This document shows positions 1 through 64,000 of a DNA stretch of 64,000 nucleotides, piece by piece (the first letter of the stretch is position 1; the number at the start of each line of letters is the position of its first letter). Where the stretch lies: contig BPGD01000001.1 in NCBI GenBank assembly GCA_026002855.1, positions 124,001-188,000 on the forward strand, in the 5' to 3' direction. Both the position numbers and the translations under genes were made by a program. The stretch is from Bryobacteraceae bacterium. Its GTDB lineage: Bacteria; Acidobacteriota; Terriglobia; Bryobacterales; Bryobacteraceae. The notes below the pieces were generated by a model, which worked only from the letters and a program-made list of their open reading frames with translations, had not been told where the DNA came from and made no database searches.

Positions 1-794
1 GGTAGGTGAGGTCGTAGCTGCGGTTGATGGCCCAAAAGTAGCCGATGCCGTACATCAGTCCGCGGCGGTTGCTGTTGCCGATGCTGGGCGTGAGGAAGCC
101 GCTGCGGCGCGCGCCTTCGCGCAGGTCCTTGTAAAAGGCCGGCGCGTACAGGATGGGCACGCCGCGGAGACGGAACCAGGTATGCTGCGCGATGGCCCGC
201 TGCCCGGGAATCAGGTCAATCACCGGAGCGTCCAGCCGCCACCACGGATTGATGCCGCTGCAATTCGTGATGGAAGCCTTGTGAAGGATATATTTCTGCT
301 GGATCTTTTCCGCCCAATCGCCCTGAAAGAAAAATGGATTTTCCGTTCTCAGGATGCCCGGCCGGTAGTCGATTTTTCCGTAGGCAGCGCCGCGGACGGT
401 GTAGAAGGCGCCGCTGGAATCCTTCGTGTTGTAGTCGATCCGCTCCGCCCAAAGTTGTTCACCGGTGGTGAATTGGACAAAGTGAACGTGGCCGCGGGCC
501 TCGGCAATGCCGGTTTCCTGGTCGTAGTCGATCTCATCGGCGCGAAGGAGCATGTCGGCGGTTTCGATCTCCGCCTTGCCTCGGAGCCTGTATTTGGGAC
601 CTTCGCGCTCCTGTTGCAAGGCGCGAACCACGACGATGCCGGCGGGGGGGACGTCGCGCCGTTCGATGGCGGCAGCCCGCTCGTAGTTGGGAAGCTGGGC
701 GGCCAGCGGGCCGGCCGGCAGCAGGGCCGTGAGCGATGCAAGGAGGGGGCCGGCGGGGCGAAATGAACCCGCCGGCGAAAAAAAGACGTGACAA
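1..794 (-). CDS. lptD: LptD/OstA-like LPS assembly protein, 5' part (cut by window edge, start unclear)
   Basis: This is the amino-terminal part of an outer-membrane LPS-assembly protein, running off the left edge. Reading the minus strand gives an OstA-type periplasmic domain (ADEIDYDQETGIAEARGHV), then a TNCSG..PWW segment, then RSGFLTPSIGNSNRRG and YGIGYFWAINRSYDLTY, which match the start of the LptD beta-barrel. In this frame a good Sec leader (LLASLTALLPAGPLAAQ) lies near positions 720-760, but no ATG, GTG or TTG occurs upstream of it before the frame becomes implausible. The nearest starts are TTG at 794 in another frame and ATT at 796 in frame. Either a base is miscalled in the 7-A or C-rich runs near 740-785 or a non-standard start is used. 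The family call is firm for the visible part; the start is not. Confidence 0.8.
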
Positions 795-1001
795 ATTGCT
801 CTGATTATGTTACTTACATAGTGATACGCACGGCGCAGACGTGCCTCGGAACGCCGTCGAAGGAACAAAGAAGCGCTCAAGGCTCAAACCTAGCACGAGC
901 TCAAAGAAGCCCGCAAGACGGGCGAAAAAGACTGGGGGAGCCACGGCGCAGGAAGACAAACGGCCGCGCGAAGAGCGGATCCGGCGTTGCGGAGGCATGG
1001 T

Positions 1002-1838
1002 ATGCGTTGCAGGTACTGCGGAGCGGAAATTCATCCCAGACAGGCGCGGTGCGGGAGGTGTCAGCGCCGCCTGTCAGAATCCGGGCAGGAGCTGCGGGAA
1101 GTTCCATCCTACGTCCACGGAGCGCTGGCGCCCGAGACGGCCCCAGAGCCTGCGCCGGCCTCGCCTCGCCGCTTCACTGTGGCCGAGGGAGGCGCTGGTG
1201 CGCGCCGCCGCCCGGCGGTGCAGCCGCCGCTGTTCCCCAGCGAATCGAACATCGTGGGACTCGAAGACTACCGTCCCGCTGGAACACCGCGGCGGCGCAG
1301 CGCCGCCTCGAGACGTCCGCGTCCGGCCGCGGCGGGCGAGGCCTCCTGGCAGATTGCGTTCGATTTTGACGCGCCCCCGCTCACCCCAAGGGAGCTCGAG
1401 GAGCGGCGGGAACGGCTCCGGGCGGCGCCACTTGGGCGGCGCGCGGTGGCCTGCGTGGCCGATCTGGCCGTGGCGGCGGCCGTCGGCGTGCTGCCGTTTT
1501 TGATCGCCGTGCGGGGTGTTCTGGGCGCCTCCTGGCCGGCGGATCGTTCCATGGGGCTGGCGCTCGGGGCGTGCTGCTGGGTCATCCTCGCCCTCTATCA
1601 TCTGCTATTCGCCGTCAGCGGCCGGTCCACGTTGGGGCAGCAGCTGGCAGGGCTGCGGCTGGTGACCCTGGAAGGGCGCCCCGGCGAACCCACGCACCGC
1701 GTGGCCAGAGTCCTCTTCTACATGATTCCTCCGGCATGTCTGCTGGGAACCGCGTGGGCGGCGGTCACCGAGGAACGCTTTTCCTGGGCCGACCAGATCA
1801 CACGGACATACTTCGCCACGTCCGCGCGGCGACGCTGA
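1002..1838 (+). CDS. Zinc-ribbon plus RDD-family membrane protein
   Basis: A 278-residue protein. It opens with a small Cys4 zinc ribbon (CRYCGAEIHPRQARCGRC), has a proline/arginine-rich linker to about residue 130, then an RDD membrane domain: LGRRAVACVADLAVAAAVG is the Arg/Asp-bearing first helix, followed by further hydrophobic helices and the typical STLGQQLAGLRLV segment. RDD proteins are small integral membrane proteins of unclear role, sometimes linked to ion exchange. The start at 1002 is chosen over an in-frame TTG at 987 because GGAGG sits about 8 bases upstream. It is divergent from the LptD-like gene and stands alone. The substrate cannot be told from sequence. Confidence 0.8.
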   Translation: MRCRYCGAEIHPRQARCGRCQRRLSESGQELREVPSYVHGALAPETAPEPAPASPRRFTVAEGGAGARRRPAVQPPLFPSESNIVGLEDYRPAGTPRRRSAASRRPRPAAAGEASWQIAFDFDAPPLTPRELEERRERLRAAPLGRRAVACVADLAVAAAVGVLPFLIAVRGVLGASWPADRSMGLALGACCWVILALYHLLFAVSGRSTLGQQLAGLRLVTLEGRPGEPTHRVARVLFYMIPPACLLGTAWAAVTEERFSWADQITRTYFATSARRR

Positions 1839-1940
1839 GAGGCCGCGCCCGGATGCGGCGCGGAGAGATTCTGCGGCGACAAAATCTAGCATCGGATCCG
1901 AAAATCTGATATACAATCTGTAGGGAGGCGTTCCGCCGGC

Positions 1941-3077
1941 ATGCGGAGAAAGTCCTACCGCCTGGACTCGGGCGGCCTTTCGGCGATCATCGGCAGATTA
2001 CTGGATCAGGGACACGAGGTTTACGGTCCTCGGGTGGAAGACGATGCGCTGCGCTGGCGGCGCATCCGTTCGGCCGACGATCTGCCGTGTGGCTGGACGC
2101 AGGAGCTCGCGCCGGGCCGGGCGCGGCTTGTGCCGGACGGCACAGGCGGGCGGTTCCACCATTGGATGTGCGCCGAAGGCCTGAAAGCGGTGCTTCACCT
2201 GCCGATGGTGCGAGTGATGGCGGCGCGGCGAGAAAACGGCGCTTTCAGGATCCTGGACAACCCGGCTCCGGCCGGGAAATTCGCCTTTGTCGGCGTGCGG
2301 GCCTGCGACGTGGCGGCGCTCGGGATTCTCGACCGCGTCCTGCTCGGCGACCGCTATGCCGACGACATCTACCGGTCACGGCGCGAGAACCTGTTTCTGG
2401 TGGCCGTGCACTGTCTGGAGTCCGCTCCCACCTGCTTCTGTGCATCCCTTGGCACGGGACCGCGGGCGAAGTCCGGCTTTGACATCGCGCTGGCAGAATT
2501 CAGCGACGGAGGCGAGCCCGAATATTTCGCCGAGGCGGGCAGCGCGGCGGGCCTGGACCTGCTGGAGGCCTGCGGCGCGCAGCCGGCGCCTCCAGAGATG
2601 GCGCGGATGGTGGAACAGGGCTGTGCGCGCGCGGCCGGATCGCAGAAGAGAAGCGTCAACGCTCATGCCGCGCCGGCGCTCATCGACGCCGTCTTTGACA
2701 GTCCGCACTGGGACAGCGTGGCGCGGCGGTGCCTGGCCTGCGGCAACTGCACAATGGCGTGTCCCACCTGCTTCTGTGTCAACTACGAGGACCGGAGTTC
2801 GCTGGACGGCAGCGAGGCCGAGCGGTGGCGGCTGTGGGATTCGTGTTTCACGCAGAGTTTTACCTACATTCACGGCGGCAGCGTGCGCACGAGCGTGAAG
2901 TCGCGCTACCGGCAATGGCTGAGCCACAAGCTGGCGCGCTGGCAGGCGCAGTTTGGCACGCCGGGCTGTACGGGCTGCGGCCGCTGCATTGTCTGGTGCC
3001 CGGTGGGCATCGACATCACCCAGGAGTTTCAGGAGCTGCAAGCCGCCGCGGCGGCTGCGGTTCCGCCAAGGGAGTGA
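1941..3077 (+). CDS. Group 3b [NiFe] hydrogenase beta subunit (4Fe-4S electron-transfer protein)
   Basis: A 378-residue iron-sulfur subunit of a cytosolic sulfhydrogenase-type hydrogenase (HydB/HyhB, related to anaerobic sulfite reductase subunit A). The C-terminal third carries two 4Fe-4S motifs, [15 protein letters not shown] near residue 265 and [15 protein letters not shown] near residue 345; [10 protein letters not shown] near residue 155 may add a cluster ligand. It would pass electrons between the hydrogenase heterodimer and the flavin subunit encoded downstream. It is the first gene of a five-gene run with 3-base gaps or overlaps. GGGAGG lies about 12 bases before the ATG. The upstream 100 bases contain a TATACAAT stretch near 1910 that could be a -10 element, without a convincing -35. 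Confidence 0.9.
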
Positions 3078-3080
3078 GCC

Positions 3081-3557
3081 ATGGCACCCGCTGAAATCCG
3101 AAATGCTCTCGCGACGCACCCGTTCCTGGAAGGGCTGCCGGAGAAGTATCTCGACGTGCTGGCGAAGCTGGCCTTCGAGGTGAGTTTCGGCCAGGACGAG
3201 ATCATCTTCCGCGAAGGCGACCCCTCCAGCCTCTTTTATCTGATCCTGAGCGGAAAGATCGCGCTGGAGATCGCCTCGCCGGGCCGTCACGTCATCATCC
3301 AGACGCTGGAGGCCGGCGACGAGCTGGGCTGGTCCTCGCTGCTTGAGAACACGAGCAAGCAGTTCCGGGCGCGGTGCCTGGAGCCGGTGCGCGCGCTCGC
3401 CTTCGATGGGGCCCGCGTCGCCGCGCTCTGCGAGGAGGACCACGAGTTCGGCTATCACATCATGCGGCGTGCGCTGGAACTGGTGGCCGAGCGGCTGCGC
3501 GCCACGCGCCTTCAGGTGCTGGACGTCTATTCGCCGAAGGGGGTGCGCGGGCAATGA
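3081..3557 (+). CDS. Stand-alone cyclic-nucleotide-binding (CRP-like effector) domain protein in the hydrogenase operon
   Basis: A 158-residue protein made only of a cNMP-binding beta-roll: HPFLEGLPEKYLDVLAKLAFEV at the start, then EDEIIF-like QDEIIFREGDPSSLFYLILSGKIAL and a short C-terminal helix (IMRRALELVAERLRATRLQVLD). There is no room for the helix-turn-helix of CRP/FNR regulators, so DNA binding is unlikely. It lies 3 bases after the beta subunit and its stop overlaps the start of the gamma subunit (ATGA), so it is translated as part of the hydrogenase operon. The likely role is a regulatory or structural partner of the enzyme rather than a transcription factor; this is inference from context. 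The usual PRRAR-type phosphate-binding loop is not obvious, so ligand binding is uncertain. Confidence 0.85.
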   Translation: MAPAEIRNALATHPFLEGLPEKYLDVLAKLAFEVSFGQDEIIFREGDPSSLFYLILSGKIALEIASPGRHVIIQTLEAGDELGWSSLLENTSKQFRARCLEPVRALAFDGARVAALCEEDHEFGYHIMRRALELVAERLRATRLQVLDVYSPKGVRGQ

Positions 3558-4414
3558 GCGCGGCGCCGCAGGACACGGCCGCTCTGTCGCGTCCGGTGAT
3601 GGAACCGCTGCCGGTCCAGATCCGGTCTGTCGTCAAGGAGACTCACGACACGTTCACGCTGACGGTGGCGCCCCCGCCCGGCGATCCCGTCTGTGCCTTT
3701 GAACCCGGGCAGTTTTCCATGCTGTATGTGTTCGGCGTGGGCGAGCTGCCGATCTCGATCTCCGGCGATCCGGCCGTGCGGGAGACGCTCACCTACACGA
3801 TCCGTTCGGTTGGGCCGGTCACCTACAGGCTGGTCACGCGACGTCCCGGGGACTACATCGGCGTGCGCGGGCCGTTTGGCACAAGCTGGCCGCTCAAGGA
3901 AGCGCGCGGCAAGAGCGTGCTGATCGTCGCCGGCGGCATCGGTCTGGCGCCGTTGCGGCCAGCCATCTACTCGATTCTTCGCCACCGGGGCGACTACAAC
4001 CGGCTGGTGATCCTTTACGGCAGCCGCAGTCCGCGCGACCTTCTCTACCGAAAGGAATTCGACGCCTGGGGCCTGCTGCCCGACACGCAGGCGCTGTGCA
4101 CGGTGGACTATGGCGGCGTGAGCTGGCGGGGACACGTGGGCGTCGTCACCACGCTGTTCCGTCACGTGCGCATGCAGCCGCTGGAGACGGTTGCGATGAT
4201 CTGCGGGCCGGAGATCATGATGCGCTATGCGGCGCGCGAGCTGGAGGCGCGCGGCCTGCCGCCATCGCAGATCTATCTCTCGATGGAACGCAACATGAAG
4301 TGCGGGGCCGGCTTCTGCGGCCACTGCCAGATGGGGCCGTACTTTGTCTGCAAGCACGGCCCGGTATTCTGCTATCGGGACATCAGGCCGTATCTGGACT
4401 TCCATGAGCTCTGA
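3554..4414 (+). CDS. Group 3b [NiFe] hydrogenase gamma subunit (FAD/NAD(P)-binding, 2Fe-2S)
   Basis: A 286-residue ferredoxin-NADP reductase-type flavoprotein (HydG/HyhG). Residues 20-110 form the FAD barrel ([21 protein letters not shown], then [20 protein letters not shown]). The nucleotide domain contains [20 protein letters not shown]. The C-terminus has the PyrK-like 2Fe-2S cysteines ([19 protein letters not shown]). It couples the hydrogenase to NAD(P)H. The ATG at 3554 overlaps the stop of the cNMP-binding gene, and the last bases overlap the small-subunit start at 4404, so all are co-translated. An open frame continues upstream, but that part is the cNMP gene in another frame, so it is not used. 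Confidence 0.9.
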
Positions 4415-5189
4415 CGGACGCAAACCCCGGATTGCCGTATTCAAGTTCGCCAGCTGCGACGGCTGCCAGTTGAGTCTTCTCGACGCCGAAGACGAGCTGC
4501 TTGCCGTGGCCGGCGCGGTGGAGATCGCCTATTTTCCGGAGGCGTCGCGGCGGATGGAAAAGGGCCCGTACGACATCGCGCTGGTGGAGGGCTCCATCAC
4601 CACGCATCACGATGCGGAAGCGATCCAGCGGATCCGGCGGCAGGCGAAGACGCTGGTCACCATCGGCGCCTGCGCCACCGCCGGCGGCATCCAGGCGCTG
4701 CGCAACTGGCACGACACCGCGGAATGGGTGCGGCTTGTCTATGCCAAACCGGATTTCATTTCCACGCTGAAGACCTCGACGCCGGTGGCCGAGCACGTGC
4801 CCGTGGATTTCGAGCTGCGCGGCTGTCCGATCAACAAGCACCAGCTATTGGAGCTGATCTCGGCCACGCTCGCCGGGCGCAGGCCGAACATTCCCACCTA
4901 CAGCCTTTGCATCGAGTGCAAGCGCCGCGGCAACATCTGCGTGATGGTGGCCGCCGGGACGCCGTGTCTGGGGCCGGTGACGCAGGCCGGCTGCGGCGCC
5001 CTGTGCCCGTCGATGCGGCGCGGCTGCTATGGATGCTTCGGACCGATGGAGAACGCCAATGCGCCGAGCCTGGCCTCGCAGTTCCGCGTGCTGGGCTCGA
5101 GTCGCGACGAAGTGGAGCGGGCGTTCCGCAGCTACAACGGCTGGGCGTGGCCGTTCCGCAAGGTCTTTGAGGAGGCGCCGAAACCATGA
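4404..5189 (+). CDS. Group 3b [NiFe] hydrogenase small subunit
   Basis: A 261-residue hydrogenase small (delta) subunit. It has the proximal-cluster [10 protein letters not shown] motif near residue 17, a GACATAGG segment, RGCPINK, and a C-terminal cysteine-rich part ([12 protein letters not shown], then [24 protein letters not shown]) that supplies further Fe-S clusters. It has no Tat leader, which agrees with a cytosolic group 3 enzyme. The ATG overlaps the last codons of the gamma subunit by 11 bases, and its own stop overlaps the large subunit start (ATGA). It relays electrons between the NiFe site and the beta/gamma module. Confidence 0.92.
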
Positions 5190-6508
5190 CCCCTGCTGAC
5201 AGCGCACCCGCAGTGACGCCCGGCGTGAGCCGGATCGACGTGCCCGTGCTGGCCCGCGTGGAAGGCGAAGGCGAGCTGCACATCCGCACCCGGGGCGGCA
5301 GGATCGTGGATCTGAAGCTGAGCATCCCCGAGCCGCCGCGGCTGTTTGAGGGCTTTCTGCGCGGGCGCCACTTCATGGAGGTCCCCGACATTACCGCGCG
5401 CATCTGCGGCATCTGTCCCATTGCCTATCAGATGAGCTCGATTCATGCGCTGGAGCGCGCCCTGGGCGTGGAGGCGCATCCTTCCATCCGCCTCCTGCGG
5501 CGGCTGTTCTACTGCGGCGAATGGATCGAGTCGCATGTGCTGCACATTTTCTTCCTGCACCTGCCGGATTTCCTCGGCTGCCAGGACGCATTTGAGGTGG
5601 CGGCGAAAAACGCCGACGCCGTGCGCATGGCGCTGCGGCTGAAGAAGCTGGGCAACGGGATTGTGCGCGTGATGGGAGGGCGCGAAATCCACCCGGTGAG
5701 CGCCTGCGTCGGCGGTTTTTACCGCGTGCCGCGGAAGGAAGAGCTGGAGGCGCTCGTCCCGGAGCTGGAGTGGGCGCTGGCGGCCTCCCTTCAGGCGGTC
5801 TCGCTCACCGCTTCGCTCGAGTTCCCGGACTTTGAACAGGACTACGAGTTCGTCGCGCTGTCCCACCCGGACGAGTATGCGCTGAACGAAGGGCGCATCG
5901 TCTCCAACCGCGGGCTGAACGTGGACGCGGCCGAATTTGAGGAGCACATCGTCGAACAGCACGTCCGGCATTCCAACGCCCTGCATTCGGTCATTCGCGA
6001 GCGAGGCTCCTACATGGTGGGCCCGCTGGCGCGTTTCAATCTGAACTACGCGCAGCTCACCGAAAAGGCGCGGCGCGCGGCCGAACAGGCCCGGCTGAAG
6101 CCGCCGGTGCGGAATCCTTTCCGCAGCATCGTCGCACGCGCCGTGGAAACGGTGTTCGCCTGCGAGGAGGCGCTGCGGCTGATTGCCGCCTACGAGCCGC
6201 CCCCGTTGCCGCGCGTGGAAGCGCGGCCCCGGCCCGCCACCGGCGCCGCCGCCACCGAAGCGCCGCGGGGCCTGCTCTACCACCGCTACAGCGTGGATGA
6301 GAACGGGCTGATCACCGAGGCGCGCATCGTCCCTCCCACGGCGCAGAACCTGCGGCGGATGGAAGAGGACCTGTGGAGCTACGTGCCAGGCCTGCTCGGA
6401 CTCGACAGCGCGCAGATCGCCTGGCGCGCCGAGATGGCCGTGCGGAACTACGACCCCTGCATCTCGTGCGCCACGCATTTCCTGAAGCTGAGGCGCGAAG
6501 ACGGCTGA
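5186..6508 (+). CDS. Group 3b [NiFe] hydrogenase large (catalytic) subunit
   Basis: A 440-residue NiFe large subunit. The two metal-binding motifs are both present and carry cysteine, not selenocysteine: RICGICP near residue 73 and DPCISCATH near the end. About ten residues follow the final His (FLKLRREDG), so the precursor should need a HycI/HoxW-type endopeptidase. This enzyme class (sulfhydrogenase, NADP-linked) works in the cytoplasm and can oxidise or evolve H2 according to redox state. No hyp maturation genes are in the window, so they must be elsewhere. The length is typical for group 3b. Subgroup assignment rests on operon make-up and the L2 motif, and should be confirmed by phylogeny. 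Confidence 0.92.
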
Positions 6509-6544
6509 CGGAGGCAAGCCGGCGGCGGCGTCCTTGGGCGGGCT

Positions 6545-7765
6545 TTACTCGTATCGCAGGGCTTCCGTCGGGTTGAGCCGGGCGGCCCGGTTGGCGGGCA
6601 GGATGCCGAAAGCGACACCGACGACGGCGGACACGATAAACGCGACCACGATGGAAAGCCTGGACACCGGGATGTAGATCTCATTCTGGAGCATGTTCGC
6701 CGCCACCGGGATGCTGACACCGGTGATGATCCCCACGAATCCGCCGCCAATGCTGATCAGCAGCGCCTCGAAGAGAAACTGAAGCAGGATCACCTTTCGC
6801 GAGGCCCCCAGCGACATGCGGATCCCGATCTCCCGCGTGCGCTCGGTCACCGTCACCAACATGATGTTCATGATGCCGATGCCGCTGATGACGAGCGCGA
6901 TGGCCGAGATCAGGATCAGCACGATGGTGAGCACGGTGGCAATGGCGGAGGCGGCCTCGAGGATCGCCGTCAGGTTCTGCACCGTATACCGCGCGCCCGG
7001 CCGATGGCGGGAAGCGAGAATGGCGGCAATCTCCTGCGTCACTGCGGGCACGTCCTCGGCCAGGCGGACCTGCACGTACATCGGATCGACGCGCTCGATT
7101 TCGGTGAAGTAACGCTGGACGGAATAGGGGATGAGCGCGGCGCCGTGATCGCCCAGTTCGGACTGGCCGAAGGTGGACGTGCGCTCGCGGAAAACACCCA
7201 CAACGGTGAATTGCAGCGAGCGGATCTTGATGATGCGGCCGATGGCCTGCGCCGGGCCGCCAAACAGCACCCGCGCCAGCTTGTCGTCCACCAGCGCCAC
7301 CTTCTGCCGAAGGGCGATGTCCGAAGGGTCGAAGAAGCGGCCCGCCAGAAGCAGCAGGTTGCGCACCTGCGCATAGTACTCGTCCGTGCCGATGATGCGG
7401 ACGTCGCGCTGCTGGCCGTCAATGATGATCGTATCCGTGGAATTGAGCACCGCCGAGGCGGCGACGATGCGCGACCCGAGCAGGCGGCGCACCGCCTCGA
7501 CATCGGCCAGTTTCACGTAGTCGGCTGCGGCGCGCGTCATCTCCTGGCCGCCGGCGTCGTAGTAGGCCATGACCAGGTTGGATCCGATGCCGCGGATCCG
7601 GTCGAGGATCACGTCCCGGCTCGTGAGGGAGATGGTGACGACGAGGATGACGCTGGCGTTGCCGATTACCAGTCCGAGCGCAGTGAGGCCCGTGCGGATG
7701 CGATTGGCCTGAAGCGCGTGGAATGCGAACCGGAGGCACTCTTTCAGGAGGAACAGGGGCGGCAT
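6545..7765 (-). CDS. ABC transporter permease, MacB/FtsX type
   Basis: A 406-residue permease with one helix near the N-terminus (RIRTGLTALGLVIGNASVILVV), a large extracytoplasmic domain (about residues 60-265) and three C-terminal helices, ending NRAARLNPTEALRYE, the standard tail of MacB-like permeases. Such proteins work as dimers with an ATPase and drive export or extracytoplasmic mechanical work rather than classic transport. No ATP-binding protein is adjacent; the gene sits 10 bases after a TPR-protein gene on the same strand. The nearest HlyD-type adaptor is about 22 kb away (29807-31015), so a full MacAB set is not evident here. Confidence 0.85.
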   Translation of the reverse strand: MPPLFLLKECLRFAFHALQANRIRTGLTALGLVIGNASVILVVTISLTSRDVILDRIRGIGSNLVMAYYDAGGQEMTRAAADYVKLADVEAVRRLLGSRIVAASAVLNSTDTIIIDGQQRDVRIIGTDEYYAQVRNLLLLAGRFFDPSDIALRQKVALVDDKLARVLFGGPAQAIGRIIKIRSLQFTVVGVFRERTSTFGQSELGDHGAALIPYSVQRYFTEIERVDPMYVQVRLAEDVPAVTQEIAAILASRHRPGARYTVQNLTAILEAASAIATVLTIVLILISAIALVISGIGIMNIMLVTVTERTREIGIRMSLGASRKVILLQFLFEALLISIGGGFVGIITGVSIPVAANMLQNEIYIPVSRLSIVVAFIVSAVVGVAFGILPANRAARLNPTEALRYE

Positions 7766-7775
7766 GGGCGTCGGG

Positions 7776-8630
7776 TCAGCCGCCGAGCTTTGCCAGCAGC
7801 CGCAGCGCCTCCTCCCGGGGAGGATCTTCTGGCGTGAGCTCAGCCTTCAGATATTGCTCCAGCAGCTTGCGCGCTTCAGCTTTCCGGCCGGCTTTCAGAT
7901 ATGTCTCGGCGCGGGCAAAGAGCACTTTCGGGGAGTCCGGGGCCACCGCCTGGGCCTCGTCGAAGGTTTTCTCTGCTTCCTGGAGGCGGCCGCGGCGGAC
8001 GAGGAAGCGCGCCAGGTCAATGATGCGGCCCACCTGCCGCGGGGCCAGCTCCACGGCGCGGCGCAGGTGCGCCTCGGCGCTCTCGTACTGGCGGCGCTTC
8101 TCGGCGATCTGCGCCAGCGCATATTCAGCCTCCGCAGGGTCGATGGCGCGAATCTTTGCCACCAATGCCTCGGCCTTGTCCACGCCGCCTCCCAGAAAGC
8201 CCGGCGCTTCCAGGTAGTACGTGAAGAGGTCGTTGAGAGCCTCGGCGTTGCGGGGGTTGAGTGCGACGGCCTTCTCGAAGCACTGGCGCGACCTGGAGGC
8301 GTAAGAGGGGGCGACCAGCATGTTGGATGTTTCCGCTCGCCGGCCCCAGGCGCGGCCCAGCCACAGCCAGGCGTCCGAGTCCTGCGGACGGGCCTGCCCC
8401 AGCTTCTCCAGCGCGTCCACCGCCTTCTTGTAATCGCCGAGCTGGTACCAGGCGCGGCCAGCCAGCCAGAGCCCCTCCGGGGTGCGCCCCTCGGGAGAGT
8501 TTTTTAGCAGCTCGACTGCCTGCCGGTACTCGGCGCGCTCATAGAGCACACGCGCCCTGTCCAGGTCGGAAGCCCATGCGAGGGCGCCGACTGTCAGGAG
8601 CGCTGCCCACAGCAGGACGAGCCGCTTCAT
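7776..8630 (-). CDS. Exported tetratricopeptide-repeat protein
   Basis: A 284-residue protein with a Sec leader (MKRLVLLWAALLTVGALAWA) and about six TPR-like helix pairs through the rest (YERAEYRQAVELL, AWYQLGDYKKAVDALEKL, ECFEKAVALNPRNAEALND-type units). TPR proteins are scaffolds, and the leader places it in the periplasm or at the membrane. The start at 8630 was chosen because the leader begins there and GAGAGG lies 11 bases before it; an in-frame ATG 21 bases upstream would add seven residues. It is followed after 10 bases by the MacB-like permease, so the two are probably one unit. The client is unknown. Confidence 0.8.
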   Translation of the reverse strand: MKRLVLLWAALLTVGALAWASDLDRARVLYERAEYRQAVELLKNSPEGRTPEGLWLAGRAWYQLGDYKKAVDALEKLGQARPQDSDAWLWLGRAWGRRAETSNMLVAPSYASRSRQCFEKAVALNPRNAEALNDLFTYYLEAPGFLGGGVDKAEALVAKIRAIDPAEAEYALAQIAEKRRQYESAEAHLRRAVELAPRQVGRIIDLARFLVRRGRLQEAEKTFDEAQAVAPDSPKVLFARAETYLKAGRKAEARKLLEQYLKAELTPEDPPREEALRLLAKLGG

Positions 8631-8766
8631 GCGTTGAATAACCTCTCTCATCTTACCCGGCTGGTACCGGGCCTGCCACTACAAAAGACGCAATTGCAGA
8701 CGCAACGGTGACAAAAACCGGCTGACTCGCCGGGCTGGTTCCCTGCCCTCGTGATATGCTCCAGCC

Positions 8767-10074
8767 ATGAAAGCGTGGCCGTGGGCATTTCTTCTGCTGT
8801 GTGTCGAGGCCATTGGGCAGAATTTCGCCGACATCCGCCCGAGCCCGCAGCAGCTGGCCTGGCAAGAGCTGGAGATCGGCGTGCTGGTCCACTTCGGGCC
8901 AAACACGTTCATGGACCGGGAATGGGGCGATGGCACGGTCGATCCTGCGGTGTTCAACCCCACCCGACTGGACGCCGACCAGTGGGTGCGCGCGGCCAGG
9001 GCCGCCGGGGCCAAGTACCTCATCCTGGTGGCCAAGCACCATGACGGTTTCTGCCTCTGGCCCTCGCGCCACACCGATTACAGCGTCCGGCGCAGCCCCT
9101 GGAAGAACGGCCAGGGCGATGTCGTGCGCGAGGTCGAGCAGGCCTGCCGGCGGCACGGACTTGCCTTCGGCATCTATCTATCCCCGTGGGACCGGCACGA
9201 TCCGCGCTACGCGGACAACAAAAAATACGACGACTATTATGTGGCGCAAATGACCGAATTGGCCACGCAATATGGACCGCTTGTGGAATTCTGGCTGGAT
9301 GGCGCCGGCAGCGAAGGGCATGTCTATGATTTCGTCCGTTACGTCCGCACGATGCGGACCTATCAGCCCAACGCGCTGCTGTTTGCGAGCCTCGACTTCA
9401 TGCCCTACGGCGACATCCGCTGGGTGGGCAACGAAAGCGGCTCTGCGCACGAAGAGAACTGGAACGTCGTGGATAATTACGGCATCGTGCGATGGCGTCC
9501 GGCCGAGGCCGATACGCCCCTCCGTCACGGCCACTGGTTCTGGCATCCGGACTCGGAAAAGCGGCTGAAATCGCTGGACGAGCTCATGGACATTTACCAC
9601 AAAACTGTGGGCCGGGGCGCGCAGCTTGTGCTGGGAATCGCCCCGGACCATCGGGGACTGCTGCCCGAGCCGGACGCAAAAAGGCTGGAGGAATTCGGCG
9701 CGGAAATCCGCCGGATTTACGGCAGGCCCGCGGGCGTGCCGGAGGGACCGGATCCGTCCGTTGTCTGGCTGGCGGAACCGCGGCGTGTCGACCGCGTCGT
9801 CTTGCAGGAGGATCTCGCCCACGGCCAGATGGTGCGGCGCTTCCGCGTGGAGGCGCAATCCGGTGGACAATGGCGGGAAGTGGCCCGCGGAACGACGATC
9901 GGACACAAGCGCATCCTGATCTTCGGCCCGCTGGAGGCCGCCGCGTTGCGGGTGGTGATCGAGGCCAGCCTCGGGCCGGTGCATCTGAAGCCGATGACAG
10001 TGTACTCTGGCGGCTTTCCTCCGGCCCGCCGGCGTGATAGTGTAAACGCGGACGTTCATGACCACGCGCCGTGA
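8767..10074 (+). CDS. Alpha-L-fucosidase, GH29
   Basis: A 435-residue glycosidase with a short Sec leader (MKAWPWAFLLLCVEAIGQ). Family landmarks are GVLVHFGPNTF, the KHHDGFCLWPS strand near residue 90, and VEFWLDGAG with Asp178 as the expected nucleophile. The C-terminal part (from about 330) is a small beta-sandwich rather than a long carbohydrate-binding module. It would release fucose, or related 6-deoxy or galacto sugars, from glycans outside the cytoplasm. It is divergent from the TPR gene. Its last 17 bases overlap the start of the CoA-binding gene. Confidence 0.88.
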   Translation: MKAWPWAFLLLCVEAIGQNFADIRPSPQQLAWQELEIGVLVHFGPNTFMDREWGDGTVDPAVFNPTRLDADQWVRAARAAGAKYLILVAKHHDGFCLWPSRHTDYSVRRSPWKNGQGDVVREVEQACRRHGLAFGIYLSPWDRHDPRYADNKKYDDYYVAQMTELATQYGPLVEFWLDGAGSEGHVYDFVRYVRTMRTYQPNALLFASLDFMPYGDIRWVGNESGSAHEENWNVVDNYGIVRWRPAEADTPLRHGHWFWHPDSEKRLKSLDELMDIYHKTVGRGAQLVLGIAPDHRGLLPEPDAKRLEEFGAEIRRIYGRPAGVPEGPDPSVVWLAEPRRVDRVVLQEDLAHGQMVRRFRVEAQSGGQWREVARGTTIGHKRILIFGPLEAAALRVVIEASLGPVHLKPMTVYSGGFPPARRRDSVNADVHDHAP

Positions 10075-10486
10075 CATCGAGGCCTTTCTCGCGTTGAAGC
10101 GGATCGCCGTCGTTGGCGTGTCGCGCCACGCCGCCAGTTACAGCCGCATGGTGTTCCGCGAGCTTCGCAGCCGGGGCTATGAGCTTGTGCCGGTGCACCC
10201 GGAGGCGGAGCAGATTGAAGGGATCCCGTGCGCCCGGAGGCTGGCGGACGTGGATCCGCCGCCGGATGCGGCGCTGATCCTGACGAGTCCCAGGCTGTAC
10301 GGCAGGCTGGGCGAGGAGGCCAGGCAGGCGGGTGTGGCCGCGGTCTGGTTCCGGCAGAAGGGGCCGGATCTGGAGGGCATGGCGGTGGTGGACGGGGAGT
10401 GCCCGTTGATGTGGCTGCGTGGCGCGGGCTGGATTCACCGGATGCACCGCAGGCTGCGGCGGTGGGCGGGGACGCTCCCCGCATGA
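10058..10486 (+). CDS. CoA-binding domain protein (YccU-like)
   Basis: A 142-residue protein that is a single Rossmann-type CoA-binding domain: RIAVVGVSRHAASYSRMVFREL at the start, GYELVPVHPEAEQIEGIPC, then VDPPPDAALILTSP and GVAAVWFRQKGP. The ATG lies inside the end of the fucosidase gene (17-base overlap), so the two are probably translationally coupled although their functions look unrelated. Members bind CoA or a related nucleotide; the physiological role is not known. Confidence 0.85.
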   Translation: MTTRRDIEAFLALKRIAVVGVSRHAASYSRMVFRELRSRGYELVPVHPEAEQIEGIPCARRLADVDPPPDAALILTSPRLYGRLGEEARQAGVAAVWFRQKGPDLEGMAVVDGECPLMWLRGAGWIHRMHRRLRRWAGTLPA

Positions 10487-10502
10487 GTTGAGGAGGCTGG
10501 CC

Positions 10503-11819
10503 GTGCTGTGGACGCGACGATCGTTTCTGGCGGCGCCGGCGGCGCTGGCGCTCGAAGGAGGCTCGCCTGTGCGTTCCACGCCGCTGCGGGCGCGCCATTT
10601 CGGGCCGCTCTATTACGATGAGTCCGAATGGGGCTTCCTTCGCGAAGTCTGGCAGACCCGCAGCCCGTTCCGGTTCTGGAATTTTGAGAACAGATTGCCC
10701 GATAAGGTCGCCGCATTGGAGCGCGAATTCGCCGCAAAAATGGGGGTGAAATACGCGCTGGCGGTGAATTCGGGCACGACGGCGCTGGAGGCGGCGCTGG
10801 CGGCGCTGGAAGTGGGCCCGGGCGACGAGGTCGTCATCCCTGCCTGGACGTGGCATTCTTGTTTCCACGCAGTGGTGAGGCATGGCGCGCTGCCGGTGTG
10901 CGCGGAAATTGACGAAAGCTTCAACCTCGATCCGGCGCGTGTGGAAGAGGTCATCAGTGCGCGCACGAGGGTGATGATGATCGTGCACCTTCAGGGCAAT
11001 CCGGCCGACATGGACCGGCTGCTGCCGGTCGCGCGCCGGCATGGGCTGAAGGTCCTGGAAGACGTCTCGCAGGCGGTGGGGGCGTCGTACAAGGGCAGAA
11101 GGCTCGGCTCGATGGGCGACATCGCGGCGGCCAGCCTCCAGGTGAACAAGACGATCAGCGCCGGCGAAGGCGGCATGATCTATACGAACGACCCGGTGTT
11201 GTTCGAGCGGGCGGTGCGCTTCCACGACGTAGGCACACTCCGCAACGTGCACCAGGAGTGGATCGGACAGGCGAAGCTTGAGCCCGTGCCGGGATCGAAC
11301 TTCCGCATGACCGAGTTCACCGGCGCGGTGCTGCTGGCGCAGGTGCGCAAGCTGGACCGCATCGTGGGCGACATCCGCGCCGTTGCGCGGCGCGTTTATG
11401 ACGGCATCGCGGACCTGCCAGGTCTGAAGACGCGGCTGCTGCCCGACCCGGCCGGCGAGCTCGGCGTGGGCGTCTACCTGGACCTGGGGTCGAGGCGGGC
11501 GCGCGATCTGTTTCTGAAGGCAATGCGCGCCGAAAACGTGCCCGCCTCGCCGCCGTCGGGCTCGGTGATCCTGCCGGTGCAGAACTACGCCGAAAAGAAA
11601 CTCACGCTGCATCCGGAATGGCCGAGTTTCCGCGTGGGGCGTGGCCCGGAAATCCGCTACGGGGCGGCATCCTGCCCGCGTACCATTGCAATTCTCGATC
11701 GCTTCGGCGGCGTGCTGCTCGATCCAAAATTCAGCGAGCGCGACATAGAGGACATCATTACGGCGATCCGCAAGGTCTATCCGCAGGTGCGGGAGACGAC
11801 GCAGGCCAGGGGCGCCTGA
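10503..11819 (+). CDS. DegT/DnrJ/EryC1-type PLP aminotransferase with Tat-like leader
   Basis: A 438-residue sugar-aminotransferase-family protein. The body shows NSGTTALEAALAALEVGPGDEVV, EDVSQAVGASYKGRRLGSMGD and the PLP-lysine segment VNKTISAGEGG. The GTG at 10503 is preceded by GAGGAGG at 7 bases and gives the leader MLWTRRSFLAAPAALALEGG, which looks like a Tat signal. A longer frame begins upstream but it lies within the CoA-binding gene. Family members usually make amino sugars or act on keto-inositols in the cytoplasm; export of one is unusual but common in planctomycetes and acidobacteria. The substrate is unknown. Confidence 0.88.
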   Translation: MLWTRRSFLAAPAALALEGGSPVRSTPLRARHFGPLYYDESEWGFLREVWQTRSPFRFWNFENRLPDKVAALEREFAAKMGVKYALAVNSGTTALEAALAALEVGPGDEVVIPAWTWHSCFHAVVRHGALPVCAEIDESFNLDPARVEEVISARTRVMMIVHLQGNPADMDRLLPVARRHGLKVLEDVSQAVGASYKGRRLGSMGDIAAASLQVNKTISAGEGGMIYTNDPVLFERAVRFHDVGTLRNVHQEWIGQAKLEPVPGSNFRMTEFTGAVLLAQVRKLDRIVGDIRAVARRVYDGIADLPGLKTRLLPDPAGELGVGVYLDLGSRRARDLFLKAMRAENVPASPPSGSVILPVQNYAEKKLTLHPEWPSFRVGRGPEIRYGAASCPRTIAILDRFGGVLLDPKFSERDIEDIITAIRKVYPQVRETTQARGA

Positions 11820-11836
11820 CGCAGGGGGGCGCTGTC

Positions 11837-12755
11837 TCATCGAAGCGCACGCAGCCGGGCGGCTTCTGCCCGGCTGATGCGGACGACCGTGCCGTGGCGC
11901 TGGCCGGGCGGGAAGCTCATCTGCGCGGTCACGTCCTCAAACCGATTCCAGTCGCGCGTGCGGTAGGCCCCACTGGGGCTTCGCGTAGTGGTCGAAGTAG
12001 ATGAGCTAGTCCCGGCCGAGGCGGATCACCGAAGGGCCTTCGATCCACGATTTCGTGAACGAAGCGGGCTCAGCGCGCCAGGGGCCGGCGGGATCGTCGG
12101 CCCAGGCCAGCCGCAGGTTCTTTGCGAGCGGTTCGCGCCGCTCGTCCTTGAAGACCATCAGCCAGCGCCTGCCGGCGCGGACGATGGTTGCGTCGATCAC
12201 GTTGAAGCCGGGATCGAAAAAGAGCTCCGGCGCGGTGAATCTTTCGAAATCCGGCGTGCGCATCGCCCAGATGCGGTGGTTGTAGCCCTGATCGCCTCTG
12301 GCCTCGCTTTCCGGGAGGCGCCCCGGAACGGTGCTTGCCCAAAACACGATCCACTGTTTCTGTTTCGGCTGCCAGACGGCCTCCGGGGCCCAGGCGTTGC
12401 GCGCGCCTTCCAGCGGAATGGGGATCAGCCGCTGTGAGGACCAGTGGACCAGGTCGGAAGATGAGGCATGGCCGATGGTGAGCGAGCGGTCCGCTTCCGA
12501 GCGCGTCCAGCCGGTGGTCCAGAGCATGTGCCAGCGCCCGCCGGGGCCGCGCACGAGGAACGGATCGCGCATCAGCATCCCGGGCCGTTCCGGACGCACG
12601 ACCGGCCGGCCGCCGGCGGCCGCAGCCCAGCGGTATCCGTCGTCGGAGAGAGCGAAGAAGACGCCCGTGTCGCCGTTGGCCCGGAATGAAGCGAACAGCA
12701 AAGGATCGCCAGCCCTGACAACTGCCGCAATCAGCAAAGCGACGGCCAGGCGCAT
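11837..12755 (-). pseudogene. GH43-like glycosidase, broken by a nonsense codon and a frameshift
   Basis: A five-bladed-propeller (GH43/117-like) exported protein. Its leader is MRLAVALLIAAVVRAGDP and its body shows MLMRDPFLVRGPGGRWHMLWTTGW, NAWAPEAVWQPKQKQWIVFWA and FNVIDATIVRAGRRWLMVFK. The frame reaches GRD and then a TAG at 12006-12008. Homology continues straight on (LIYFDHYAKPQWG), but one base appears missing near 11968-11978, and the tail (AYRTRDWNRFEDVTAQM, then PGQRHGTVVRI) is in another frame, ending at 11837. The TAG is most easily read as a former TGG in the ..DWLIYFDHY.. pattern. Two independent lesions point to a decaying gene or sequence errors rather than readthrough. Confidence 0.75.
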
Positions 12756-12938
12756 CCTGATTCGCGCAGCGAAGGCGGGGCCAGCGTCTCCTCGGTGAAT
12801 CATCCGATTCAGCCCAGGTTCCTGCGCCCGCCTTCTTTCTGACGCCTGGAGAAAATTCCTGCGTTGGGCGGCTGATGTCTTCGGGCCGTGGCCGGACAGC
12901 GCAGGAAGGTGGATCAAGCCTCGCTCCGCGTTCGTGAA

Positions 12939-13367
12939 TCAGTCCCGGACGATGGCCTTCAGGCCCGGCCGGCCCTCGCGCCGCCGGACCTCATCCACCG
13001 TTTCCAGCACTTCGATGAACTCTTCAAAGGCCGCCTCGTCGCTTTGCCGCAGCGGATCCGGCTCCGGAAACAGGATGAGCAGCCCCCGGGGGGCGTCCGG
13101 CTCGGCCGCCAACAGGCAGTCCCTGAGGGAGGGCAGGCTGTGATCGAAGAAGGGGCTCGAGCGGAGCAGGCGGCCAAAGGCCTGGAGCAGCGAGCTGAGA
13201 TCAAAGATGGGCCCGCTGCGGCCGAGGTCGATGACGTGGTAGCCGAGCTGAGCTGCCAGCGCCGGCAGCTCGTCCCACAGCTCCTGAGGCAGCGAGGGAT
13301 CCAGCCACACCACGGGCGTGCCCGGGTCATCGAGCCGCGCCAGGATCTGTTTGGGTGATAAGCTCAT
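12939..13367 (-). CDS. Barstar-like protein
   Basis: A 142-residue protein with the barstar fold pattern: YHVIDLGRSGPIFDLSSLLQAFGRLL, a phenylalanine-rich turn (RSSPFFDHSL) and LRDCLL, then LLILFPEPDPL and a C-terminal helix. Barstar binds and blocks barnase-type RNases. No ribonuclease or polymorphic toxin gene is next to it; the neighbours are a broken GH43-like gene and a sugar isomerase. It may be an orphan immunity protein or may have another role. A much longer open frame on this strand runs upstream to 14588, but that part is antisense to the isomerase gene and was excluded. The start is the ATG at 13367. Confidence 0.65.
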   Translation of the reverse strand: MSLSPKQILARLDDPGTPVVWLDPSLPQELWDELPALAAQLGYHVIDLGRSGPIFDLSSLLQAFGRLLRSSPFFDHSLPSLRDCLLAAEPDAPRGLLILFPEPDPLRQSDEAAFEEFIEVLETVDEVRRREGRPGLKAIVRD

Positions 13368-13415
13368 GAGAAAAATCGGACGGCCGCCGTGCGGCAGCCG
13401 GTTGAAAGGAATTGT

Positions 13416-14324
13416 ATGACGAGGAGAGAGCTGTTGACCAGTGCCGTTGCGTTGACGGCGGCACCGCGCACGGCGATGAAGATGGAGCTCGATTGCGGCT
13501 CGATTGGCGTGAAAGCCGTGCTGCCGGAGGCGGTGGCCTGTGCGGCACGGTACGGCTTTGAAGCTGTGAGCGCCGATGCAGGCTGGCTGGCCCGCGCCGC
13601 GGGGCCGGAGCGGGAGTCGCTCATCGAGCGAATGCGCGAGGCGAATCTCGTCTGGGGCCATGCCGGGCTGCCGCTGGAATTCCGCCGCGGTGAGGAGGAG
13701 TTTCAGAAAGGCCTGCGCGAACTGCCCGAGCGGGCCCGGGCGCTTCAGTCGGCCGGGGCGTCCCGCGTGACCACCTGGCTGAGTCCCACGAGCGACGAGC
13801 TGACGTATCTCGAAAACTTCCGTCTCCACGTCCGGCGCCTGCGGCAGGTGGCGACGATTCTGGCCGATCACGGCTGCCGTCTCGGGCTGGAATACGTGGG
13901 TCCGAAGACGAGCTGGACGGCGCGGCGCTTTCCGTTCATCCACACGTTGCGCGAGGCGCGCGAGCTGATTGCGGAAATCGGCCAGCCCAACGTGGGCCTC
14001 GTGCTCGACTGCTGGCACTGGTACACGGCGGGAGAAACAGCAGCGGACCTGCGCACGCTGCGGGCCGCCGACATCATTTCCATCGACCTCAACGACGCGC
14101 CGGCGGGACGCGCCCGCGACGAGCAGAGAGATCTGGAGCGCGAGCTGCCGCTGGCCACGGGCGTCATACCGCTGGCTGAGTTTCTGAACACGCTCAACGG
14201 CCTCGGTTGCGACGCCCCGGCGCGCTGCGAGCCGTTCAACGCCGCCCTGCGCGTGATGCCTGCGGAGCGGGCGCTGGCCGCCACTGCCGCCGCGATGCGG
14301 AAGGCCTTTGCGCTGATCGCCTGA
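13416..14324 (+). CDS. Sugar phosphate isomerase/epimerase-like TIM-barrel protein with Tat-like leader
   Basis: A 302-residue xylose-isomerase-like TIM barrel. Landmarks are GFEAVSADAGWLA, GCRLGLEYVGPKTSW, NVGLVLDCWHWYTAGE and IISIDLNDAP, which carry the Glu/Asp/His metal ligands usual in this family (IolE/IolI/UxaE relatives). The ATG at 13416 is preceded by GAAAGGA and gives a twin-arginine start (MTRRELLTSAVALTAAP), weak as a full Tat signal but typical of these organisms. It probably isomerises or dehydrates a sugar or inositol derivative; the substrate is unknown. It is divergent from the barstar-like gene with about 48 bases between starts. Confidence 0.82.
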   Translation: MTRRELLTSAVALTAAPRTAMKMELDCGSIGVKAVLPEAVACAARYGFEAVSADAGWLARAAGPERESLIERMREANLVWGHAGLPLEFRRGEEEFQKGLRELPERARALQSAGASRVTTWLSPTSDELTYLENFRLHVRRLRQVATILADHGCRLGLEYVGPKTSWTARRFPFIHTLREARELIAEIGQPNVGLVLDCWHWYTAGETAADLRTLRAADIISIDLNDAPAGRARDEQRDLERELPLATGVIPLAEFLNTLNGLGCDAPARCEPFNAALRVMPAERALAATAAAMRKAFALIA

Positions 14325-14378
14325 CGCCGGCCGGCCGGAGAGCGGACGCGCTATTGTAGTGGGAAAGGAGCAGACGCC

Positions 14379-14597
14379 TTGACCGGAAAAGACACGGGCA
14401 TCTCGATCTGGTTTTTCATCGGCACCCTGCTGGTGATCTACGGTGTCCTGATTGTCGGCGCCGACATTTACTACCACGGCCATCCCGGCGTTCATGACGT
14501 GGTGCTGAAGGAGCTGCGCGTGGGCCTGTGGTGGGGCGCGTTCCTTCTTCTGCTGGGCATCTTCTACACGGTCAAGTTCCGTCCGCACCGCGGCTGA
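14379..14597 (+). CDS. Small two-helix membrane protein
   Basis: A 72-residue protein with two hydrophobic helices (IWFFIGTLLVIYGVLIVGADIYY and GLWWGAFLLLLGIFYTV), separated by a short loop, with a basic C-terminus. The TTG start at 14379 is supported by AAAGGAG about 8 bases upstream. It follows the isomerase-like gene by about 55 bases on the same strand. No known family was recognised. Confidence 0.65.
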   Translation: MTGKDTGISIWFFIGTLLVIYGVLIVGADIYYHGHPGVHDVVLKELRVGLWWGAFLLLLGIFYTVKFRPHRG

Positions 14598-14690
14598 AAA
14601 GGACGCAGGCGGACAGCGGGGTCTGGCGTCTTCGGCGCGGAACTCAGCGCGGGTTCGGCGCTGTTCGGAAGACGAAGCCGATCCGCGCGG

Positions 14691-16028
14691 CTACAGTCTT
14701 GCCTCCTGCCAGGCCGGGCCGCGCAGCTCCTCCAGCCGTTCGGCCAGTTCGAGCAGCCGCTCGTCCTCGTACGGGGCGCCGATCATTTGAACCCCCACCG
14801 GCATGCCGTTGCGATCCGTTCCGATGGGAACCACGATGGCAGGCAGTCCGAACACGTTGGCAGGCGTCAGCGGGCGGGCGGCTTCCAGAATCGGCATCGG
14901 CGGCTGGCGGTGCGGGAACGCCGTCGTTCCAAAGGCTGGTGCGATGACCACCGTTTCCTCCCCGAGCCGCGCCAGCAGCTCCGCGCGCAGTGCGTCGCGC
15001 TCGGCGAGCACGCCAGACAGGCGAGACGTGTCCACGCTCTCACGGGCCTGCTGCATCAGCTCCACGCCGGTCCAGGAGAGCTCGTCCTCATGGCCGGCGA
15101 TCATCGGGCGGAGGTTCTGGGTAATCAGGTCCACGAAAAGGACGCGCCAGAGCTCGTGGCCGCGGTCGAACGCCTGCGGCGGAAACCCGGTCACCTCGAG
15201 GCCCGCGGAGGCGAGCAGCGCGGCGGCGCGTTCGACCGCGGCGGCGCACTCGGGCTGGACGCCCTCCATGCGCCACACGGCAAGCCGGGCGCCGGGACGG
15301 TTCCAGCGCAGCGGGACGGGCGCGCTGAAGGGATCGCGAACATCCCAGCCGGCTAATGTTTCAAACAGAATGCGAACATCGCGTGCGGTCCGGGCCATCG
15401 GGCCTCCGACGCCCATGAATCCGGTGGGGTGGCCGATAACGGGCCAGTGGCCGCCCGCGCCCACGCGGCCGGGCGTGGGCTTGAGTCCGCAGATACCGCA
15501 GAAGTGGGCCGGTTCGCGGATGGAGCCGCCGCCATCGCTGCCGATGCCGCCGGCGCTCATGAAGGCGGCGATGGCGGCCGCCTCGCCGCCGCTCGAACCG
15601 CCGGGCGTCCGCGACGGGTCCCAGGGGTGGCAGGTGCGGCCGATGATGCGGTTGTCCGTCTCGTAGTAGTAGAGGAACTCCGGCGTCGAGGTCTTGCCGA
15701 GAATGATGGCCCCGGCGGCGCGGAGCCGCGCGGCGGCGTTGGAGTCCGCCGCGGCGCGCTCGGCGCGGCGGAGCTGGCTGCCGCAGAAGGTGACGCGGCC
15801 GGCGAGGTCGAAGCTGTCCTTGACGGTGACGGGGATGCCGGCCAGCGGCCCGCGGAGGGGCTGGCGGGCCCGTTCCAGAGCCTCGTCGACGTAAACCTCG
15901 ATGAAGGCGTTGACCTTCGGGTTCGTGCGTTCGATCTCCTCAAGGTGCGTGCGGACGAGCTCCGCGGCGGAGACTTCGCCGCGGGCAAGAGCTTCGCGCA
16001 TGCGCCAGAGCGGCATCCGGTTCCACAT
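14691..16028 (-). CDS. Amidase-signature family hydrolase
   Basis: A 445-residue amidase. The Ser-cisSer-Lys triad region is clear: GIPVTVKDSFD carries the Lys, RTPGGSSGGEAAAIAA the cis-Ser and GSDGGGSIREPA the nucleophile Ser. The length and order match stand-alone amidases such as AtzF/Asp-tRNA amidotransferase A relatives, but no gatB or gatC lies nearby, so a general amide hydrolase is more likely than GatA. It is convergent with the small membrane protein gene and divergent from moeA. Confidence 0.88.
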   Translation of the reverse strand: MWNRMPLWRMREALARGEVSAAELVRTHLEEIERTNPKVNAFIEVYVDEALERARQPLRGPLAGIPVTVKDSFDLAGRVTFCGSQLRRAERAAADSNAAARLRAAGAIILGKTSTPEFLYYYETDNRIIGRTCHPWDPSRTPGGSSGGEAAAIAAFMSAGGIGSDGGGSIREPAHFCGICGLKPTPGRVGAGGHWPVIGHPTGFMGVGGPMARTARDVRILFETLAGWDVRDPFSAPVPLRWNRPGARLAVWRMEGVQPECAAAVERAAALLASAGLEVTGFPPQAFDRGHELWRVLFVDLITQNLRPMIAGHEDELSWTGVELMQQARESVDTSRLSGVLAERDALRAELLARLGEETVVIAPAFGTTAFPHRQPPMPILEAARPLTPANVFGLPAIVVPIGTDRNGMPVGVQMIGAPYEDERLLELAERLEELRGPAWQEARL

Positions 16029-16061
16029 GCTCCCAGCCTAGCAATCCGGGCGCGGGCTACA

Positions 16062-17264
16062 ATGGCGCATGTGGCGGCACTGACGTTTGAGCAGGCGCGC
16101 AGCGAGGTGCTGAAGCGCGTGGCGTCGCAGGCGGAAGCGCCGGCGGTAGAGCGCGTGCCGCTGCACGAGGCCGCCGGCCGGGTGCTGGCAGAGACGATTC
16201 GCGCCGACCGCGATTATCCGCCCGAACCCCGCTCGATGCGTGACGGCTATGCGATCCGCGCCGCGGAGGCGCCCGGAGAGTTTGAAATTGTCGGCGAGGT
16301 CCGGGCGGGAGAACCATGCCGGTTTACGGTGGGGCCGGGCCAGGCCGTGGAAATCATGACCGGCGCGACAGTACCCGAGGGGGCGGACGCGGTGGTGATG
16401 ATCGAGCACGTCCACGCTGAAGGCGCGCGGCTGCGAGTGCCACAGCCGGTGGAGGCGGGCGCCAACATCAGCCCGCGCGGGTCGTCGATTCCACATGGGG
16501 CGGCGGCGGTGGAAGCTGGCCGCCGGCTGACGGCCGCCTCGGTGGCGATGCTGGCCAGCGTGGGCGCGGCCGAAGTGGCGGTCTACGCACGGCCGCGCGT
16601 GGCGATTGTCGCCACCGGAGACGAGCTTGTGGGGGTGGACGAGGCGCCGCGGCCGTGGCAGATCCGCAATTCGAACTCCCACGCCCTGGCGGCGCAGGTG
16701 CGGCAGGCCGGCGGGGAGGCGGTGGTGCTGGAGCCGGTGCGCGACCGGCTGGAGGCCACCGTGGCGGCACTGGCCGAGGCGCTGAAACAGGATCTCGTGC
16801 TTTTGTCGGGCGGCGTCTCGGCAGGCAAGTACGATGTCGTCGAGCAGGCGCTGGCGCATTTCGGGGCGGAGATCTATTTCGACCGCGTGCTGATCCAGCC
16901 GGGCCAGCCCTGCGTGTTCGGGCGCGCCGGGCGGACGTTTTTCTTCGGGCTGCCAGGCAATCCGGCGTCCACCTTTGTCTGCTTTGAGATCTTCGCCCGC
17001 GCGGCGCTGGATCTGCTGGGCGGCATGCGCGAACCCCGGCTGCCGTTGGCGCTGGCGGTGCTGGCCGAGCCTTTCCGCCACAAGCCGGGTCTGACGCGAT
17101 TCCTGCCGGCGCAAATGGAGGACGGGGCGCGGATCCGGCTCATCCCGTGGGGCGGTTCCGGCGACATCCGCGCGCTGTCGCTGGCGGACTGTTTTCTGGT
17201 GGCCGAGCCGGACCGGCCCGCGTATGAGGCCGGCGAGCTGATCCGGGTGCTGATGGCATCATGA
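16062..17264 (+). CDS. moeA: Molybdopterin molybdenumtransferase MoeA
   Basis: A 400-residue MoeA that inserts molybdate into adenylated molybdopterin. Landmarks are RSMRDGYAIRA in domain III, GQAVEIMTGATVPEGADAVVM, VAIVATGDELV, LSGGVSAGKYD and LPGNPASTFVCF, with a C-terminal beta domain. The start is the ATG at 16062, just 33 bases from the divergent amidase start. The stop overlaps the moaC start (ATGA). With moaC and mog downstream it forms a compact molybdenum-cofactor operon; a molybdenum or tungsten enzyme must be encoded outside the window. Confidence 0.95.
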   Translation: MAHVAALTFEQARSEVLKRVASQAEAPAVERVPLHEAAGRVLAETIRADRDYPPEPRSMRDGYAIRAAEAPGEFEIVGEVRAGEPCRFTVGPGQAVEIMTGATVPEGADAVVMIEHVHAEGARLRVPQPVEAGANISPRGSSIPHGAAAVEAGRRLTAASVAMLASVGAAEVAVYARPRVAIVATGDELVGVDEAPRPWQIRNSNSHALAAQVRQAGGEAVVLEPVRDRLEATVAALAEALKQDLVLLSGGVSAGKYDVVEQALAHFGAEIYFDRVLIQPGQPCVFGRAGRTFFFGLPGNPASTFVCFEIFARAALDLLGGMREPRLPLALAVLAEPFRHKPGLTRFLPAQMEDGARIRLIPWGGSGDIRALSLADCFLVAEPDRPAYEAGELIRVLMAS

Positions 17265-17731
17265 ACAGACTTTCCCACTTTGATGAAGCGGGCCAGGCGC
17301 GCATGGTCGATGTGAGCGACAAACCCGTCACCGGGCGCACGGCGCGCGCCGAGGCGTTTGTGCGGATGAAGGCGGCGGTGCTCGACGCCTTGCCGGACAA
17401 TCCGAAGGGCAACCCGCTGGAGGTGGCCCGCGTGGCGGGGATCCTGGCGGCCAAGCGCACGCCGGAGCTCATCCCGATGTGCCACCCGCTGGCGATCACG
17501 CACGCCGATGTGCAGGTGCGCGTGGAGGCGCGCGGCGTTCGCATCGAGGCCAGCGTTTCCACGGCGGCGCAGACGGGCGTCGAGATGGAGGCGCTGACGG
17601 CCGCCGCCGTGGCCGCCCTGACGGTCTATGACATGACCAAGGCGCTGGATAAGTCGATCACCATCGAGCGCATCCGGCTGCTGGAAAAGACCGGCGGCAA
17701 GAGCGGCCATTACCGCAGAAAAGGCCGATGA
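17261..17731 (+). CDS. moaC: Cyclic pyranopterin monophosphate synthase MoaC
   Basis: A 156-residue MoaC, which with MoaA turns GTP into cyclic pyranopterin monophosphate. It shows LSHFDEAGQARMVDVSDKPVT at the start, IPMCHPLAITH, GVEMEALTAAAVAAL and YDMTKALDKSI. It overlaps moeA by 4 bases and mog by 4 bases. No moaA is nearby. The length is standard for the family. Confidence 0.95.
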   Translation: MNRLSHFDEAGQARMVDVSDKPVTGRTARAEAFVRMKAAVLDALPDNPKGNPLEVARVAGILAAKRTPELIPMCHPLAITHADVQVRVEARGVRIEASVSTAAQTGVEMEALTAAAVAALTVYDMTKALDKSITIERIRLLEKTGGKSGHYRRKGR

Positions 17732-18219
17732 TTCGCGTGGCCGTTCTGACGATTTCGGACTCCTGCGCGGCGGGCGTGCGCCAGGATGCTTCGGGCCCGG
17801 CCGTGGCTCGCGTCTGTGAGAGCCAGGGCTGGACCGTGGTGCACCGGGAGGTGCTGCCCGATGACCGCGGCCGGATCCAGGCGCGTCTGCGCGAGCTGGC
17901 TGACGCAGAAGCGGCCGATCTGATTCTGACGACCGGCGGAACGGGCATCGCGGCCAGGGACACGACGCCGGAGGCGACGCGGGCCGTGATCGAGAAGGAG
18001 CTGCCAGGCCTCGGCGAGCTGATGCGGGCCGAGGGACTGCGGCGAACGCGGCGCGCGGTGCTGTCACGGGCGGTGGCCGGCGTGCGGGGCCGGTGCCTGA
18101 TCGTGAACCTGCCGGGATCGCCGAAAGGGGCCGTCGAGTCGCTGAATGCTATCTTGGATCTCGTGCCCCACATCGCCGAGCTGCTCAATGGCCAGACGAC
18201 GCACGGAGAGGGGGCGTAA
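17728..18219 (+). CDS. mog: Molybdopterin adenylyltransferase (MogA/MoaB family)
   Basis: A 163-residue protein that adenylates molybdopterin before metal insertion. It has AVLTISDSCAAG, the substrate loop TTGGTGIAARD and NLPGSPKGAVESL. It ends the moeA-moaC-mog unit by a 4-base overlap with moaC. MogA and MoaB cannot be separated cleanly by eye, but both carry the same activity in most bacteria. Confidence 0.92.
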   Translation: MIRVAVLTISDSCAAGVRQDASGPAVARVCESQGWTVVHREVLPDDRGRIQARLRELADAEAADLILTTGGTGIAARDTTPEATRAVIEKELPGLGELMRAEGLRRTRRAVLSRAVAGVRGRCLIVNLPGSPKGAVESLNAILDLVPHIAELLNGQTTHGEGA

Positions 18220-18227
18220 CGAAGCCG

Positions 18228-19403
18228 ATGTTGCCCGCATCCCAAACGATGATGAGAGTGCTGCGCGTGATGCTGCTCGGGTGGCTGCCCGCGCTGGCGA
18301 TGGCCCAGTTGACGTTGCCCGGCACGCCGGCGCCGAAGCCGCCGCAGGCCGTCAAGAAGGCCCCTCAGATGCCGGGCCAGCCGGCGCCGCAACTGCCCCC
18401 GGACCTGGCCGAGGGCCCGACGATCCGCGCCACGGTCAACGTGGTCCTGGTACCCACGACGGTAACCGACGAAAAGGGGCGCTTCGTGCAGGGGCTGGAG
18501 CCGCAGGACTTTCTGCTCTACGACAACGACAAGCTGCAAACCATCAACCGGGACATTGCCGCGCTGCCTCTCTCGCTGGTTGTCTGCATCCAGCGCAGCA
18601 ACAACATTGACGTGATGTTGCCGAAGATCCGGCGGATCGGCAACGTCATGAACGACCTGCTGATCGGCCAGGACGGCGAGGCGGCCATCATCGCCTTCGA
18701 TCACCGGATTGAACTGCTGACGGATTTCACCCAGGACCCCGACAAGATCAACGAGGCCGTCAGCCAGCTCCGCCCGGGAAGCATGACGTCGCGGCTGAAT
18801 GACGCGATGCAGTCGGCGATCCGCATGCTGCGCTACAAAAGAGACCGGCGGAAGGTCATCCTGCTGATCGCCGAGACGCTTGACCGCGGCTCCGAGGCGA
18901 GCGTGAAGGAAGTAGCCACCGAGCTGCAACTGCACAACGTGGACGTCTACACCCTGAACATCAACCGGCTGGTGACGCGGCTGACGGAGAAGCCGCAGCT
19001 TCCGCGGCCGGATCCCTTCCCGCCGGGAGCGCGGCCGCGGCCGGGCATCGCGCCGAGCGACCCGACCACGCAGGCGCAGATGTCCGGCATGCCCGGTTAT
19101 GCGGCCGAATTCGTGCCGGTGATCGAGGAGATTTTCCGCGCCGCCAAGGCGATTTTCGTGAAAAACCCGGCGGAAGTGTACACGAAATTCACCGGCGGCC
19201 GCGAATTTGGCTTCACCACGCAGGACGGGCTGGAGCGGGCGATTGCCGCGATCGGATCAGAGATCCGCAATCAGTACATTCTCAGCTACTCGCCGAACAA
19301 CAAGCTGGAGGGCGGCTTCCACCGAATCCGCGTGGAAGTGAACCGGCCGCGCCTGCGGGTGCGGACGCGGCCCGGCTACTGGATGGCCGCGGTGCCTGAA
19401 TAG
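18228..19403 (+). CDS. Exported VWFA-related acidobacterial-type protein
   Basis: A 391-residue protein with a Sec leader (LRVMLLGWLPALAMAQ), a proline-rich linker, then VVLVPTTVTDEKGRFVQGLEPQDFLLYDN, the entry typical of the acidobacterial VWFA-related family, and QYILSYSP with a beta-rich C-terminus. The metal site expected as DxSxS is degenerate (LSLVVCIQRSNNID has no leading Asp), so metal-dependent adhesion may be lost. GAGAGGGGG lies 12 bases before the ATG at 18228; ATGs at 18249 and 18252 are alternatives. Eight bases after mog, it may be read through from the molybdopterin operon. Its function is unknown. Confidence 0.82.
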   Translation: MLPASQTMMRVLRVMLLGWLPALAMAQLTLPGTPAPKPPQAVKKAPQMPGQPAPQLPPDLAEGPTIRATVNVVLVPTTVTDEKGRFVQGLEPQDFLLYDNDKLQTINRDIAALPLSLVVCIQRSNNIDVMLPKIRRIGNVMNDLLIGQDGEAAIIAFDHRIELLTDFTQDPDKINEAVSQLRPGSMTSRLNDAMQSAIRMLRYKRDRRKVILLIAETLDRGSEASVKEVATELQLHNVDVYTLNINRLVTRLTEKPQLPRPDPFPPGARPRPGIAPSDPTTQAQMSGMPGYAAEFVPVIEEIFRAAKAIFVKNPAEVYTKFTGGREFGFTTQDGLERAIAAIGSEIRNQYILSYSPNNKLEGGFHRIRVEVNRPRLRVRTRPGYWMAAVPE

Positions 19404-19413
19404 GCGGCGCGGC

Positions 19414-20634
19414 TCAGGCCGCGCGGCGGAACTCGAGGGCGCCGAAGCTGACCACGCTGTGGGGGTCGATGTTCCACTGCTCGTAGAGCCGCATGCGGCC
19501 GCGGGCCTGCGGCACGGCCTTCAGGAACGTGTAAAAGGGAGCGCTGCCGCACCACTTGAGATCGTCGTGGTTGGGCTGAACCAGTTCCCAGAAGCCTTCG
19601 GCGTCGCCCTGCTCCAACCGCGCGATCCGCGCCCGGTCGCGCTCGGCCACTTCCAGCATTTCACCCTGCTGCGCTTCGGCCTGGATGGGATCGCCGTAGC
19701 GCCGGCCCATGTGGGCCATGTCGACGCCGAGCACCCAGCAGAGCCGGTTGCCCTCAGAGGCCTGAAGCTCGCCCAGGGCCTCGATGAATTCACGGACTCC
19801 CTCGTCGTCTTCCGGCCTGCCGCCGCGGTACAGGCTGCGGGCGAATGGTCCGACAAGGATGGGCAGGATGCGCACTTCGGGGCCGAACAGGGCCTGGAGG
19901 AACACGACCTGAAATTCGATGGAGTGCTCCACGGCGTGGCAGTAGTCCTCCATTTTCGACGCACGCGGGGCCATTGCGGCCAGCCTTTCCACGAGCGGAC
20001 GCTCGGTGCGGGCGGCGCCCAGGGGCGTGATGAAATCCTTCCGTGTCAGTCCGAATTTTTCCGGCTCGCCGTAATGGGAGGTTCCGAGGACCACGAAGAC
20101 GCGGCCGGCCAGGCCGGGCGCCAGCGCGCGGTACGCTTCGCGATAGCTGGCCCAGCCGCCCTCGGGGCTGACGTGAGGAGCGGCGATGCCGATGAGGTCC
20201 TCAGCGTCCGCCCCCGTCTCGAGTCCCTTCTGGCTGAGCCACTCGCGCAGCATGCCGGCTTCTTCCGGGTAAGCGCTGCCGGCGTGGGCAGGTTGGCGCA
20301 CCGGGGACTCGGCGAAGGCGCGTTGCCGGGCCTCTCTCATCTGCTCGAAAACCGGGCCTTCGAGGAAGCCGGCGCGTTCCAGCGCGTCCTTCAGGTGCGT
20401 CATGATCTCCCCGCTGCGGAGGTCGTTCGTCATCCGGTAGATGGCGGCGCGCAGGTCGTCCTCGCTCTGCTCGCCATCAAACATGGCCAGCAACGGCACC
20501 AGCGGCGGCGGAACGATGAGTGTGACGTCGGAATAACCGAACGGATCGCGCATCATCAGCCCCGGACGGTCCTCGAGCGGCGAGGGCAGAAAATCGAGGT
20601 CCATCCGCAGGCGGGGTAGTGGTTTCGACATCAC
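19414..20634 (-). CDS. MEMO1-family (AmmeMemoRadiSam system B-like) protein
   Basis: A 406-residue protein. An N-terminal part of about 130 residues (MRDPFGYSDVTLIVPP, then a helical AIYRMTNDLRSGEIMTHL segment) precedes the MEMO domain: VFVVLGTSHYGEP, YCHAVEHSIEFQVVFL, ILPILVGPFA and VLGVDMAHMGRRYG. The first metal-ligand motif, usually PHAGYxYSG, is changed to PHVSPEGGWASY but keeps the His. MEMO proteins resemble extradiol dioxygenases and are often paired with a radical SAM protein and an AMMECR1 protein; neither partner is adjacent. It is convergent with the VWFA-like gene. Confidence 0.85.
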   Translation of the reverse strand: MMSKPLPRLRMDLDFLPSPLEDRPGLMMRDPFGYSDVTLIVPPPLVPLLAMFDGEQSEDDLRAAIYRMTNDLRSGEIMTHLKDALERAGFLEGPVFEQMREARQRAFAESPVRQPAHAGSAYPEEAGMLREWLSQKGLETGADAEDLIGIAAPHVSPEGGWASYREAYRALAPGLAGRVFVVLGTSHYGEPEKFGLTRKDFITPLGAARTERPLVERLAAMAPRASKMEDYCHAVEHSIEFQVVFLQALFGPEVRILPILVGPFARSLYRGGRPEDDEGVREFIEALGELQASEGNRLCWVLGVDMAHMGRRYGDPIQAEAQQGEMLEVAERDRARIARLEQGDAEGFWELVQPNHDDLKWCGSAPFYTFLKAVPQARGRMRLYEQWNIDPHSVVSFGALEFRRAA

Positions 20635-20708
20635 TCCATCATAATGTGAAGTACTCCCGCTTCACGGCGGGACGTTCCTCACTACTTCTATTGCACCAGG
20701 AGCCGGGC

Positions 20709-21002
20709 ATGAGGGAAAGGCTGGATGAGGGGCAAGTCCGCGAGGCGCTGGCGGCGCTTCCGGCGTGGAGCGTGGAAGAGGGCAAGCTGTGCCGGCGGTA
20801 CGTGTTCCCGTCCTTTTCGCACGCTTTCGGCTTCATGGCGGCTGCGGCCACGGTCATCGAAAAGATGAACCACCATCCGGAATGGACGAACGTCTACAAC
20901 CGGGTGGAGGTGCGTCTGTGGACGCATGACGCCGGAGGCATCACGCGGCTCGACATCGAGCTGGGCCGGCGACTGGAAGAACTGGCAGCAAGACTCCTAT
21001 GA
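20709..21002 (+). CDS. 4a-hydroxytetrahydrobiopterin dehydratase (pterin carbinolamine dehydratase)
   Basis: A 97-residue PCD/DCoH protein with the catalytic MNHHPEWTNVYNRVEVRLWTHDAGG stretch near the middle, preceded by FSHAFGFMAAAATVIEKM. It recycles the pterin cofactor of aromatic amino acid hydroxylases, or serves a moonlighting role where no hydroxylase exists. The ATG at 20709 matches the usual short N-terminus; an upstream in-frame start at 20619 would overlap the divergent MEMO gene start. Its last 4 bases overlap the next gene. Confidence 0.9.
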   Translation: MRERLDEGQVREALAALPAWSVEEGKLCRRYVFPSFSHAFGFMAAAATVIEKMNHHPEWTNVYNRVEVRLWTHDAGGITRLDIELGRRLEELAARLL

Positions 21003-23332
21003 AGAAAAAAATCGCACTGGTCATTGCTCTCGCGCTCCCTCTATGCGCTCAGGCGACATTCCCGGGCTCGCCCCATCTGGATGCCGCCATCGAAGAGGCC
21101 ATCGCCAGGGATCAGATCCCCGGCGCCGTGTGCCTGGCCGGGAAGGTGGAGCGCGATGGGCGCCTCACGGTGCTGCATTTCCGCGCGTATGGAAACCGCG
21201 CGCTGGCGCCGCAGCGGGAGGCGATGACGACGGACACGATCTTTGACGCCGCGTCGCTGACCAAAGTGGTGGCGACCTCGGCTTCGCTGATGAAGCTGTT
21301 CGAACAGGGCAAGGTGCGTCTCAACGACCGAGTCACCGAGTATCTGCCGCGTTTCCAGGGTGGCAAGAGCGACATCACCGTGCGCCACCTGCTGACTCAC
21401 TTCTCCGGGCTGCGGGAAGATCTTGACCTCGAGCCCGCCTGGTCGGGATATGAAACCGGGGTCGAAAAGGCGCTCGTCGATCCTCCCATCGCCGAACCCG
21501 GACAGCGGTTCATCTATTCCGACATCAATTTCATCCTGCTGGGCGAGATTGTCCGGGTCGTTTCCGGCCGTCCGCTGGACCAGTTTGCGCGCGAGGAAGT
21601 CTTTGAGCCTCTCGGCATGAAAGAGACAACCTTCAACCCGCCGGCGGAATGGATTCCGCGCATTGCGCCCACGGAAATCGTCAATGGAAAACTGCTGCGC
21701 GGAACCGTGCATGACCCCACCACACGCTACATGGGCGGAGTGGCCGGCCACGCCGGCATGTTCACGACGGCGGAAGACCTGGCGCGGTTTGCCGCCGTCA
21801 TTCTGAATCTGGGCCGGCTGCCTGATGGGCGGCAATGGGTGAGCCCGCTCACGGTGCGCAAGTTCGCCGAGCCGCAGACGCCGCCGATCCAGCCGACGCT
21901 TCGGGGCCTGGGCTGGGACATCGACTCGCCGTATTCCGGCAACCGGGGCGAGCTGTACCCGCTTGGCTCGTTCGGCCACACCGGTTTCACCGGCACGTCG
22001 CTGTGGATAGATCCCGAGACGCGCAGCTTCGTCATCCTGCTGGCCAACAGCGTCCATCCGCACCGGCGTCCGGCCATCACGCCGCTGCGGTCAAAGGTGG
22101 CCACCATCGTCGCCGCCGCCCTCGGCATCGACGTGCCGGGGGTCTCGCTGACAGGATTCAACGAACTTCAGCCGCTGCGCGCACTGGGGCGCAACGTCGA
22201 AGTGCTCACCGGGCTGGACGTGCTCGCGCAGGACGGTTTCCGGCCGCTGGCCGGCAAGCGCGTGGGGCTCATCACGAACCACACGGGACTCACCCGCGAC
22301 GGCCGCCGAAACGTCGATGCGATGCTGGCCGCCGGCATCCGCGTGACCGCACTCTTCTCGCCGGAACACGGTTTGCAGGGCGCCGAAGACCGCGAGGACA
22401 TCGGTCACGGCAAAGACCCGGCCACGGGCATCCCCGTCTGGAGCCTTTACCACGGCAAGGATCGAAAACCAACGGCCGCCATGCTGCGGGATGTGGATGT
22501 GTTGGTGTTCGACATCCAGGATATCGGCGCCCGCTTTTACACGTATCTGACGACCATGAAATACGCCATGCAGGCGGCGGCCGGGGCAAAATTGCCCTTC
22601 TACGTCCTAGACCGTCCGAACCCGATCACGGGCGTCCATGTCGAAGGGCCGATGCTCGACCCCGAGGCCATCTCCTTCGTAGGGTGTTCTGTCCTTCCGC
22701 TCCGGCACGGAATGACGCTCGGCGAGCTGGCGCGGATGATCAACGCGGAGGAAAACATCGGCGCGCAACTGGAGGTCGTGCCGGTGAAGAACTGGCGGCG
22801 GCGGGACTGGTTTGACTCGACAAATCTGACCTGGGTCGACCCGTCGCCGAACATGCGCTCGCTGACGGCCGCGCTGCTCTATCCGGGCGTGGCGATGCTG
22901 GAATCCTCGCCGAATTATTCGGTGGGACGGGGCACGCCGGCGCCCTTCGAACAAATTGGGGCGGACTGGATTGACGGCGCGCAACTGGCTTTCTATCTGA
23001 ACCGCCGGATGGTGCCCGGAGTGCGCTTTTATCCGGTGCGATTTACCCCGTCAGACTCGAAATTCAAGGGCGTTTCCATCCAGGGCGTCCGGTTCGTGAT
23101 CGTGGACCGGGAGGGCTTCTCGTCGCTCCGGCTGGGGCTGGAGCTGGCCGCCGCCTTGCAGAAACTGTATCCCGGCAGGATCGATCTCGAGGCCAATTTC
23201 CGCCTGATTGGCAGCCGGGCCGTGATCGAGGCGCTTCGGCGGGGCGAGGATCCGCGGTCGCTCGAGCCGCGCCTTCAGACAGAGCTGCGGGAATTTCTCG
23301 AGAAGAGATCCCGGTATCTTCTGTATCCCTGA
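20999..23332 (+). CDS. Fusion of serine beta-lactamase-like hydrolase and NamZ-type exo-muramidase (DUF1343)
   Basis: A 777-residue exported protein (leader MKKKIALVIALALPLCAQA). Residues about 25-370 are a class C beta-lactamase/PBP4-like esterase with the SLTK active-site tetrad at 86-89, YSDINF near 175 and GHTGFTG near 325. Residues about 395-777 are a DUF1343 domain (GLITNHTGLTRDG, LFSPEHGLQG, FDIQDIGARFYTY, LDRPNPITG), the family of the exo-beta-N-acetylmuramidase NamZ (GH171). Together they suggest recycling or digestion of peptidoglycan outside the cytoplasm. These two domains are often encoded by neighbouring genes; here they are one chain. It overlaps the pterin dehydratase gene by 4 bases. 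Confidence 0.9.
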   Translation: MKKKIALVIALALPLCAQATFPGSPHLDAAIEEAIARDQIPGAVCLAGKVERDGRLTVLHFRAYGNRALAPQREAMTTDTIFDAASLTKVVATSASLMKLFEQGKVRLNDRVTEYLPRFQGGKSDITVRHLLTHFSGLREDLDLEPAWSGYETGVEKALVDPPIAEPGQRFIYSDINFILLGEIVRVVSGRPLDQFAREEVFEPLGMKETTFNPPAEWIPRIAPTEIVNGKLLRGTVHDPTTRYMGGVAGHAGMFTTAEDLARFAAVILNLGRLPDGRQWVSPLTVRKFAEPQTPPIQPTLRGLGWDIDSPYSGNRGELYPLGSFGHTGFTGTSLWIDPETRSFVILLANSVHPHRRPAITPLRSKVATIVAAALGIDVPGVSLTGFNELQPLRALGRNVEVLTGLDVLAQDGFRPLAGKRVGLITNHTGLTRDGRRNVDAMLAAGIRVTALFSPEHGLQGAEDREDIGHGKDPATGIPVWSLYHGKDRKPTAAMLRDVDVLVFDIQDIGARFYTYLTTMKYAMQAAAGAKLPFYVLDRPNPITGVHVEGPMLDPEAISFVGCSVLPLRHGMTLGELARMINAEENIGAQLEVVPVKNWRRRDWFDSTNLTWVDPSPNMRSLTAALLYPGVAMLESSPNYSVGRGTPAPFEQIGADWIDGAQLAFYLNRRMVPGVRFYPVRFTPSDSKFKGVSIQGVRFVIVDREGFSSLRLGLELAAALQKLYPGRIDLEANFRLIGSRAVIEALRRGEDPRSLEPRLQTELREFLEKRSRYLLYP

Positions 23333-23340
23333 AGCGTGTC

Positions 23341-23382
23341 CAAAAAAGAAAATCAGGGCCGCCCCCGTGGGGGGCCCTGATG
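23341..23382 (-). terminator. Rho-independent terminator of the AT-hook gene
   Basis: The inverted repeat ATCAGGGCC...GGCCCTGAT spans 23353-23382. On the minus strand it is followed by a T-rich run (the plus strand reads AAAAAAGAAAA at 23342-23352), so it terminates the 74-residue AT-hook gene ending at 23409. It also sits 20 bases after the plus-strand fusion gene and may help end that transcript, but lacks a T-run on that side. Confidence 0.8.
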
Positions 23383-23408
23383 GCATCTGGCGGGTGGCTG
23401 CTCCGGAT

Positions 23409-23633
23409 TTATGCCGGTTGAGGGTTCTTCGGCGGACGGCCACGGCGCTTGCCGGTGGGCGAGGGCGCTGCGGCTTTCTTGACAGCCTTTTTCTGCTGCA
23501 AGGCCAGCATCCATGCAGGCGGCCGCCCGCGGCGCTTGCCCTGCCCGCGCGCGAGTTTCTCCAGCGCCACGAGCACCTCTTCAATCCTCTCCCGCTCCTG
23601 GCGCAATTCGGCGATCATCTTGAGAATATCCAT
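23409..23633 (-). CDS. Small AT-hook-like basic protein
   Basis: A 74-residue protein. An N-terminal coiled-coil helix (MDILKMIAELRQERERIEEVLVALEKL) is followed by two AT-hook-like motifs, GKRRGRPPAWM and GKRRGRPPKN, separated by a lysine/alanine-rich linker. GRP cores flanked by basic residues bind the minor groove of AT-rich DNA, so a nucleoid or regulatory role is likely. It has its own terminator and is a single-gene unit. Similar short proteins with RRGRPP repeats are, to my knowledge, frequent in acidobacteria and carry no assigned function. Confidence 0.75.
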   Translation of the reverse strand: MDILKMIAELRQERERIEEVLVALEKLARGQGKRRGRPPAWMLALQQKKAVKKAAAPSPTGKRRGRPPKNPQPA

Positions 23634-23808
23634 ATCGCTTTTCCGATGCTCCCTGTTGGCCCGGCCTGTTCGACTTCGCGGGCCGCTGTTCCGCTTTCGG
23701 AACAGACTGGCCGACTTCTGCCGAGCCTCACCATATACTTACCTTAAAATTGGCGGGATTACAAGAGCCTTGTTCCAAAAACGTAACAAGCGGGGACCCC
23801 GTTGGTGC

Positions 23809-25185
23809 CTATTGACGGGCCCCCAAAGCCGCGCGGCGCTGCCGATTCCAGAAAAGATAGAACGGCAGGCCACAGAGAATGAGGCCCAGTCCAAGGAGGG
23901 ATTCGCGGGCGGAATGAAGCAGCGTCTGGATCGTCAGGAACCCCGCAACTCCAACAAAAAGAACGGGAATCACCGGATAACCAAGGGTGCGGTAAGGCCG
24001 GGCAACATTCGGCATTTTTCTTCGGAGAACGAGCACCGCGGCGCCGGCCATTCCGTAAAGGATCCAGCTTGGGAATATGACGAGCGTGACCAGTTGATCG
24101 TAACGGCCACTCAGGACAAGGACGGCCGACCAGCCGCTGAGAGCGAGAATCGAAAAGCCGGGAGCGGCATGGCGCTCGTGAACCTCGCGGAAACGGCGGA
24201 AAAAGTATCCATCGGTGGCCATGGCGTAGGGCACCCGGGATCCGCTGAGAATGGAGCCGTTCAGAGCGGCAAAAATCGAGATCATGGCCGCGATGCTGAC
24301 GAGGCTGGCGCCCCATGGGCCGATGGCGCGCTGCATCATCACCGCGGCCACACGGTCTGAGCTGGCCACCTCCGCGGGAGTCAGCACGCGGAAATAGGCC
24401 ACATTTGTCAATATATAAATGGCCATCACCGCCCCGGTGCCGAAAATGAGCGCGCGAGGCAGGTTCCGTTGCGGCGATTTCACCTCGCTTGAGACCATGC
24501 TGAGGTTGTTCCAGCCGTCATACGCCCAGAGGGCGGCCACCAGGGCGGCGAAAAATCCGGCCACGCCGCCGCGCGCGCCCGTCAGGGCGGTGGCCCCATG
24601 CGGCGCTGAAGGGGATGCGAGGCCGACGCCGATGATCCAGACGATGAGCAGCACTTTCAGCGCCGTCACCGCCACCTGCACGCCGCCGCCGACGCGGATG
24701 CCAAACCAGTTTAGCCAGCCGAGCGCCAGGATGACGCCGATGGCCAACAATTGCCCGGCGCTGACGTCCAGCGGCGCGCCGCCGGCGCCCAGCGGGAGAG
24801 GAATCACGAAAACCGTACGGTCCAGCTCGGGACGGAAATTCGCCAGATAATAGAAGAAGCCCGTGGCAAGCGTGGCGATGGAGCCGCTCTTGGCCACCCA
24901 CATCTGCGTCCAGCCGTACAGGAAGCCCCAGAAGGGCCCGTAGGCGGCCTTGAGGTAGTTGTATTCGCCGCCGGCTTCGGGCATCATCGACGCCAGTTCG
25001 GCATAGGTCAGGGCTCCGGCCAGCGAAAGCAGCCCGCCAAAGATCCAGACGGCAAAAACAAGTTCGGCGCTTCCTGTTTCAAGCACCATCTTGCGCGGCA
25101 CGAGGAAAATGCCGCTGCCGATGACCGTGCCGACGACGATGGAAGCCGCGCCCCAGACGCCCAGCTCCCTGCGCAGTCCCGTCAA
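23809..25185 (-). CDS. Amino acid permease, APC superfamily (LAT-like)
   Basis: A 458-residue protein with about twelve hydrophobic helices. The first shows the family GSGIFLVPRKM pattern, followed by GGLLSLAGALTYAELASMMPEAGGEYNYL, and AALWAYDGWNNLSMVSSEVKSPQRNLPRAL, a hallmark of LAT-type exchangers. It should import or exchange amino acids across the inner membrane. Its start overlaps the stop of the sodium symporter gene (4 bases), so both are one transport operon. Confidence 0.9.
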   Translation of the reverse strand: MTGLRRELGVWGAASIVVGTVIGSGIFLVPRKMVLETGSAELVFAVWIFGGLLSLAGALTYAELASMMPEAGGEYNYLKAAYGPFWGFLYGWTQMWVAKSGSIATLATGFFYYLANFRPELDRTVFVIPLPLGAGGAPLDVSAGQLLAIGVILALGWLNWFGIRVGGGVQVAVTALKVLLIVWIIGVGLASPSAPHGATALTGARGGVAGFFAALVAALWAYDGWNNLSMVSSEVKSPQRNLPRALIFGTGAVMAIYILTNVAYFRVLTPAEVASSDRVAAVMMQRAIGPWGASLVSIAAMISIFAALNGSILSGSRVPYAMATDGYFFRRFREVHERHAAPGFSILALSGWSAVLVLSGRYDQLVTLVIFPSWILYGMAGAAVLVLRRKMPNVARPYRTLGYPVIPVLFVGVAGFLTIQTLLHSARESLLGLGLILCGLPFYLFWNRQRRAALGARQ

Positions 25186-26627
25186 CGGGCCCCCTCCCGG
25201 TCCAGCACGAGCGACGCAGCCAGCGAGACGGCCACGGTCGTGACGGTACCGATCAGCACATACCAGGTCCAGGCCACCGGCGTGGCGAACCGGAGATAGA
25301 GGTTGACGCCCAGCCCGGCCAGCATGCCGGCGACCGCCGAACGTTCGCTGACGCGCGTCGTAAGCACGCCAAGCAGGAAAACGCCGAGCAGCGCCCCATA
25401 GAGGATCGAGGCGATTCCGAGGCCAGCCTCCAGGACGCTTTTCACGTGGCGCGACAGCACGCCGATGCCGAGCAGGATTGCTCCCCAGACGAGCGTGGTC
25501 AGCCGTGCCAGGCGAAGATAATGCGATTCGTTATGGTGGCGGAATTTCTGCCGGTAGAAATCCATGACGGTGGTCGAGGCGAGCGAATTGAGCGCCGCGC
25601 TCAGATTCGACATGGCCGCGGCGAGAATGGCGGCGATCACCAGACCGCTGACGCCCGGGGACAGCGAATTCCAGATGAATTCCGGATAGATCCGGTCAGC
25701 CGGTTGAGGTGGAGCGGCGCCGGTGTCCTGATAATGCTTCCACAGGATCAGCCCGATCACCAGAAAAAGGGTGAACTGGAAAAAAATCACCACCCAGCTT
25801 CCAAACAGGGCCTTCCGCGCATCGGAAATGTTTTTCGCCGACAGCAGCCGTTGAACCATGAGCTGCTCGGTTCCGTGGCTGGCGGTCGTCAGGAAGCAGC
25901 CGCCGAGGACGCCTGCCCAGAAGGAATACTGCCGCGAGAGGAACTCGAGCGTGGGCTCGAAGCGGAAATCGAAGACCTGGAGCTTTCCCGCCGCCGCGGC
26001 CGCACGCAGGACTTCATGCCAGCCGCCGTTGATCTGGCCAAGCATTACAAACAGACTGACGATGGCGCCGCCGACGTAAAGAAACATCTGCACGACGTCG
26101 GTCCAGATGACCGCCGTCATCCCTCCTTCGAAGGTGTAGAAGAGGGTCAGGCAGACAATGACAACGATGGAAGCGATCTCGCCGGTGCCGAGAACAATGC
26201 TGACGACGATCGAGATGGCAAAGACGCGGACGCCTTCGGCCAGCGCGCGCAGCAGCAGGAACGTGCCCGCGGTGACGCGGCGCAGCCGCGGGCCGAAGCG
26301 CCGCTGCATCAGCTCGTAGGCGGTGAACAACTCGCCCCGGAAATAGTGGGGCATAAACAGCAGCGAGATGACGATTCGCGCCAGCAGGTAGCCGAAGACC
26401 ACCTGGAGGAAGCCGAAGTTGCCGTGAAAACTGAGCGCCGGCGTGCCGATGACGGTCAGCGTGGACGTTTCGGCCGAGACGATGGAGAAGCCGATGGCCC
26501 ACCAGGGGGTCGTTCTCCCCCCCAGGAAGTAGTCCTTGAGGCTCTTCTGGCTCTTGCGGAAATGCGCTCCGAACCAGGTAATGCCGATCAGGTAGAGCAG
26601 AATGACGCCCAGATCGAAATAGCGCAT
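25182..26627 (-). CDS. Sodium:solute symporter family protein
   Basis: A 481-residue SSS-family transporter: LGVILLYLIGITWFGAHF, KSLKDYFLGGRTTPWWAIGFSIVSAETSTLTVIGTPALSF, and later ASHGTEQLMVQRLLSAKN and MSNLSAALNSLASTTVMDFY, which contain the conserved sodium-site serines. It probably imports a sugar or organic acid with Na+. The start is the ATG at 26627; the same frame stays open far upstream to 28460, but that stretch is antisense to another gene and has no family match. It overlaps the APC permease gene downstream. Confidence 0.9.
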   Translation of the reverse strand: MRYFDLGVILLYLIGITWFGAHFRKSQKSLKDYFLGGRTTPWWAIGFSIVSAETSTLTVIGTPALSFHGNFGFLQVVFGYLLARIVISLLFMPHYFRGELFTAYELMQRRFGPRLRRVTAGTFLLLRALAEGVRVFAISIVVSIVLGTGEIASIVVIVCLTLFYTFEGGMTAVIWTDVVQMFLYVGGAIVSLFVMLGQINGGWHEVLRAAAAAGKLQVFDFRFEPTLEFLSRQYSFWAGVLGGCFLTTASHGTEQLMVQRLLSAKNISDARKALFGSWVVIFFQFTLFLVIGLILWKHYQDTGAAPPQPADRIYPEFIWNSLSPGVSGLVIAAILAAAMSNLSAALNSLASTTVMDFYRQKFRHHNESHYLRLARLTTLVWGAILLGIGVLSRHVKSVLEAGLGIASILYGALLGVFLLGVLTTRVSERSAVAGMLAGLGVNLYLRFATPVAWTWYVLIGTVTTVAVSLAASLVLDREGAR

Positions 26628-26736
26628 GAGAATTCCAGATTCTACCACCGCCCCCGTGCCGGCTTCGGCGCGGCCTGCGGGAAACGGGCGGCACGGCGGC
26701 GGCATCCAGAGGGATGAGGAGAGGGAAGCAGCCTGC

Positions 26737-26766
26737 TTGCAGGGTGGAAACGGGTTCCGATATACT
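26737..26766 (+). promoter_or_regulatory. Sigma-70-like promoter of the TPR-like protein gene
   Basis: TTGCAG at 26737-26742 and TATACT at 26761-26766, 18 bases apart, match the -35 and -10 consensus in 9 of 12 positions. The start codon lies 71 bases further on. The leader in between holds a short hairpin, GGAACC-CTCGA-GGTTCC, near 26787-26803, of unknown role. The region is the divergent gap between the symporter and the TPR-like gene. Confidence 0.45.
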
Positions 26767-26837
26767 CCGCAAGTGTTTGGTTGCGGGAACCCTCGAGGTT
26801 CCACCGGCCATCCCCGGCTGAGGGAGGGCAGGCATTG

Positions 26838-28193
26838 ATGGTACAAATATCCAGGAGGCTCGTGGTGCTCAAGACCATCCAGGCAACAATCGCAGGAATC
26901 GCGCTGCTCGGCCTTGGCAGCCTGGCGCTGTGGGGCCAGGAGGCCAAGCAGCCGCAGTGGAAGGATCGTGCCGAGTACGATCTTGTTGAGCTGATCAAGA
27001 AGGAGCAGAATCCCCAGGCCCGGCTCCAGCTCCTCCAGCAGTGGGAACAGAAGTATCCCACCTCGGACTTCCGCGACGGCCGTTACGAACTGCTGGTTCA
27101 GACCTACCAGCAGCTTGGAAAAGCGAAGGAGATGCTGGACACGGCCAAGACTTGGGTGGCCTTCAATCCGAAGGCGCTCACCGGCTGGTACTGGATCAAC
27201 CTGCTGACGGTGAGCATGAATGACACTTCGGCACCGGCGCTCGAACAGGGCGAGAAGGCGGCCAAAGCCCTGCTGGAGCTTTGCGAGGACTACTTCAGTC
27301 CAGCCAAGAAGCCGCAGCAGGTGACTGAGGAACAGTGGAAGCAGCAGAAAGCGACCACGGAGTATGTTGCCTACCGCACGCTTGGCTGGGTCGCGATGGA
27401 GCGCGGGCAGTACCTTGATGCCGACAAGTACTTCATCGAGGCGCTGAAGCGAAACCCGAATGACGCCCAGGTGTCCGCCTGGGCGGGCCGAGCCAACGTG
27501 CGCACGCGGCAACTGGATCGGCAGGGCATTGCCCTGTTCCACTTTGCCCGTGCGGCCGTCTACTCCGGGCCGGGCGGTTTCCCCGAAAATGTCCGCCAGC
27601 AGTTGCTGTCCACCTTCGAGAAAAACTACGTCAACTTCCACGGCAGCAAGGACGGCATGGATGAGGTCATCAAGCTCGCCCAGACGACGGCCATCCCTCC
27701 GGAGGGTTTCAAGATCGAGTCGCAGGACGAGATCATGGCCAAGCAGGAGGAGGAGCTGAAGAAGACCAACCCCGTGCTGGCCCTCTGGGTGGGCATCAAG
27801 CGCGAGCTCACTGGCCCCAACGGGCAGGCGTATTTTGAGAACTCGCTCAAGAACGCGCACATCCCCGGCCCGGATGGCATCGATGTGGGCGGGACAAAGG
27901 TGACGCGGCTGAAGGGCACGGTCGTCAGCTTCGATCCGCCCAAGAGACCGAAAAAGATCGTGCTCGGCCTGAGCTCGCCCAACATGAGCGAAGTGACACT
28001 TGTCTTCGAGAACCCGTTGCCGGTGGCCCCGGAGCCCGGCACGGCGCTTGAGTTCGCAGGCGTTGTCACGGAATACTCTCTCGATCCCTTCAACGTGACG
28101 TTCGAAGTGGAGCCGAAGGATGTCATCGGCCTGCCTGCGCCGAAGAAAGCCCCTGCGGTGAAGAAGGCTCCGGCCAAAAAAGTGACGAAATAG
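26838..28193 (+). CDS. Exported TPR-like protein with Lys/Ala/Pro tail
   Basis: A 451-residue protein. A signal-anchor-like segment (TIQATIAGIALLGLGSLALWG) is followed by TPR-type repeats from about residue 40 to 290 (EQNPQARLQLLQQWEQKYP, AKEMLDTAKTWVAFNPKAL, GQYLDADKYFIEALKRNPND). A beta-rich domain follows (KGTVVSFDPPKRPKKIVLGL), and the end is KKAPAVKKAPAKKVTK. AGGGAGGG lies about 10 bases before the ATG. It is a single-gene transcript with a promoter-like element upstream and a strong terminator. The function is unknown; the architecture suggests a periplasmic scaffold. Confidence 0.75.
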   Translation: MVQISRRLVVLKTIQATIAGIALLGLGSLALWGQEAKQPQWKDRAEYDLVELIKKEQNPQARLQLLQQWEQKYPTSDFRDGRYELLVQTYQQLGKAKEMLDTAKTWVAFNPKALTGWYWINLLTVSMNDTSAPALEQGEKAAKALLELCEDYFSPAKKPQQVTEEQWKQQKATTEYVAYRTLGWVAMERGQYLDADKYFIEALKRNPNDAQVSAWAGRANVRTRQLDRQGIALFHFARAAVYSGPGGFPENVRQQLLSTFEKNYVNFHGSKDGMDEVIKLAQTTAIPPEGFKIESQDEIMAKQEEELKKTNPVLALWVGIKRELTGPNGQAYFENSLKNAHIPGPDGIDVGGTKVTRLKGTVVSFDPPKRPKKIVLGLSSPNMSEVTLVFENPLPVAPEPGTALEFAGVVTEYSLDPFNVTFEVEPKDVIGLPAPKKAPAVKKAPAKKVTK

Positions 28194-28230
28194 GCAGCAT
28201 CCGACTGCGAGCCTCGATTCTGATGCAACA

Positions 28231-28256
28231 GCCGGCCCTTTTGGGCCGGCTTTTTT
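28231..28256 (+). terminator. Rho-independent terminator of the TPR-like gene
   Basis: GCCGGCCC-TTTT-GGGCCGGC at 28231-28250 is a perfect 8-base-pair hairpin followed directly by TTTTTT. It is 38 bases after the stop codon at 28193. Confidence 0.92.
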
Positions 28257-28483
28257 CTGCCGATTGCCGGCAGCGGCTTTGCGGCCGGGATTCGCGCTTT
28301 GCCCCTCTGAGCGGCGACTGGAGCGAGCCCGCCAGGGCGAGCCGAAGGAGCGGCTCTTTCGATCTCCATTCGCGGCTCCGAGGATGCCCAGTCCCTTCAG
28401 CACGCGATCCACCAGCGTCTTCCGATGAAACCGGGTCGCCTCCAGCGGTGATAGACTCACTGGCGGCCGTTCCTTGTATCGCC

Positions 28484-29695
28484 ATGGAACCCACGCCGTC
28501 TTCTCTCTCCGCGCCGCCGAAAGCCGAGTTGCCGCAGCGCAACGTCGCCGTGGATGTTTTCCGCGGTATTGTGATGATCCTCATGATGGCGGAGGTTCTC
28601 CGCCTGGCCGAGGTGGCCCGCGCTTATCCTGGCAACCGGTTCTGGGCCTTCCTCGCCTACAACCAAACCCACGTCGAATGGGCGGGCTGCTCGCTCCACG
28701 ACCTGATCCAGCCGGGCTTCTCCTTCCTGGTGGGCGTGGCGCTGCCATACTCGATCGCCAGCCGCATGGCGAGGGGCGCCACCTTCGGCAAGCTGTTTGC
28801 CCATGCCCTCTGGCGGTCCATCGTGCTCATCGTGCTCGGCATCTTCCTGCGCTCGCTGCACAGCCCACAGACGAATTTCACCTTTGAAGACACGCTCACG
28901 CAGATCGGGCTCGGGTATCCGTTCCTGTTCCTCCTCGGATTCGCCCGCCCGAAGACGGTGTGGACATGGTTCGGGCTGATCCTGGCCGGCTACTGGCTGG
29001 CCTGGGCGCTGTATCCGCTTCCTGGCCCGGACTTCGATTGGGCGCGCGTCGGCGTGCCGCCCAACTGGCCGCACCACTTCCACGGATTCATGGGCCACTG
29101 GAACAAGAACAGCAATCTCGGCGCGGCCTTCGACCAGTGGTTCCTGAATCTTTTCCCGCGCCCCGAACCGTTCGTGGCCAACCGCGGCGGCTATCTCACG
29201 CTGAACTTCGTTCCCACGCTCGGCACAATGATCCTGGGCCTGGTCGCCGGGCGCTGGCTGCGGCAGCTTGGCCCGCAGGCGTCGCTCACAAGGATGTGGA
29301 TCGCCGCCGGCGCGGGCGTGGCCTCCGGGCTCGCGCTGCACTGGCTGGGCATCTGTCCGGTGGTGAAACGCATCTGGACGCCGGCCTGGACGCTGTTCAG
29401 CGGCGGCGCCTGCTTCGCCATTCTTGCTGCGCTCACCTGGCTGATCGACGTGAAGAGGAGCCGCTGGTGGACGTTTCCTTTCGTCGTCGTCGGCATGAAC
29501 TCCATTGCGGCTTACATGATCGCCCACCTGTTTGAGGACTTTTTCCGTTCGACCTTCCGCATCCACCTGGGACCGAATTTCTTCCGGGTGTTTGGCGACG
29601 GCCTGCAACCGCTGCTCGAAGGCGCGGCCATCCTGCTCTGCTACTGGCTGATCCTGTTGTGGATGTACCGCCGGAAGCTTTTTCTCAAGATCTGA
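28484..29695 (+). CDS. HGSNAT-like membrane acyltransferase (DUF5009/DUF1624 type)
   Basis: A 403-residue integral membrane protein with about ten helices. The entry [18 protein letters not shown] and the following [28 protein letters not shown]-type segment (here [16 protein letters not shown]) match heparan-alpha-glucosaminide acetyltransferase relatives; these move acetyl groups across the membrane to sugars. Later helices include [17 protein letters not shown]. The ATG at 28484 is followed by a short hydrophilic tail before the first helix; longer upstream frames run into the terminator of the previous gene. It is a single gene on the plus strand. The acceptor is unknown. Confidence 0.82.
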   Translation: [403 protein letters not shown]

Positions 29696-29806
29696 CACGC
29701 GCCGATCTCTTCTCCGGCGCTGGTCCTTGCGGAATTCGCCGCCAGCGCGAGAAGCATGGGAAGGACGCAAGGTATCCGATCGCAGTTCAATTCCGGGTCG
29801 CCCGCG

Positions 29807-31015
29807 CTACTGAAGAATCACCTGCTGCCCCTCTTCGAGCCCGGCCAGCACTTCAGTCTTGATGCCGTTCGAAATGCCCAGCTTGACCGCCGCGCGGCGG
29901 CGGCCCTTCTCCTGAGACGGGTCCGGCACTTCGACGCTCGGCTTGCGGTCCTTGTCATAGACGACTGCGGCTTCGGGAACCAGAAGCACGTTCTTTTTCT
30001 CTTCGAGAATGATTTCAGCGTTCGCGCTCATGTTGGCCTTCAGTTCGCGTCCGGGGTTGTGTATGGAAACCTGCACCTCGAACGTGGTCACGTTGTCTTT
30101 CTCCACGCCATACGGGGAAATGCGGTACACCCTGCCCTCGAACCTGCGGTCGCGGAAACTTTCCACCACGATTCGCGCCGGCTGCCCCAGATAGACCTTG
30201 CCGATGTCGGCCTGGTCCACCTTGCCCCGGACAAAGACGTCGCTCATGTCGCCCAGCGTAAACAGCGCTGTGGCCTGCGACCCCAGCACAAGGATCGAAC
30301 TGACGGCATTGCCCACTTCGACGTTGCGCGCCAGCACCAGCCCGTCAATCGGGCTGATGATTGTTGCATTCCGCAGATCCTCTTCGGCGCGTTCAAGCAC
30401 CGCCTTCGCCTGCGCCACCTGGGCGCGGGCGCGGGCAATTTCGGCACGGCTGACCGCCAGCGCCCGGATGGCCGCGCTCTGTTTGTTAAGCGCAAGCTGA
30501 TAGGCCTTCTCGGCATCCTCGGCCACGTTCTTCGCAATCAGGCCGTCACGCAGCATCTGGTGCGCCCGTTCCATCGCCGATTTCAGGAATGGAAGCTCCG
30601 GCCCTTCGGCCTCCACCCTGTTGCGTTCGTATGCGGCCAGGGCGCTCTCCTCCACGGCCTGGGCCGACTGGAGATTGGCCCGCGCCTCGCGCACCCGCGC
30701 TGCCAGCTCCTCCTTGTCCAGTTCAGCCAACACCTGGCCGGCGCGCACCGTGTCGCCATAGTTGACATAGATGTTCTTGACGATCCCGCTCGCCTTGGAC
30801 TTCACTTCCACAATGGCGCGCGGCTCGATCTTGCCTGTGGCCACCACGACGCGGGCGATGTCGCCACGCTCCACGCGCGCGAGTTTCGAGGGATCCACCC
30901 GGTTGTCCGGCTGAAGGGCGGCCCGCAGCGCCGCGCCGGCGCCGATGACCGCCGCCAGCACCACGCACGACCAGATCCAGATCTTCCCTTTCCTGCGCCT
31001 GCCGTTGTTCGCCAT
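29807..31015 (-). CDS. HlyD/MacA-type periplasmic adaptor protein
   Basis: A 402-residue membrane-fusion protein: one N-terminal helix (IWIWSCVVLAAVIGAGAALRA), the biotinyl-lipoyl half-motif KSKASGIVKNIYVNYGDTVRAGQVLAELD, a long alpha-hairpin (about residues 110-215), then the second half-motif ISPIDGLVLARNVEVGNAV and a beta-barrel. It bridges an inner membrane pump to an outer membrane channel. Neither a pump nor a channel gene is adjacent; the MacB-like permease at 6545 lies far away. The start at 31015 is chosen because the basic stretch and helix begin there; the frame upstream is antisense to the M20 gene. Confidence 0.88.
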   Translation of the reverse strand: MANNGRRRKGKIWIWSCVVLAAVIGAGAALRAALQPDNRVDPSKLARVERGDIARVVVATGKIEPRAIVEVKSKASGIVKNIYVNYGDTVRAGQVLAELDKEELAARVREARANLQSAQAVEESALAAYERNRVEAEGPELPFLKSAMERAHQMLRDGLIAKNVAEDAEKAYQLALNKQSAAIRALAVSRAEIARARAQVAQAKAVLERAEEDLRNATIISPIDGLVLARNVEVGNAVSSILVLGSQATALFTLGDMSDVFVRGKVDQADIGKVYLGQPARIVVESFRDRRFEGRVYRISPYGVEKDNVTTFEVQVSIHNPGRELKANMSANAEIILEEKKNVLLVPEAAVVYDKDRKPSVEVPDPSQEKGRRRAAVKLGISNGIKTEVLAGLEEGQQVILQ

Positions 31016-31102
31016 GAATGAAAAACTCCGTTCCACTCCCTGATACGCATGGCCGGCGGAAATGTTCCGCGCGCCGCATTCAGAAGCGGGCGGGACTCGC
31101 GT

Positions 31103-32674
31103 ATGATGAACGTCATGCTGAGAAGAACCTTTCTGGGATGCACGGGCGCCGCGGCGGCCTGGGGCTGGCAGGAGGGGCGGACCGCAGAGCTCAAGCAGGC
31201 GGCGGCGGAGATGGTGGAGGGGCGCCGCAAGCTGACCCAGGAGATGGTTGATTCCATCTTTTCGTTCAGTGAACTCGGTTATCAGGAATTTGAGACCTCC
31301 AACTACGTCACCGGCATTCTGGAAAAGCACGGCTTCCGCGTCACGCGCGGGGTGGCCGGAATGCCCACGGCGTGGGTGGCCGAATGGGGCCAGGGAACTC
31401 CGGTCATCGGTTTCATGGCCGACATCGACGGGCTGCCGGAGACGTCGCAGACGCCGGGCGTCGCCTACCACAAGCCCCTGGTTGAAGGAGGGCCCGGCCA
31501 TGGCGAGGGGCACAACGCGGGGCAGGCGGTGAACGTCACCGCCGCGCTGGTGGTGCAGGAGCTGATGAAGCGGCACGGCCTCCGCGGCACGCTCCGCGTG
31601 TATCCGGGCGTGGCCGAAGAGCTCGTCGGCAGCCGCACCTACATGGTGAACGCGGGCCTGTTCCGCGATCTCGACGTGATGTTGAGCTCGCACATCGCGG
31701 CTGAATTCGGCACGAACTATGGGCCGGTGGGGACGGGCCTGGTGAGCGTGGAATACACCTTCCGCGGCCGCAGCGCGCATTCGGCCGGCTCGCCCTGGGC
31801 GGGCCGCAGCGCGCTGGATGCCGTGGAGCTGATGAACGTCGGCTGGAATTACCGGCGCGAGCACCTGCGGCCGGAGCACCGGTCGCATTACGTGATCACG
31901 CAGGGCGGTGATCAGCCCAATGTCGTACCGCCGGTGGCGAAGGTCTGGTACTACTTCCGCGAATGGGAGTATGAGCGCATCCGGGAGCTGCACGAAATCG
32001 GCTCAAGGATCGCGCGCGCCGCAGCCATGATGACCGACACCGAGGTCAGCGAGCGCACCCTTGGCGCCGCCTGGCCGGGGCATTTCAACAAACCGCTGGC
32101 CGAAGCGCTGTATGCCAACATCCGGCGCGTCGGAATGCCGCAGTGGTCCGAGGCCGATCAGATGCTGGCCCGCGCGGCCCAGCGCGAGCTTCAGGTGAAA
32201 GAAGAGGGCCTGAAAACCGACGTTGCCGAGCTGCGCCCGCCCGACCCTTCGCGCCGCAGCTACGGGTCGGACGATATCGCGGAAGTGGGCTGGAACGTGC
32301 CGACAGTGGTATTGCGGTTCCCGGGCAATATTCCCGGAATGATTGCCCATCACTGGTCCAGCGGCATCTCGATGGCGACGCCGATTGCGCACAAGGGCGC
32401 CACGGCTGGCGCGAAGGCGCACGCGATGACCGCGCTCGACCTGCTGTTAAACCCGGACCTGGTGGCGGCGGCAAAGCAGTATTTCGCCGAGCAGACGAAA
32501 GAGCGCAAATGGCAACCGCTCATCCCGCCAGAGCAGAAGCCTCCGGTGGAAATGAACCGGGACAAGATGGAGCGCTTCCGGCCGCAGCTGCAGAAGCTGT
32601 ACTACAATCCGGCGCGCCATGCCACCTATCTGGAGCAGCTTGGCGTCGAGTATCCGACGGTGAAGAAGCCGTGA
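31103..32674 (+). CDS. M20-family amidohydrolase/peptidase (AbgB-like) with Tat-like leader
   Basis: A 523-residue zinc hydrolase of the M20D/AbgB type. Landmarks are VIGFMADIDGLPE, GPGHGEGHNAGQAVN (first metal ligands), RVYPGVAEELVGSRTYMV (catalytic Glu), the dimer domain from VEYTFRGRSAHSA and the C-terminal HHWSSGISMATPIAHKG. AbgB homologues cleave p-aminobenzoyl-glutamate; similar acidobacterial proteins may hydrolyse other N-acyl amino acids. The leader has RRTFLGCTGAAAAWG, which could be a Tat signal, possibly with a lipobox-like LGC. The ATGs at 31103, 31106 and 31115 all precede it; none has a strong ribosome site. Confidence 0.85.
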   Translation: MMNVMLRRTFLGCTGAAAAWGWQEGRTAELKQAAAEMVEGRRKLTQEMVDSIFSFSELGYQEFETSNYVTGILEKHGFRVTRGVAGMPTAWVAEWGQGTPVIGFMADIDGLPETSQTPGVAYHKPLVEGGPGHGEGHNAGQAVNVTAALVVQELMKRHGLRGTLRVYPGVAEELVGSRTYMVNAGLFRDLDVMLSSHIAAEFGTNYGPVGTGLVSVEYTFRGRSAHSAGSPWAGRSALDAVELMNVGWNYRREHLRPEHRSHYVITQGGDQPNVVPPVAKVWYYFREWEYERIRELHEIGSRIARAAAMMTDTEVSERTLGAAWPGHFNKPLAEALYANIRRVGMPQWSEADQMLARAAQRELQVKEEGLKTDVAELRPPDPSRRSYGSDDIAEVGWNVPTVVLRFPGNIPGMIAHHWSSGISMATPIAHKGATAGAKAHAMTALDLLLNPDLVAAAKQYFAEQTKERKWQPLIPPEQKPPVEMNRDKMERFRPQLQKLYYNPARHATYLEQLGVEYPTVKKP

Positions 32675-32701
32675 GGGAGCGGCTCGCACAGGCGGCCCGT
32701 T

Positions 32702-33493
32702 TCACTCGTATTTGAGCTCGCTGCCCAGAACGCTGTGCGGGATGGCGAACACCGCCATCATCACGATCGCTGCCCCGAGCACCCACCGGCCGGCCCGTTC
32801 CGGCGCGCGGCGCAGCTTCAGCCAGGCGATCACCCACGCGAGCCAGGCCGCGGCGGTCTTGTTATCGGTGAGATCCGTGCCAAACGGCCATCCCGTCCAG
32901 TAAGCGCCAAAGGCGTACTTCTGCACGACGGGGCCGAGCACGAGTCCGCCCACGGTCAGCAGTCCGAGAGTCCACAGCAGCAGCGTGCGATATTGCGGCT
33001 GGGGGCGGAAGAATTCGAGTCCTGCCCGCGTTCCCACCAGCATCGACCCGAACATCGCCGCGATGTGCAGCGCCAGAACCGGCAGCGGGACTTCCCCGCG
33101 GAAGCGGATGACGACCGGCCCGCCGCCCAGAGTCACGCGTTCCGTCCCGTCCTGGAGGATGACGCGGTAACTGAGCTTTCCCGCGGGCGGCTGCTGCGGG
33201 AGCCGGCCGGCAAGCCCCTCGCCATCGCGCGTCATTTCGACGTAGGTCCAAGGGTCGCGCGTCCGGTACCGCTTCCAGGCAAGCGTGCCCTTCGTTTCGC
33301 TGCTGACGGCGGGCACGCGGATCACGGCATCGCCCCCGGCCATGCTGCGCGGCAAGCGGTAGCGAATCTGCTTGCCTGCAATCCGCACGCGGCCGGTCTT
33401 CGGATGCGAAGGACCGGTCATCCGCTGATAAACGGCCGAGGCGGCGGTGAGCAGGAAAGCAAGAATCCAGAGAAACGAGGATCGGCGCAGCAT
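32702..33493 (-). CDS. Membrane protein with extracytoplasmic beta domain, unknown function
   Basis: A 263-residue protein with an N-terminal helix (FLWILAFLLTAASAVY), an extracytoplasmic beta-rich part of about 110 residues (RIAGKQIRYRLPRSMAGGDAVIRVPA, GKLSYRVILQDG) and then about four helices (LPVLALHIAAMFGSMLVG, LLLWTLGLLTVGGLVLGPVVQKYAFGAYW, TAAAWLAWVIAWLKL, WVLGAAIVMMAVFAIPHS). No family was recognised with confidence. It is followed at the 5' side by the GNAT gene with only 4 bases between, so the pair is an operon. Confidence 0.7.
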   Translation of the reverse strand: MLRRSSFLWILAFLLTAASAVYQRMTGPSHPKTGRVRIAGKQIRYRLPRSMAGGDAVIRVPAVSSETKGTLAWKRYRTRDPWTYVEMTRDGEGLAGRLPQQPPAGKLSYRVILQDGTERVTLGGGPVVIRFRGEVPLPVLALHIAAMFGSMLVGTRAGLEFFRPQPQYRTLLLWTLGLLTVGGLVLGPVVQKYAFGAYWTGWPFGTDLTDNKTAAAWLAWVIAWLKLRRAPERAGRWVLGAAIVMMAVFAIPHSVLGSELKYE

Positions 33494-33497
33494 ACGG

Positions 33498-33974
33498 CTA
33501 CTCTTTCAAAATGCGGTCGAAGTCTGTCTGCGTGAGACGCATGGTGATCCAGTCGCTGAGGCGCTGCGCGCCGAAGCGCTCGTAGAATTCGAGCGCCGGG
33601 CGGTTCCAGTCAAGCACCACCCATTCCATGCGGCCGCAACCGCGGCGGCGGGCTTCTTCCACCAGCCGGCGGAACATCGCCGCGCCGGCGCCGCGGCCCC
33701 GGAACTCCGGCCTGACGAAGATGTCCTCGAGGTACAGCGTCGGCAGGGCGAGGAAGCTCGAATAAGTCTCCAACGTCAGCGCGTATCCGGCCGGCGCGCC
33801 ATCGACGAACGCCAGCCAGGCCTCAAGCCGCGGCTGCGGGCCGAAGATGTCGCGCACCAGCCTCCGCTGCGCCTCCTCATCAGGGGGCGTCAGCTTCTCG
33901 TACTCGGCGAGTCCAAGGATCAGTTCAATCAGGACCGGCGCCTCTTCCAGGCGCGCGCGGCGCACTTCGATCAT
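33498..33974 (-). CDS. GNAT-family N-acetyltransferase
   Basis: A 158-residue acetyltransferase with the acetyl-CoA signature LEDIFVRPEFRGRGAGAAMFRRLVEEARRRGC and the C-terminal DWNRPALEFYERFGAQ. The overall pattern resembles diamine (spermidine/spermine) acetyltransferases, but substrate prediction by eye is unsafe. It lies 4 bases upstream of the membrane protein gene and about 40 bases downstream of rtcB on the same strand. Confidence 0.9.
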   Translation of the reverse strand: MIEVRRARLEEAPVLIELILGLAEYEKLTPPDEEAQRRLVRDIFGPQPRLEAWLAFVDGAPAGYALTLETYSSFLALPTLYLEDIFVRPEFRGRGAGAAMFRRLVEEARRRGCGRMEWVVLDWNRPALEFYERFGAQRLSDWITMRLTQTDFDRILKE

Positions 33975-34015
33975 GCCGACATCCAGTGTAGCCGCAGCGC
34001 GGCCCGCGCCGCCGT

Positions 34016-35446
34016 TCAGCCCTTGATGACGCCCATCGGGCGCAGCCGCGCCACCTTGCGGGCCAGCCCTGCTCGGTGCACCGTCTCGATGACCTCATCG
34101 ACGTCCTTGTAGGCCTCGGGCACCTCTTCGATGATGCCGTCGCGCGTTTCACTGCGAACCAGAATGCCGCGCTCTTCCAGTTCCCGCTGCACCGCGCGCG
34201 CGTCGCGGCCGTGCTTGGCCGCGTGCCGGCTGAGCACGCGCCCGGCCCCGTGGCACACGCTGCCGAAGCTCTCCCGCATCGCCCCCTCGCAGCCGGCCAA
34301 TACCCACGACGCGGTCCCCATGCTGCCGGGAATCAGCACCGGCTGGCCCACGCTGCGATAGTCGGCAGGAATCTCCGGGTGGCCCGGCGGAAAGGCGCGC
34401 GTCGCGCCCTTGCGGTGGACCAGCACGTCCACGGTGCGCCCGTTGTATTCGTACTTCTCGCGCTTGGCAATGTTGTGGCAGACGTCATAGATGAGACCCA
34501 GCCGGACGTGTTTGCCAAACACCTTCTGAAAGGAGCCGCGGACAAAATGCAGCATCGCCTGGCGGTTGGCCCAGGCGAAGTTCGCCGCGGCCCGCATCGC
34601 CTTCAGATACGCCTGTCCCTCCGGGCTCTGGATGGGCACGCAGGCCAGTTGCCGGTCCGGCAGCGTGATGCCGTACTTCTTCATCGCCGCGCCCATCTGC
34701 GCCAGGAAGTCCGTGCATACCTGGTGGCCCAGCCCGCGCGATCCGCTGTGGATCAGCACCACCACCTGCCCTTCCTCCAGCCCGTAGCAGCGGGCCGCCT
34801 CCGCGTCATGCACGCGCTGGACGAACTGGATCTCCAGGAAGTGGTTGCCGCTGCCAAGCGTGCCGATCTGCGGGCGGCCGCGCTCTTTGGCGCGCGCGCT
34901 CACTTCGCCGGCATCGGCGCCGGCCAGGCGGCCGCGCTCCTCGCAATGCTCGATGTCGGAGGGCTCGCCATAGCCGTGCTCCACCATCCACTCCGCGCCC
35001 TGCTCGAGGATCTGGTTGAGCTGCTTTTCGCTGATTTCGAGATGGCCCTTGCCGCCGACGCCGCAGGGGACGTCCCGGAACACCTGGTCCACCAGCTCCT
35101 TCAGGCGCAAGCGGACCTCCTCCTTCTCCAGGTTCGTGCGGATCAGCCGCACGCCGCAGTTGATGTCATAGCCCACGCCGCCCGGGCTGACCACACCGCT
35201 GTCCCAGTCCATCGCGGCCACGCCCCCGATAGGGAACCCGTACCCCTGGTGAATGTCCGGCATCGCCAGCGAAGGGCCGACGATGCCAGGCAGGCAGGCG
35301 ACGTTCATCGCCTGCTCGAGCGAACGGTCCTTCTGCACCTGTTCGTGGATCGCGTCAATGGCATAGAACAGCACATCGGTGCGCATGCCGTGGCGCACGC
35401 CCTTGGGAATCCTGAACCGGACGTCGTCAATCCGTTCGATCTGCAT
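34016..35446 (-). CDS. rtcB: RNA-splicing ligase RtcB
   Basis: A 476-residue RtcB, the GTP- and Mn-dependent ligase joining 2',3'-cyclic phosphate to 5'-OH RNA ends. Conserved stretches are MPDIHQGYGFPIGGVAAMD, GGVGYDINCGVRL (metal Cys), GTLGSGNHFLEIQ, HSGSRGLGHQ, CHNIAKRE, IPGSMGTASWVL and CHGAGRVLSR (guanylylation region). The ATG at 35446 is one base after the archease stop, so the two are coupled. A longer frame upstream of 35446 is antisense or archease sequence. Confidence 0.95.
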   Translation of the reverse strand: MQIERIDDVRFRIPKGVRHGMRTDVLFYAIDAIHEQVQKDRSLEQAMNVACLPGIVGPSLAMPDIHQGYGFPIGGVAAMDWDSGVVSPGGVGYDINCGVRLIRTNLEKEEVRLRLKELVDQVFRDVPCGVGGKGHLEISEKQLNQILEQGAEWMVEHGYGEPSDIEHCEERGRLAGADAGEVSARAKERGRPQIGTLGSGNHFLEIQFVQRVHDAEAARCYGLEEGQVVVLIHSGSRGLGHQVCTDFLAQMGAAMKKYGITLPDRQLACVPIQSPEGQAYLKAMRAAANFAWANRQAMLHFVRGSFQKVFGKHVRLGLIYDVCHNIAKREKYEYNGRTVDVLVHRKGATRAFPPGHPEIPADYRSVGQPVLIPGSMGTASWVLAGCEGAMRESFGSVCHGAGRVLSRHAAKHGRDARAVQRELEERGILVRSETRDGIIEEVPEAYKDVDEVIETVHRAGLARKVARLRPMGVIKG

Positions 35447-35447
35447 G

Positions 35448-35873
35448 TCAGATGTCGAGGAAAACCTCGGCCTCCCACATGCCATTTTGCTTCCGGATGG
35501 CGAGCTGATGGAAGGTGACCGCCTTGACCACGATCCGCGGCCGGTGGCGCGCTTCGTCACGCGGCTCGCCCCTGGCCAGGGCGCTGACCGTGTCGCCGTC
35601 GAAGCGGAGGTCTTCAAACGCTGCCGGCACCCAGTGCTCGCCGTCCAGCAGCCAGAGAACCTCGTTCAGCCAGTTGACGAAGCGGTCTTCCAGCGTCTCG
35701 CCGGATGTGCTGAGTGCGCGGCTCTCCAGCGGCCGCGCCTGCGTCGGGTCGAGAGCGACCGCCGTCAGCGCTTCGGCGGCCCGGATGAAGAGCTCTTCGA
35801 GCGTGCCGGCACGGACCCGGAAGCCCGTGTCCGCCGTATGTTCCAGCAGTTCAAAGTCTGCCACGAGACTCAC
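35448..35873 (-). CDS. Archease, RtcB activator
   Basis: A 141-residue archease. It begins LVADFELLEHTADTGFRV, has VNWLNEVLWLLDGEHWV in the middle, and ends with a short acidic strand (WEAEVFLDI) whose C-terminus lies at the family metal site. Archease speeds RtcB guanylylation and multi-turnover ligation. It is sandwiched by overlap: its start overlaps the stop of the upstream esterase gene and its stop lies one base before rtcB. This arrangement supports joint expression. Confidence 0.92.
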   Translation of the reverse strand: MSLVADFELLEHTADTGFRVRAGTLEELFIRAAEALTAVALDPTQARPLESRALSTSGETLEDRFVNWLNEVLWLLDGEHWVPAAFEDLRFDGDTVSALARGEPRDEARHRPRIVVKAVTFHQLAIRKQNGMWEAEVFLDI

Positions 35874-37027
35874 GCTCCCAGATGTTTTTCGAGAAATGGG
35901 AAGCCCAGCCGGCCGGAAAACTCGTGGCCGCGGGAAAAAATCTCACTTCCAATTCTGTCTTCTGCGCCAAAAATCCTGTAGATTTTCTGGACTTCCACAA
36001 AAGAATGGCGAAAAGCCTCCACCGGAAAAATATCGTCCTTTTCCCCGGATTCGCAGAAGAGCGGCCGCGGAGCGATGAGGCCGGCCACATCATGCATCTC
36101 GCACCACTGGAGGATGCCGGGCACATAGTTGTCCATGCAGTGGGAGATGCTCAGGATTGAGTCGCGAAATGTGTTGAGATACCCGCTGATGAGCGCCGCC
36201 GCGATGCGCGGTTCCAGCGCGGCGCCGAACGTCGTGATCGTGCCGCCGCCGCTGATGCCCATCAGCCCGATGCGCCGCGAATCCACCTCCGGCCGCATTT
36301 CCAGATAGTCCACCGCGCGCATCACGTCGTAGACCCGCCACCCGATCATGGTCTCCCCAAACAGCAGCGCCGCACCGGCGGCCGGCTGGCAGGAGGACTG
36401 CCCGGCCCCGCGGCGGCGGCTGGCCGGATCGCGCCGGCAGCCGAATCCGAGCGGCTCGATGGCGAAGGCGGCAAAACCGCGCTCGACGGCCTGCACCGCA
36501 AAGTCGTACTGGTAGGGGCCCTTCACCGTGCGGTCCTGCCCCTTCTCGTCAATGCCAGAGATGTCGTCGACGCCGCGGCCATGGCCGGGGATGCAGATCA
36601 GCGCCGGCCGCGGCCGGGGCCGGTCTTTGGGCAGGAAGAAATAGCCGAAAACGCCCAGTCCGGGGCGTGACTCGAAGATCACGGTTTCGCGCGTCCAGCC
36701 AGGGAAATCCCGCGTCTCGAGGACCTGGGCGTTGAGCGGCGTGCGCGGCGGAAAGCCGCCGAGCAGTTCCACGAGCTTCGCCCGCAGCCGCCGCTGCCAG
36801 GCGAGCGCTTCGCGCTGGTTGCGGGCGCGGAAGGCAAGGCGGCGCGGCATCTCCTCGTACCGTTTCCGCGTCCAGGCGAGCGAGTCGAACTCGTCCGGCC
36901 TGTACCGGCCATCGAACTTCTGGAGCGGGCCCGCGTAGGCGGGCGTCGGCTGCGCTTGTGCCCGTTTCATGGCGGAGGCGGCTGCGGCGGCGGCCGTGGC
37001 AAGATCCCTGCGTGTGATCACAGCCAC
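35870..37027 (-). CDS. Acetylxylan-esterase-type alpha/beta hydrolase with Tat-like leader
   Basis: A 385-residue alpha/beta hydrolase of the dienelactone/acetyl-esterase group. ALICIPGHGRGVDD lies near the oxyanion hole, RRIGLMGISGGGTITTFGAAL is the nucleophile elbow (Ser in GISGGG), an Asp in CESGEKDDIFPVE and the His in SRGHEFSG complete the likely triad. The start MAVITRRDLATAAAAAASAMKRAQAQ looks like a Tat leader. It should deacetylate or de-esterify polysaccharide outside the cytoplasm. Its stop overlaps the archease start by 4 bases, so an exported esterase shares a transcript with RNA-repair genes. Confidence 0.82.
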   Translation of the reverse strand: MAVITRRDLATAAAAAASAMKRAQAQPTPAYAGPLQKFDGRYRPDEFDSLAWTRKRYEEMPRRLAFRARNQREALAWQRRLRAKLVELLGGFPPRTPLNAQVLETRDFPGWTRETVIFESRPGLGVFGYFFLPKDRPRPRPALICIPGHGRGVDDISGIDEKGQDRTVKGPYQYDFAVQAVERGFAAFAIEPLGFGCRRDPASRRRGAGQSSCQPAAGAALLFGETMIGWRVYDVMRAVDYLEMRPEVDSRRIGLMGISGGGTITTFGAALEPRIAAALISGYLNTFRDSILSISHCMDNYVPGILQWCEMHDVAGLIAPRPLFCESGEKDDIFPVEAFRHSFVEVQKIYRIFGAEDRIGSEIFSRGHEFSGRLGFPFLEKHLGA

Positions 37028-37087
37028 AGGAATATCACGGCCGCGCCCCGGCCGGGACAGCCCGCGATGGACGCGGCAGAAAGGGCG

Positions 37088-37426
37088 CTAGACCCCGGCC
37101 CACGCTTCGGGGTCAAAACCCACCAGCACCTTCGAGCCCTTCACCAGAATCGGACGCCGGATCAGGTTCGGGTTCTCGCTCATCAGCCGCAACGCTTCCA
37201 GTCGCGGCGGCGGATTGTTCTTCATGTCGAGCTGCCTGTAGAGTTCATTTTTCGGATTGAGGAACTCACGGTAGTCGCGTCCCCCGATGAGGCGGTCGAG
37301 TTCTTCCACCGTGAGGCCCTTCGACAGGTCGACCAACTCGAACTCTTTCCCCGCTTCTGCCAGGAAACTCCTGGCCTTCCGGCAGGTGGTTCAGGTGGGT
37401 TTGGCGTAGAACTTCAGCTTCGGCAC
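37088..37426 (-). CDS. Predicted selenoprotein, ArsC/Spx-like thioredoxin-fold protein (in-frame UGA at redox Cys)
   Basis: A 112-residue protein if the TGA at 37391-37393 (codon 12) is read as selenocysteine. The frame begins GTG CCG AAG at 37426 and reads PKLKFYAKPT, then UGA, then TTCRKARSFLAEAGKEFELVD, a normal ArsC/Spx entry in which the UGA replaces the first Cys of the C-x-x-C redox pair. The rest (LIGGRDYREFLNPKN, MSENPNLIRRPILVKGSKVLVGF) is intact and typical of COG1393 (arsenate-reductase-like) proteins. A perfect hairpin of bacterial SECIS type follows. Translation from an internal start (TTG at 37336) would lack the active site. Arsenate reduction or another thiol-redox role are both possible. 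The start lacks a strong ribosome site. It is downstream of the PIG-L gene on the same strand. Confidence 0.78.
37359..37375 (-). promoter_or_regulatory. SECIS-like hairpin downstream of the in-frame UGA
   Basis: The RNA reads GCCAGGA-GUU-UCCUGGC, a perfect 7-base-pair stem with a 3-base loop whose first base is G. The stem begins 15 bases after the UGA and the loop G is 23 bases after it. These values fit the published bacterial SECIS pattern (apical loop about 16-37 bases downstream of UGA, a G in the first two loop positions). A further CCG/CGG pairing can enclose the hairpin. It lies inside the coding sequence, as bacterial SECIS elements do. Confidence 0.7.
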
Positions 37427-37676
37427 GGTGTTGATGATAACGCACCTGGCAGGCGGCCGGCGGCAGGAGAGCCGGGGTTCAGCCGATGGACGAGAGACGG
37501 CCGCCTTCAGTACCCACAGAAACAGCGCGCGTCGGTTGCCGTGGGGCCAGAGGCGCCATCCCTGCTGCGCCGAAAGTCACTGGCTTCCGGGCCGCCAGGG
37601 AGGCAGCCGGGGGGCGAAATCAGGCGGCCGCGGCAGGACCTCGTCTCGACATGCAGCGGCGCAGGCAATGGCTGGC

Positions 37677-38525
37677 TCACCGCAGTTTCGCGAAACGGTT
37701 CCGCACCTCTTCCTCGAACTCACGGATGTGGGAGACGGCGAACTCGAGCGGATCGATCGTCGTGTCCACGATCAGCGGCGTCAGGTCCATGCCGAAGATG
37801 ATCGCCTGCGCCTGGTCGACGGCATGACTCTGGAAGTAGGTTGCGTTGGCGCGGCGCCGGCCCAGCGTGGCCAGGTCATAGCGCTTGCCGCCGGCGATCT
37901 GGGAATCGAAGACGCCGAGTAGCGCGGCCGAGAGGTTTTCGTGGGCGCTGACGTCGAAGACGACCTTCTTCGCATCGGGCAGCCAGTCGAGATCGCGCCA
38001 CACCTCGCAGCCGAGCAGCCGCGCGGGCCGCTGTTCGGCGGGCAGGCTGCGGATGGCCTCGATCAGCCGCAGCGCCACGGCGACGTGCGTGTCGTGCTTG
38101 TCGCAGAGGTTGTGCGTGTAGACGATTTCCGGGCGCGCCATCGAGAGCGCCTGCTTCAGGTCCTCCACCGGATTGCGATTGGAGCCGTCCTTGATCTCGC
38201 GGCTCGGGTAGTCGAGGAAGACGCACGCGCCATATTCGCCGATCATCGCCGCCTTTTTCTGCTCGATGTGGCGGACGCGCACCATGTCCTCGTCGCTGTA
38301 GTGGGCATAGTCGCCCTCGCGCGCGCTGCCCGCCCCATCGGTGACGATGATGCAGGAAAACCACTGGTCCGGTTTCTGGAAGCAGGCGAGGATGCCGTCC
38401 ATCGCCATGATCTCAATGTCGTCCTGATGGGCGCTGACTCCGAGCCGCGTGGTGCGGGCCAGCGCGCCAGGCAGGGGCGCGCCATCGGGAACATAAATTT
38501 CGGAAGTTGATTTATGAAACTGCAC
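37677..38525 (-). CDS. PIG-L family deacetylase
   Basis: A 282-residue zinc-dependent deacetylase of the LmbE/PIG-L family: LGVSAHQDDIEIMAMDGIL (the family motif is AHPDDE; Pro is Gln here), DYAHYSDEDMVRVRHIEQKKAAMIG and YTHNLCDKHDTHVAVALRLIEAI with the zinc-binding His. Members remove acetyl groups from GlcNAc-containing compounds. It sits 11 bases after the ROK-type gene and should be co-transcribed with it, which suggests a role in amino-sugar catabolism. Confidence 0.85.
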   Translation of the reverse strand: MQFHKSTSEIYVPDGAPLPGALARTTRLGVSAHQDDIEIMAMDGILACFQKPDQWFSCIIVTDGAGSAREGDYAHYSDEDMVRVRHIEQKKAAMIGEYGACVFLDYPSREIKDGSNRNPVEDLKQALSMARPEIVYTHNLCDKHDTHVAVALRLIEAIRSLPAEQRPARLLGCEVWRDLDWLPDAKKVVFDVSAHENLSAALLGVFDSQIAGGKRYDLATLGRRRANATYFQSHAVDQAQAIIFGMDLTPLIVDTTIDPLEFAVSHIREFEEEVRNRFAKLR

Positions 38526-38536
38526 GGAAAATCACC

Positions 38537-39940
38537 TCATCCTTTCTTTGGAATCACCGGCAGGCTGGCCGCGGCAATCGACTGGCCCACGCGGCGGCTC
38601 TTCTCGTCCGGCAGCGCGATCTGCACCCGGGCGGCCAGCTCGGGGAACTCGGCGGCGAGCACGCGGCGAGCCTGCTCGATCATGACGTCGCCTCCGGGAC
38701 CGGTGGTGACGCGGCCAAGCACGAGAATGTGCTTCAGCTCGTAAAAGTCCGCGTAGTGGCCGACCGCGTAGCCGAGCTCCGTGCCGATGGTCTCGTAAAC
38801 CTTCCGCACGAGCGGGTCGCCGTCCTTCATCCGCTGCTGGAGTTCGACCAGCCGCTCGGGCAGCGGCATCGCGGTGCCGAATTCGATGCCCGCCTGCGTG
38901 GCGATGCGGTTGGCGCCCACCTGTGAAAAATATTGCACCCCACAGCCGGCATCGCCGCTCCACTCGTCGACGGGCGCGTCCTCGCGGTAGTCGATGGGGG
39001 CGAAGGCGAGCTCGTTCAGCCAGCCGGTGATGTTGCCATGAGCATCGGCGTATCCGGCCGCCAGGCTCGACCCCATAGCGATGCCCAGCACCGGGTTGTC
39101 ATTCAGCGACATCGACCCGGCCAGCGCGGTCACTTCGCCGTCGTTCACCACCTCCAGCGGCACGCCAAGCTCGTCGCGAATCCGCAGGAACAGGCCGGCG
39201 ACCTTCGCATCAAAGACGTCCTTCGGCACCCCGCGGAACAGCGACGCCACGCGCACGCGGTTGTTGATGTAGACGCCGGCGGCCGAGCCGCCCACCGCGT
39301 CCAGCCGCGGCAGGTGCGCGGCAGCGCGGCGGATCGAGTCCATGATGCCGTCGTAATGGTATTGCGGGTCGCTCTGCGGGCGCGGGTCCCAGGGGACCTC
39401 TTCGCTGTAGACCACCTGCCCGTCGATCACGGCGCTGGCCTTGCGGTCGCTGGCGCCAAGATCGAAGCCCACGCGGCAGCCGTCGAGATGCCGCCCCAGC
39501 GGGCTGGAGGTTTCCCGCGCCGGCGGGACCTGATCGGCCGGCAGGATCTCGATCGTGAACGGCCGCTCGTAAACGCCGCTCATGAATTCATGATCGAAGG
39601 CGCGCGCGCCGCCGGGCGAATAGACCGTGTGCAGATATTCGCCGATGCGCGGCGAACCGCCCGCGTACACCTTCCATCCTCCGCGCTGCCAGAGCAGGAA
39701 TTTCAGGATCCGCTCGATGTAGCGGTAGTTCAGCTCGTACTCGGGCGCTCCTTCCGGCAGCACGATGGTCTCAAACCGCGAGATGCTGCCATCGCTGCGC
39801 TCGAGAGCCAGCACATAGGGCGCGGCACCGCGCTGGCGGGCCAGCTCGCGGAAAGCGCGGTTCCACAGCGAAGCGGGCAGGAACTTCGGGTCGAGCTCGG
39901 GGATGAATCGGGGCCGGATGGGAAGCAGGGAAGAAGACAT
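38537..39940 (-). CDS. ROK-like sugar kinase family protein
   Basis: A 467-residue protein whose centre and C-terminus have the actin-like ATPase pattern of ROK kinases: GCRVGFDLGASDRKASAVIDG, RLDAVGGSAAGVYINN, VPLEVVNDGEVTALAGSM, VLGIAMGSSLAAGYAD and HILVLGRVTTGPGGDVM. An N-terminal extension of about 150 residues (RPRFIPELDPKFLP and on) is not typical of short ROK kinases. The usual zinc-binding CGxxGCxE motif is not seen, so the activity is uncertain. ATG at 39940 is preferred over the GTG 12 bases upstream. It is divergent from uxaC, with 69 bases between starts. Confidence 0.78.
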   Translation of the reverse strand: MSSSLLPIRPRFIPELDPKFLPASLWNRAFRELARQRGAAPYVLALERSDGSISRFETIVLPEGAPEYELNYRYIERILKFLLWQRGGWKVYAGGSPRIGEYLHTVYSPGGARAFDHEFMSGVYERPFTIEILPADQVPPARETSSPLGRHLDGCRVGFDLGASDRKASAVIDGQVVYSEEVPWDPRPQSDPQYHYDGIMDSIRRAAAHLPRLDAVGGSAAGVYINNRVRVASLFRGVPKDVFDAKVAGLFLRIRDELGVPLEVVNDGEVTALAGSMSLNDNPVLGIAMGSSLAAGYADAHGNITGWLNELAFAPIDYREDAPVDEWSGDAGCGVQYFSQVGANRIATQAGIEFGTAMPLPERLVELQQRMKDGDPLVRKVYETIGTELGYAVGHYADFYELKHILVLGRVTTGPGGDVMIEQARRVLAAEFPELAARVQIALPDEKSRRVGQSIAAASLPVIPKKG

Positions 39941-40009
39941 GGCGGATATCACCCTTCATTATGACCACACCGGGGGCGATATACTGGCATTTCAGACGAG
40001 GCTGACACC

Positions 40010-41413
40010 ATGGCATTCATCCACGAAGACTTCCTGCTGGCTACACCGCCCGCGCGGCGGCTCTATCATGACTACGCCCGCGACGAACCCATCCTCGACT
40101 ACCACTGCCACCTGCCGCCGAAGGACGTGGCCGAGAATCGCCGCTTCGCCAATCTGTTCGAGATCTGGCTGGAGGGAGACCATTATAAGTGGCGCGCCAT
40201 GCGCGCCAACGGCATTCCCGAAAAGTACATTACCGGGGACGCTTCGCCAAAGGAAAAATATCTCGCCTGGGCGCGCACCGTGCCCAACACGCTGCGCAAC
40301 CCCCTCTACCACTGGACGCACCTCGAGCTGAAACGCTATTTCGGCATCGACGAACTGCTGGACGAAAAGAATGCCGAACGCATCTGGGACCAGGCCAATG
40401 CGCTGCTGGCTGGCGAGAGCCTGCGCGCGTGGGGCATCCTTGAGAAGTTCAGGGTACGGGCCGTTTGCACCACCGATGATCCGGCCGACGATCTGCGCTG
40501 GCACCGCCAGATCGCCGCCTCCGGGCTGAAGACGAAAGTCTTCCCGACGTACCGCCCGGACCGCGCTTTTCTGGTGGACCGCCCGGAGCAGTTCAACTCC
40601 TGGCTCGGGCGGCTGGCGGCCGCGGCCAACATCGACATCGCCGACTTCCAGAGCTTTTTGGATGCCCTGAAAAAACGTCACGACGCGTTTCACGAAATGG
40701 GCTGCCGTCTGAGCGACCACGGGCTGAACGCCTGCTTCGCCACTCCGTGCTCGCAGGAAAAAGCATCAGAAATTTTTGAAAAAGCGCGTGCTTTCATCCC
40801 GGTTTCACCCGAAGACCGGGAGCAGTTTGCCTCTTTCCTGATGCTGTTTTTCGGCCGCCTGGACGCGGAAAAAGGCTGGACAAAACAGCTTCACCTCATG
40901 GCGCGGCGTAACAACAATACGCGCCGCTTCCGCGAGCTGGGGCCGGACACAGGCTTCGACTCGATCGGCGACTGGCCGCAGATGGACGCGCTCGGCGCTT
41001 ACATGGACATGCTGGAAAGCGAAGGCGCGCTGCCGAAAATGATCCTCTACAATCTGAACCCGGCCTGGAATTACGCTTTTGCAACGATGATCGGCAATTT
41101 CCAGGACGGCACGATTCCGGGCAAGATCCAGTTCGGCAGCGGCTGGTGGTTTCTGGACCAGAAAGAGGGCATGGAGTGGCAGATCAACGCCCTGTCCAAC
41201 TGCGGCCTGCTGGCGCATTTCGTCGGCATGCTTACCGATTCGCGCAGCTTCATGTCCTACCCGCGGCATGAATATTTCCGGCGGACCCTTTGCAACCTGC
41301 TGGGCGAGGACATGGAGAAGGGGCTGCTGCCGGCGGACTTCGACTTCGTCGGCGGCCTCGTGCGGCGGATCTGCTACGCGAACGCCGAGCGTTACTTCGG
41401 GCTGCCTCTCTGA
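40010..41413 (+). CDS. uxaC: Glucuronate isomerase UxaC
   Basis: A 467-residue uronate isomerase that converts D-glucuronate to D-fructuronate (or galacturonate to tagaturonate). Landmarks are ILDYHCHLPPKDVAENRRFANLFEIWLEGDHYKWRAMR near the start, VRAVCTTDDPADDL, and the end DSRSFMSYPRHEYFRRTLCNLLGEDMEKG. It is a full-length member in the cytoplasm. It begins the uronate-catabolic run that continues with a SelA-like PLP enzyme 55 bases downstream. Confidence 0.95.
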   Translation: MAFIHEDFLLATPPARRLYHDYARDEPILDYHCHLPPKDVAENRRFANLFEIWLEGDHYKWRAMRANGIPEKYITGDASPKEKYLAWARTVPNTLRNPLYHWTHLELKRYFGIDELLDEKNAERIWDQANALLAGESLRAWGILEKFRVRAVCTTDDPADDLRWHRQIAASGLKTKVFPTYRPDRAFLVDRPEQFNSWLGRLAAAANIDIADFQSFLDALKKRHDAFHEMGCRLSDHGLNACFATPCSQEKASEIFEKARAFIPVSPEDREQFASFLMLFFGRLDAEKGWTKQLHLMARRNNNTRRFRELGPDTGFDSIGDWPQMDALGAYMDMLESEGALPKMILYNLNPAWNYAFATMIGNFQDGTIPGKIQFGSGWWFLDQKEGMEWQINALSNCGLLAHFVGMLTDSRSFMSYPRHEYFRRTLCNLLGEDMEKGLLPADFDFVGGLVRRICYANAERYFGLPL

Positions 41414-41467
41414 CGCCGTGGCGCGGCGCGGCCTTGGGTGACAGGATAGATGCGGAAGGAGACCGCC

Positions 41468-42667
41468 ATGATCTTTGGGAGAAGACCGTTCCTCGGCGCC
41501 CTGGGCAGCCTGCCGCTGTTCGGCAGGGCGGGCCTGGCCGCTCCGCGCCGCCGCGATGTCATCAGCGAGCTCGGCGTCCGCACCTTCATCAACGCCGCCG
41601 GCACGTACACGATGCTGACCGCATCGCTGATGCCGGGCGAAGTGCTGGATGCGATGCGCGAGGCGTCGAAGCACTACGTCAACCTGAATGAGCTTCAGGA
41701 TGCCGTCGGCCGCCGCATCGCCGAGCTGCTCGGGTGCGAGGCGGCGATGGTCACCTCGGGCGCGGCCGGAGCGCTGACGGTGGGCACGGCGGCGTGCATC
41801 ACCGGCAAGGATCCGGACAAGATCCGCCGCATTCCCGACCTGACGGGAATGAAGAGCGAGGTGATCATCCAGAAATCGCACCGCTACGGTTACGACCATG
41901 CCGTGCGCGCCGTCGGCATCCGCATGGTGGAGGTGGAGACGGCGGAAGACTTCGAGCGCGCCGTGAACGAGAAGACGGCGATGGCGCTGTTTTTCAACGA
42001 TGCAGACCCGCGCGGCCGCATCCGGATCGAAGAATTCGTCCGCCTCTGCCGCAAACACGGGATCCCGAGCTTCAATGACGCCGCCGCCGACGTGCCCCCG
42101 GTGGAGAACCTGTCGAAGTACACGAAGATGGGCTTCGACCTGGTCACCTTCAGCGGCGGCAAGGGCATCCGCGGGCCGCAGAGCGCCGGCCTGCTGCTGG
42201 GCAGGAAGGATCTGATCGAAGCGGCGCGGCTCAACACGTCCCCCTACAGCGACTCGATCGCGCGCGGCATGAAAGTGAACAAGGAAGAGATGGTGGGGAT
42301 GCTGGTGGCGCTGGAACTCTACCTGAACAAGGACCACGCCGCCGAGGCGCGTGAGTGGGACCGCCGCGTGGAGGTGATCGCGCGCGAGGCAAAGAAGGTG
42401 AAGTCGGTGACCACCGACGTCGTGGTGCCGCCGATCGCGAACCACACGCCGCACCTGCACATCCGCTGGGATCAGAGCGTGGTGAAGATCACGCCGCCGG
42501 AGGTGATGAAGATGTTGCGCGAGGGGCGGCCCTCCATCGAAGCCTGCCCGATGACAAACCGCGAGGCCCTCGTCTTCACCGTCTGGATGATGCAGAAGGG
42601 CGACGCCGAGATCGTGGCGCGCCGTGTGCGGGAGATCCTGTCGAGCGCGGTGAAAGGCACCGCCTGA
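41468..42667 (+). CDS. SelA/DgaE-like PLP enzyme with Tat-like leader
   Basis: A 399-residue fold-I PLP protein. Landmarks are NAAGTYTMLTASLMP, CEAAMVTSGAAGALTVGTAACI, DPRGRIRIEEFVRLCRKHG and the PLP-lysine segment LVTFSGGKGIRGPQSAGLLLG. These match DgaE-type D-glucosaminate-6-phosphate ammonia-lyase and L-seryl-tRNA selenium-transferase relatives; the partner is a sugar acid rather than tRNA in the former. The leader MIFGRRPFLGALGSLPLFG is Tat-like. The ATG at 41468 is 7 bases after GGAAGGA. It follows uxaC and fits a uronate or amino-acid-sugar pathway, though the export signal is odd for that. It should not be taken as proof of SelA function. Confidence 0.85.
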   Translation: MIFGRRPFLGALGSLPLFGRAGLAAPRRRDVISELGVRTFINAAGTYTMLTASLMPGEVLDAMREASKHYVNLNELQDAVGRRIAELLGCEAAMVTSGAAGALTVGTAACITGKDPDKIRRIPDLTGMKSEVIIQKSHRYGYDHAVRAVGIRMVEVETAEDFERAVNEKTAMALFFNDADPRGRIRIEEFVRLCRKHGIPSFNDAAADVPPVENLSKYTKMGFDLVTFSGGKGIRGPQSAGLLLGRKDLIEAARLNTSPYSDSIARGMKVNKEEMVGMLVALELYLNKDHAAEAREWDRRVEVIAREAKKVKSVTTDVVVPPIANHTPHLHIRWDQSVVKITPPEVMKMLREGRPSIEACPMTNREALVFTVWMMQKGDAEIVARRVREILSSAVKGTA

Positions 42668-42725
42668 TCTGACGCCCTGGCGCACGGCGAGTTCCCGCGG
42701 CTCAGCCATCCGAGCCGTCTCCCAT

Positions 42726-42787
42726 CCGCGCCGCCGCTCGCCCTTCGGGCAAGCGGCGGCGCGATTGCCGATCGAACCGGCAATCTC
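42726..42787. terminator. Two tandem hairpins between convergent genes
   Basis: The first hairpin spans about 42726-42764 (arms CGCGCCGCCGCT and AGCGGCGGCGCG with an inner GCCC-TTC-GGGC, one mismatch). The second is about 42763-42787 (GATTGCCG ... CGGCAATC). They lie between the SelA-like gene and the RidA gene, which converge. Neither has a long T-run, so they may be GC-rich processing or termination signals for both strands. Confidence 0.5.
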
Positions 42788-42910
42788 CCCTGATCAACGA
42801 TGCGCGCCCGCCAGCCGGCGGTGACGGGCGCGCCAGCGCCGGGAAAGCCCGTCAATGAACGCGGCGATCGGAATTCCGCCCGCGCTTTCGCCGGGAGGGC
42901 GAAATCTCAT

Positions 42911-43345
42911 TCAGATATAGGCAATGACGTCGATCTCGATCAGCGAATCGCCGGGAATGTCGGCCACGGCCACGGTCGTGCGCACGGGCGGCTCCGGGCC
43001 GAAGCGGCCGAGAAAAACCTCATTCATCGGCTTGTAATGCTCCAGCGTTTTCAGATACACGTTGCACTTGAGAACCTTTTCCATCGAAGAGCCGGCGTTT
43101 TTCAGTTCAGCCTCGATTTCATCGAGAACGCCAGCCGTCTGGACCTTGATATCGCCGCCCTTGTGCCAGCCTTTTCCGGCAATGAAGAGCAGATTTCCGT
43201 ACGAAACGGCGCTCGAAAACAGCGGCGTTTTCTGGGGCTTTGCGCCGCGGTAGTGGACTTTCTTTTCGGCCTTCGTCTGTGTCTGGGCCGGGGCAGAAGC
43301 GGCCAATGCAGCGCCAGTCAGGAACATTCTTCGCGTCTTTGCCAT
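42911..43345 (-). CDS. RidA-family protein with Tat-like leader
   Basis: A 144-residue protein. Residues 1-25 form a Tat-like leader (MAKTRRMFLTGAALAASAPAQ), followed by a full RidA/YjgF domain (FSSAVSYGNLLFIAGKGWHKGGDIKVQT, VLDEIEAELKNAGSSMEKVLKCNVYL, EPPVRTTVAVADIPGDSLIEIDVIAYI). The Arg of the VRTTV motif, which binds the carboxylate in RidA imine deaminases, is present. RidA normally clears reactive enamines in the cytoplasm; an exported copy is unusual. The ATG at 43345 is preceded by AAAGGA. It is divergent from the GHL6-like gene. Confidence 0.85.
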   Translation of the reverse strand: MAKTRRMFLTGAALAASAPAQTQTKAEKKVHYRGAKPQKTPLFSSAVSYGNLLFIAGKGWHKGGDIKVQTAGVLDEIEAELKNAGSSMEKVLKCNVYLKTLEHYKPMNEVFLGRFGPEPPVRTTVAVADIPGDSLIEIDVIAYI

Positions 43346-43442
43346 CGTTGGGATGTCCTTTCGTTCAGGTTCGCGCCGCCCGAGGGCGGCGCACTCCGGC
43401 AGCGAGTATATCGAAGGCCGGAGGCGGCGTAGAATGGCTCGC

Positions 43443-45518
43443 ATGGCTGACCTGAACCGACGCGAACTGCTGCTCTCTTCGGCCGTCCTGGCCGCCCCGA
43501 ATCCCGGCTGGGCCTCTCAGGAGCCGGCGCCGGGCGCTCCCGAACTGCGCTTCCGCCAGGTCCATCTCGACTTCCACACGAGCGAGCATGTCGAGGACAT
43601 TGCCGCGCAGTTCGATCCGGACGAGTTCGCCCGCACGCTCGAGCGCGCCCGGGTCAACAGCGTCACCTGTTTCGCCCGCTGCCATCACGGCTGGATCTAT
43701 TACGACACGAAGGCAAACCCCGAGCGCAGGCACCCGCATCTGAAGCGGAATCTGCTGAAAGAGCAGATTGAGGCCTGCCACCGGCGCAACATCCGCGTGC
43801 CCATCTACGTGACGATTCAGTGGGACCACTACACCGCGCAGCGGCATGCGGACTGGCTCGTCGTCGACGAAAAGGGCGCGCCGGTCGGCACGCCGATCTT
43901 CGAGCCGGGCTTTTACCGGCGGCTGTGCTACAACACGCCGTACCGCGAATTCCTCCGCCACCACGTCACCGAAATCTGCGAGATGTTCGACGTGGACGGT
44001 TTCTTTTTCGACATCGTTCACGACATTCCCTGCGCCTGCTTTTACTGCCGCGAGCTGATGCGGAAGAAGGGCATTGACCCGGCCAACGCCGAACAGCGCT
44101 GGCGCTTCGCGCACCAGACGATGCTCGACTGGCAGGCCGAAATGACGGCCCTCGTGCGCCGGTATCACCCCAGGGCGACCATTTTTTACAACGCCGGCCA
44201 CGTCGGCCCGCGGCATCGCCGCATGGCACCCTCGTTCACTCACTGGGAGCTGGAATCCCTCCCCAGCGGCGGCTGGGGCTACCTCGATTTCCCGCTGAAA
44301 ATCCGCTACACGCGCACGCTCGGGCTGGACTCGCTCGGCATGACGGGCAAGTTCCACACCTCCTGGGGCGACTTCCATTCGCTCAAAAACCGCGCGGCGC
44401 TCGAATTCGAATGTTTCCAGATGCTCGCTCTCGGCGCGAAGTGCTCGGTCGGCGACCAGCTTCATCCGGTGGGACGGCTCGACGAGGCGACCTATGATCT
44501 GATTGGCGCCGTCTACCGCCAGGTGGAGGCCAAAGAGCCCTGGTGCCGCGGCGCGCGCGCCGTGACGGACGTCGGCGTGCTCACGCCGGAGGAGTTTTAC
44601 GTCGGGCCCGACCGCCGCATCCCGCCTGCCTGCTTCGGGTTTACACGGATGCTCAGCGAGCTGAAGGTGCAGTTCGACGTGCTGGACTCGAAGAGCGATT
44701 TCTCCCGTTATCGGGTCCTGGTTCTCCCGGATCGGATCGAGGCAGACGATGAACTGGCCCGGAAGATCGACAACTACGTCTCCCGGGGCGGGAGTCTGCT
44801 GGCCTCCTGCGCCTCAGGGCTCGACCCGAAAGGCGAGCGGTTCCTTCTGGACTGTCTCGGCCTCGACTACCTCGGGGATGCCGACTACAGCCCGGACTTC
44901 CTCGTCATCGAGGGGCCGCTGGCCGAGGGGCTGCCGAAGACGGAGCTCGTCATGTACATGCGCGGCAAGAAGGTAAGGCCGCGCGCCGGGGCGCAGGTGC
45001 TGATGGAGACGCACGTGCCGTACTTCAACCGCACCTGGGACCATTTCTTCTCGCACCGCCACACTCCGTCAGCGGGCAAGCCCGGCGGGCCGGGCATCGT
45101 GCAGAACGGCCGCTGCATTTACTTCATGCACCCCGTCTTCGAGCAGTACCATGCGAACGCGCCCCTGTGGGTGAAGCGGCTTGTGGGCAATGCGCTGCGG
45201 CGTCTGCTGCCGGATCCGGTGCTAGACGTGAAAGCGCCCAGCTCAGTGCTGGCAGCGGTGAACGAGCAGCCCGGCGAGAACCGCTGGGTGGTTCATCTGC
45301 TGCATTACATTCCCGAGCGGCGCGGCCAGGCCTTCGATGTGATCGAAGACGTGATCCCGGTGGCCAACATCGATGTCCGTGTGAAGACGCCGCGGACCGT
45401 GCGCCGCGCGGTCCTTGTCCCCGAGGGCCGCGCCCTGGAAACACGCCGCGAAGGCGCGTACACGCTTTTCCGCCTGCCGGTGCTCGCAGGGCATCAGATG
45501 ATTGCGCTTGAGTTCTGA
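43443..45518 (+). CDS. GHL6-like glycosidase with beta-galactosidase trimerisation-like domain, Tat-like leader
   Basis: A 691-residue protein. The leader is MADLNRRELLLSSAVLAAPN. A TIM-barrel domain follows (FRQVHLDFHTSEHVEDIAAQFD, NSVTCFARCHHGWIYYDT, VDGFFFDIVHDIPCACFYC), resembling the hypothetical glycosyl hydrolase 6 family near GH29/GH42. From about residue 395 a trimerisation-type domain is seen (VLVLPDRIEADDELARKIDNYVSRGGSLLASCASGLD), and a C-terminal beta domain. Catalytic residues are not established for this family. It is followed by a small membrane protein and a GH42 enzyme on the same strand. Confidence 0.78.
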   Translation: MADLNRRELLLSSAVLAAPNPGWASQEPAPGAPELRFRQVHLDFHTSEHVEDIAAQFDPDEFARTLERARVNSVTCFARCHHGWIYYDTKANPERRHPHLKRNLLKEQIEACHRRNIRVPIYVTIQWDHYTAQRHADWLVVDEKGAPVGTPIFEPGFYRRLCYNTPYREFLRHHVTEICEMFDVDGFFFDIVHDIPCACFYCRELMRKKGIDPANAEQRWRFAHQTMLDWQAEMTALVRRYHPRATIFYNAGHVGPRHRRMAPSFTHWELESLPSGGWGYLDFPLKIRYTRTLGLDSLGMTGKFHTSWGDFHSLKNRAALEFECFQMLALGAKCSVGDQLHPVGRLDEATYDLIGAVYRQVEAKEPWCRGARAVTDVGVLTPEEFYVGPDRRIPPACFGFTRMLSELKVQFDVLDSKSDFSRYRVLVLPDRIEADDELARKIDNYVSRGGSLLASCASGLDPKGERFLLDCLGLDYLGDADYSPDFLVIEGPLAEGLPKTELVMYMRGKKVRPRAGAQVLMETHVPYFNRTWDHFFSHRHTPSAGKPGGPGIVQNGRCIYFMHPVFEQYHANAPLWVKRLVGNALRRLLPDPVLDVKAPSSVLAAVNEQPGENRWVVHLLHYIPERRGQAFDVIEDVIPVANIDVRVKTPRTVRRAVLVPEGRALETRREGAYTLFRLPVLAGHQMIALEF

Positions 45519-45915
45519 TGCGCCGTTTCCCCTGCTGAGCCATGCCGCCATGGCGGCCGTTGGGCTGGTCGCGCTCTGGAGGACCGTGCCTGCAACCCGG
45601 GCTCTCTGGGCGGCTGCCGTGCCCGGCGTCTGGGGCGCGCTTGAACTGCTGACCGGGGACCCGCGCCTGCTGTTCCCCTTCGCCATGGCCTGCGGCGGAG
45701 CGGCCGTGTGGCGGTTCGGCCCAAAGGGCGCTTTGCCCGCCGGGGCGATTTTTCTGCTGATGCGCGCGGCAGCGGGCGCACCGCTGCCGATACTCATCAC
45801 CGAGACCCTCGGCGCCGCCCTGAGCCTCGCCGCTGCCGGCGTGATGCGCCGCTCGGGCCCGGCGCCAGCGGCGCTGGCCGGCTCGCTGACGGCCCTGGTG
45901 GCGCTGCTGCTCTGA
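45502..45915 (+). CDS. Small hydrophobic membrane protein, unknown
   Basis: A 137-residue hydrophobic protein (up to four helices: AAMAAVGLVALWRTV, ALWAAAVPGVWGALELL, LLFPFAMACGGAAVW, ITETLGAALSLAAAGV) with a TTG start overlapping the end of the GHL6-like gene by 17 bases. An internal ATG at 45550 is the other choice. No family was recognised and codon use is Gly/Ala/Leu-rich like its neighbours. It may be translationally coupled. Its reality is likely but not certain. Confidence 0.5.
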   Translation: MRLSSDAPFPLLSHAAMAAVGLVALWRTVPATRALWAAAVPGVWGALELLTGDPRLLFPFAMACGGAAVWRFGPKGALPAGAIFLLMRAAAGAPLPILITETLGAALSLAAAGVMRRSGPAPAALAGSLTALVALLL

Positions 45916-45945
45916 GGCCGCGGCGGTGGTAGAATCCCGGGCAGT

Positions 45946-47997
45946 ATGCGCTTGCAGGCCCTCTGGATCGCGATGGCTTTGCCGGCACTGGCTCAGGTGC
46001 CGCGGTTTCCGACCATCTATTACGGCGCCGCCTACTACCACGAATACATGCCCGAGGAACGGCTCGACAAGGACGTGGAGCTGATGAAGAAGGCCGGGCT
46101 TACGGTCGTACGCATCGGCGAGTCCACGTGGTCGAGCTGGGAGCCCCGCGACGGGCAGTTCGAATACGGCTACATCGACCGCGTGGTGGAAGCGATGCAC
46201 AGGGCGGGCATCAAGGTGATCCTTGGCACGCCGACTTATTCGATTCCGCCCTGGCTCTACTACAAGCACCCGGAGATTCTCGCCACCCGCTTCGAGGGAC
46301 GGAAGGCCACCTATGGGATCCGGCAGAACATGGATATCGCTCACCCCGCCTACCGCTACTACTGCGAGCGCATCATCCGTAACATCATCTCCCGTTACAG
46401 GGACCATCCGGCGGTGATTGGTTACCAGATCGACAATGAAACCTCCCACTACGACGCCGCCGGGCCGCTCGTGCAGAAAAATTTCGTCGAGTATCTCAAA
46501 AGGAAATACGGAGGCGTCGACTTCCTGAACCGCGCCTGGGGCTTCGTTTACTGGGGCCAGCTCGTCCAGGACTGGGACGAGTTTCCTCCCCGCGATGGGA
46601 TTCTCAATCCCGGTTACAAACTCGAATGGGAGAGATTTCAGCGGGAAAGAGTGACAGATTTTCTTGCCTGGCAGGCAAAAATCGTCAACGAATACAAGCG
46701 AAAAGACCAGTTTATTACGCACGATTTTTCCGGCGGTGCGCACACCGACATCGACCAGTGGGCGATCGCCCGCCACCTGGACATCGCCGCAGCGAACCCG
46801 TATTACGACGTGCAGGACAGGCTCGACGGCCACTCGGCCACATTCACGGGCGACGTCGCCCGCTCCCTGAAGATGGCCAATTTCCTCGTCACCGAAACCA
46901 ACGCCCAGACGATCGGTTGGGACTCGAAGGGTCAGTTCCCGCCCTACGACGGACAGCTCCGGCTGAACGCCTACAGCCTCATCGCCGACGGGGCCAACAT
47001 GGTCTCCTACTGGCACTGGCACTCCCTCCACTACGGCCAGGAGACTTACTGGAAGGGGATCCTCTCCCACGACCTTCAGCCCAACCGCGTTTACGAAGAG
47101 TTTTCGCGCACCGCGGCCGAGCTGAAACGGGTGGGTCCGCTGCTGGCCAATCTCGAGCGGCGCAACCAGGTGGCCATTCTGTTCAGCATCGACAGTTTTC
47201 ACGGCATCCAGTTCATGCCTTTCAGCGACCGCGTCAACTACCAGTCCTTTGTTCAGCAGTTCCACCGGACGCTCTATAAGCTCAACGTCGGCGTGGATTT
47301 CGTGACGCCCGAATCAGACTGGTCGCGCTACCGCGTGCTCCTGGTTCCGCCGCTGTATGTCGCCTCCGACGCCGACCTGGAAAAGATCGTCGCCTTTGTC
47401 CGCGACGGCGGCCACGTCATTGTCACGCTGAAGAGCGGCTTCACCAATGAATTCGATACGGTGCGCCACGCCATGATGCCCGGCCCGCTGCGGCCGGCCG
47501 CCGGCTTCCGCTACCAGGAGTTCTCTACGCTGCGTCAGCCGCTGCCGCTCCGCGGCGACCCGTTCCAGGCGGGCGAGGACAACCGCGTTTCCGAGTGGGC
47601 CGAGATGCTGATCCTGGAGGGCGCGGAGGCACTCGCCTGGTATGACCACCCGTTCATCGGCCGCTATCCGGCCATCACCCGGAACCAGTTCGGCAAAGGC
47701 ACGTTCACCTATGAAGGCACGGTGCTGACCGACGCCCTCCAGCGTGCGGTCGTGCTCGACGTGCTCACCCGCGCCGGCCTCACCGGCCCGGACCAGAAAC
47801 TGCCCGCGCCGGTGCGTGTCAAACATGGCACGGCGGCGGGCCGGAAGCTGCACTTCTATTTCAACTATTCGTCCTCTGAGCAGACATTGCCGTACAACTA
47901 CGGCGCGGCCGAAGAAGTATTGACTGGGAAGAAGGCGGCCACGGGAGAATCCATCCGGCTCGAACCCTGGGGTGTGGCGATCTTCCGGGAGGGCTGA
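45946..47997 (+). CDS. Beta-galactosidase, GH42
   Basis: A 683-residue GH42 enzyme with a Sec leader (LQALWIAMALPALAQ). The TIM barrel shows YYGAAYYHEYMP, VVRIGESTWSSWEPRDG, GYQIDNETSHYD with Glu165 as the likely acid/base and ANFLVTETNAQT with Glu317 as the likely nucleophile. A trimerisation domain (RYRVLLVPPLYVASDADLEKIVAFVRDGGHVIVT) and a small beta domain end the protein. It should release galactose from glycans outside the cytoplasm. Confidence 0.9.
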   Translation: MRLQALWIAMALPALAQVPRFPTIYYGAAYYHEYMPEERLDKDVELMKKAGLTVVRIGESTWSSWEPRDGQFEYGYIDRVVEAMHRAGIKVILGTPTYSIPPWLYYKHPEILATRFEGRKATYGIRQNMDIAHPAYRYYCERIIRNIISRYRDHPAVIGYQIDNETSHYDAAGPLVQKNFVEYLKRKYGGVDFLNRAWGFVYWGQLVQDWDEFPPRDGILNPGYKLEWERFQRERVTDFLAWQAKIVNEYKRKDQFITHDFSGGAHTDIDQWAIARHLDIAAANPYYDVQDRLDGHSATFTGDVARSLKMANFLVTETNAQTIGWDSKGQFPPYDGQLRLNAYSLIADGANMVSYWHWHSLHYGQETYWKGILSHDLQPNRVYEEFSRTAAELKRVGPLLANLERRNQVAILFSIDSFHGIQFMPFSDRVNYQSFVQQFHRTLYKLNVGVDFVTPESDWSRYRVLLVPPLYVASDADLEKIVAFVRDGGHVIVTLKSGFTNEFDTVRHAMMPGPLRPAAGFRYQEFSTLRQPLPLRGDPFQAGEDNRVSEWAEMLILEGAEALAWYDHPFIGRYPAITRNQFGKGTFTYEGTVLTDALQRAVVLDVLTRAGLTGPDQKLPAPVRVKHGTAAGRKLHFYFNYSSSEQTLPYNYGAAEEVLTGKKAATGESIRLEPWGVAIFREG

Positions 47998-48058
47998 CTG
48001 CGGAGCGGCAACACATTTCTGATCCGGCCTGTTTTTTGCTTCATCCATATCAGAGGGC

Positions 48059-49036
48059 ATGAGCAGTTCTGCACAACATGCGCCGGCCTGGGCGCGGGTG
48101 ATCCTGCGCTGGGCTGGCGTTTACAACGTGGCCGTCGCGGCGGGCGCGGTCGTCATGGCCGAGTGGCTCGACGCGCGTCTGGGCGCTGCGCACGCGCCCA
48201 GCCCTTTGATGAGCGAGGGCTGGCACGCCGTTGCCGTCTGGCTGGCCGTGATGGGGCTGGGATTCCTGCTGGCGGCGCGCGATCCTTACCGCCACTGGCC
48301 CGTGGTGCTGCTCGGGCTGCTCGGCAAGACAGGCGCCGGCGGCTGGGTGGCCTGGGACATCCTCCATGGGCGGGCGCCGGTCGCGCTCTGGTGGTGGGTG
48401 GCAGTGGATGGCGTCGTCTGGGCCGTCCCGCTGCTGGCCATTCCGCAAGGGGCCTATGAGGCTTCCATCTCGCGCCGGCGCACCGTCTCCCCGGAGATCC
48501 TGCGCTTCGCGCTGCACCGCAAGACAAACATGGGCCTGACGCTCGACGAGCTCAGCCGGCTTTCACCAGTGCTGCTCGTCTTCCTCCGCCACATGGGCTG
48601 TACGTTCTGCCGCGAGGCGCTGTCCGACCTGGCGGCCCGGCGGAAGGACATTGAGCGGGAAGGCGCGCGGCTGGTGCTCGTCCACATGAGCGAAGAGGAA
48701 GACGCTGCTCCGTTTTTCGCCCGCTATGGCCTCCAGGACGTGCAGCGCATCAGCGACCCTCAGCGCACGCTCTACCGCGCCTTCGGCCTGCCTCGCGGCC
48801 GCCTCGGAGATGTCCTCGGCCCGAAGGTCTGGTGGCGCGGTTTCCTGGCGGGTGTACTGGGCGGCCATGGCGTCGGCCGGCTGATGGGAGACGGATTCCA
48901 GATGCCAGGCGTCTTTCTGCTGTTCCACGGGGAAATTGTCCGCAGTTACCGGCATCAGAGCGCCGCGGACCGGCCGGACTATCTCGCACTGGTCACGGGG
49001 CGCAACTACGCCGCTCCGGAATTCAGCGACCGCTGA
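48059..49036 (+). CDS. Membrane-anchored redoxin (AhpC/TSA, PRXL2-like)
   Basis: A 325-residue protein in two parts. Residues 1-140 hold four hydrophobic helices (VYNVAVAAGAVVMAEWL, WHAVAVWLAVMGLGFLL, PVVLLGLLGKTGAGGWVAW, WWWVAVDGVVWAVPLL). Residues about 160-325 form a thioredoxin-fold redoxin with FLRHMGCTFCREALSDL, whose C-x-x-C is the redox site, as in PRXL2/AhpC-TSA proteins. The order suggests a membrane thiol-peroxidase or disulfide carrier. Which side of the membrane the redoxin faces is not settled by sequence alone. Confidence 0.75.
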   Translation: MSSSAQHAPAWARVILRWAGVYNVAVAAGAVVMAEWLDARLGAAHAPSPLMSEGWHAVAVWLAVMGLGFLLAARDPYRHWPVVLLGLLGKTGAGGWVAWDILHGRAPVALWWWVAVDGVVWAVPLLAIPQGAYEASISRRRTVSPEILRFALHRKTNMGLTLDELSRLSPVLLVFLRHMGCTFCREALSDLAARRKDIEREGARLVLVHMSEEEDAAPFFARYGLQDVQRISDPQRTLYRAFGLPRGRLGDVLGPKVWWRGFLAGVLGGHGVGRLMGDGFQMPGVFLLFHGEIVRSYRHQSAADRPDYLALVTGRNYAAPEFSDR

Positions 49037-49090
49037 CGCGGGCAGCCCGGGACGGTCCATTCGCCGCCGGAACGTTATTATGGCAACAAG

Positions 49091-50233
49091 ATGAGCCCGA
49101 TCTCCGCGCCGCAACACCCGGCCGGGCGCGTGCCCGGAATCGCCGGCTCCGTGCGCATGTTCGGCGTGCCCGTCCGCTTCCACTTCACCTTCTGGCTCAT
49201 GGTGATCTGGCTCATCGTGATGACCGCCGGCGGCAGACAGTCCTGGGTCGGCGCGGCGCTGTTCGTCTTTGGACTGTTCGCCTCCATCCTGCTGCATGAA
49301 GCCGGCCACGCGGTGATGGCCCGCCGTTATGGCATCGGCACGCTGGAGATCGTCATGCTTCCCGTGGGCGGGCTGGCACGTCTGGAACGGCAGCCGCGCG
49401 CCGGCGAAGAATTCTGGGTCGCCTTCGCCGGCCCGCTGGTGAACTTCCTGCTGGGACTTGCGCTGCTGGCCGCCACCTCATGGCAGGGCGGGCGCGTGGC
49501 CGTGGAGCATTGGCAGGACGCCACCGATGGCAATATCGTCAGCCGCCTGGCCGTCGCCAACCTCGTGCTGGCGCTGTTCAATCTGCTGCCGGCGTTTCCC
49601 ATGGACGGAGGGCGCGTCCTCCGCTCGCTGCTCGCCGAGAAGCGGCCCCTCGACGAGGCCACCCGCATCACCGCGCGCATCGGCATCGGCGTGGCCGCGC
49701 TGATGGCGCTGTTCGGCCTCCTTCAGGGGAATTTCCTGCTGCTGTTCGTGGCGCTGTTCATTTACATCGGGGCAATGCAGGAATCGATCGCCGTCACCGC
49801 GCAGGCGCTGATGGCAGGAGCGCGGGTCCGCGATGCCATGGTCACCGATTTCCGCACTCTCAGCCACGGCGACACGATCCGCGATGCCGCAGAAATGCTG
49901 CTGGCCACCTCGCAACAGGACTTTCCGGTATTGGCTGGACCGCGCGTCACCGGGCTGTTGAGCCGCAGTCACCTGCTGCGCGCTTTGGCCGCAGAGGGCC
50001 CGGACGGTTACGTGGCCTCAGCCATGGACCGCGATTTTGTGCGGCTGGATCCGGAAATGGATCTTGCCGAAGCGGCCGGGGCCCTGGCCGGCTCGAGTTG
50101 CGGACTGGTGTTTGAGCAGGACCGGCTTGTTGGAATGCTGACCGCGGAAAACCTCTCCGAGTTCCTGATCTTGCGCAAGCTGCGCGCAGACCGCATGTCG
50201 GCGAAGCAGGAGGCGGCAAGAAGAGATGCCTGA
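49091..50233 (+). CDS. Site-2-type zinc metalloprotease (M50) with CBS domains
   Basis: A 380-residue intramembrane protease. HEAGH at residues 69-73 and NLLPAFPMDGGR near residue 175 supply zinc ligands, with about six helices. A C-terminal CBS pair (ARVRDAMVTDFRTLSHGDTIRDAAEML, then SAMDRDFVRLDPEMDLAEAAGAL) occupies residues 245-370. Such proteins cut membrane-bound substrates in regulated proteolysis, with CBS domains sensing nucleotides. It overlaps the start of the FAD gene by 8 bases. Confidence 0.9.
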   Translation: MSPISAPQHPAGRVPGIAGSVRMFGVPVRFHFTFWLMVIWLIVMTAGGRQSWVGAALFVFGLFASILLHEAGHAVMARRYGIGTLEIVMLPVGGLARLERQPRAGEEFWVAFAGPLVNFLLGLALLAATSWQGGRVAVEHWQDATDGNIVSRLAVANLVLALFNLLPAFPMDGGRVLRSLLAEKRPLDEATRITARIGIGVAALMALFGLLQGNFLLLFVALFIYIGAMQESIAVTAQALMAGARVRDAMVTDFRTLSHGDTIRDAAEMLLATSQQDFPVLAGPRVTGLLSRSHLLRALAAEGPDGYVASAMDRDFVRLDPEMDLAEAAGALAGSSCGLVFEQDRLVGMLTAENLSEFLILRKLRADRMSAKQEAARRDA

Positions 50234-51476
50234 TCACGACGTCATCGTTGTTGGAGCGGGGCTGGCCGGCCTGGCCTGCGCCCGCGTGCTGGCCCGCGCC
50301 GGCCTGGACGTTCTGGTGCTCGAGGGCTCCGACGGCCTCGGCGGACGCGTCCGCACCGACGTTGTGGACGGGTTCCGGCTCGACCGCGGCTTTCAGGTCC
50401 TGCTGACCGCCTATCCTGAGGCGCAGGCAGCGCTCGACTACGCCGCCCTGCGCCTGCACGCCTTCGCCCCCGGGGCCCTGGTGCGCTATCACGGCAGGTT
50501 CTATCACCTGGGAGATCCCTGGCGGGACCGCGCCGCCGCCTGGCCGGCCCTGCTTTCGCCGGTGGCGCGCTGGAGCGACCTCTGGCGCATCTACCGCCTG
50601 CGCCGGCAGTTGCTCCGCAAAACCGAGGAAGAGATCTTTACCTCCCCGGAAACCACCGTGGCGGCGCGGCTCCGGGAGCTCGGATTTTCCCGCCGTCTGA
50701 TCGAGTATTTCTTCCGGCCGTGGATCGGCGGCGCAATGCTGGACACGTCACTGAATGGCAGCTCGAGGATGTTCGAGTTCCTTTTCCGGATGTTCGCGCT
50801 CGGTGACGCCGCCGTTCCGGCCGAAGGCATGGGAGCCATTTCCGCGCAACTGGCATCCGCGCTGCCTCCGGAGCGCATCCGCTTGCACGCGCATGTCGAG
50901 GCCGTGGAGCAGGGCGCCGTGCGGCTGGCAGGCGGAGAAAGGATGACGGCGCGCGCCGTCGTGGTCGCCGCCGACGGCCACGCAGCCGCCGAACTGCTTC
51001 GGATCGGCGCCGTCGCGTGGAGGTCCGTCTGGTGCTTCTATTTCGCAGCGAAGGAGCCGCCCATCGACGAGCCGCTGCTCGTCGTCAGCGGGGGCGGCCG
51101 CGGCCCCATCACCAACCTCGCAGTGATGAGCAACGTGGCGCCCAATTATGCGCCCGCCGGTGAGCACCTCATCTCGGCCAGTGTCGTCGGCTGGGACATG
51201 CGCGACGCCGAAAGCATCCTTTCCAGCGTCCGCGCACAACTGAAGCGCTGGTTTGGACTCGTCGCCGAAGAATGGCGCCCGCTGCGGCACTACCACATCG
51301 AACATGCCCTCCCCGTCGTGCATCCGCTCGAACGCCTCCGCGAGCCGGAAATTGCGCCCGGCCTGTTTGTCTGCGGCGACTGGCGCGCAACACCGTCCAT
51401 CCAGGGCGCGCTGGAAAGCGGCCGCCTGGCCGGCGAAGCGGCCCTGCGGGCGATCCGCGCCGGATGCGCCGCCTGA
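50226..51476 (+). CDS. FAD-dependent oxidoreductase (protoporphyrinogen-oxidase/phytoene-desaturase-like)
   Basis: A 416-residue flavoprotein with the N-terminal dinucleotide fold IVVGAGLAGLACARVLARAGLDVLVLEGSDGLGGRVRTD and the C-terminal FAD contact LFVCGDWRATPSIQGALESGRLAGEAAL. The middle contains RLIEYFFRPWIGGAMLD, seen in amine-oxidase and phytoene-desaturase relatives. The substrate cannot be told. It overlaps the M50 protease gene by 8 bases and is followed after 33 bases by a membrane protein, suggesting one transcript. Confidence 0.85.
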   Translation: MPDHDVIVVGAGLAGLACARVLARAGLDVLVLEGSDGLGGRVRTDVVDGFRLDRGFQVLLTAYPEAQAALDYAALRLHAFAPGALVRYHGRFYHLGDPWRDRAAAWPALLSPVARWSDLWRIYRLRRQLLRKTEEEIFTSPETTVAARLRELGFSRRLIEYFFRPWIGGAMLDTSLNGSSRMFEFLFRMFALGDAAVPAEGMGAISAQLASALPPERIRLHAHVEAVEQGAVRLAGGERMTARAVVVAADGHAAAELLRIGAVAWRSVWCFYFAAKEPPIDEPLLVVSGGGRGPITNLAVMSNVAPNYAPAGEHLISASVVGWDMRDAESILSSVRAQLKRWFGLVAEEWRPLRHYHIEHALPVVHPLERLREPEIAPGLFVCGDWRATPSIQGALESGRLAGEAALRAIRAGCAA

Positions 51477-51509
51477 AGACGACATCACGAAATTGCCTGG
51501 ATCGCCGCC

Positions 51510-51935
51510 ATGGTCTTGCTGGTTCTGCATGCGGCCGCCACCTGGTTTCTCGCCGGCCTCGTCTGGTTCGTCCAACTGGTCCACTATCCGCTCATGGCCG
51601 AAGCCGCCCGGGCGGACTTCGTCCGTTATGAGGCTTTGCACCAGAGGTACACCACCTGGATCGTGGCCCCCGTCATGACGCTGGAGGCCGCGCTGGCCGT
51701 CTGGTTGACGGCACACCCGCCCGAGAACCTGCCCGGCTGGTCCGTCCTGGTTGCTGCCGGGTTGCTGGCAGGAATCTGGGCCTCCACTTTTGCCGTGCAG
51801 GTACCCATCCACGCGCGTCTCGCCGCCGGATTTGACGCGCGGGTCCACCGCCGCCTCGTGCGTTCCAACTGGTTCCGCACCGCGGCATGGTCGGTGCGGG
51901 CCGTCATCGCGGCCATGTGGCTCGTGCGCCACTGA
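51510..51935 (+). CDS. Small membrane protein, unknown
   Basis: A 141-residue protein with four hydrophobic segments (VLHAAATWFLAGLVWFVQLVHYP, TTWIVAPVMTLEAALAVWL, VLVAAGLLAGIWASTFAVQ, AWSVRAVIAAMWLV) and polar loops containing RYEALHQRYT and FDARVHRRLVRSNWFRTAAW. The pattern resembles DUF1772-type proteins, which is a weak call. It follows the FAD gene on the same strand. Confidence 0.65.
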   Translation: MVLLVLHAAATWFLAGLVWFVQLVHYPLMAEAARADFVRYEALHQRYTTWIVAPVMTLEAALAVWLTAHPPENLPGWSVLVAAGLLAGIWASTFAVQVPIHARLAAGFDARVHRRLVRSNWFRTAAWSVRAVIAAMWLVRH

Positions 51936-51971
51936 GCCTCCCCGCCCCGCGGGCAGAAACACAGCCGCCGG

Positions 51972-54977
<3,006 letters not shown>

Positions 54978-55181
54978 GTCCCTGTTCCCCTCGGACCGCG
55001 CGGCCCGGCAGGCGTTTCAGAGCCGCGAATGGAGTTTGCCCAAGGGGCGAGCGGAATGAGCGGTCATCGGTCCGCCGCCGGCGTTCCTCCCGCACCGTAG
55101 CCGTTCGTTCTCGCGGACTGCGGCCGCTGCACTCGCGGCTCAGAAGCGCGTGACTTTCGGGCAAGCGGCCCTCCTTGCGGA

Positions 55182-56393
55182 TCAATCACGCAAGGACGAA
55201 AGCGCGGGTCGGGCCGTCCCCTTCAGGCGCAGCAGAAGCAGTGCGGAAGCCGCTTCCAAAACGACGGCCACGGCGGCCAGCGCGGAGAGCGAAGTGTCGT
55301 AGAGCAGCCCAAGCGCGGCACTCCCTAGGAACCACGCCGTCCCGAAAACCGCATGAAAGATTCCATACGCCGTGCCGCGCCGCTCCCGAGAACTGAGCCG
55401 GACGATCGCGGCGCGAAGCACCGATTCCTGTGCGCCCATCGCCACGCCCCACAGAATCATGCCGGTCCAGAGGCCCGTGCGGCCGCCGAGAAAGGCGAGC
55501 GGAGCCGAGGCGAGGGCGAACAGCGGCGCAGCCGCAGATACGGCGGGACCGAAGCGGTCGAAGATGCGGCCCAGCACGAGCGCGGCCAGCGCGTCGACGC
55601 CCATGGCCACGGCATAAAGCACCGGGATGACTGCTTCGCCGAGCAGATGCGTCCTGCCGGCATGGTAGGCCACGAGCGGAAAATCGGCAAAGCCGGCCGC
55701 GCAGAGCGCGGCTCCCGCCACGAACAGCCAATAGGAGCGTCCGTGGCCTTCAGGAGTGAGCGGCGCGAAACGCGGCTCCAGGTCCTGCGGCTGTGGAAAG
55801 GAAAAGCGCGCCACCGCGAGCACTGCCAGGGCGATCAACGCCGGGGCCAGCAACAGGGCAAAGCTCTCGCGGAAGCTGCCGCGCCAGGCGAGGACTCCGG
55901 CCACCAGCAGCGGCCCCAGAATGGCGCCGATCTGATCCATCGCCTCATGGAGCCCGAACGCCCACCCCGCTCCCACCTGGCGCGTGGCGAAGGACAGCAT
56001 CGCATCGCGGGGCGGATTGCGCAGCGCCTTGCCGACGCGCTCGGCCATCAGCAGCAGCGCCGCCGTTTCCCACCGTCCCGCGAGTGCCAGTGCGGGCACG
56101 GCCAGCAGGTTGACCGCATAGCCCGTGATCGTCAACAGCCAGTACCGCCGGGTGCGGTCCGTGACGAGGCCGGCCACCAGCCGCAGCGCATAACCGGCAA
56201 ACTCGCCGAAGCCCGCCACCAGGCCGACCACGGCGCCAGTGGCGCCCAGCGCCGCCAGGAAGGGGCCGGCGATACTGCGCGCCCCCTCGTACGTCATGTC
56301 GGCGAACAGGCTCACCAGCCCCAGCAGGACCACGAAGCGGAGAGCCGTCTTCCCTGCCCCGCGATCCGGGATCTTGTGGCCGTTGCCGTTCAT
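55182..56393 (-). CDS. MFS transporter
   Basis: A 403-residue protein with twelve hydrophobic helices: FVVLLGLVSLFADMTYEGARSIAGPFLAALGATGAVVG at the start, RVGKALRNPPRDAMLSFATRQVGAGWAFGLHEAMDQIGAILGPLL, and later LRAAIVRLSSRERRGTAYGIFHAVFG. The helix-helix GxxRxRPG-like loops fit the major facilitator superfamily; the substrate is unknown. It ends 204 bases after ligA on the opposite strand. That gap holds no gene or clear repeat, only a GC-rich stretch. Confidence 0.88.
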   Translation of the reverse strand: MNGNGHKIPDRGAGKTALRFVVLLGLVSLFADMTYEGARSIAGPFLAALGATGAVVGLVAGFGEFAGYALRLVAGLVTDRTRRYWLLTITGYAVNLLAVPALALAGRWETAALLLMAERVGKALRNPPRDAMLSFATRQVGAGWAFGLHEAMDQIGAILGPLLVAGVLAWRGSFRESFALLLAPALIALAVLAVARFSFPQPQDLEPRFAPLTPEGHGRSYWLFVAGAALCAAGFADFPLVAYHAGRTHLLGEAVIPVLYAVAMGVDALAALVLGRIFDRFGPAVSAAAPLFALASAPLAFLGGRTGLWTGMILWGVAMGAQESVLRAAIVRLSSRERRGTAYGIFHAVFGTAWFLGSAALGLLYDTSLSALAAVAVVLEAASALLLLRLKGTARPALSSLRD

Positions 56394-56436
56394 GGCTGAA
56401 GAACCGCGCGCCGAGGCTTCATCCCTACGCCGCCAT

Positions 56437-58392
56437 TCACTGCGCAGGCACGATCCGCGCCGCCCAGCCGCCGCCCGGGGCGAGTTTTACCTTCAGTACG
56501 GTCTGCCGGCTGACGCGGCCTTTCTTCATGCGGTAGTCGTGGCCGGCGCGGTCGGCGTTTACGCCGTCCTCATAGGAGGTCATGACGAAGTTGCCCTCGG
56601 GGAGAAAGGCGAAACGCAGTTCCAGCTCGCGGCCCGTCCAGTTTGTCATGGCGCCCACGTACCAGTCGTTCCCATGACGGCGGGCCACGGCGACGTACTC
56701 GCCGATTTTCGCGTCCAGCACCACCGTGTCGTCCCAGACGCTGGGCACCGGCGCGAGAAACTCCATCGCCTCTGGCTCGCGCAGGTAGTTGGACGGGCTG
56801 TCGGCGAGCATCTGGAGCGGGCTCTCATAGACGACGTACATCGCCAGTTGATGACAGCGCGTCCCGCTCGACATCGGGGACTGGAAAATCGGAGCGAAGT
56901 TGCCTCGCGCGGCATTGTGCATCGCGCCCGGCGTGAAATCCATCGGCCCGAGGAACATGCGCGTGAAAGGGAGCATCACCGTGTGCGGGGGCTCGATTTC
57001 TCGGCTCCATTTGCTCCACTCCAGGCCCTTGACGCCTTCCGTGCTGATGATGTTCGGCCAGGTGCGTGTCATCATCGCCGTGCGCTGGACGCCGTGGAAA
57101 TCCACCAGCAGCTTCCGCTTCGCCGCTTCGCGGGCGAGGTCATGGTAGAAGCGGACGAGCTTCTGGTCGTCGCGCTGCATGAAGTCCACCTTGATTCCCT
57201 TCACGCCCCATCGGGCGAACTGGTCGAGCGCCGGCTGCAACTGATCGGCCAGCGTCTTCCAGACGACCCAGAGAATTACGCCGACGTTTTTCTGGCGAGC
57301 ATAGGAGGTGATCTCTTCCATGTTGACGTCCGGAACCACCTCAAGAACATTGCCCAGCCTGTACCAGCCCTCGTCGAGAATGATGTATTCGAGACCGTAT
57401 TTCGCCGCAAAATCAATGAAATATTTGTACGTCGCGGTGTTCACGCCGGAGCGGAAATCGACGTTGTAAACGTTCAGCGCGTTCCACCAGTCCCAGGCCA
57501 CCTTGCCGGGGCGGATCCACCCGGCGTCGGGAATCTCCGTGGGTTTCTCAAGCAGCCACACGAGCGGGTTGGTGATCAGGTCGCCGTCCTTTTCCGCGAT
57601 GGCGAGGACGCGCCAGGGGAACGTGCGCGAGCCCCGCGTCTCAGCGATGTAAGGCGCGCTTTCGACAACGCGAAAGTCGCGGTCCTTCTGGAGCACCTCC
57701 TTCAGCGGATAGGGCGGGAATACGGCTTCGAGGGCGGCCGAGCCGGTGGCGCGGAACCACAGCCCGGGATAGTCCTCGATATCGGACTCGGCCAGCGCCA
57801 CCCTGACGCCTCCGGCATCCACGACGACCGGCAGCGAGGCAAGAGTCCCCGCCTTGAGCCCGCTCAATCTGTGCGGCGTGTAGCTGCGCTCATTATGCGA
57901 AAAAAAGCTCTCTTCCGCGGGATAATACACGGTAAAATCCTGCGGAAAACGGAACGCCGCCTCTTCCTTTTCGACTCTGACCGTCTCGGCCCGCAGCAAC
58001 GTCTCGAGCCGGTAGGCAGCGCCTTCGTTGTAAGCGCGGAACGTTGCGGCGATTCCGCCTTCGCCTTCCAGGCGCAGCTCATTGTAATGCTCGCGGATGC
58101 GCGCGAACTTCTGCCGCACCTGCGGCTCCAGCATGGCGTCCTGAGACCGTTCTTTCGTGCTCCGCACGCGGAACGGCGCGCCGAGGGTGAGTCCGTTGAC
58201 CGTGATGGAGGCCGTGGAGTTCTCCATGACTGCGCGGCCGCGGACCAGTACATCATAGGCGAGGCGCTCGCCGGCGCGGATGCGCAGTTCAATGCGCCCG
58301 TCGGGAGAACGCAGCGAATAACTTTGCTGCGCCATCGCGGGCAGCGCCACCACCACAGGGATCAGCAGGAGAGGGAAACAGACGGTTCGCAT
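56437..58392 (-). CDS. Glycoside hydrolase family 97
   Basis: A 651-residue GH97 enzyme with a Sec leader (TVCFPLLLIPVVVALPAMAQ). The N-terminal beta-sandwich (SYSLRSPDGRIELRIRAG) is followed by the TIM barrel (KVAWDWWNALNVYNVDF, IILDEGWYRLGNVLE) and KGIKVDFMQRDDQKLV, whose Asp fits the retaining GH97 subgroup. GNFVMTSYEDGVNADRAGHDYR closes the C-terminal domain. The family includes alpha-glucosidases and alpha-galactosidases; the presence of Asp in place of the inverting Glu set suggests a retaining alpha-galactosidase, by inference. A large antisense frame across this gene is not coding. Confidence 0.9.
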   Translation of the reverse strand: MRTVCFPLLLIPVVVALPAMAQQSYSLRSPDGRIELRIRAGERLAYDVLVRGRAVMENSTASITVNGLTLGAPFRVRSTKERSQDAMLEPQVRQKFARIREHYNELRLEGEGGIAATFRAYNEGAAYRLETLLRAETVRVEKEEAAFRFPQDFTVYYPAEESFFSHNERSYTPHRLSGLKAGTLASLPVVVDAGGVRVALAESDIEDYPGLWFRATGSAALEAVFPPYPLKEVLQKDRDFRVVESAPYIAETRGSRTFPWRVLAIAEKDGDLITNPLVWLLEKPTEIPDAGWIRPGKVAWDWWNALNVYNVDFRSGVNTATYKYFIDFAAKYGLEYIILDEGWYRLGNVLEVVPDVNMEEITSYARQKNVGVILWVVWKTLADQLQPALDQFARWGVKGIKVDFMQRDDQKLVRFYHDLAREAAKRKLLVDFHGVQRTAMMTRTWPNIISTEGVKGLEWSKWSREIEPPHTVMLPFTRMFLGPMDFTPGAMHNAARGNFAPIFQSPMSSGTRCHQLAMYVVYESPLQMLADSPSNYLREPEAMEFLAPVPSVWDDTVVLDAKIGEYVAVARRHGNDWYVGAMTNWTGRELELRFAFLPEGNFVMTSYEDGVNADRAGHDYRMKKGRVSRQTVLKVKLAPGGGWAARIVPAQ

Positions 58393-58690
58393 GATGAGTC
58401 TCTCGTTGGCCGCCAGCAGGCGGACGAAGCAATTCTATCGCTCCACACGCGCCCGCCGGAGACAGCCGCCAGGGCCGCGTATCCCTGGAGCGGCCAACAC
58501 AGAAACATCCGATTTGGTCCTTCTCGCGCCTGTGCGATTTGCGGCGGGATTCTTCCGAAGCGGCGCGCTCAGCCTGGTCCTGGTTGCGATGCCCGGAAGC
58601 GCCGTGTGGAAAAGCGCAATACGAGTCCGGACTGCCAAGGCCGGCTTTGCCGGGATTCGCTCCAGCTCCACCGTGGCCAGGCGGGCGGAG
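58393..58690. other. Intergenic region, no gene seen
   Basis: This 298-base gap between GH97 and the DUF1080-PHP gene, both minus strand, holds only a few open frames that overlap or shadow neighbours. I see no clear terminator, RNA or repeat. It presumably contains the GH97 promoter. Confidence 0.5.
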
Positions 58691-60187
58691 TCACGCCGTC
58701 CTGAGGGCGCTACCCTTGCGGTCTACGGCGCGCTCGCCCCGAGGGGCCGGCGTCCAGAAGTCGCTCCAGGCCAGCCCGCACTCGCGCACCATGCGGCGGC
58801 CATAGTCACACCGGCGCAGGTCTTTTGCACCGCCGTTGTTCGTGCCAAACGTGAATTTGACGCCCATTTCTTTGCCCATGCGGATGAATTTGGCGGATGG
58901 GATCTGGTAACGGTCGTTGATTTCCATGGCCACTCCGTTTTTGACGAGCGCCGAAAGAACTTTTTTCATGCGCTCTTCCGTCCATAATTCTTCATAGCGC
59001 GGCTGGAGCTGATCTGGAACGTAAGTCGGATTGACATAGATGTCGATCGGCTCCTTTTCAATGATTTCAACAGCCCGCGCGACGAGCGTGTCCATGAACT
59101 CCTGTGGATCCGCGATCACGCCCACCTCGGCGGGGATCCATGTCCGCATGCGGCGTCCACGGTTGTCGGTCCAGGTCATCGAATCCGTGAAGACATAATC
59201 GAACATCCCGGCGACGCGGCGGGAAAACATCTGCGTCCACTCGCGACCTTCGGCCTGCATGGCGATGAAACAGGGCTGATTTTTCATCTGCTCGAAGAAT
59301 TTCAGCGCGCCTTCGTCATTTTCCACCTCGTGGCCCCTGCCGCAGTTCACCGCAATGCCATAGAAGATGCCGTCCATGCGCGAACGGTCCAGCGCCTGCG
59401 CAAGCGTGAGCCCGCCCTTCAGGTGAACGTGATAGTCCACCATCGGGAAGTTCTGCGCGCCAAGGGCGAGGATGTCGCGCCAGTCGTCGTCGGCGACGGG
59501 CACTACGGCGCCGGGCGGCAATGGCAGACTGTCGGCGAGCGGCCGGACGCGGATCCGGCGGAATCGGACCTTTGATCCGGGGTCATGACACTGGAGCGCG
59601 AACGTGCCGTGGCCGAGGCGGCGTTCCTTTTCCATGCCCGGGTAAGCGGGCGCGGGCACCGGCTCGGTGTAGTCCACCACGAGCACCCCGTTCAGCCGCA
59701 CCTGCACGTTGCGGTTGCGCACGAGCACGTTGAGGGTGAACCATTCGTTGTCGTTCACAAACTGCCGGTAGACATTACGCACGCCGTAGAGCGAGCCGGT
59801 CTTCTTGTTCTCGCGATAGCCGCCTTCCCCGGTGGCGGTGTTGTTGATCTGAACTTCGAAGCCGCGCCGCGGCCAGCCCTGCGGCTGAAATGCGGTGTGA
59901 AAGTAGACGCCAGAGTTGGCAAGGGGCGCCGCCATTGCCTCTACCTCCAGCTCGAAATTGCGGAACTGCCCCGATCGCACCGGCCCCGTGTAAAAAAGGT
60001 GCGAACGCGGCCCGTCGGCGACAATCGCACCGCCTTCCACGCGCCAGGACGAAGGATTTTCGTTTGGCGTCCAGCCGTCCAGCGAGCTGGAATTGAACAA
60101 CTCCACCCAGTCCTGTGACTGCGCCAGGGCGAAGGAAGCCATCAGCGAAGCGGAGAAGGTGCGGCGGGAGAGCGTGTGCGTGGCCAT
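58691..60187 (-). CDS. DUF1080 (3-keto-disaccharide hydrolase-like) fused to PHP-like metal-dependent domain, Tat-like leader
   Basis: A 498-residue protein. The leader MATHTLSRRTFSASLMASFALAQ is Tat-like. Residues about 25-220 form a DUF1080 jelly roll (WVELFNSSSLDGWTPNENPSSWRVEGGAIVAD, EVQINNTATGEGGYRENKKTGSLYGV). From about 240 a PHP-type domain begins (FPMVDYHVHLKGGLTLAQALDRSRMDG) and goes on with DIYVNPTYVPDQ and ALVKNGVAMEINDRYQIPSAKFIRMGKEMG. GGAGG lies 5 bases before the ATG at 60187. DUF1080 proteins bind or cleave sugar derivatives; the PHP part could hydrolyse a phosphoester or amide. The fusion is not one I recognise as described. Confidence 0.8.
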   Translation of the reverse strand: MATHTLSRRTFSASLMASFALAQSQDWVELFNSSSLDGWTPNENPSSWRVEGGAIVADGPRSHLFYTGPVRSGQFRNFELEVEAMAAPLANSGVYFHTAFQPQGWPRRGFEVQINNTATGEGGYRENKKTGSLYGVRNVYRQFVNDNEWFTLNVLVRNRNVQVRLNGVLVVDYTEPVPAPAYPGMEKERRLGHGTFALQCHDPGSKVRFRRIRVRPLADSLPLPPGAVVPVADDDWRDILALGAQNFPMVDYHVHLKGGLTLAQALDRSRMDGIFYGIAVNCGRGHEVENDEGALKFFEQMKNQPCFIAMQAEGREWTQMFSRRVAGMFDYVFTDSMTWTDNRGRRMRTWIPAEVGVIADPQEFMDTLVARAVEIIEKEPIDIYVNPTYVPDQLQPRYEELWTEERMKKVLSALVKNGVAMEINDRYQIPSAKFIRMGKEMGVKFTFGTNNGGAKDLRRCDYGRRMVRECGLAWSDFWTPAPRGERAVDRKGSALRTA

Positions 60188-60825
60188 AAAACCTCCGTGT
60201 CGAGTATATGCCGCCGCGATCCCCGGCAAAGGAACCGCCATGTGGAGCCGGACCGTGATCATAACAGGCAGTCGCCGGGCTGTTGCGATGGCCCACGAAC
60301 AGGCGGGTCGGGCCGCCCCCCTCGACCGGTCGCGAAAACGGGAGCCGTGTTCCTGTCCGCCGTTCCCGGCCGCATATGCCTTCCGTTGTGCCGCGCCCGT
60401 TTTCTTGAACAGTTTCCCGGGTTGTCGTCATGCGGGACGCTCCATGGCAATGCCGGTGTGACGAGCCCGCCGCGGGGATCGGGGGCGCGGCCCTTCGGCA
60501 CGCCACTGCCGGTATCCGCCGACGGGATTGCTTGAGCTCTTCGGCGAGGCCTCCACCGGTCGAAGTGTGGCGCCAACAGGAATCGTTCTCTCAGAACCCT
60601 TGCGATCCGGGTGGCCGTCCGCACGTCTGGGCCCGCCTCCACCGCACCTTCTCTTCCGACGCGGTGCTCACGTCTTTCGCGTTCCCGAAAGGGCGTTTCT
60701 TCACCGTCCATGTTGCGACCTCACTGATCCGAACCGTCCAGGAATCGGGATCCGCTTCTGTCCCGGCCCGCCACGGAGGACAGAACGCTCCTGGCCGTTC
60801 GCGCTGCCATCGCCGCCTCGCCTGC
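60188..60825. other. Intergenic region with decayed sequence
   Basis: No gene can be supported here. Open frames on both strands (for example 60259-60711 minus, 60430-61059 plus) are arginine/proline-rich and match nothing I recognise. It probably is degraded DNA flanking the ISL3 transposase remnant, plus the promoter of the DUF1080 gene near 60190. Confidence 0.5.
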
Positions 60826-61055
60826 CGCTTCCTCAAGGCCGTCAGCCAGCTCCGCGATGCCGGCCTGCCCCGCTCGTCCAGCTCGGCCAAACCTTGTTTG
60901 CCTGGCGCGAAGAAATCGCCGCCATGTGGCGCTTCACCCGCAACAACGCCATCACGGAAGGCTTCCACACCGTCATGGAGCTCATCAACCGTCAAGCCTT
61001 CGGCTTCCGCAACTTTGAAAACTACAGGATGGGGGTCAAAATCCAGTGTGGTTAA
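60826..61055 (+). pseudogene. ISL3-family transposase, C-terminal remnant
   Basis: About 77 residues of an ISL3-type transposase C-terminus are visible: RFLKAVSQLRDAGLP in one frame, then, after a one-base loss in the run at about 60860-60870, PLVQLGQTLFAWREEI, MWRFTRNNAITEGFHTVMEL and INRQAFGFRNFENYR in the next frame, ending at a TAA at 61053. The phrase ..ITEGFH..ME..RQA.GFRNF.NYR.. is characteristic. The DDE catalytic residues lie upstream and are lost. It is a dead insertion-sequence fragment just outside the integrative element. Confidence 0.82.
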
Positions 61056-61112
61056 GTGAGGAGGGATTCCGTTCCTGCCCCCGGATTTGGCGTAGAGCCC
61101 CTTGATTTTAAG

Positions 61113-61162
61113 TGGCAGGACCGGCAGGACTCGAACCTGCGACCCTCTGCTTATAAGGCAAG
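61113..61162 (-). repeat. tRNA-Ile (UAU) 3' fragment, integration attachment site
   Basis: Read on the minus strand: an anticodon loop CTTATAA (anticodon TAT) with a GCAG 3' stem arm, then a T-arm GCAGG-TTCGAGT-CCTGC, an acceptor 3' strand CGGTCCT, discriminator G and an encoded CCA at 61115-61113. The 5' half (D-arm and acceptor partner AGGACCG) is absent from the flanking DNA, so this is not a whole tRNA. It is the copy left by integration into the 3' end of a tRNA gene. The fragment's 3' side faces the chromosome and its 5' side faces the integrase, so the element should extend to the right, past the window. Confidence 0.75.
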
Positions 61163-61184
61163 CGATTTAGGATTCTCCCTCTTC

Positions 61185-61260
61185 CTTCCTGATAATCGCA
61201 ACGTATTGTAGGACATATTCTTACAGTAATCGTGCTTCCCGCCCGATAATCCCCGATAAT
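61185..61260. repeat. Clustered GATAAT repeats, possible integrase arm sites
   Basis: GATAAT occurs at 61191-61196, 61245-61250 and 61255-61260, the last two as a tandem CCCGATAAT-CCCCGATAAT. They sit between the tRNA fragment and the integrase gene in a lower-GC stretch, the usual place of arm-type binding sites for a tyrosine recombinase or its excisionase. The role is an inference. Confidence 0.5.
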
Positions 61261-61393
61261 GTAGCAAAGTGTATCCCTCTGAGTTTCCCTCAGGAGAGCC
61301 GTCAGCCCCTCCCGGGGACCGTTTGCCCACAGGGCAGAAGGTCCATCATAGGGAGCCGAATCCCGGGGGATACAAGCCACAGCGGAGCGCAAC

Positions 61394-62560
61394 ATGCGAA
61401 CGAAAAACAAGGCAAATGTTCCACGATCACCCGAAGCGGTCAGTGCAGCTGAGGCGAAAAAGACCATCCGATGCCGTCAGGATGATGTGGACCAAGTCCC
61501 GCTGGCCAGCGGCGACTGGAGCGTCGAGGACGTGCCGGGACTGATCCTGCGGGCTGGCGCGACGACGAAAAGCTGGCGGCTCCAGCGGCGTATCGGCGGA
61601 CGGCTGGTGAAGGTGGTGCTCGGGCCGATGATTGCAGCGGAAGCCCGACGCCGTGCCATGCAGGAGTGGGCTCGGCTCAAACCCCGGCCCCAGGACGGCC
61701 GGATCACGCTTGGCGAAGCTTGGGAGCGCTTTCTGGCAGAGCGGCGTTTGGCGCGGGCGACGCGGGGGCTTTGTCAGTGGAATTTTAGAAAGCACCTCGC
61801 CGCTTGGCAAGGCCGTGCCCTGGAAGACATCGGCAATGACCGTGCCGGCGTGCGCAGTCCTTGCCTCCGGCTCGAGCGCAAGCACGGTGCGGCGACGGCC
61901 AATCAGGTTATGCGGCAACTGCGGGCGGTCTACAACTATTTCCGCCGCATTCAGCCGGATCTGCCCGAAGCGCCCACTGTGGCCGTGGATCTGCCGCCGG
62001 TGCGCAGCCGGGACTGGGCACTGTCGGAGGAAGATCTGCGCCAGTGGTCGGAGGCGGTGGAGAGGCTGGGCCCGCTGAAGCAGGTGTTCTGGAAGGTGAT
62101 GTTGCTGACCGGCGCGAGCCGCGGCTCGGTAGAGGCGCTGCGGTGGCAGGACGTTGACCTCGATGCTGGCCGCATTTGCTTCTCGACGGCGAAGGCTGGG
62201 CGGACTTATTCGATCCCCATCTGCCAGCTTCTTATTGAGCTACTGCGCGACTGGCGTGAGCAGTGCCCGCCGACGGAGGCCGGCTGGGTGTTTCCGTCGA
62301 AGTACAAGCCAGCGGAGCACATTGTCGCGGCGCGTGACGACAAGCGTGGTGTCGCGAGCGCGCATCACCTGCGGCATACCTATCGGACGGTGCTGGCGCA
62401 GTTGGGCTGCCCGCCGGATTCGGCGCGGCTGCTGCTTGGGCACTCTCTGAGCGGCGACGTCAGCCGCGGCTACATCACGGCGCACTTGGTGGTGGACTCG
62501 CTGCGCCCCTGGGCCGAGGCTGTGGCGCGGCGCTATGCGGAGATTCTCGGCTGGCAGTAG
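61394..62560 (+). CDS. Tyrosine recombinase/integrase of the integrative element
   Basis: A 388-residue site-specific recombinase. The N-terminal arm-binding-like part (residues about 40-100) shows LILRAGATTKSWRLQRRI and VVLGPMIAAEARRRAMQEWARL. The catalytic domain shows LTGASRGSVEALRWQDVD (first Arg), the beta-hairpin Lys in STAKAGRTYSIPI, HHLRHTYRT (His-x-x-Arg), LLLGHSLSGDVSRGYI (His and Tyr). It probably integrates the element at the tRNA-Ile gene whose fragment lies 230 bases upstream. Start at 61394 is the first ATG in frame; its ribosome site is weak. Confidence 0.92.
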   Translation: MRTKNKANVPRSPEAVSAAEAKKTIRCRQDDVDQVPLASGDWSVEDVPGLILRAGATTKSWRLQRRIGGRLVKVVLGPMIAAEARRRAMQEWARLKPRPQDGRITLGEAWERFLAERRLARATRGLCQWNFRKHLAAWQGRALEDIGNDRAGVRSPCLRLERKHGAATANQVMRQLRAVYNYFRRIQPDLPEAPTVAVDLPPVRSRDWALSEEDLRQWSEAVERLGPLKQVFWKVMLLTGASRGSVEALRWQDVDLDAGRICFSTAKAGRTYSIPICQLLIELLRDWREQCPPTEAGWVFPSKYKPAEHIVAARDDKRGVASAHHLRHTYRTVLAQLGCPPDSARLLLGHSLSGDVSRGYITAHLVVDSLRPWAEAVARRYAEILGWQ

Positions 62561-62743
62561 AGCAAGCAATTGGATCAAGGGCTCAGACCGTTGGGGTTTG
62601 AAGAGGATATCCCTGCTTGGGGCAGGTTGGCGGCGGTAGAGGGAAGGTCTCGCTCCATCAGCCGGAACCAGCCGTCTTTTCCGGGCCATTGAATCCGCTC
62701 TGTTCCTCGCTAATAATCAGAACGAGCCCTGAAGATTTGTTGC

Positions 62744-63709
62744 ATGCGCAAGCGCCACGACAACCGCCCCAAAAAGACGAGCCCAGCAGACACGGCAGCC
62801 GCGGTCGACGCGGCAGAGCTTGAAATCCTCATCGATGCCGAGGAGAAGCTGACGAAAATCCGCGACGCAATGAGGCCGCTGGTGGAGCATCTGGATCACG
62901 TCCGGCTTCGCTACGGCGTTTTCCAACGGCTGCAGCAGCCGGGGCCGGTGCAAGAGGCGGCGGCGGTTAGCGCAGGCGCTGAGATCGGCAAACAGGACTC
63001 GCCGACACTGCCGGCGCGAGGCGCTTCACAAGCCGGGAAACGGCGTTCGCGACGGGCTTTGAGAGACGCTTCGACGGCAATGACCACGTCGGAGCTGCCG
63101 CAGGCCCCAGAGTGCAAGCAAATCCTCGAACTCATGAAGCCCGTTCAGTTGCCGGAGCTGCGGGTGTTTGGCGAGGTGAAGCGGCCTGAAGTCACATTAT
63201 CTGCGCTCAGCCGAGAGGAGCTGCCCGAGCCCGAGGTCCTGGTGGCTGGGTTGGAATCCTATTACAACGCGTTCAACGCCCTGTGGAAGGCAGCGCTTTC
63301 CGTGGAATTAGGTCCGGAGATCCGGATCCGGCTCGATGATGGGGAAGCGATCAAGGACGCCGAGGAAGGGCTGACGAGTGAGGCACGTGCTGTGCGGGAG
63401 CTCCGGCGGGCAATGACACGCAACAGCATCCAGGGGCGGTACGAGCGTCTGAATCGCGTGCTGGATGCGGTGCGTAGCCGGCGCGAGCTCCTTCAGTTGT
63501 GGACGACGCCGGATGGGAGGCGCCAGCTGCTTCGGGATTACTTGGACCGGCATCAGCTGACGGTGGAGAGGTTTGCTGAGATCCTCGACTGTCAGCCGAT
63601 GACGATTCACAACTGGCGCACCTGCAAGGGCAAGGGGCTGGGCCCGAAGCAGCGCCGGATTGAGGATGTCCTCCGCAAGGACATACCACCCAACGAAATC
63701 GAAGCCTGA
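62744..63709 (+). CDS. Unknown protein with C-terminal helix-turn-helix-like region
   Basis: A 321-residue protein with no recognised family. The N-terminus is basic, then a helical region with a probable coiled coil (ELEILIDAEEKLTKIRDAMRPLVEHLDHVRLRY), a low-complexity linker, and a helical middle. The last 60 residues (YLDRHQLTVERFAEILDCQPMTIHNWRTCKGKGLGPKQRRIEDVL) look like a DNA-binding helix-turn-helix of the XRE type. It follows the integrase by 183 bases as the first cargo gene. It could regulate the element, be a replication or excision helper, or be a defence-related factor; none is shown. Confidence 0.55.
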   Translation: MRKRHDNRPKKTSPADTAAAVDAAELEILIDAEEKLTKIRDAMRPLVEHLDHVRLRYGVFQRLQQPGPVQEAAAVSAGAEIGKQDSPTLPARGASQAGKRRSRRALRDASTAMTTSELPQAPECKQILELMKPVQLPELRVFGEVKRPEVTLSALSREELPEPEVLVAGLESYYNAFNALWKAALSVELGPEIRIRLDDGEAIKDAEEGLTSEARAVRELRRAMTRNSIQGRYERLNRVLDAVRSRRELLQLWTTPDGRRQLLRDYLDRHQLTVERFAEILDCQPMTIHNWRTCKGKGLGPKQRRIEDVLRKDIPPNEIEA

Positions 63710-64000
63710 TAGGAACTCAATGGACCTCCCGGCCCACTGCGGCGTGGCCGACGAGAGAAAGGAAGGGACCATCCACAGTCGAACCGCCATGCTGCCGCCG
63801 TTGCCCGTGGGAAGGACAGGCATCGCGATGGCTTGAAAGTGGCAGCTGGGCTTTGCCCGGGCGGCTTGCCCGCGACTGTGGCGCGCAACTCTGGTCATAG
63901 CGAGGTCTGAACGCGGCTGCAGGGATGTCGCGCAGAGAACCAGGGCGGCCACAAAGGTCGGGGGCGCATGTCAAGCTGGAGGCGGCAACCGCGACACAAA
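63710..64000. other. Region at right edge, no gene supported
   Basis: An 85-codon minus-strand frame (63717-63974) and others cover this stretch but have no family match and an arginine/proline-rich, shadow-like composition. I see no RNA gene or clear signal. It belongs to the integrative element. Confidence 0.4.

Follow-up and report, generated by a model that had tools for sequence, protein, structure and literature searches.

The question raised by this locus is whether a TGA that lies in frame near the start of a small gene ends translation or is read as selenocysteine (Sec). The gene lies on the minus strand of the window, the whole 64,000-nucleotide stretch analysed here, which covers positions 124001-188000 of a single-contig 4.44-Mb Bryobacteraceae genome. 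It occupies 37088..37426, with a GTG start codon (37426-37424), 112 codons and a TAG stop (37090-37088), and the putative ArsC/Spx-like selenoprotein that it would encode has 112 residues including Sec, with an N terminus that would read VPKLKFYAKPTUTTCRKARSFL. The sole in-frame interruption between GTG and TAG is the TGA of codon 12 (37391..37393, minus strand), aligned with the first redox Cys of the family, while codon 15 (TGC, 37382..37384, minus strand) forms the second position of the UxxC motif and may supply a resolving Cys. The earlier note had read the same frame, running from GTG at 37426 through KPT, TGA and TTCRKA, and had placed the TGA where the first Cys of the redox pair is expected; re-reading returned this frame exactly, and some homologous loci carry TGC or TGT at that codon. 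No second copy of the protein was found in its own genome (E ≤ 1e-3). Beyond the TGA the gene is under purifying selection: compared with its nearest relative, L009, whose protein is 87% identical, dN/dS 3' of the TGA is 0.087, and of the 62 differences there, 11 fall on first, 8 on second and 43 on third codon positions.

The absence of selB and selC from the genome had been named as an observation that would undo a selenoprotein reading. Searches of the genome found selA (3390413-3391702; 494.6 bits against a cut-off of 267.9), selB (855660-857492; 356.1 against 242.25), selD (2807112-2808017; 356 against 125) and a tRNA-Sec (1636577-1636668; 72.8 bits) that ARAGORN reports as tRNA-SeC with anticodon tca, all above their cut-offs. 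In control genomes the searches for tRNA-Sec, selB and selD match in 14 of 14 at E ≤ 1e-3 and exceed the cut-off in 5, 2 and 2; since such weak matches stem from related genes (tRNA-Ser, EF-Tu like), only above-cut-off matches were relied upon. A second above-cut-off tRNA-Sec match in the source genome was rejected, being tRNA-Ser by ARAGORN. The selD gene (L031) holds one in-frame TGA of its own, in the context KAAGUASKL, which independently points to decoding of UGA as Sec in this organism; its product is probably itself a selenoprotein, and SelD is among the selenoproteins listed in PMC1794560 and PMC2398784. Separately, the window carries at 41450-42667 (plus strand), adjoining a glucuronate isomerase gene (40010-41413), a gene for a SelA-fold PLP-type protein that scores 53.1 bits with Pfam SelA and 46.3 bits with TIGR00474, whose cut-off is 267.9; this product is probably not a real SelA, the above-cut-off selA being the one given above.

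Evidence also comes from the same codon in homologous loci. An initial scan across public genome contigs returned 14 of them. The Sec/Cys count excludes four distant proteobacterial Cys homologues (L018, L019, L020 and L022) and one partial match (L021); the nine Acidobacteriota loci that cover codon 12 (53-87% identity) carry TGA in six cases and TGC in three. Across the class, 175 of 399 genomes match at E ≤ 1e-3, and the wider Sec/Cys count takes in the 129 genomes that match at E ≤ 1e-28, with 130 loci, leaving out a second copy without TGA (G102:C32), the partial matches G090, G303, one G126 contig and one G329 contig, and the more distant matches (about 31-39% identity), a few of which contain one TGA as well. 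Codon 12 is TGA in 87 of these loci, TGC in 32 and TGT in 11, with no other codon, and since the loci share ancestry these counts are not independent events. All four other genomes of the same genus that have a match carry TGA. The possibility raised earlier that the TGA would prove a lesion unique to this genome thus failed. Codons 12 (Sec or Cys) and 15 (Cys) are invariant in a 24-row alignment; L073, which is not in that alignment, has a CTTS motif. In a sample of 396 genomes from the phylum, the family profile finds matches in 17 at E ≤ 1e-25, of which 15 belong to other classes, and one TGA is found within 15 of the 17 matches, counted irrespective of position for the 14 outside-class ones. 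The two exceptions are G013, which is of the Cys type and comes from the same family as the window, and G515, whose match begins at profile position 17, past the motif.

Two further observations were made in these scans. The match in L077 (G132) was listed as containing a TAG as well as the TGA, and the 285 bases that follow its codon 12 showed no stop. Six of the weaker matches (G078, G071, G047, G069, G185 and G367; 31-37% identity) have one in-frame TGA each, position aside, and may represent a second ArsC-type selenoprotein family.

Sec genes were compared between the TGA and Cys genomes. A selB match (E ≤ 1e-75) is present in 80 of 86 TGA genomes versus 31 of 43 Cys genomes (Fisher p 0.0023), and selB or selA is matched in 86/86 TGA genomes. 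With thresholds of E ≤ 1e-40 for selA and E ≤ 1e-11 for tRNA-Sec in genomes lacking a selB match, selA was found in each of the six such TGA genomes and tRNA-Sec in four; G038 and G315, which are 82% and 73% complete, have neither a selB nor a tRNA-Sec match. Twelve Cys genomes have no selB match. Three of these have both selA and tRNA-Sec, and in the other nine (nine of the 43 Cys genomes) none of selA, selB and tRNA-Sec was matched. Completeness is 94% or higher for five of these nine, the other four being drafts of 71-89%; the nine sit in two genera (g2 and g89) and may therefore stand for two losses.

Following the TGA on the minus strand is a hairpin (37359..37375) in which two arms, 37375-37369 and 37365-37359, pair over 7 bp around a GUU loop (37368-37366), and which we assign as the upper stem-loop of a bacterial SECIS from its conservation across the family and its fit to the constraints of the bSECIS model. 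The loop begins 22 nt after the UGA and its G is the 23rd base, exactly the perfect 7-bp GUU hairpin that the earlier note had described. As given in PMC13188914, the bSECIS model calls for a loop of 3-9 nt, an upper stem of 4-16 bp, a G in loop positions 1-2, a distance of 16-37 nt from the UGA and a minimum free energy (MFE) of at most -7.5; the hairpin falls within these limits, with a loop of 3 nt, a stem of 7 bp, G in first place and a spacing of 22 nt. The MFE of the region ranges from -15.4 to -19.6 kcal/mol, varying with the stretch folded, and its folding z from -1.7 to -2.1 against dinucleotide shuffles. The best stem of the region was equalled by 31 of 2000 base shuffles, and the anchored-stem score of this gene alone by 159 of 5000 synonymous recodings. 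By itself the hairpin of the single gene is only moderately unusual, but its recurrence in the family far exceeds what chance would produce.

The family-wide comparison was anchored on the loop G because loop length varies and a column-wise alignment mixes registers. The anchored score is the best stem whose loop covers the position that lies as far from codon 12 as the loop G of the present gene, computed on unique 57-base stretches (85 TGA from 87 loci and 43 Cys from 43), with synonymous recoding of each sequence by family codon usage, in 500 sets, as the control. Stems of at least 6 bp occur in 80/85 TGA versus 3/43 Cys sequences, and stems of at least 5 bp in 84/85 versus 10/43. The mean stem score of the TGA set is 6.04 versus 2.81 (sd 0.10) after recoding, with 0 of 500 sets as high, while that of the Cys set is at chance (2.63 versus 2.48, 66 of 500 as high). 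GU stands at the fixed loop position in 81 of the 85 TGA sequences versus five of the 43 Cys sequences. Among the TGA sequences 36 different stem-loops occur, and in some of these both arms have changed so that pairing is kept (GCCAGGA/UCCUGGC, GCGAAG/CUUCGC, AGCAAGA/UCUUGCU and GCUCGAC/GUUGAGC). One TGA gene, L110, is an exception with an anchored perfect stem of just 3 bp, and in L017 the arms are complementary, yet the minimum-energy fold of the region differs. Against L009, 2 of 11 SECIS codons differ at the third position versus 41 of 89 elsewhere (p 0.07), or 2 of 12 when codon 12 is counted (p 0.048), and another stretch of the gene is equally quiet at third positions; the lowered synonymous change over the SECIS codons is only suggestive.

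An intact frame under selection, the exchange of TGA with Cys codons, a hairpin linked to the TGA and a full set of Sec genes are shown by sequence; Sec insertion itself, the redox cycle and the substrate are inferred. With a probability of roughly 0.96, we read the gene as encoding a thioredoxin-fold selenoprotein of the ArsC/Spx family, with Sec at UGA codon 12 inserted by way of SelB and a bSECIS, and likely to be a small UxxC oxidoreductase. The proposal in the earlier note of a U-x-x-C ArsC/Spx-like protein gains support from the Sec genes, the TGA/Cys exchange and the TGA-linked hairpin. We propose the following mechanism. SelB carrying Sec-tRNA-Sec would bind the hairpin just 3' of UGA codon 12, so that selenocysteine would be inserted there in place of termination, to give a product whose UxxC motif is made up of Sec12 and Cys15. 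The selenolate would then attack an oxidised substrate, and Cys15 would resolve the intermediate through a selenenylsulfide. Judged from the motif, a role as a selenenylsulfide-forming oxidoreductase is the most likely.

If Sec is accepted, the function of the protein could still be that of a true arsenate reductase using Sec, which we regard as unlikely although the best placed of the alternatives. Profile searches, run with C substituted for U, give a match to Pfam ArsC (PF03960) of 72.2 bits, above the cut-off of 24, and the predicted full-length structure (pLDDT 93.7) resembles E. coli ArsC with an E of 5e-6; arsenate-reductase selenoproteins of the UxxS form are also described in a review (PMC13188914). 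However, the glutaredoxin-linked arsenate reductase model TIGR00014, the ArsC equivalog, is matched at 39.8 bits, well short of its cut-off of 106.05, and the best matches by sequence and fold are Spx, YffB and ArsC-related proteins whose activity is unproven, with the predicted structure matching structures of these three kinds about equally. Nor does any arsenic-related family occur among the neighbours, where seven adjacent ORFs were scanned and six had Pfam families. These neighbours include genes for a PIG-L family protein, an esterase-like protein, archease and RtcB, and the neighbourhood gave no pointer to function: L009 retains the esterase-like gene and the archease gene downstream, and this pair is not kept at the other eight Acidobacteriota loci of the first scan, where L010 and L011 show weak esterase-like matches of 26-28% identity. 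The RtcB RNA ligase and archease genes are themselves adjacent, at 34016-35873 (minus strand) of the window, downstream of the esterase-like gene, and L009 matches the RtcB stretch in antisense.

Somewhat less likely again is an Spx-like regulator that would bind RNA polymerase and sense oxidants by a Sec-Cys switch. The Spx/MgsR model TIGR01617 is the best NCBIfam match, at 71.4 bits, Spx structures are among the best fold matches, and the motif UTTCRKA resembles CTSCRKA of Spx, with RRPI in common. On the other hand, this score falls short of the TIGR01617 cut-off (75.05), and that for the Spx model NF002459 is far below its own (51.2 versus 123 bits). Spx itself (PDB 1z3e, 7f75) shares the fold, the C/UxxCRKA redox motif and the RRPI motif, yet it has Cys instead of Sec and a longer chain, and RNA polymerase binding would be hypothetical for the present protein. 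With 112 residues against 131-132 in the listed solved Spx chains, the protein is missing the C-terminal part of Spx. The more ambitious version of this idea, in which the genes form a further, Acidobacteriota-centred subfamily of ArsC/Spx selenoproteins whose Sec-Cys oxidant switch acts on RNA polymerase as a selenium-based transcriptional regulator, is the most doubtful of the functional proposals, at about one chance in ten. The oxidoreductase reading accordingly stays preferred for the function of the putative selenoprotein.

Proposals that deny Sec fare far worse. UGA readthrough exists in bacteria, and the codon might be read as another amino acid, either by general reassignment or by simple readthrough with a near-cognate Trp or Cys tRNA and no SECIS; nothing specific favours this, and we consider it highly improbable, because the genome has a complete SelA/B/C/D set and a selD with its own TGA, the TGA swaps solely with Cys codons, and the hairpin is kept beyond the needs of the protein in TGA genes and not in the Cys set. 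The weakest alternative, a real stop left by recent pseudogene formation or a sequencing error, agrees with the standard code, by which translation would end after 11 residues and leave an 82-aa TTG-started ORF that lacks the redox motif (37088..37336, minus strand) as what a standard gene caller could report, but it has next to no chance against the family-wide pattern, which strongly opposes it with the same TGA in 87 of 130 loci, four other same-genus genomes included, purifying selection past the TGA, a linked hairpin and a frame free of other decay. Pseudogene, sequencing error and general readthrough are all rejected on the family pattern, the selection, the hairpin and the Sec genes.

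Within ArsC, cd03032 represents the Spx subfamily. ArsC-type selenoproteins are already in print, as the earlier note had stated: the UxxS form was described in PMC1088965, and the UxxC form appears as arsenate reductase 2 (cd03032) in the Global Ocean Sampling selenoproteome, with 42 Sec and 238 Cys forms (PMC2398784), as arsenate reductase-like, NF041106 (PMC13188914), and under COG1393 (PMC9312934). An ArsC-like selenoprotein family is also tabulated in PMC1794560, which gives the Acidobacteria four selenoproteins of three families, and Occallatibacter riparius is credited with three known selenoprotein genes (PMC12013277). Compared by description only, arsenate reductase 2 shares the ArsC-type domain with Sec first in UxxC, whereas its members are marine metagenome reads and 'acidobacteri' is absent from that text. 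NF041106 likewise shares the ArsC fold, UxxC and a Sec/Cys family. This model is matched with E ≤ 1e-5 by 21 of the 24 family members compared (3.2e-10 at best), but at 31.4 bits against a cut-off of 85 the present protein is homologous and, by this cut-off test, of a separate subfamily. E. coli ArsC (PDB 1jzw) belongs to the same superfamily, with the present protein far below the ArsC equivalog cut-off, and in the UxxS arsenate-reductase selenoproteins (PMC1088965) Sec also replaces the catalytic Cys, but the second motif position is Ser there and Cys here. By its cut-off, the gene falls outside NF041106, and in the more ambitious reading given above its subfamily would stand apart from both arsenate-reductase entries of the 2026 review (PMC13188914). 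No paper on an acidobacterial ArsC/Spx selenoprotein was among the matches listed in our literature searches, in which subscription journals are thinly covered. While ArsC-type UxxC selenoproteins are already known, the gene at 37088-37426 would add a well-supported family member from the Acidobacteriota.

In the history of this family, selenium and sulfur have replaced one another more than once. With codon 12 masked, the 130 loci were placed on a rapid protein tree, which has few columns, is weakly resolved and does not distinguish gain from loss. The Sec/Cys pattern requires 13 changes on it, against a mean of 36.3 in 500 shuffles, none of which was as low; branches with good support force only three of the 13. 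Four Cys loci (L099, L104, L122 and L133) and two Sec loci are united in one supported clade (SH-aLRT 98). These Cys copies retain much of the hairpin-region sequence, and L122 still pairs over 7 bp, a hint at a possible recent replacement of Sec by Cys in the four.

With 87 Sec and 43 Cys loci, 13 changes between them, nine Cys genomes in which none of three Sec genes was matched and remnants of the hairpin in some Cys copies, the family is a good natural series for studies of Sec to Cys exchange and of SECIS decay. As standard gene callers stop at TGA, its Sec-carrying members are probably misannotated.
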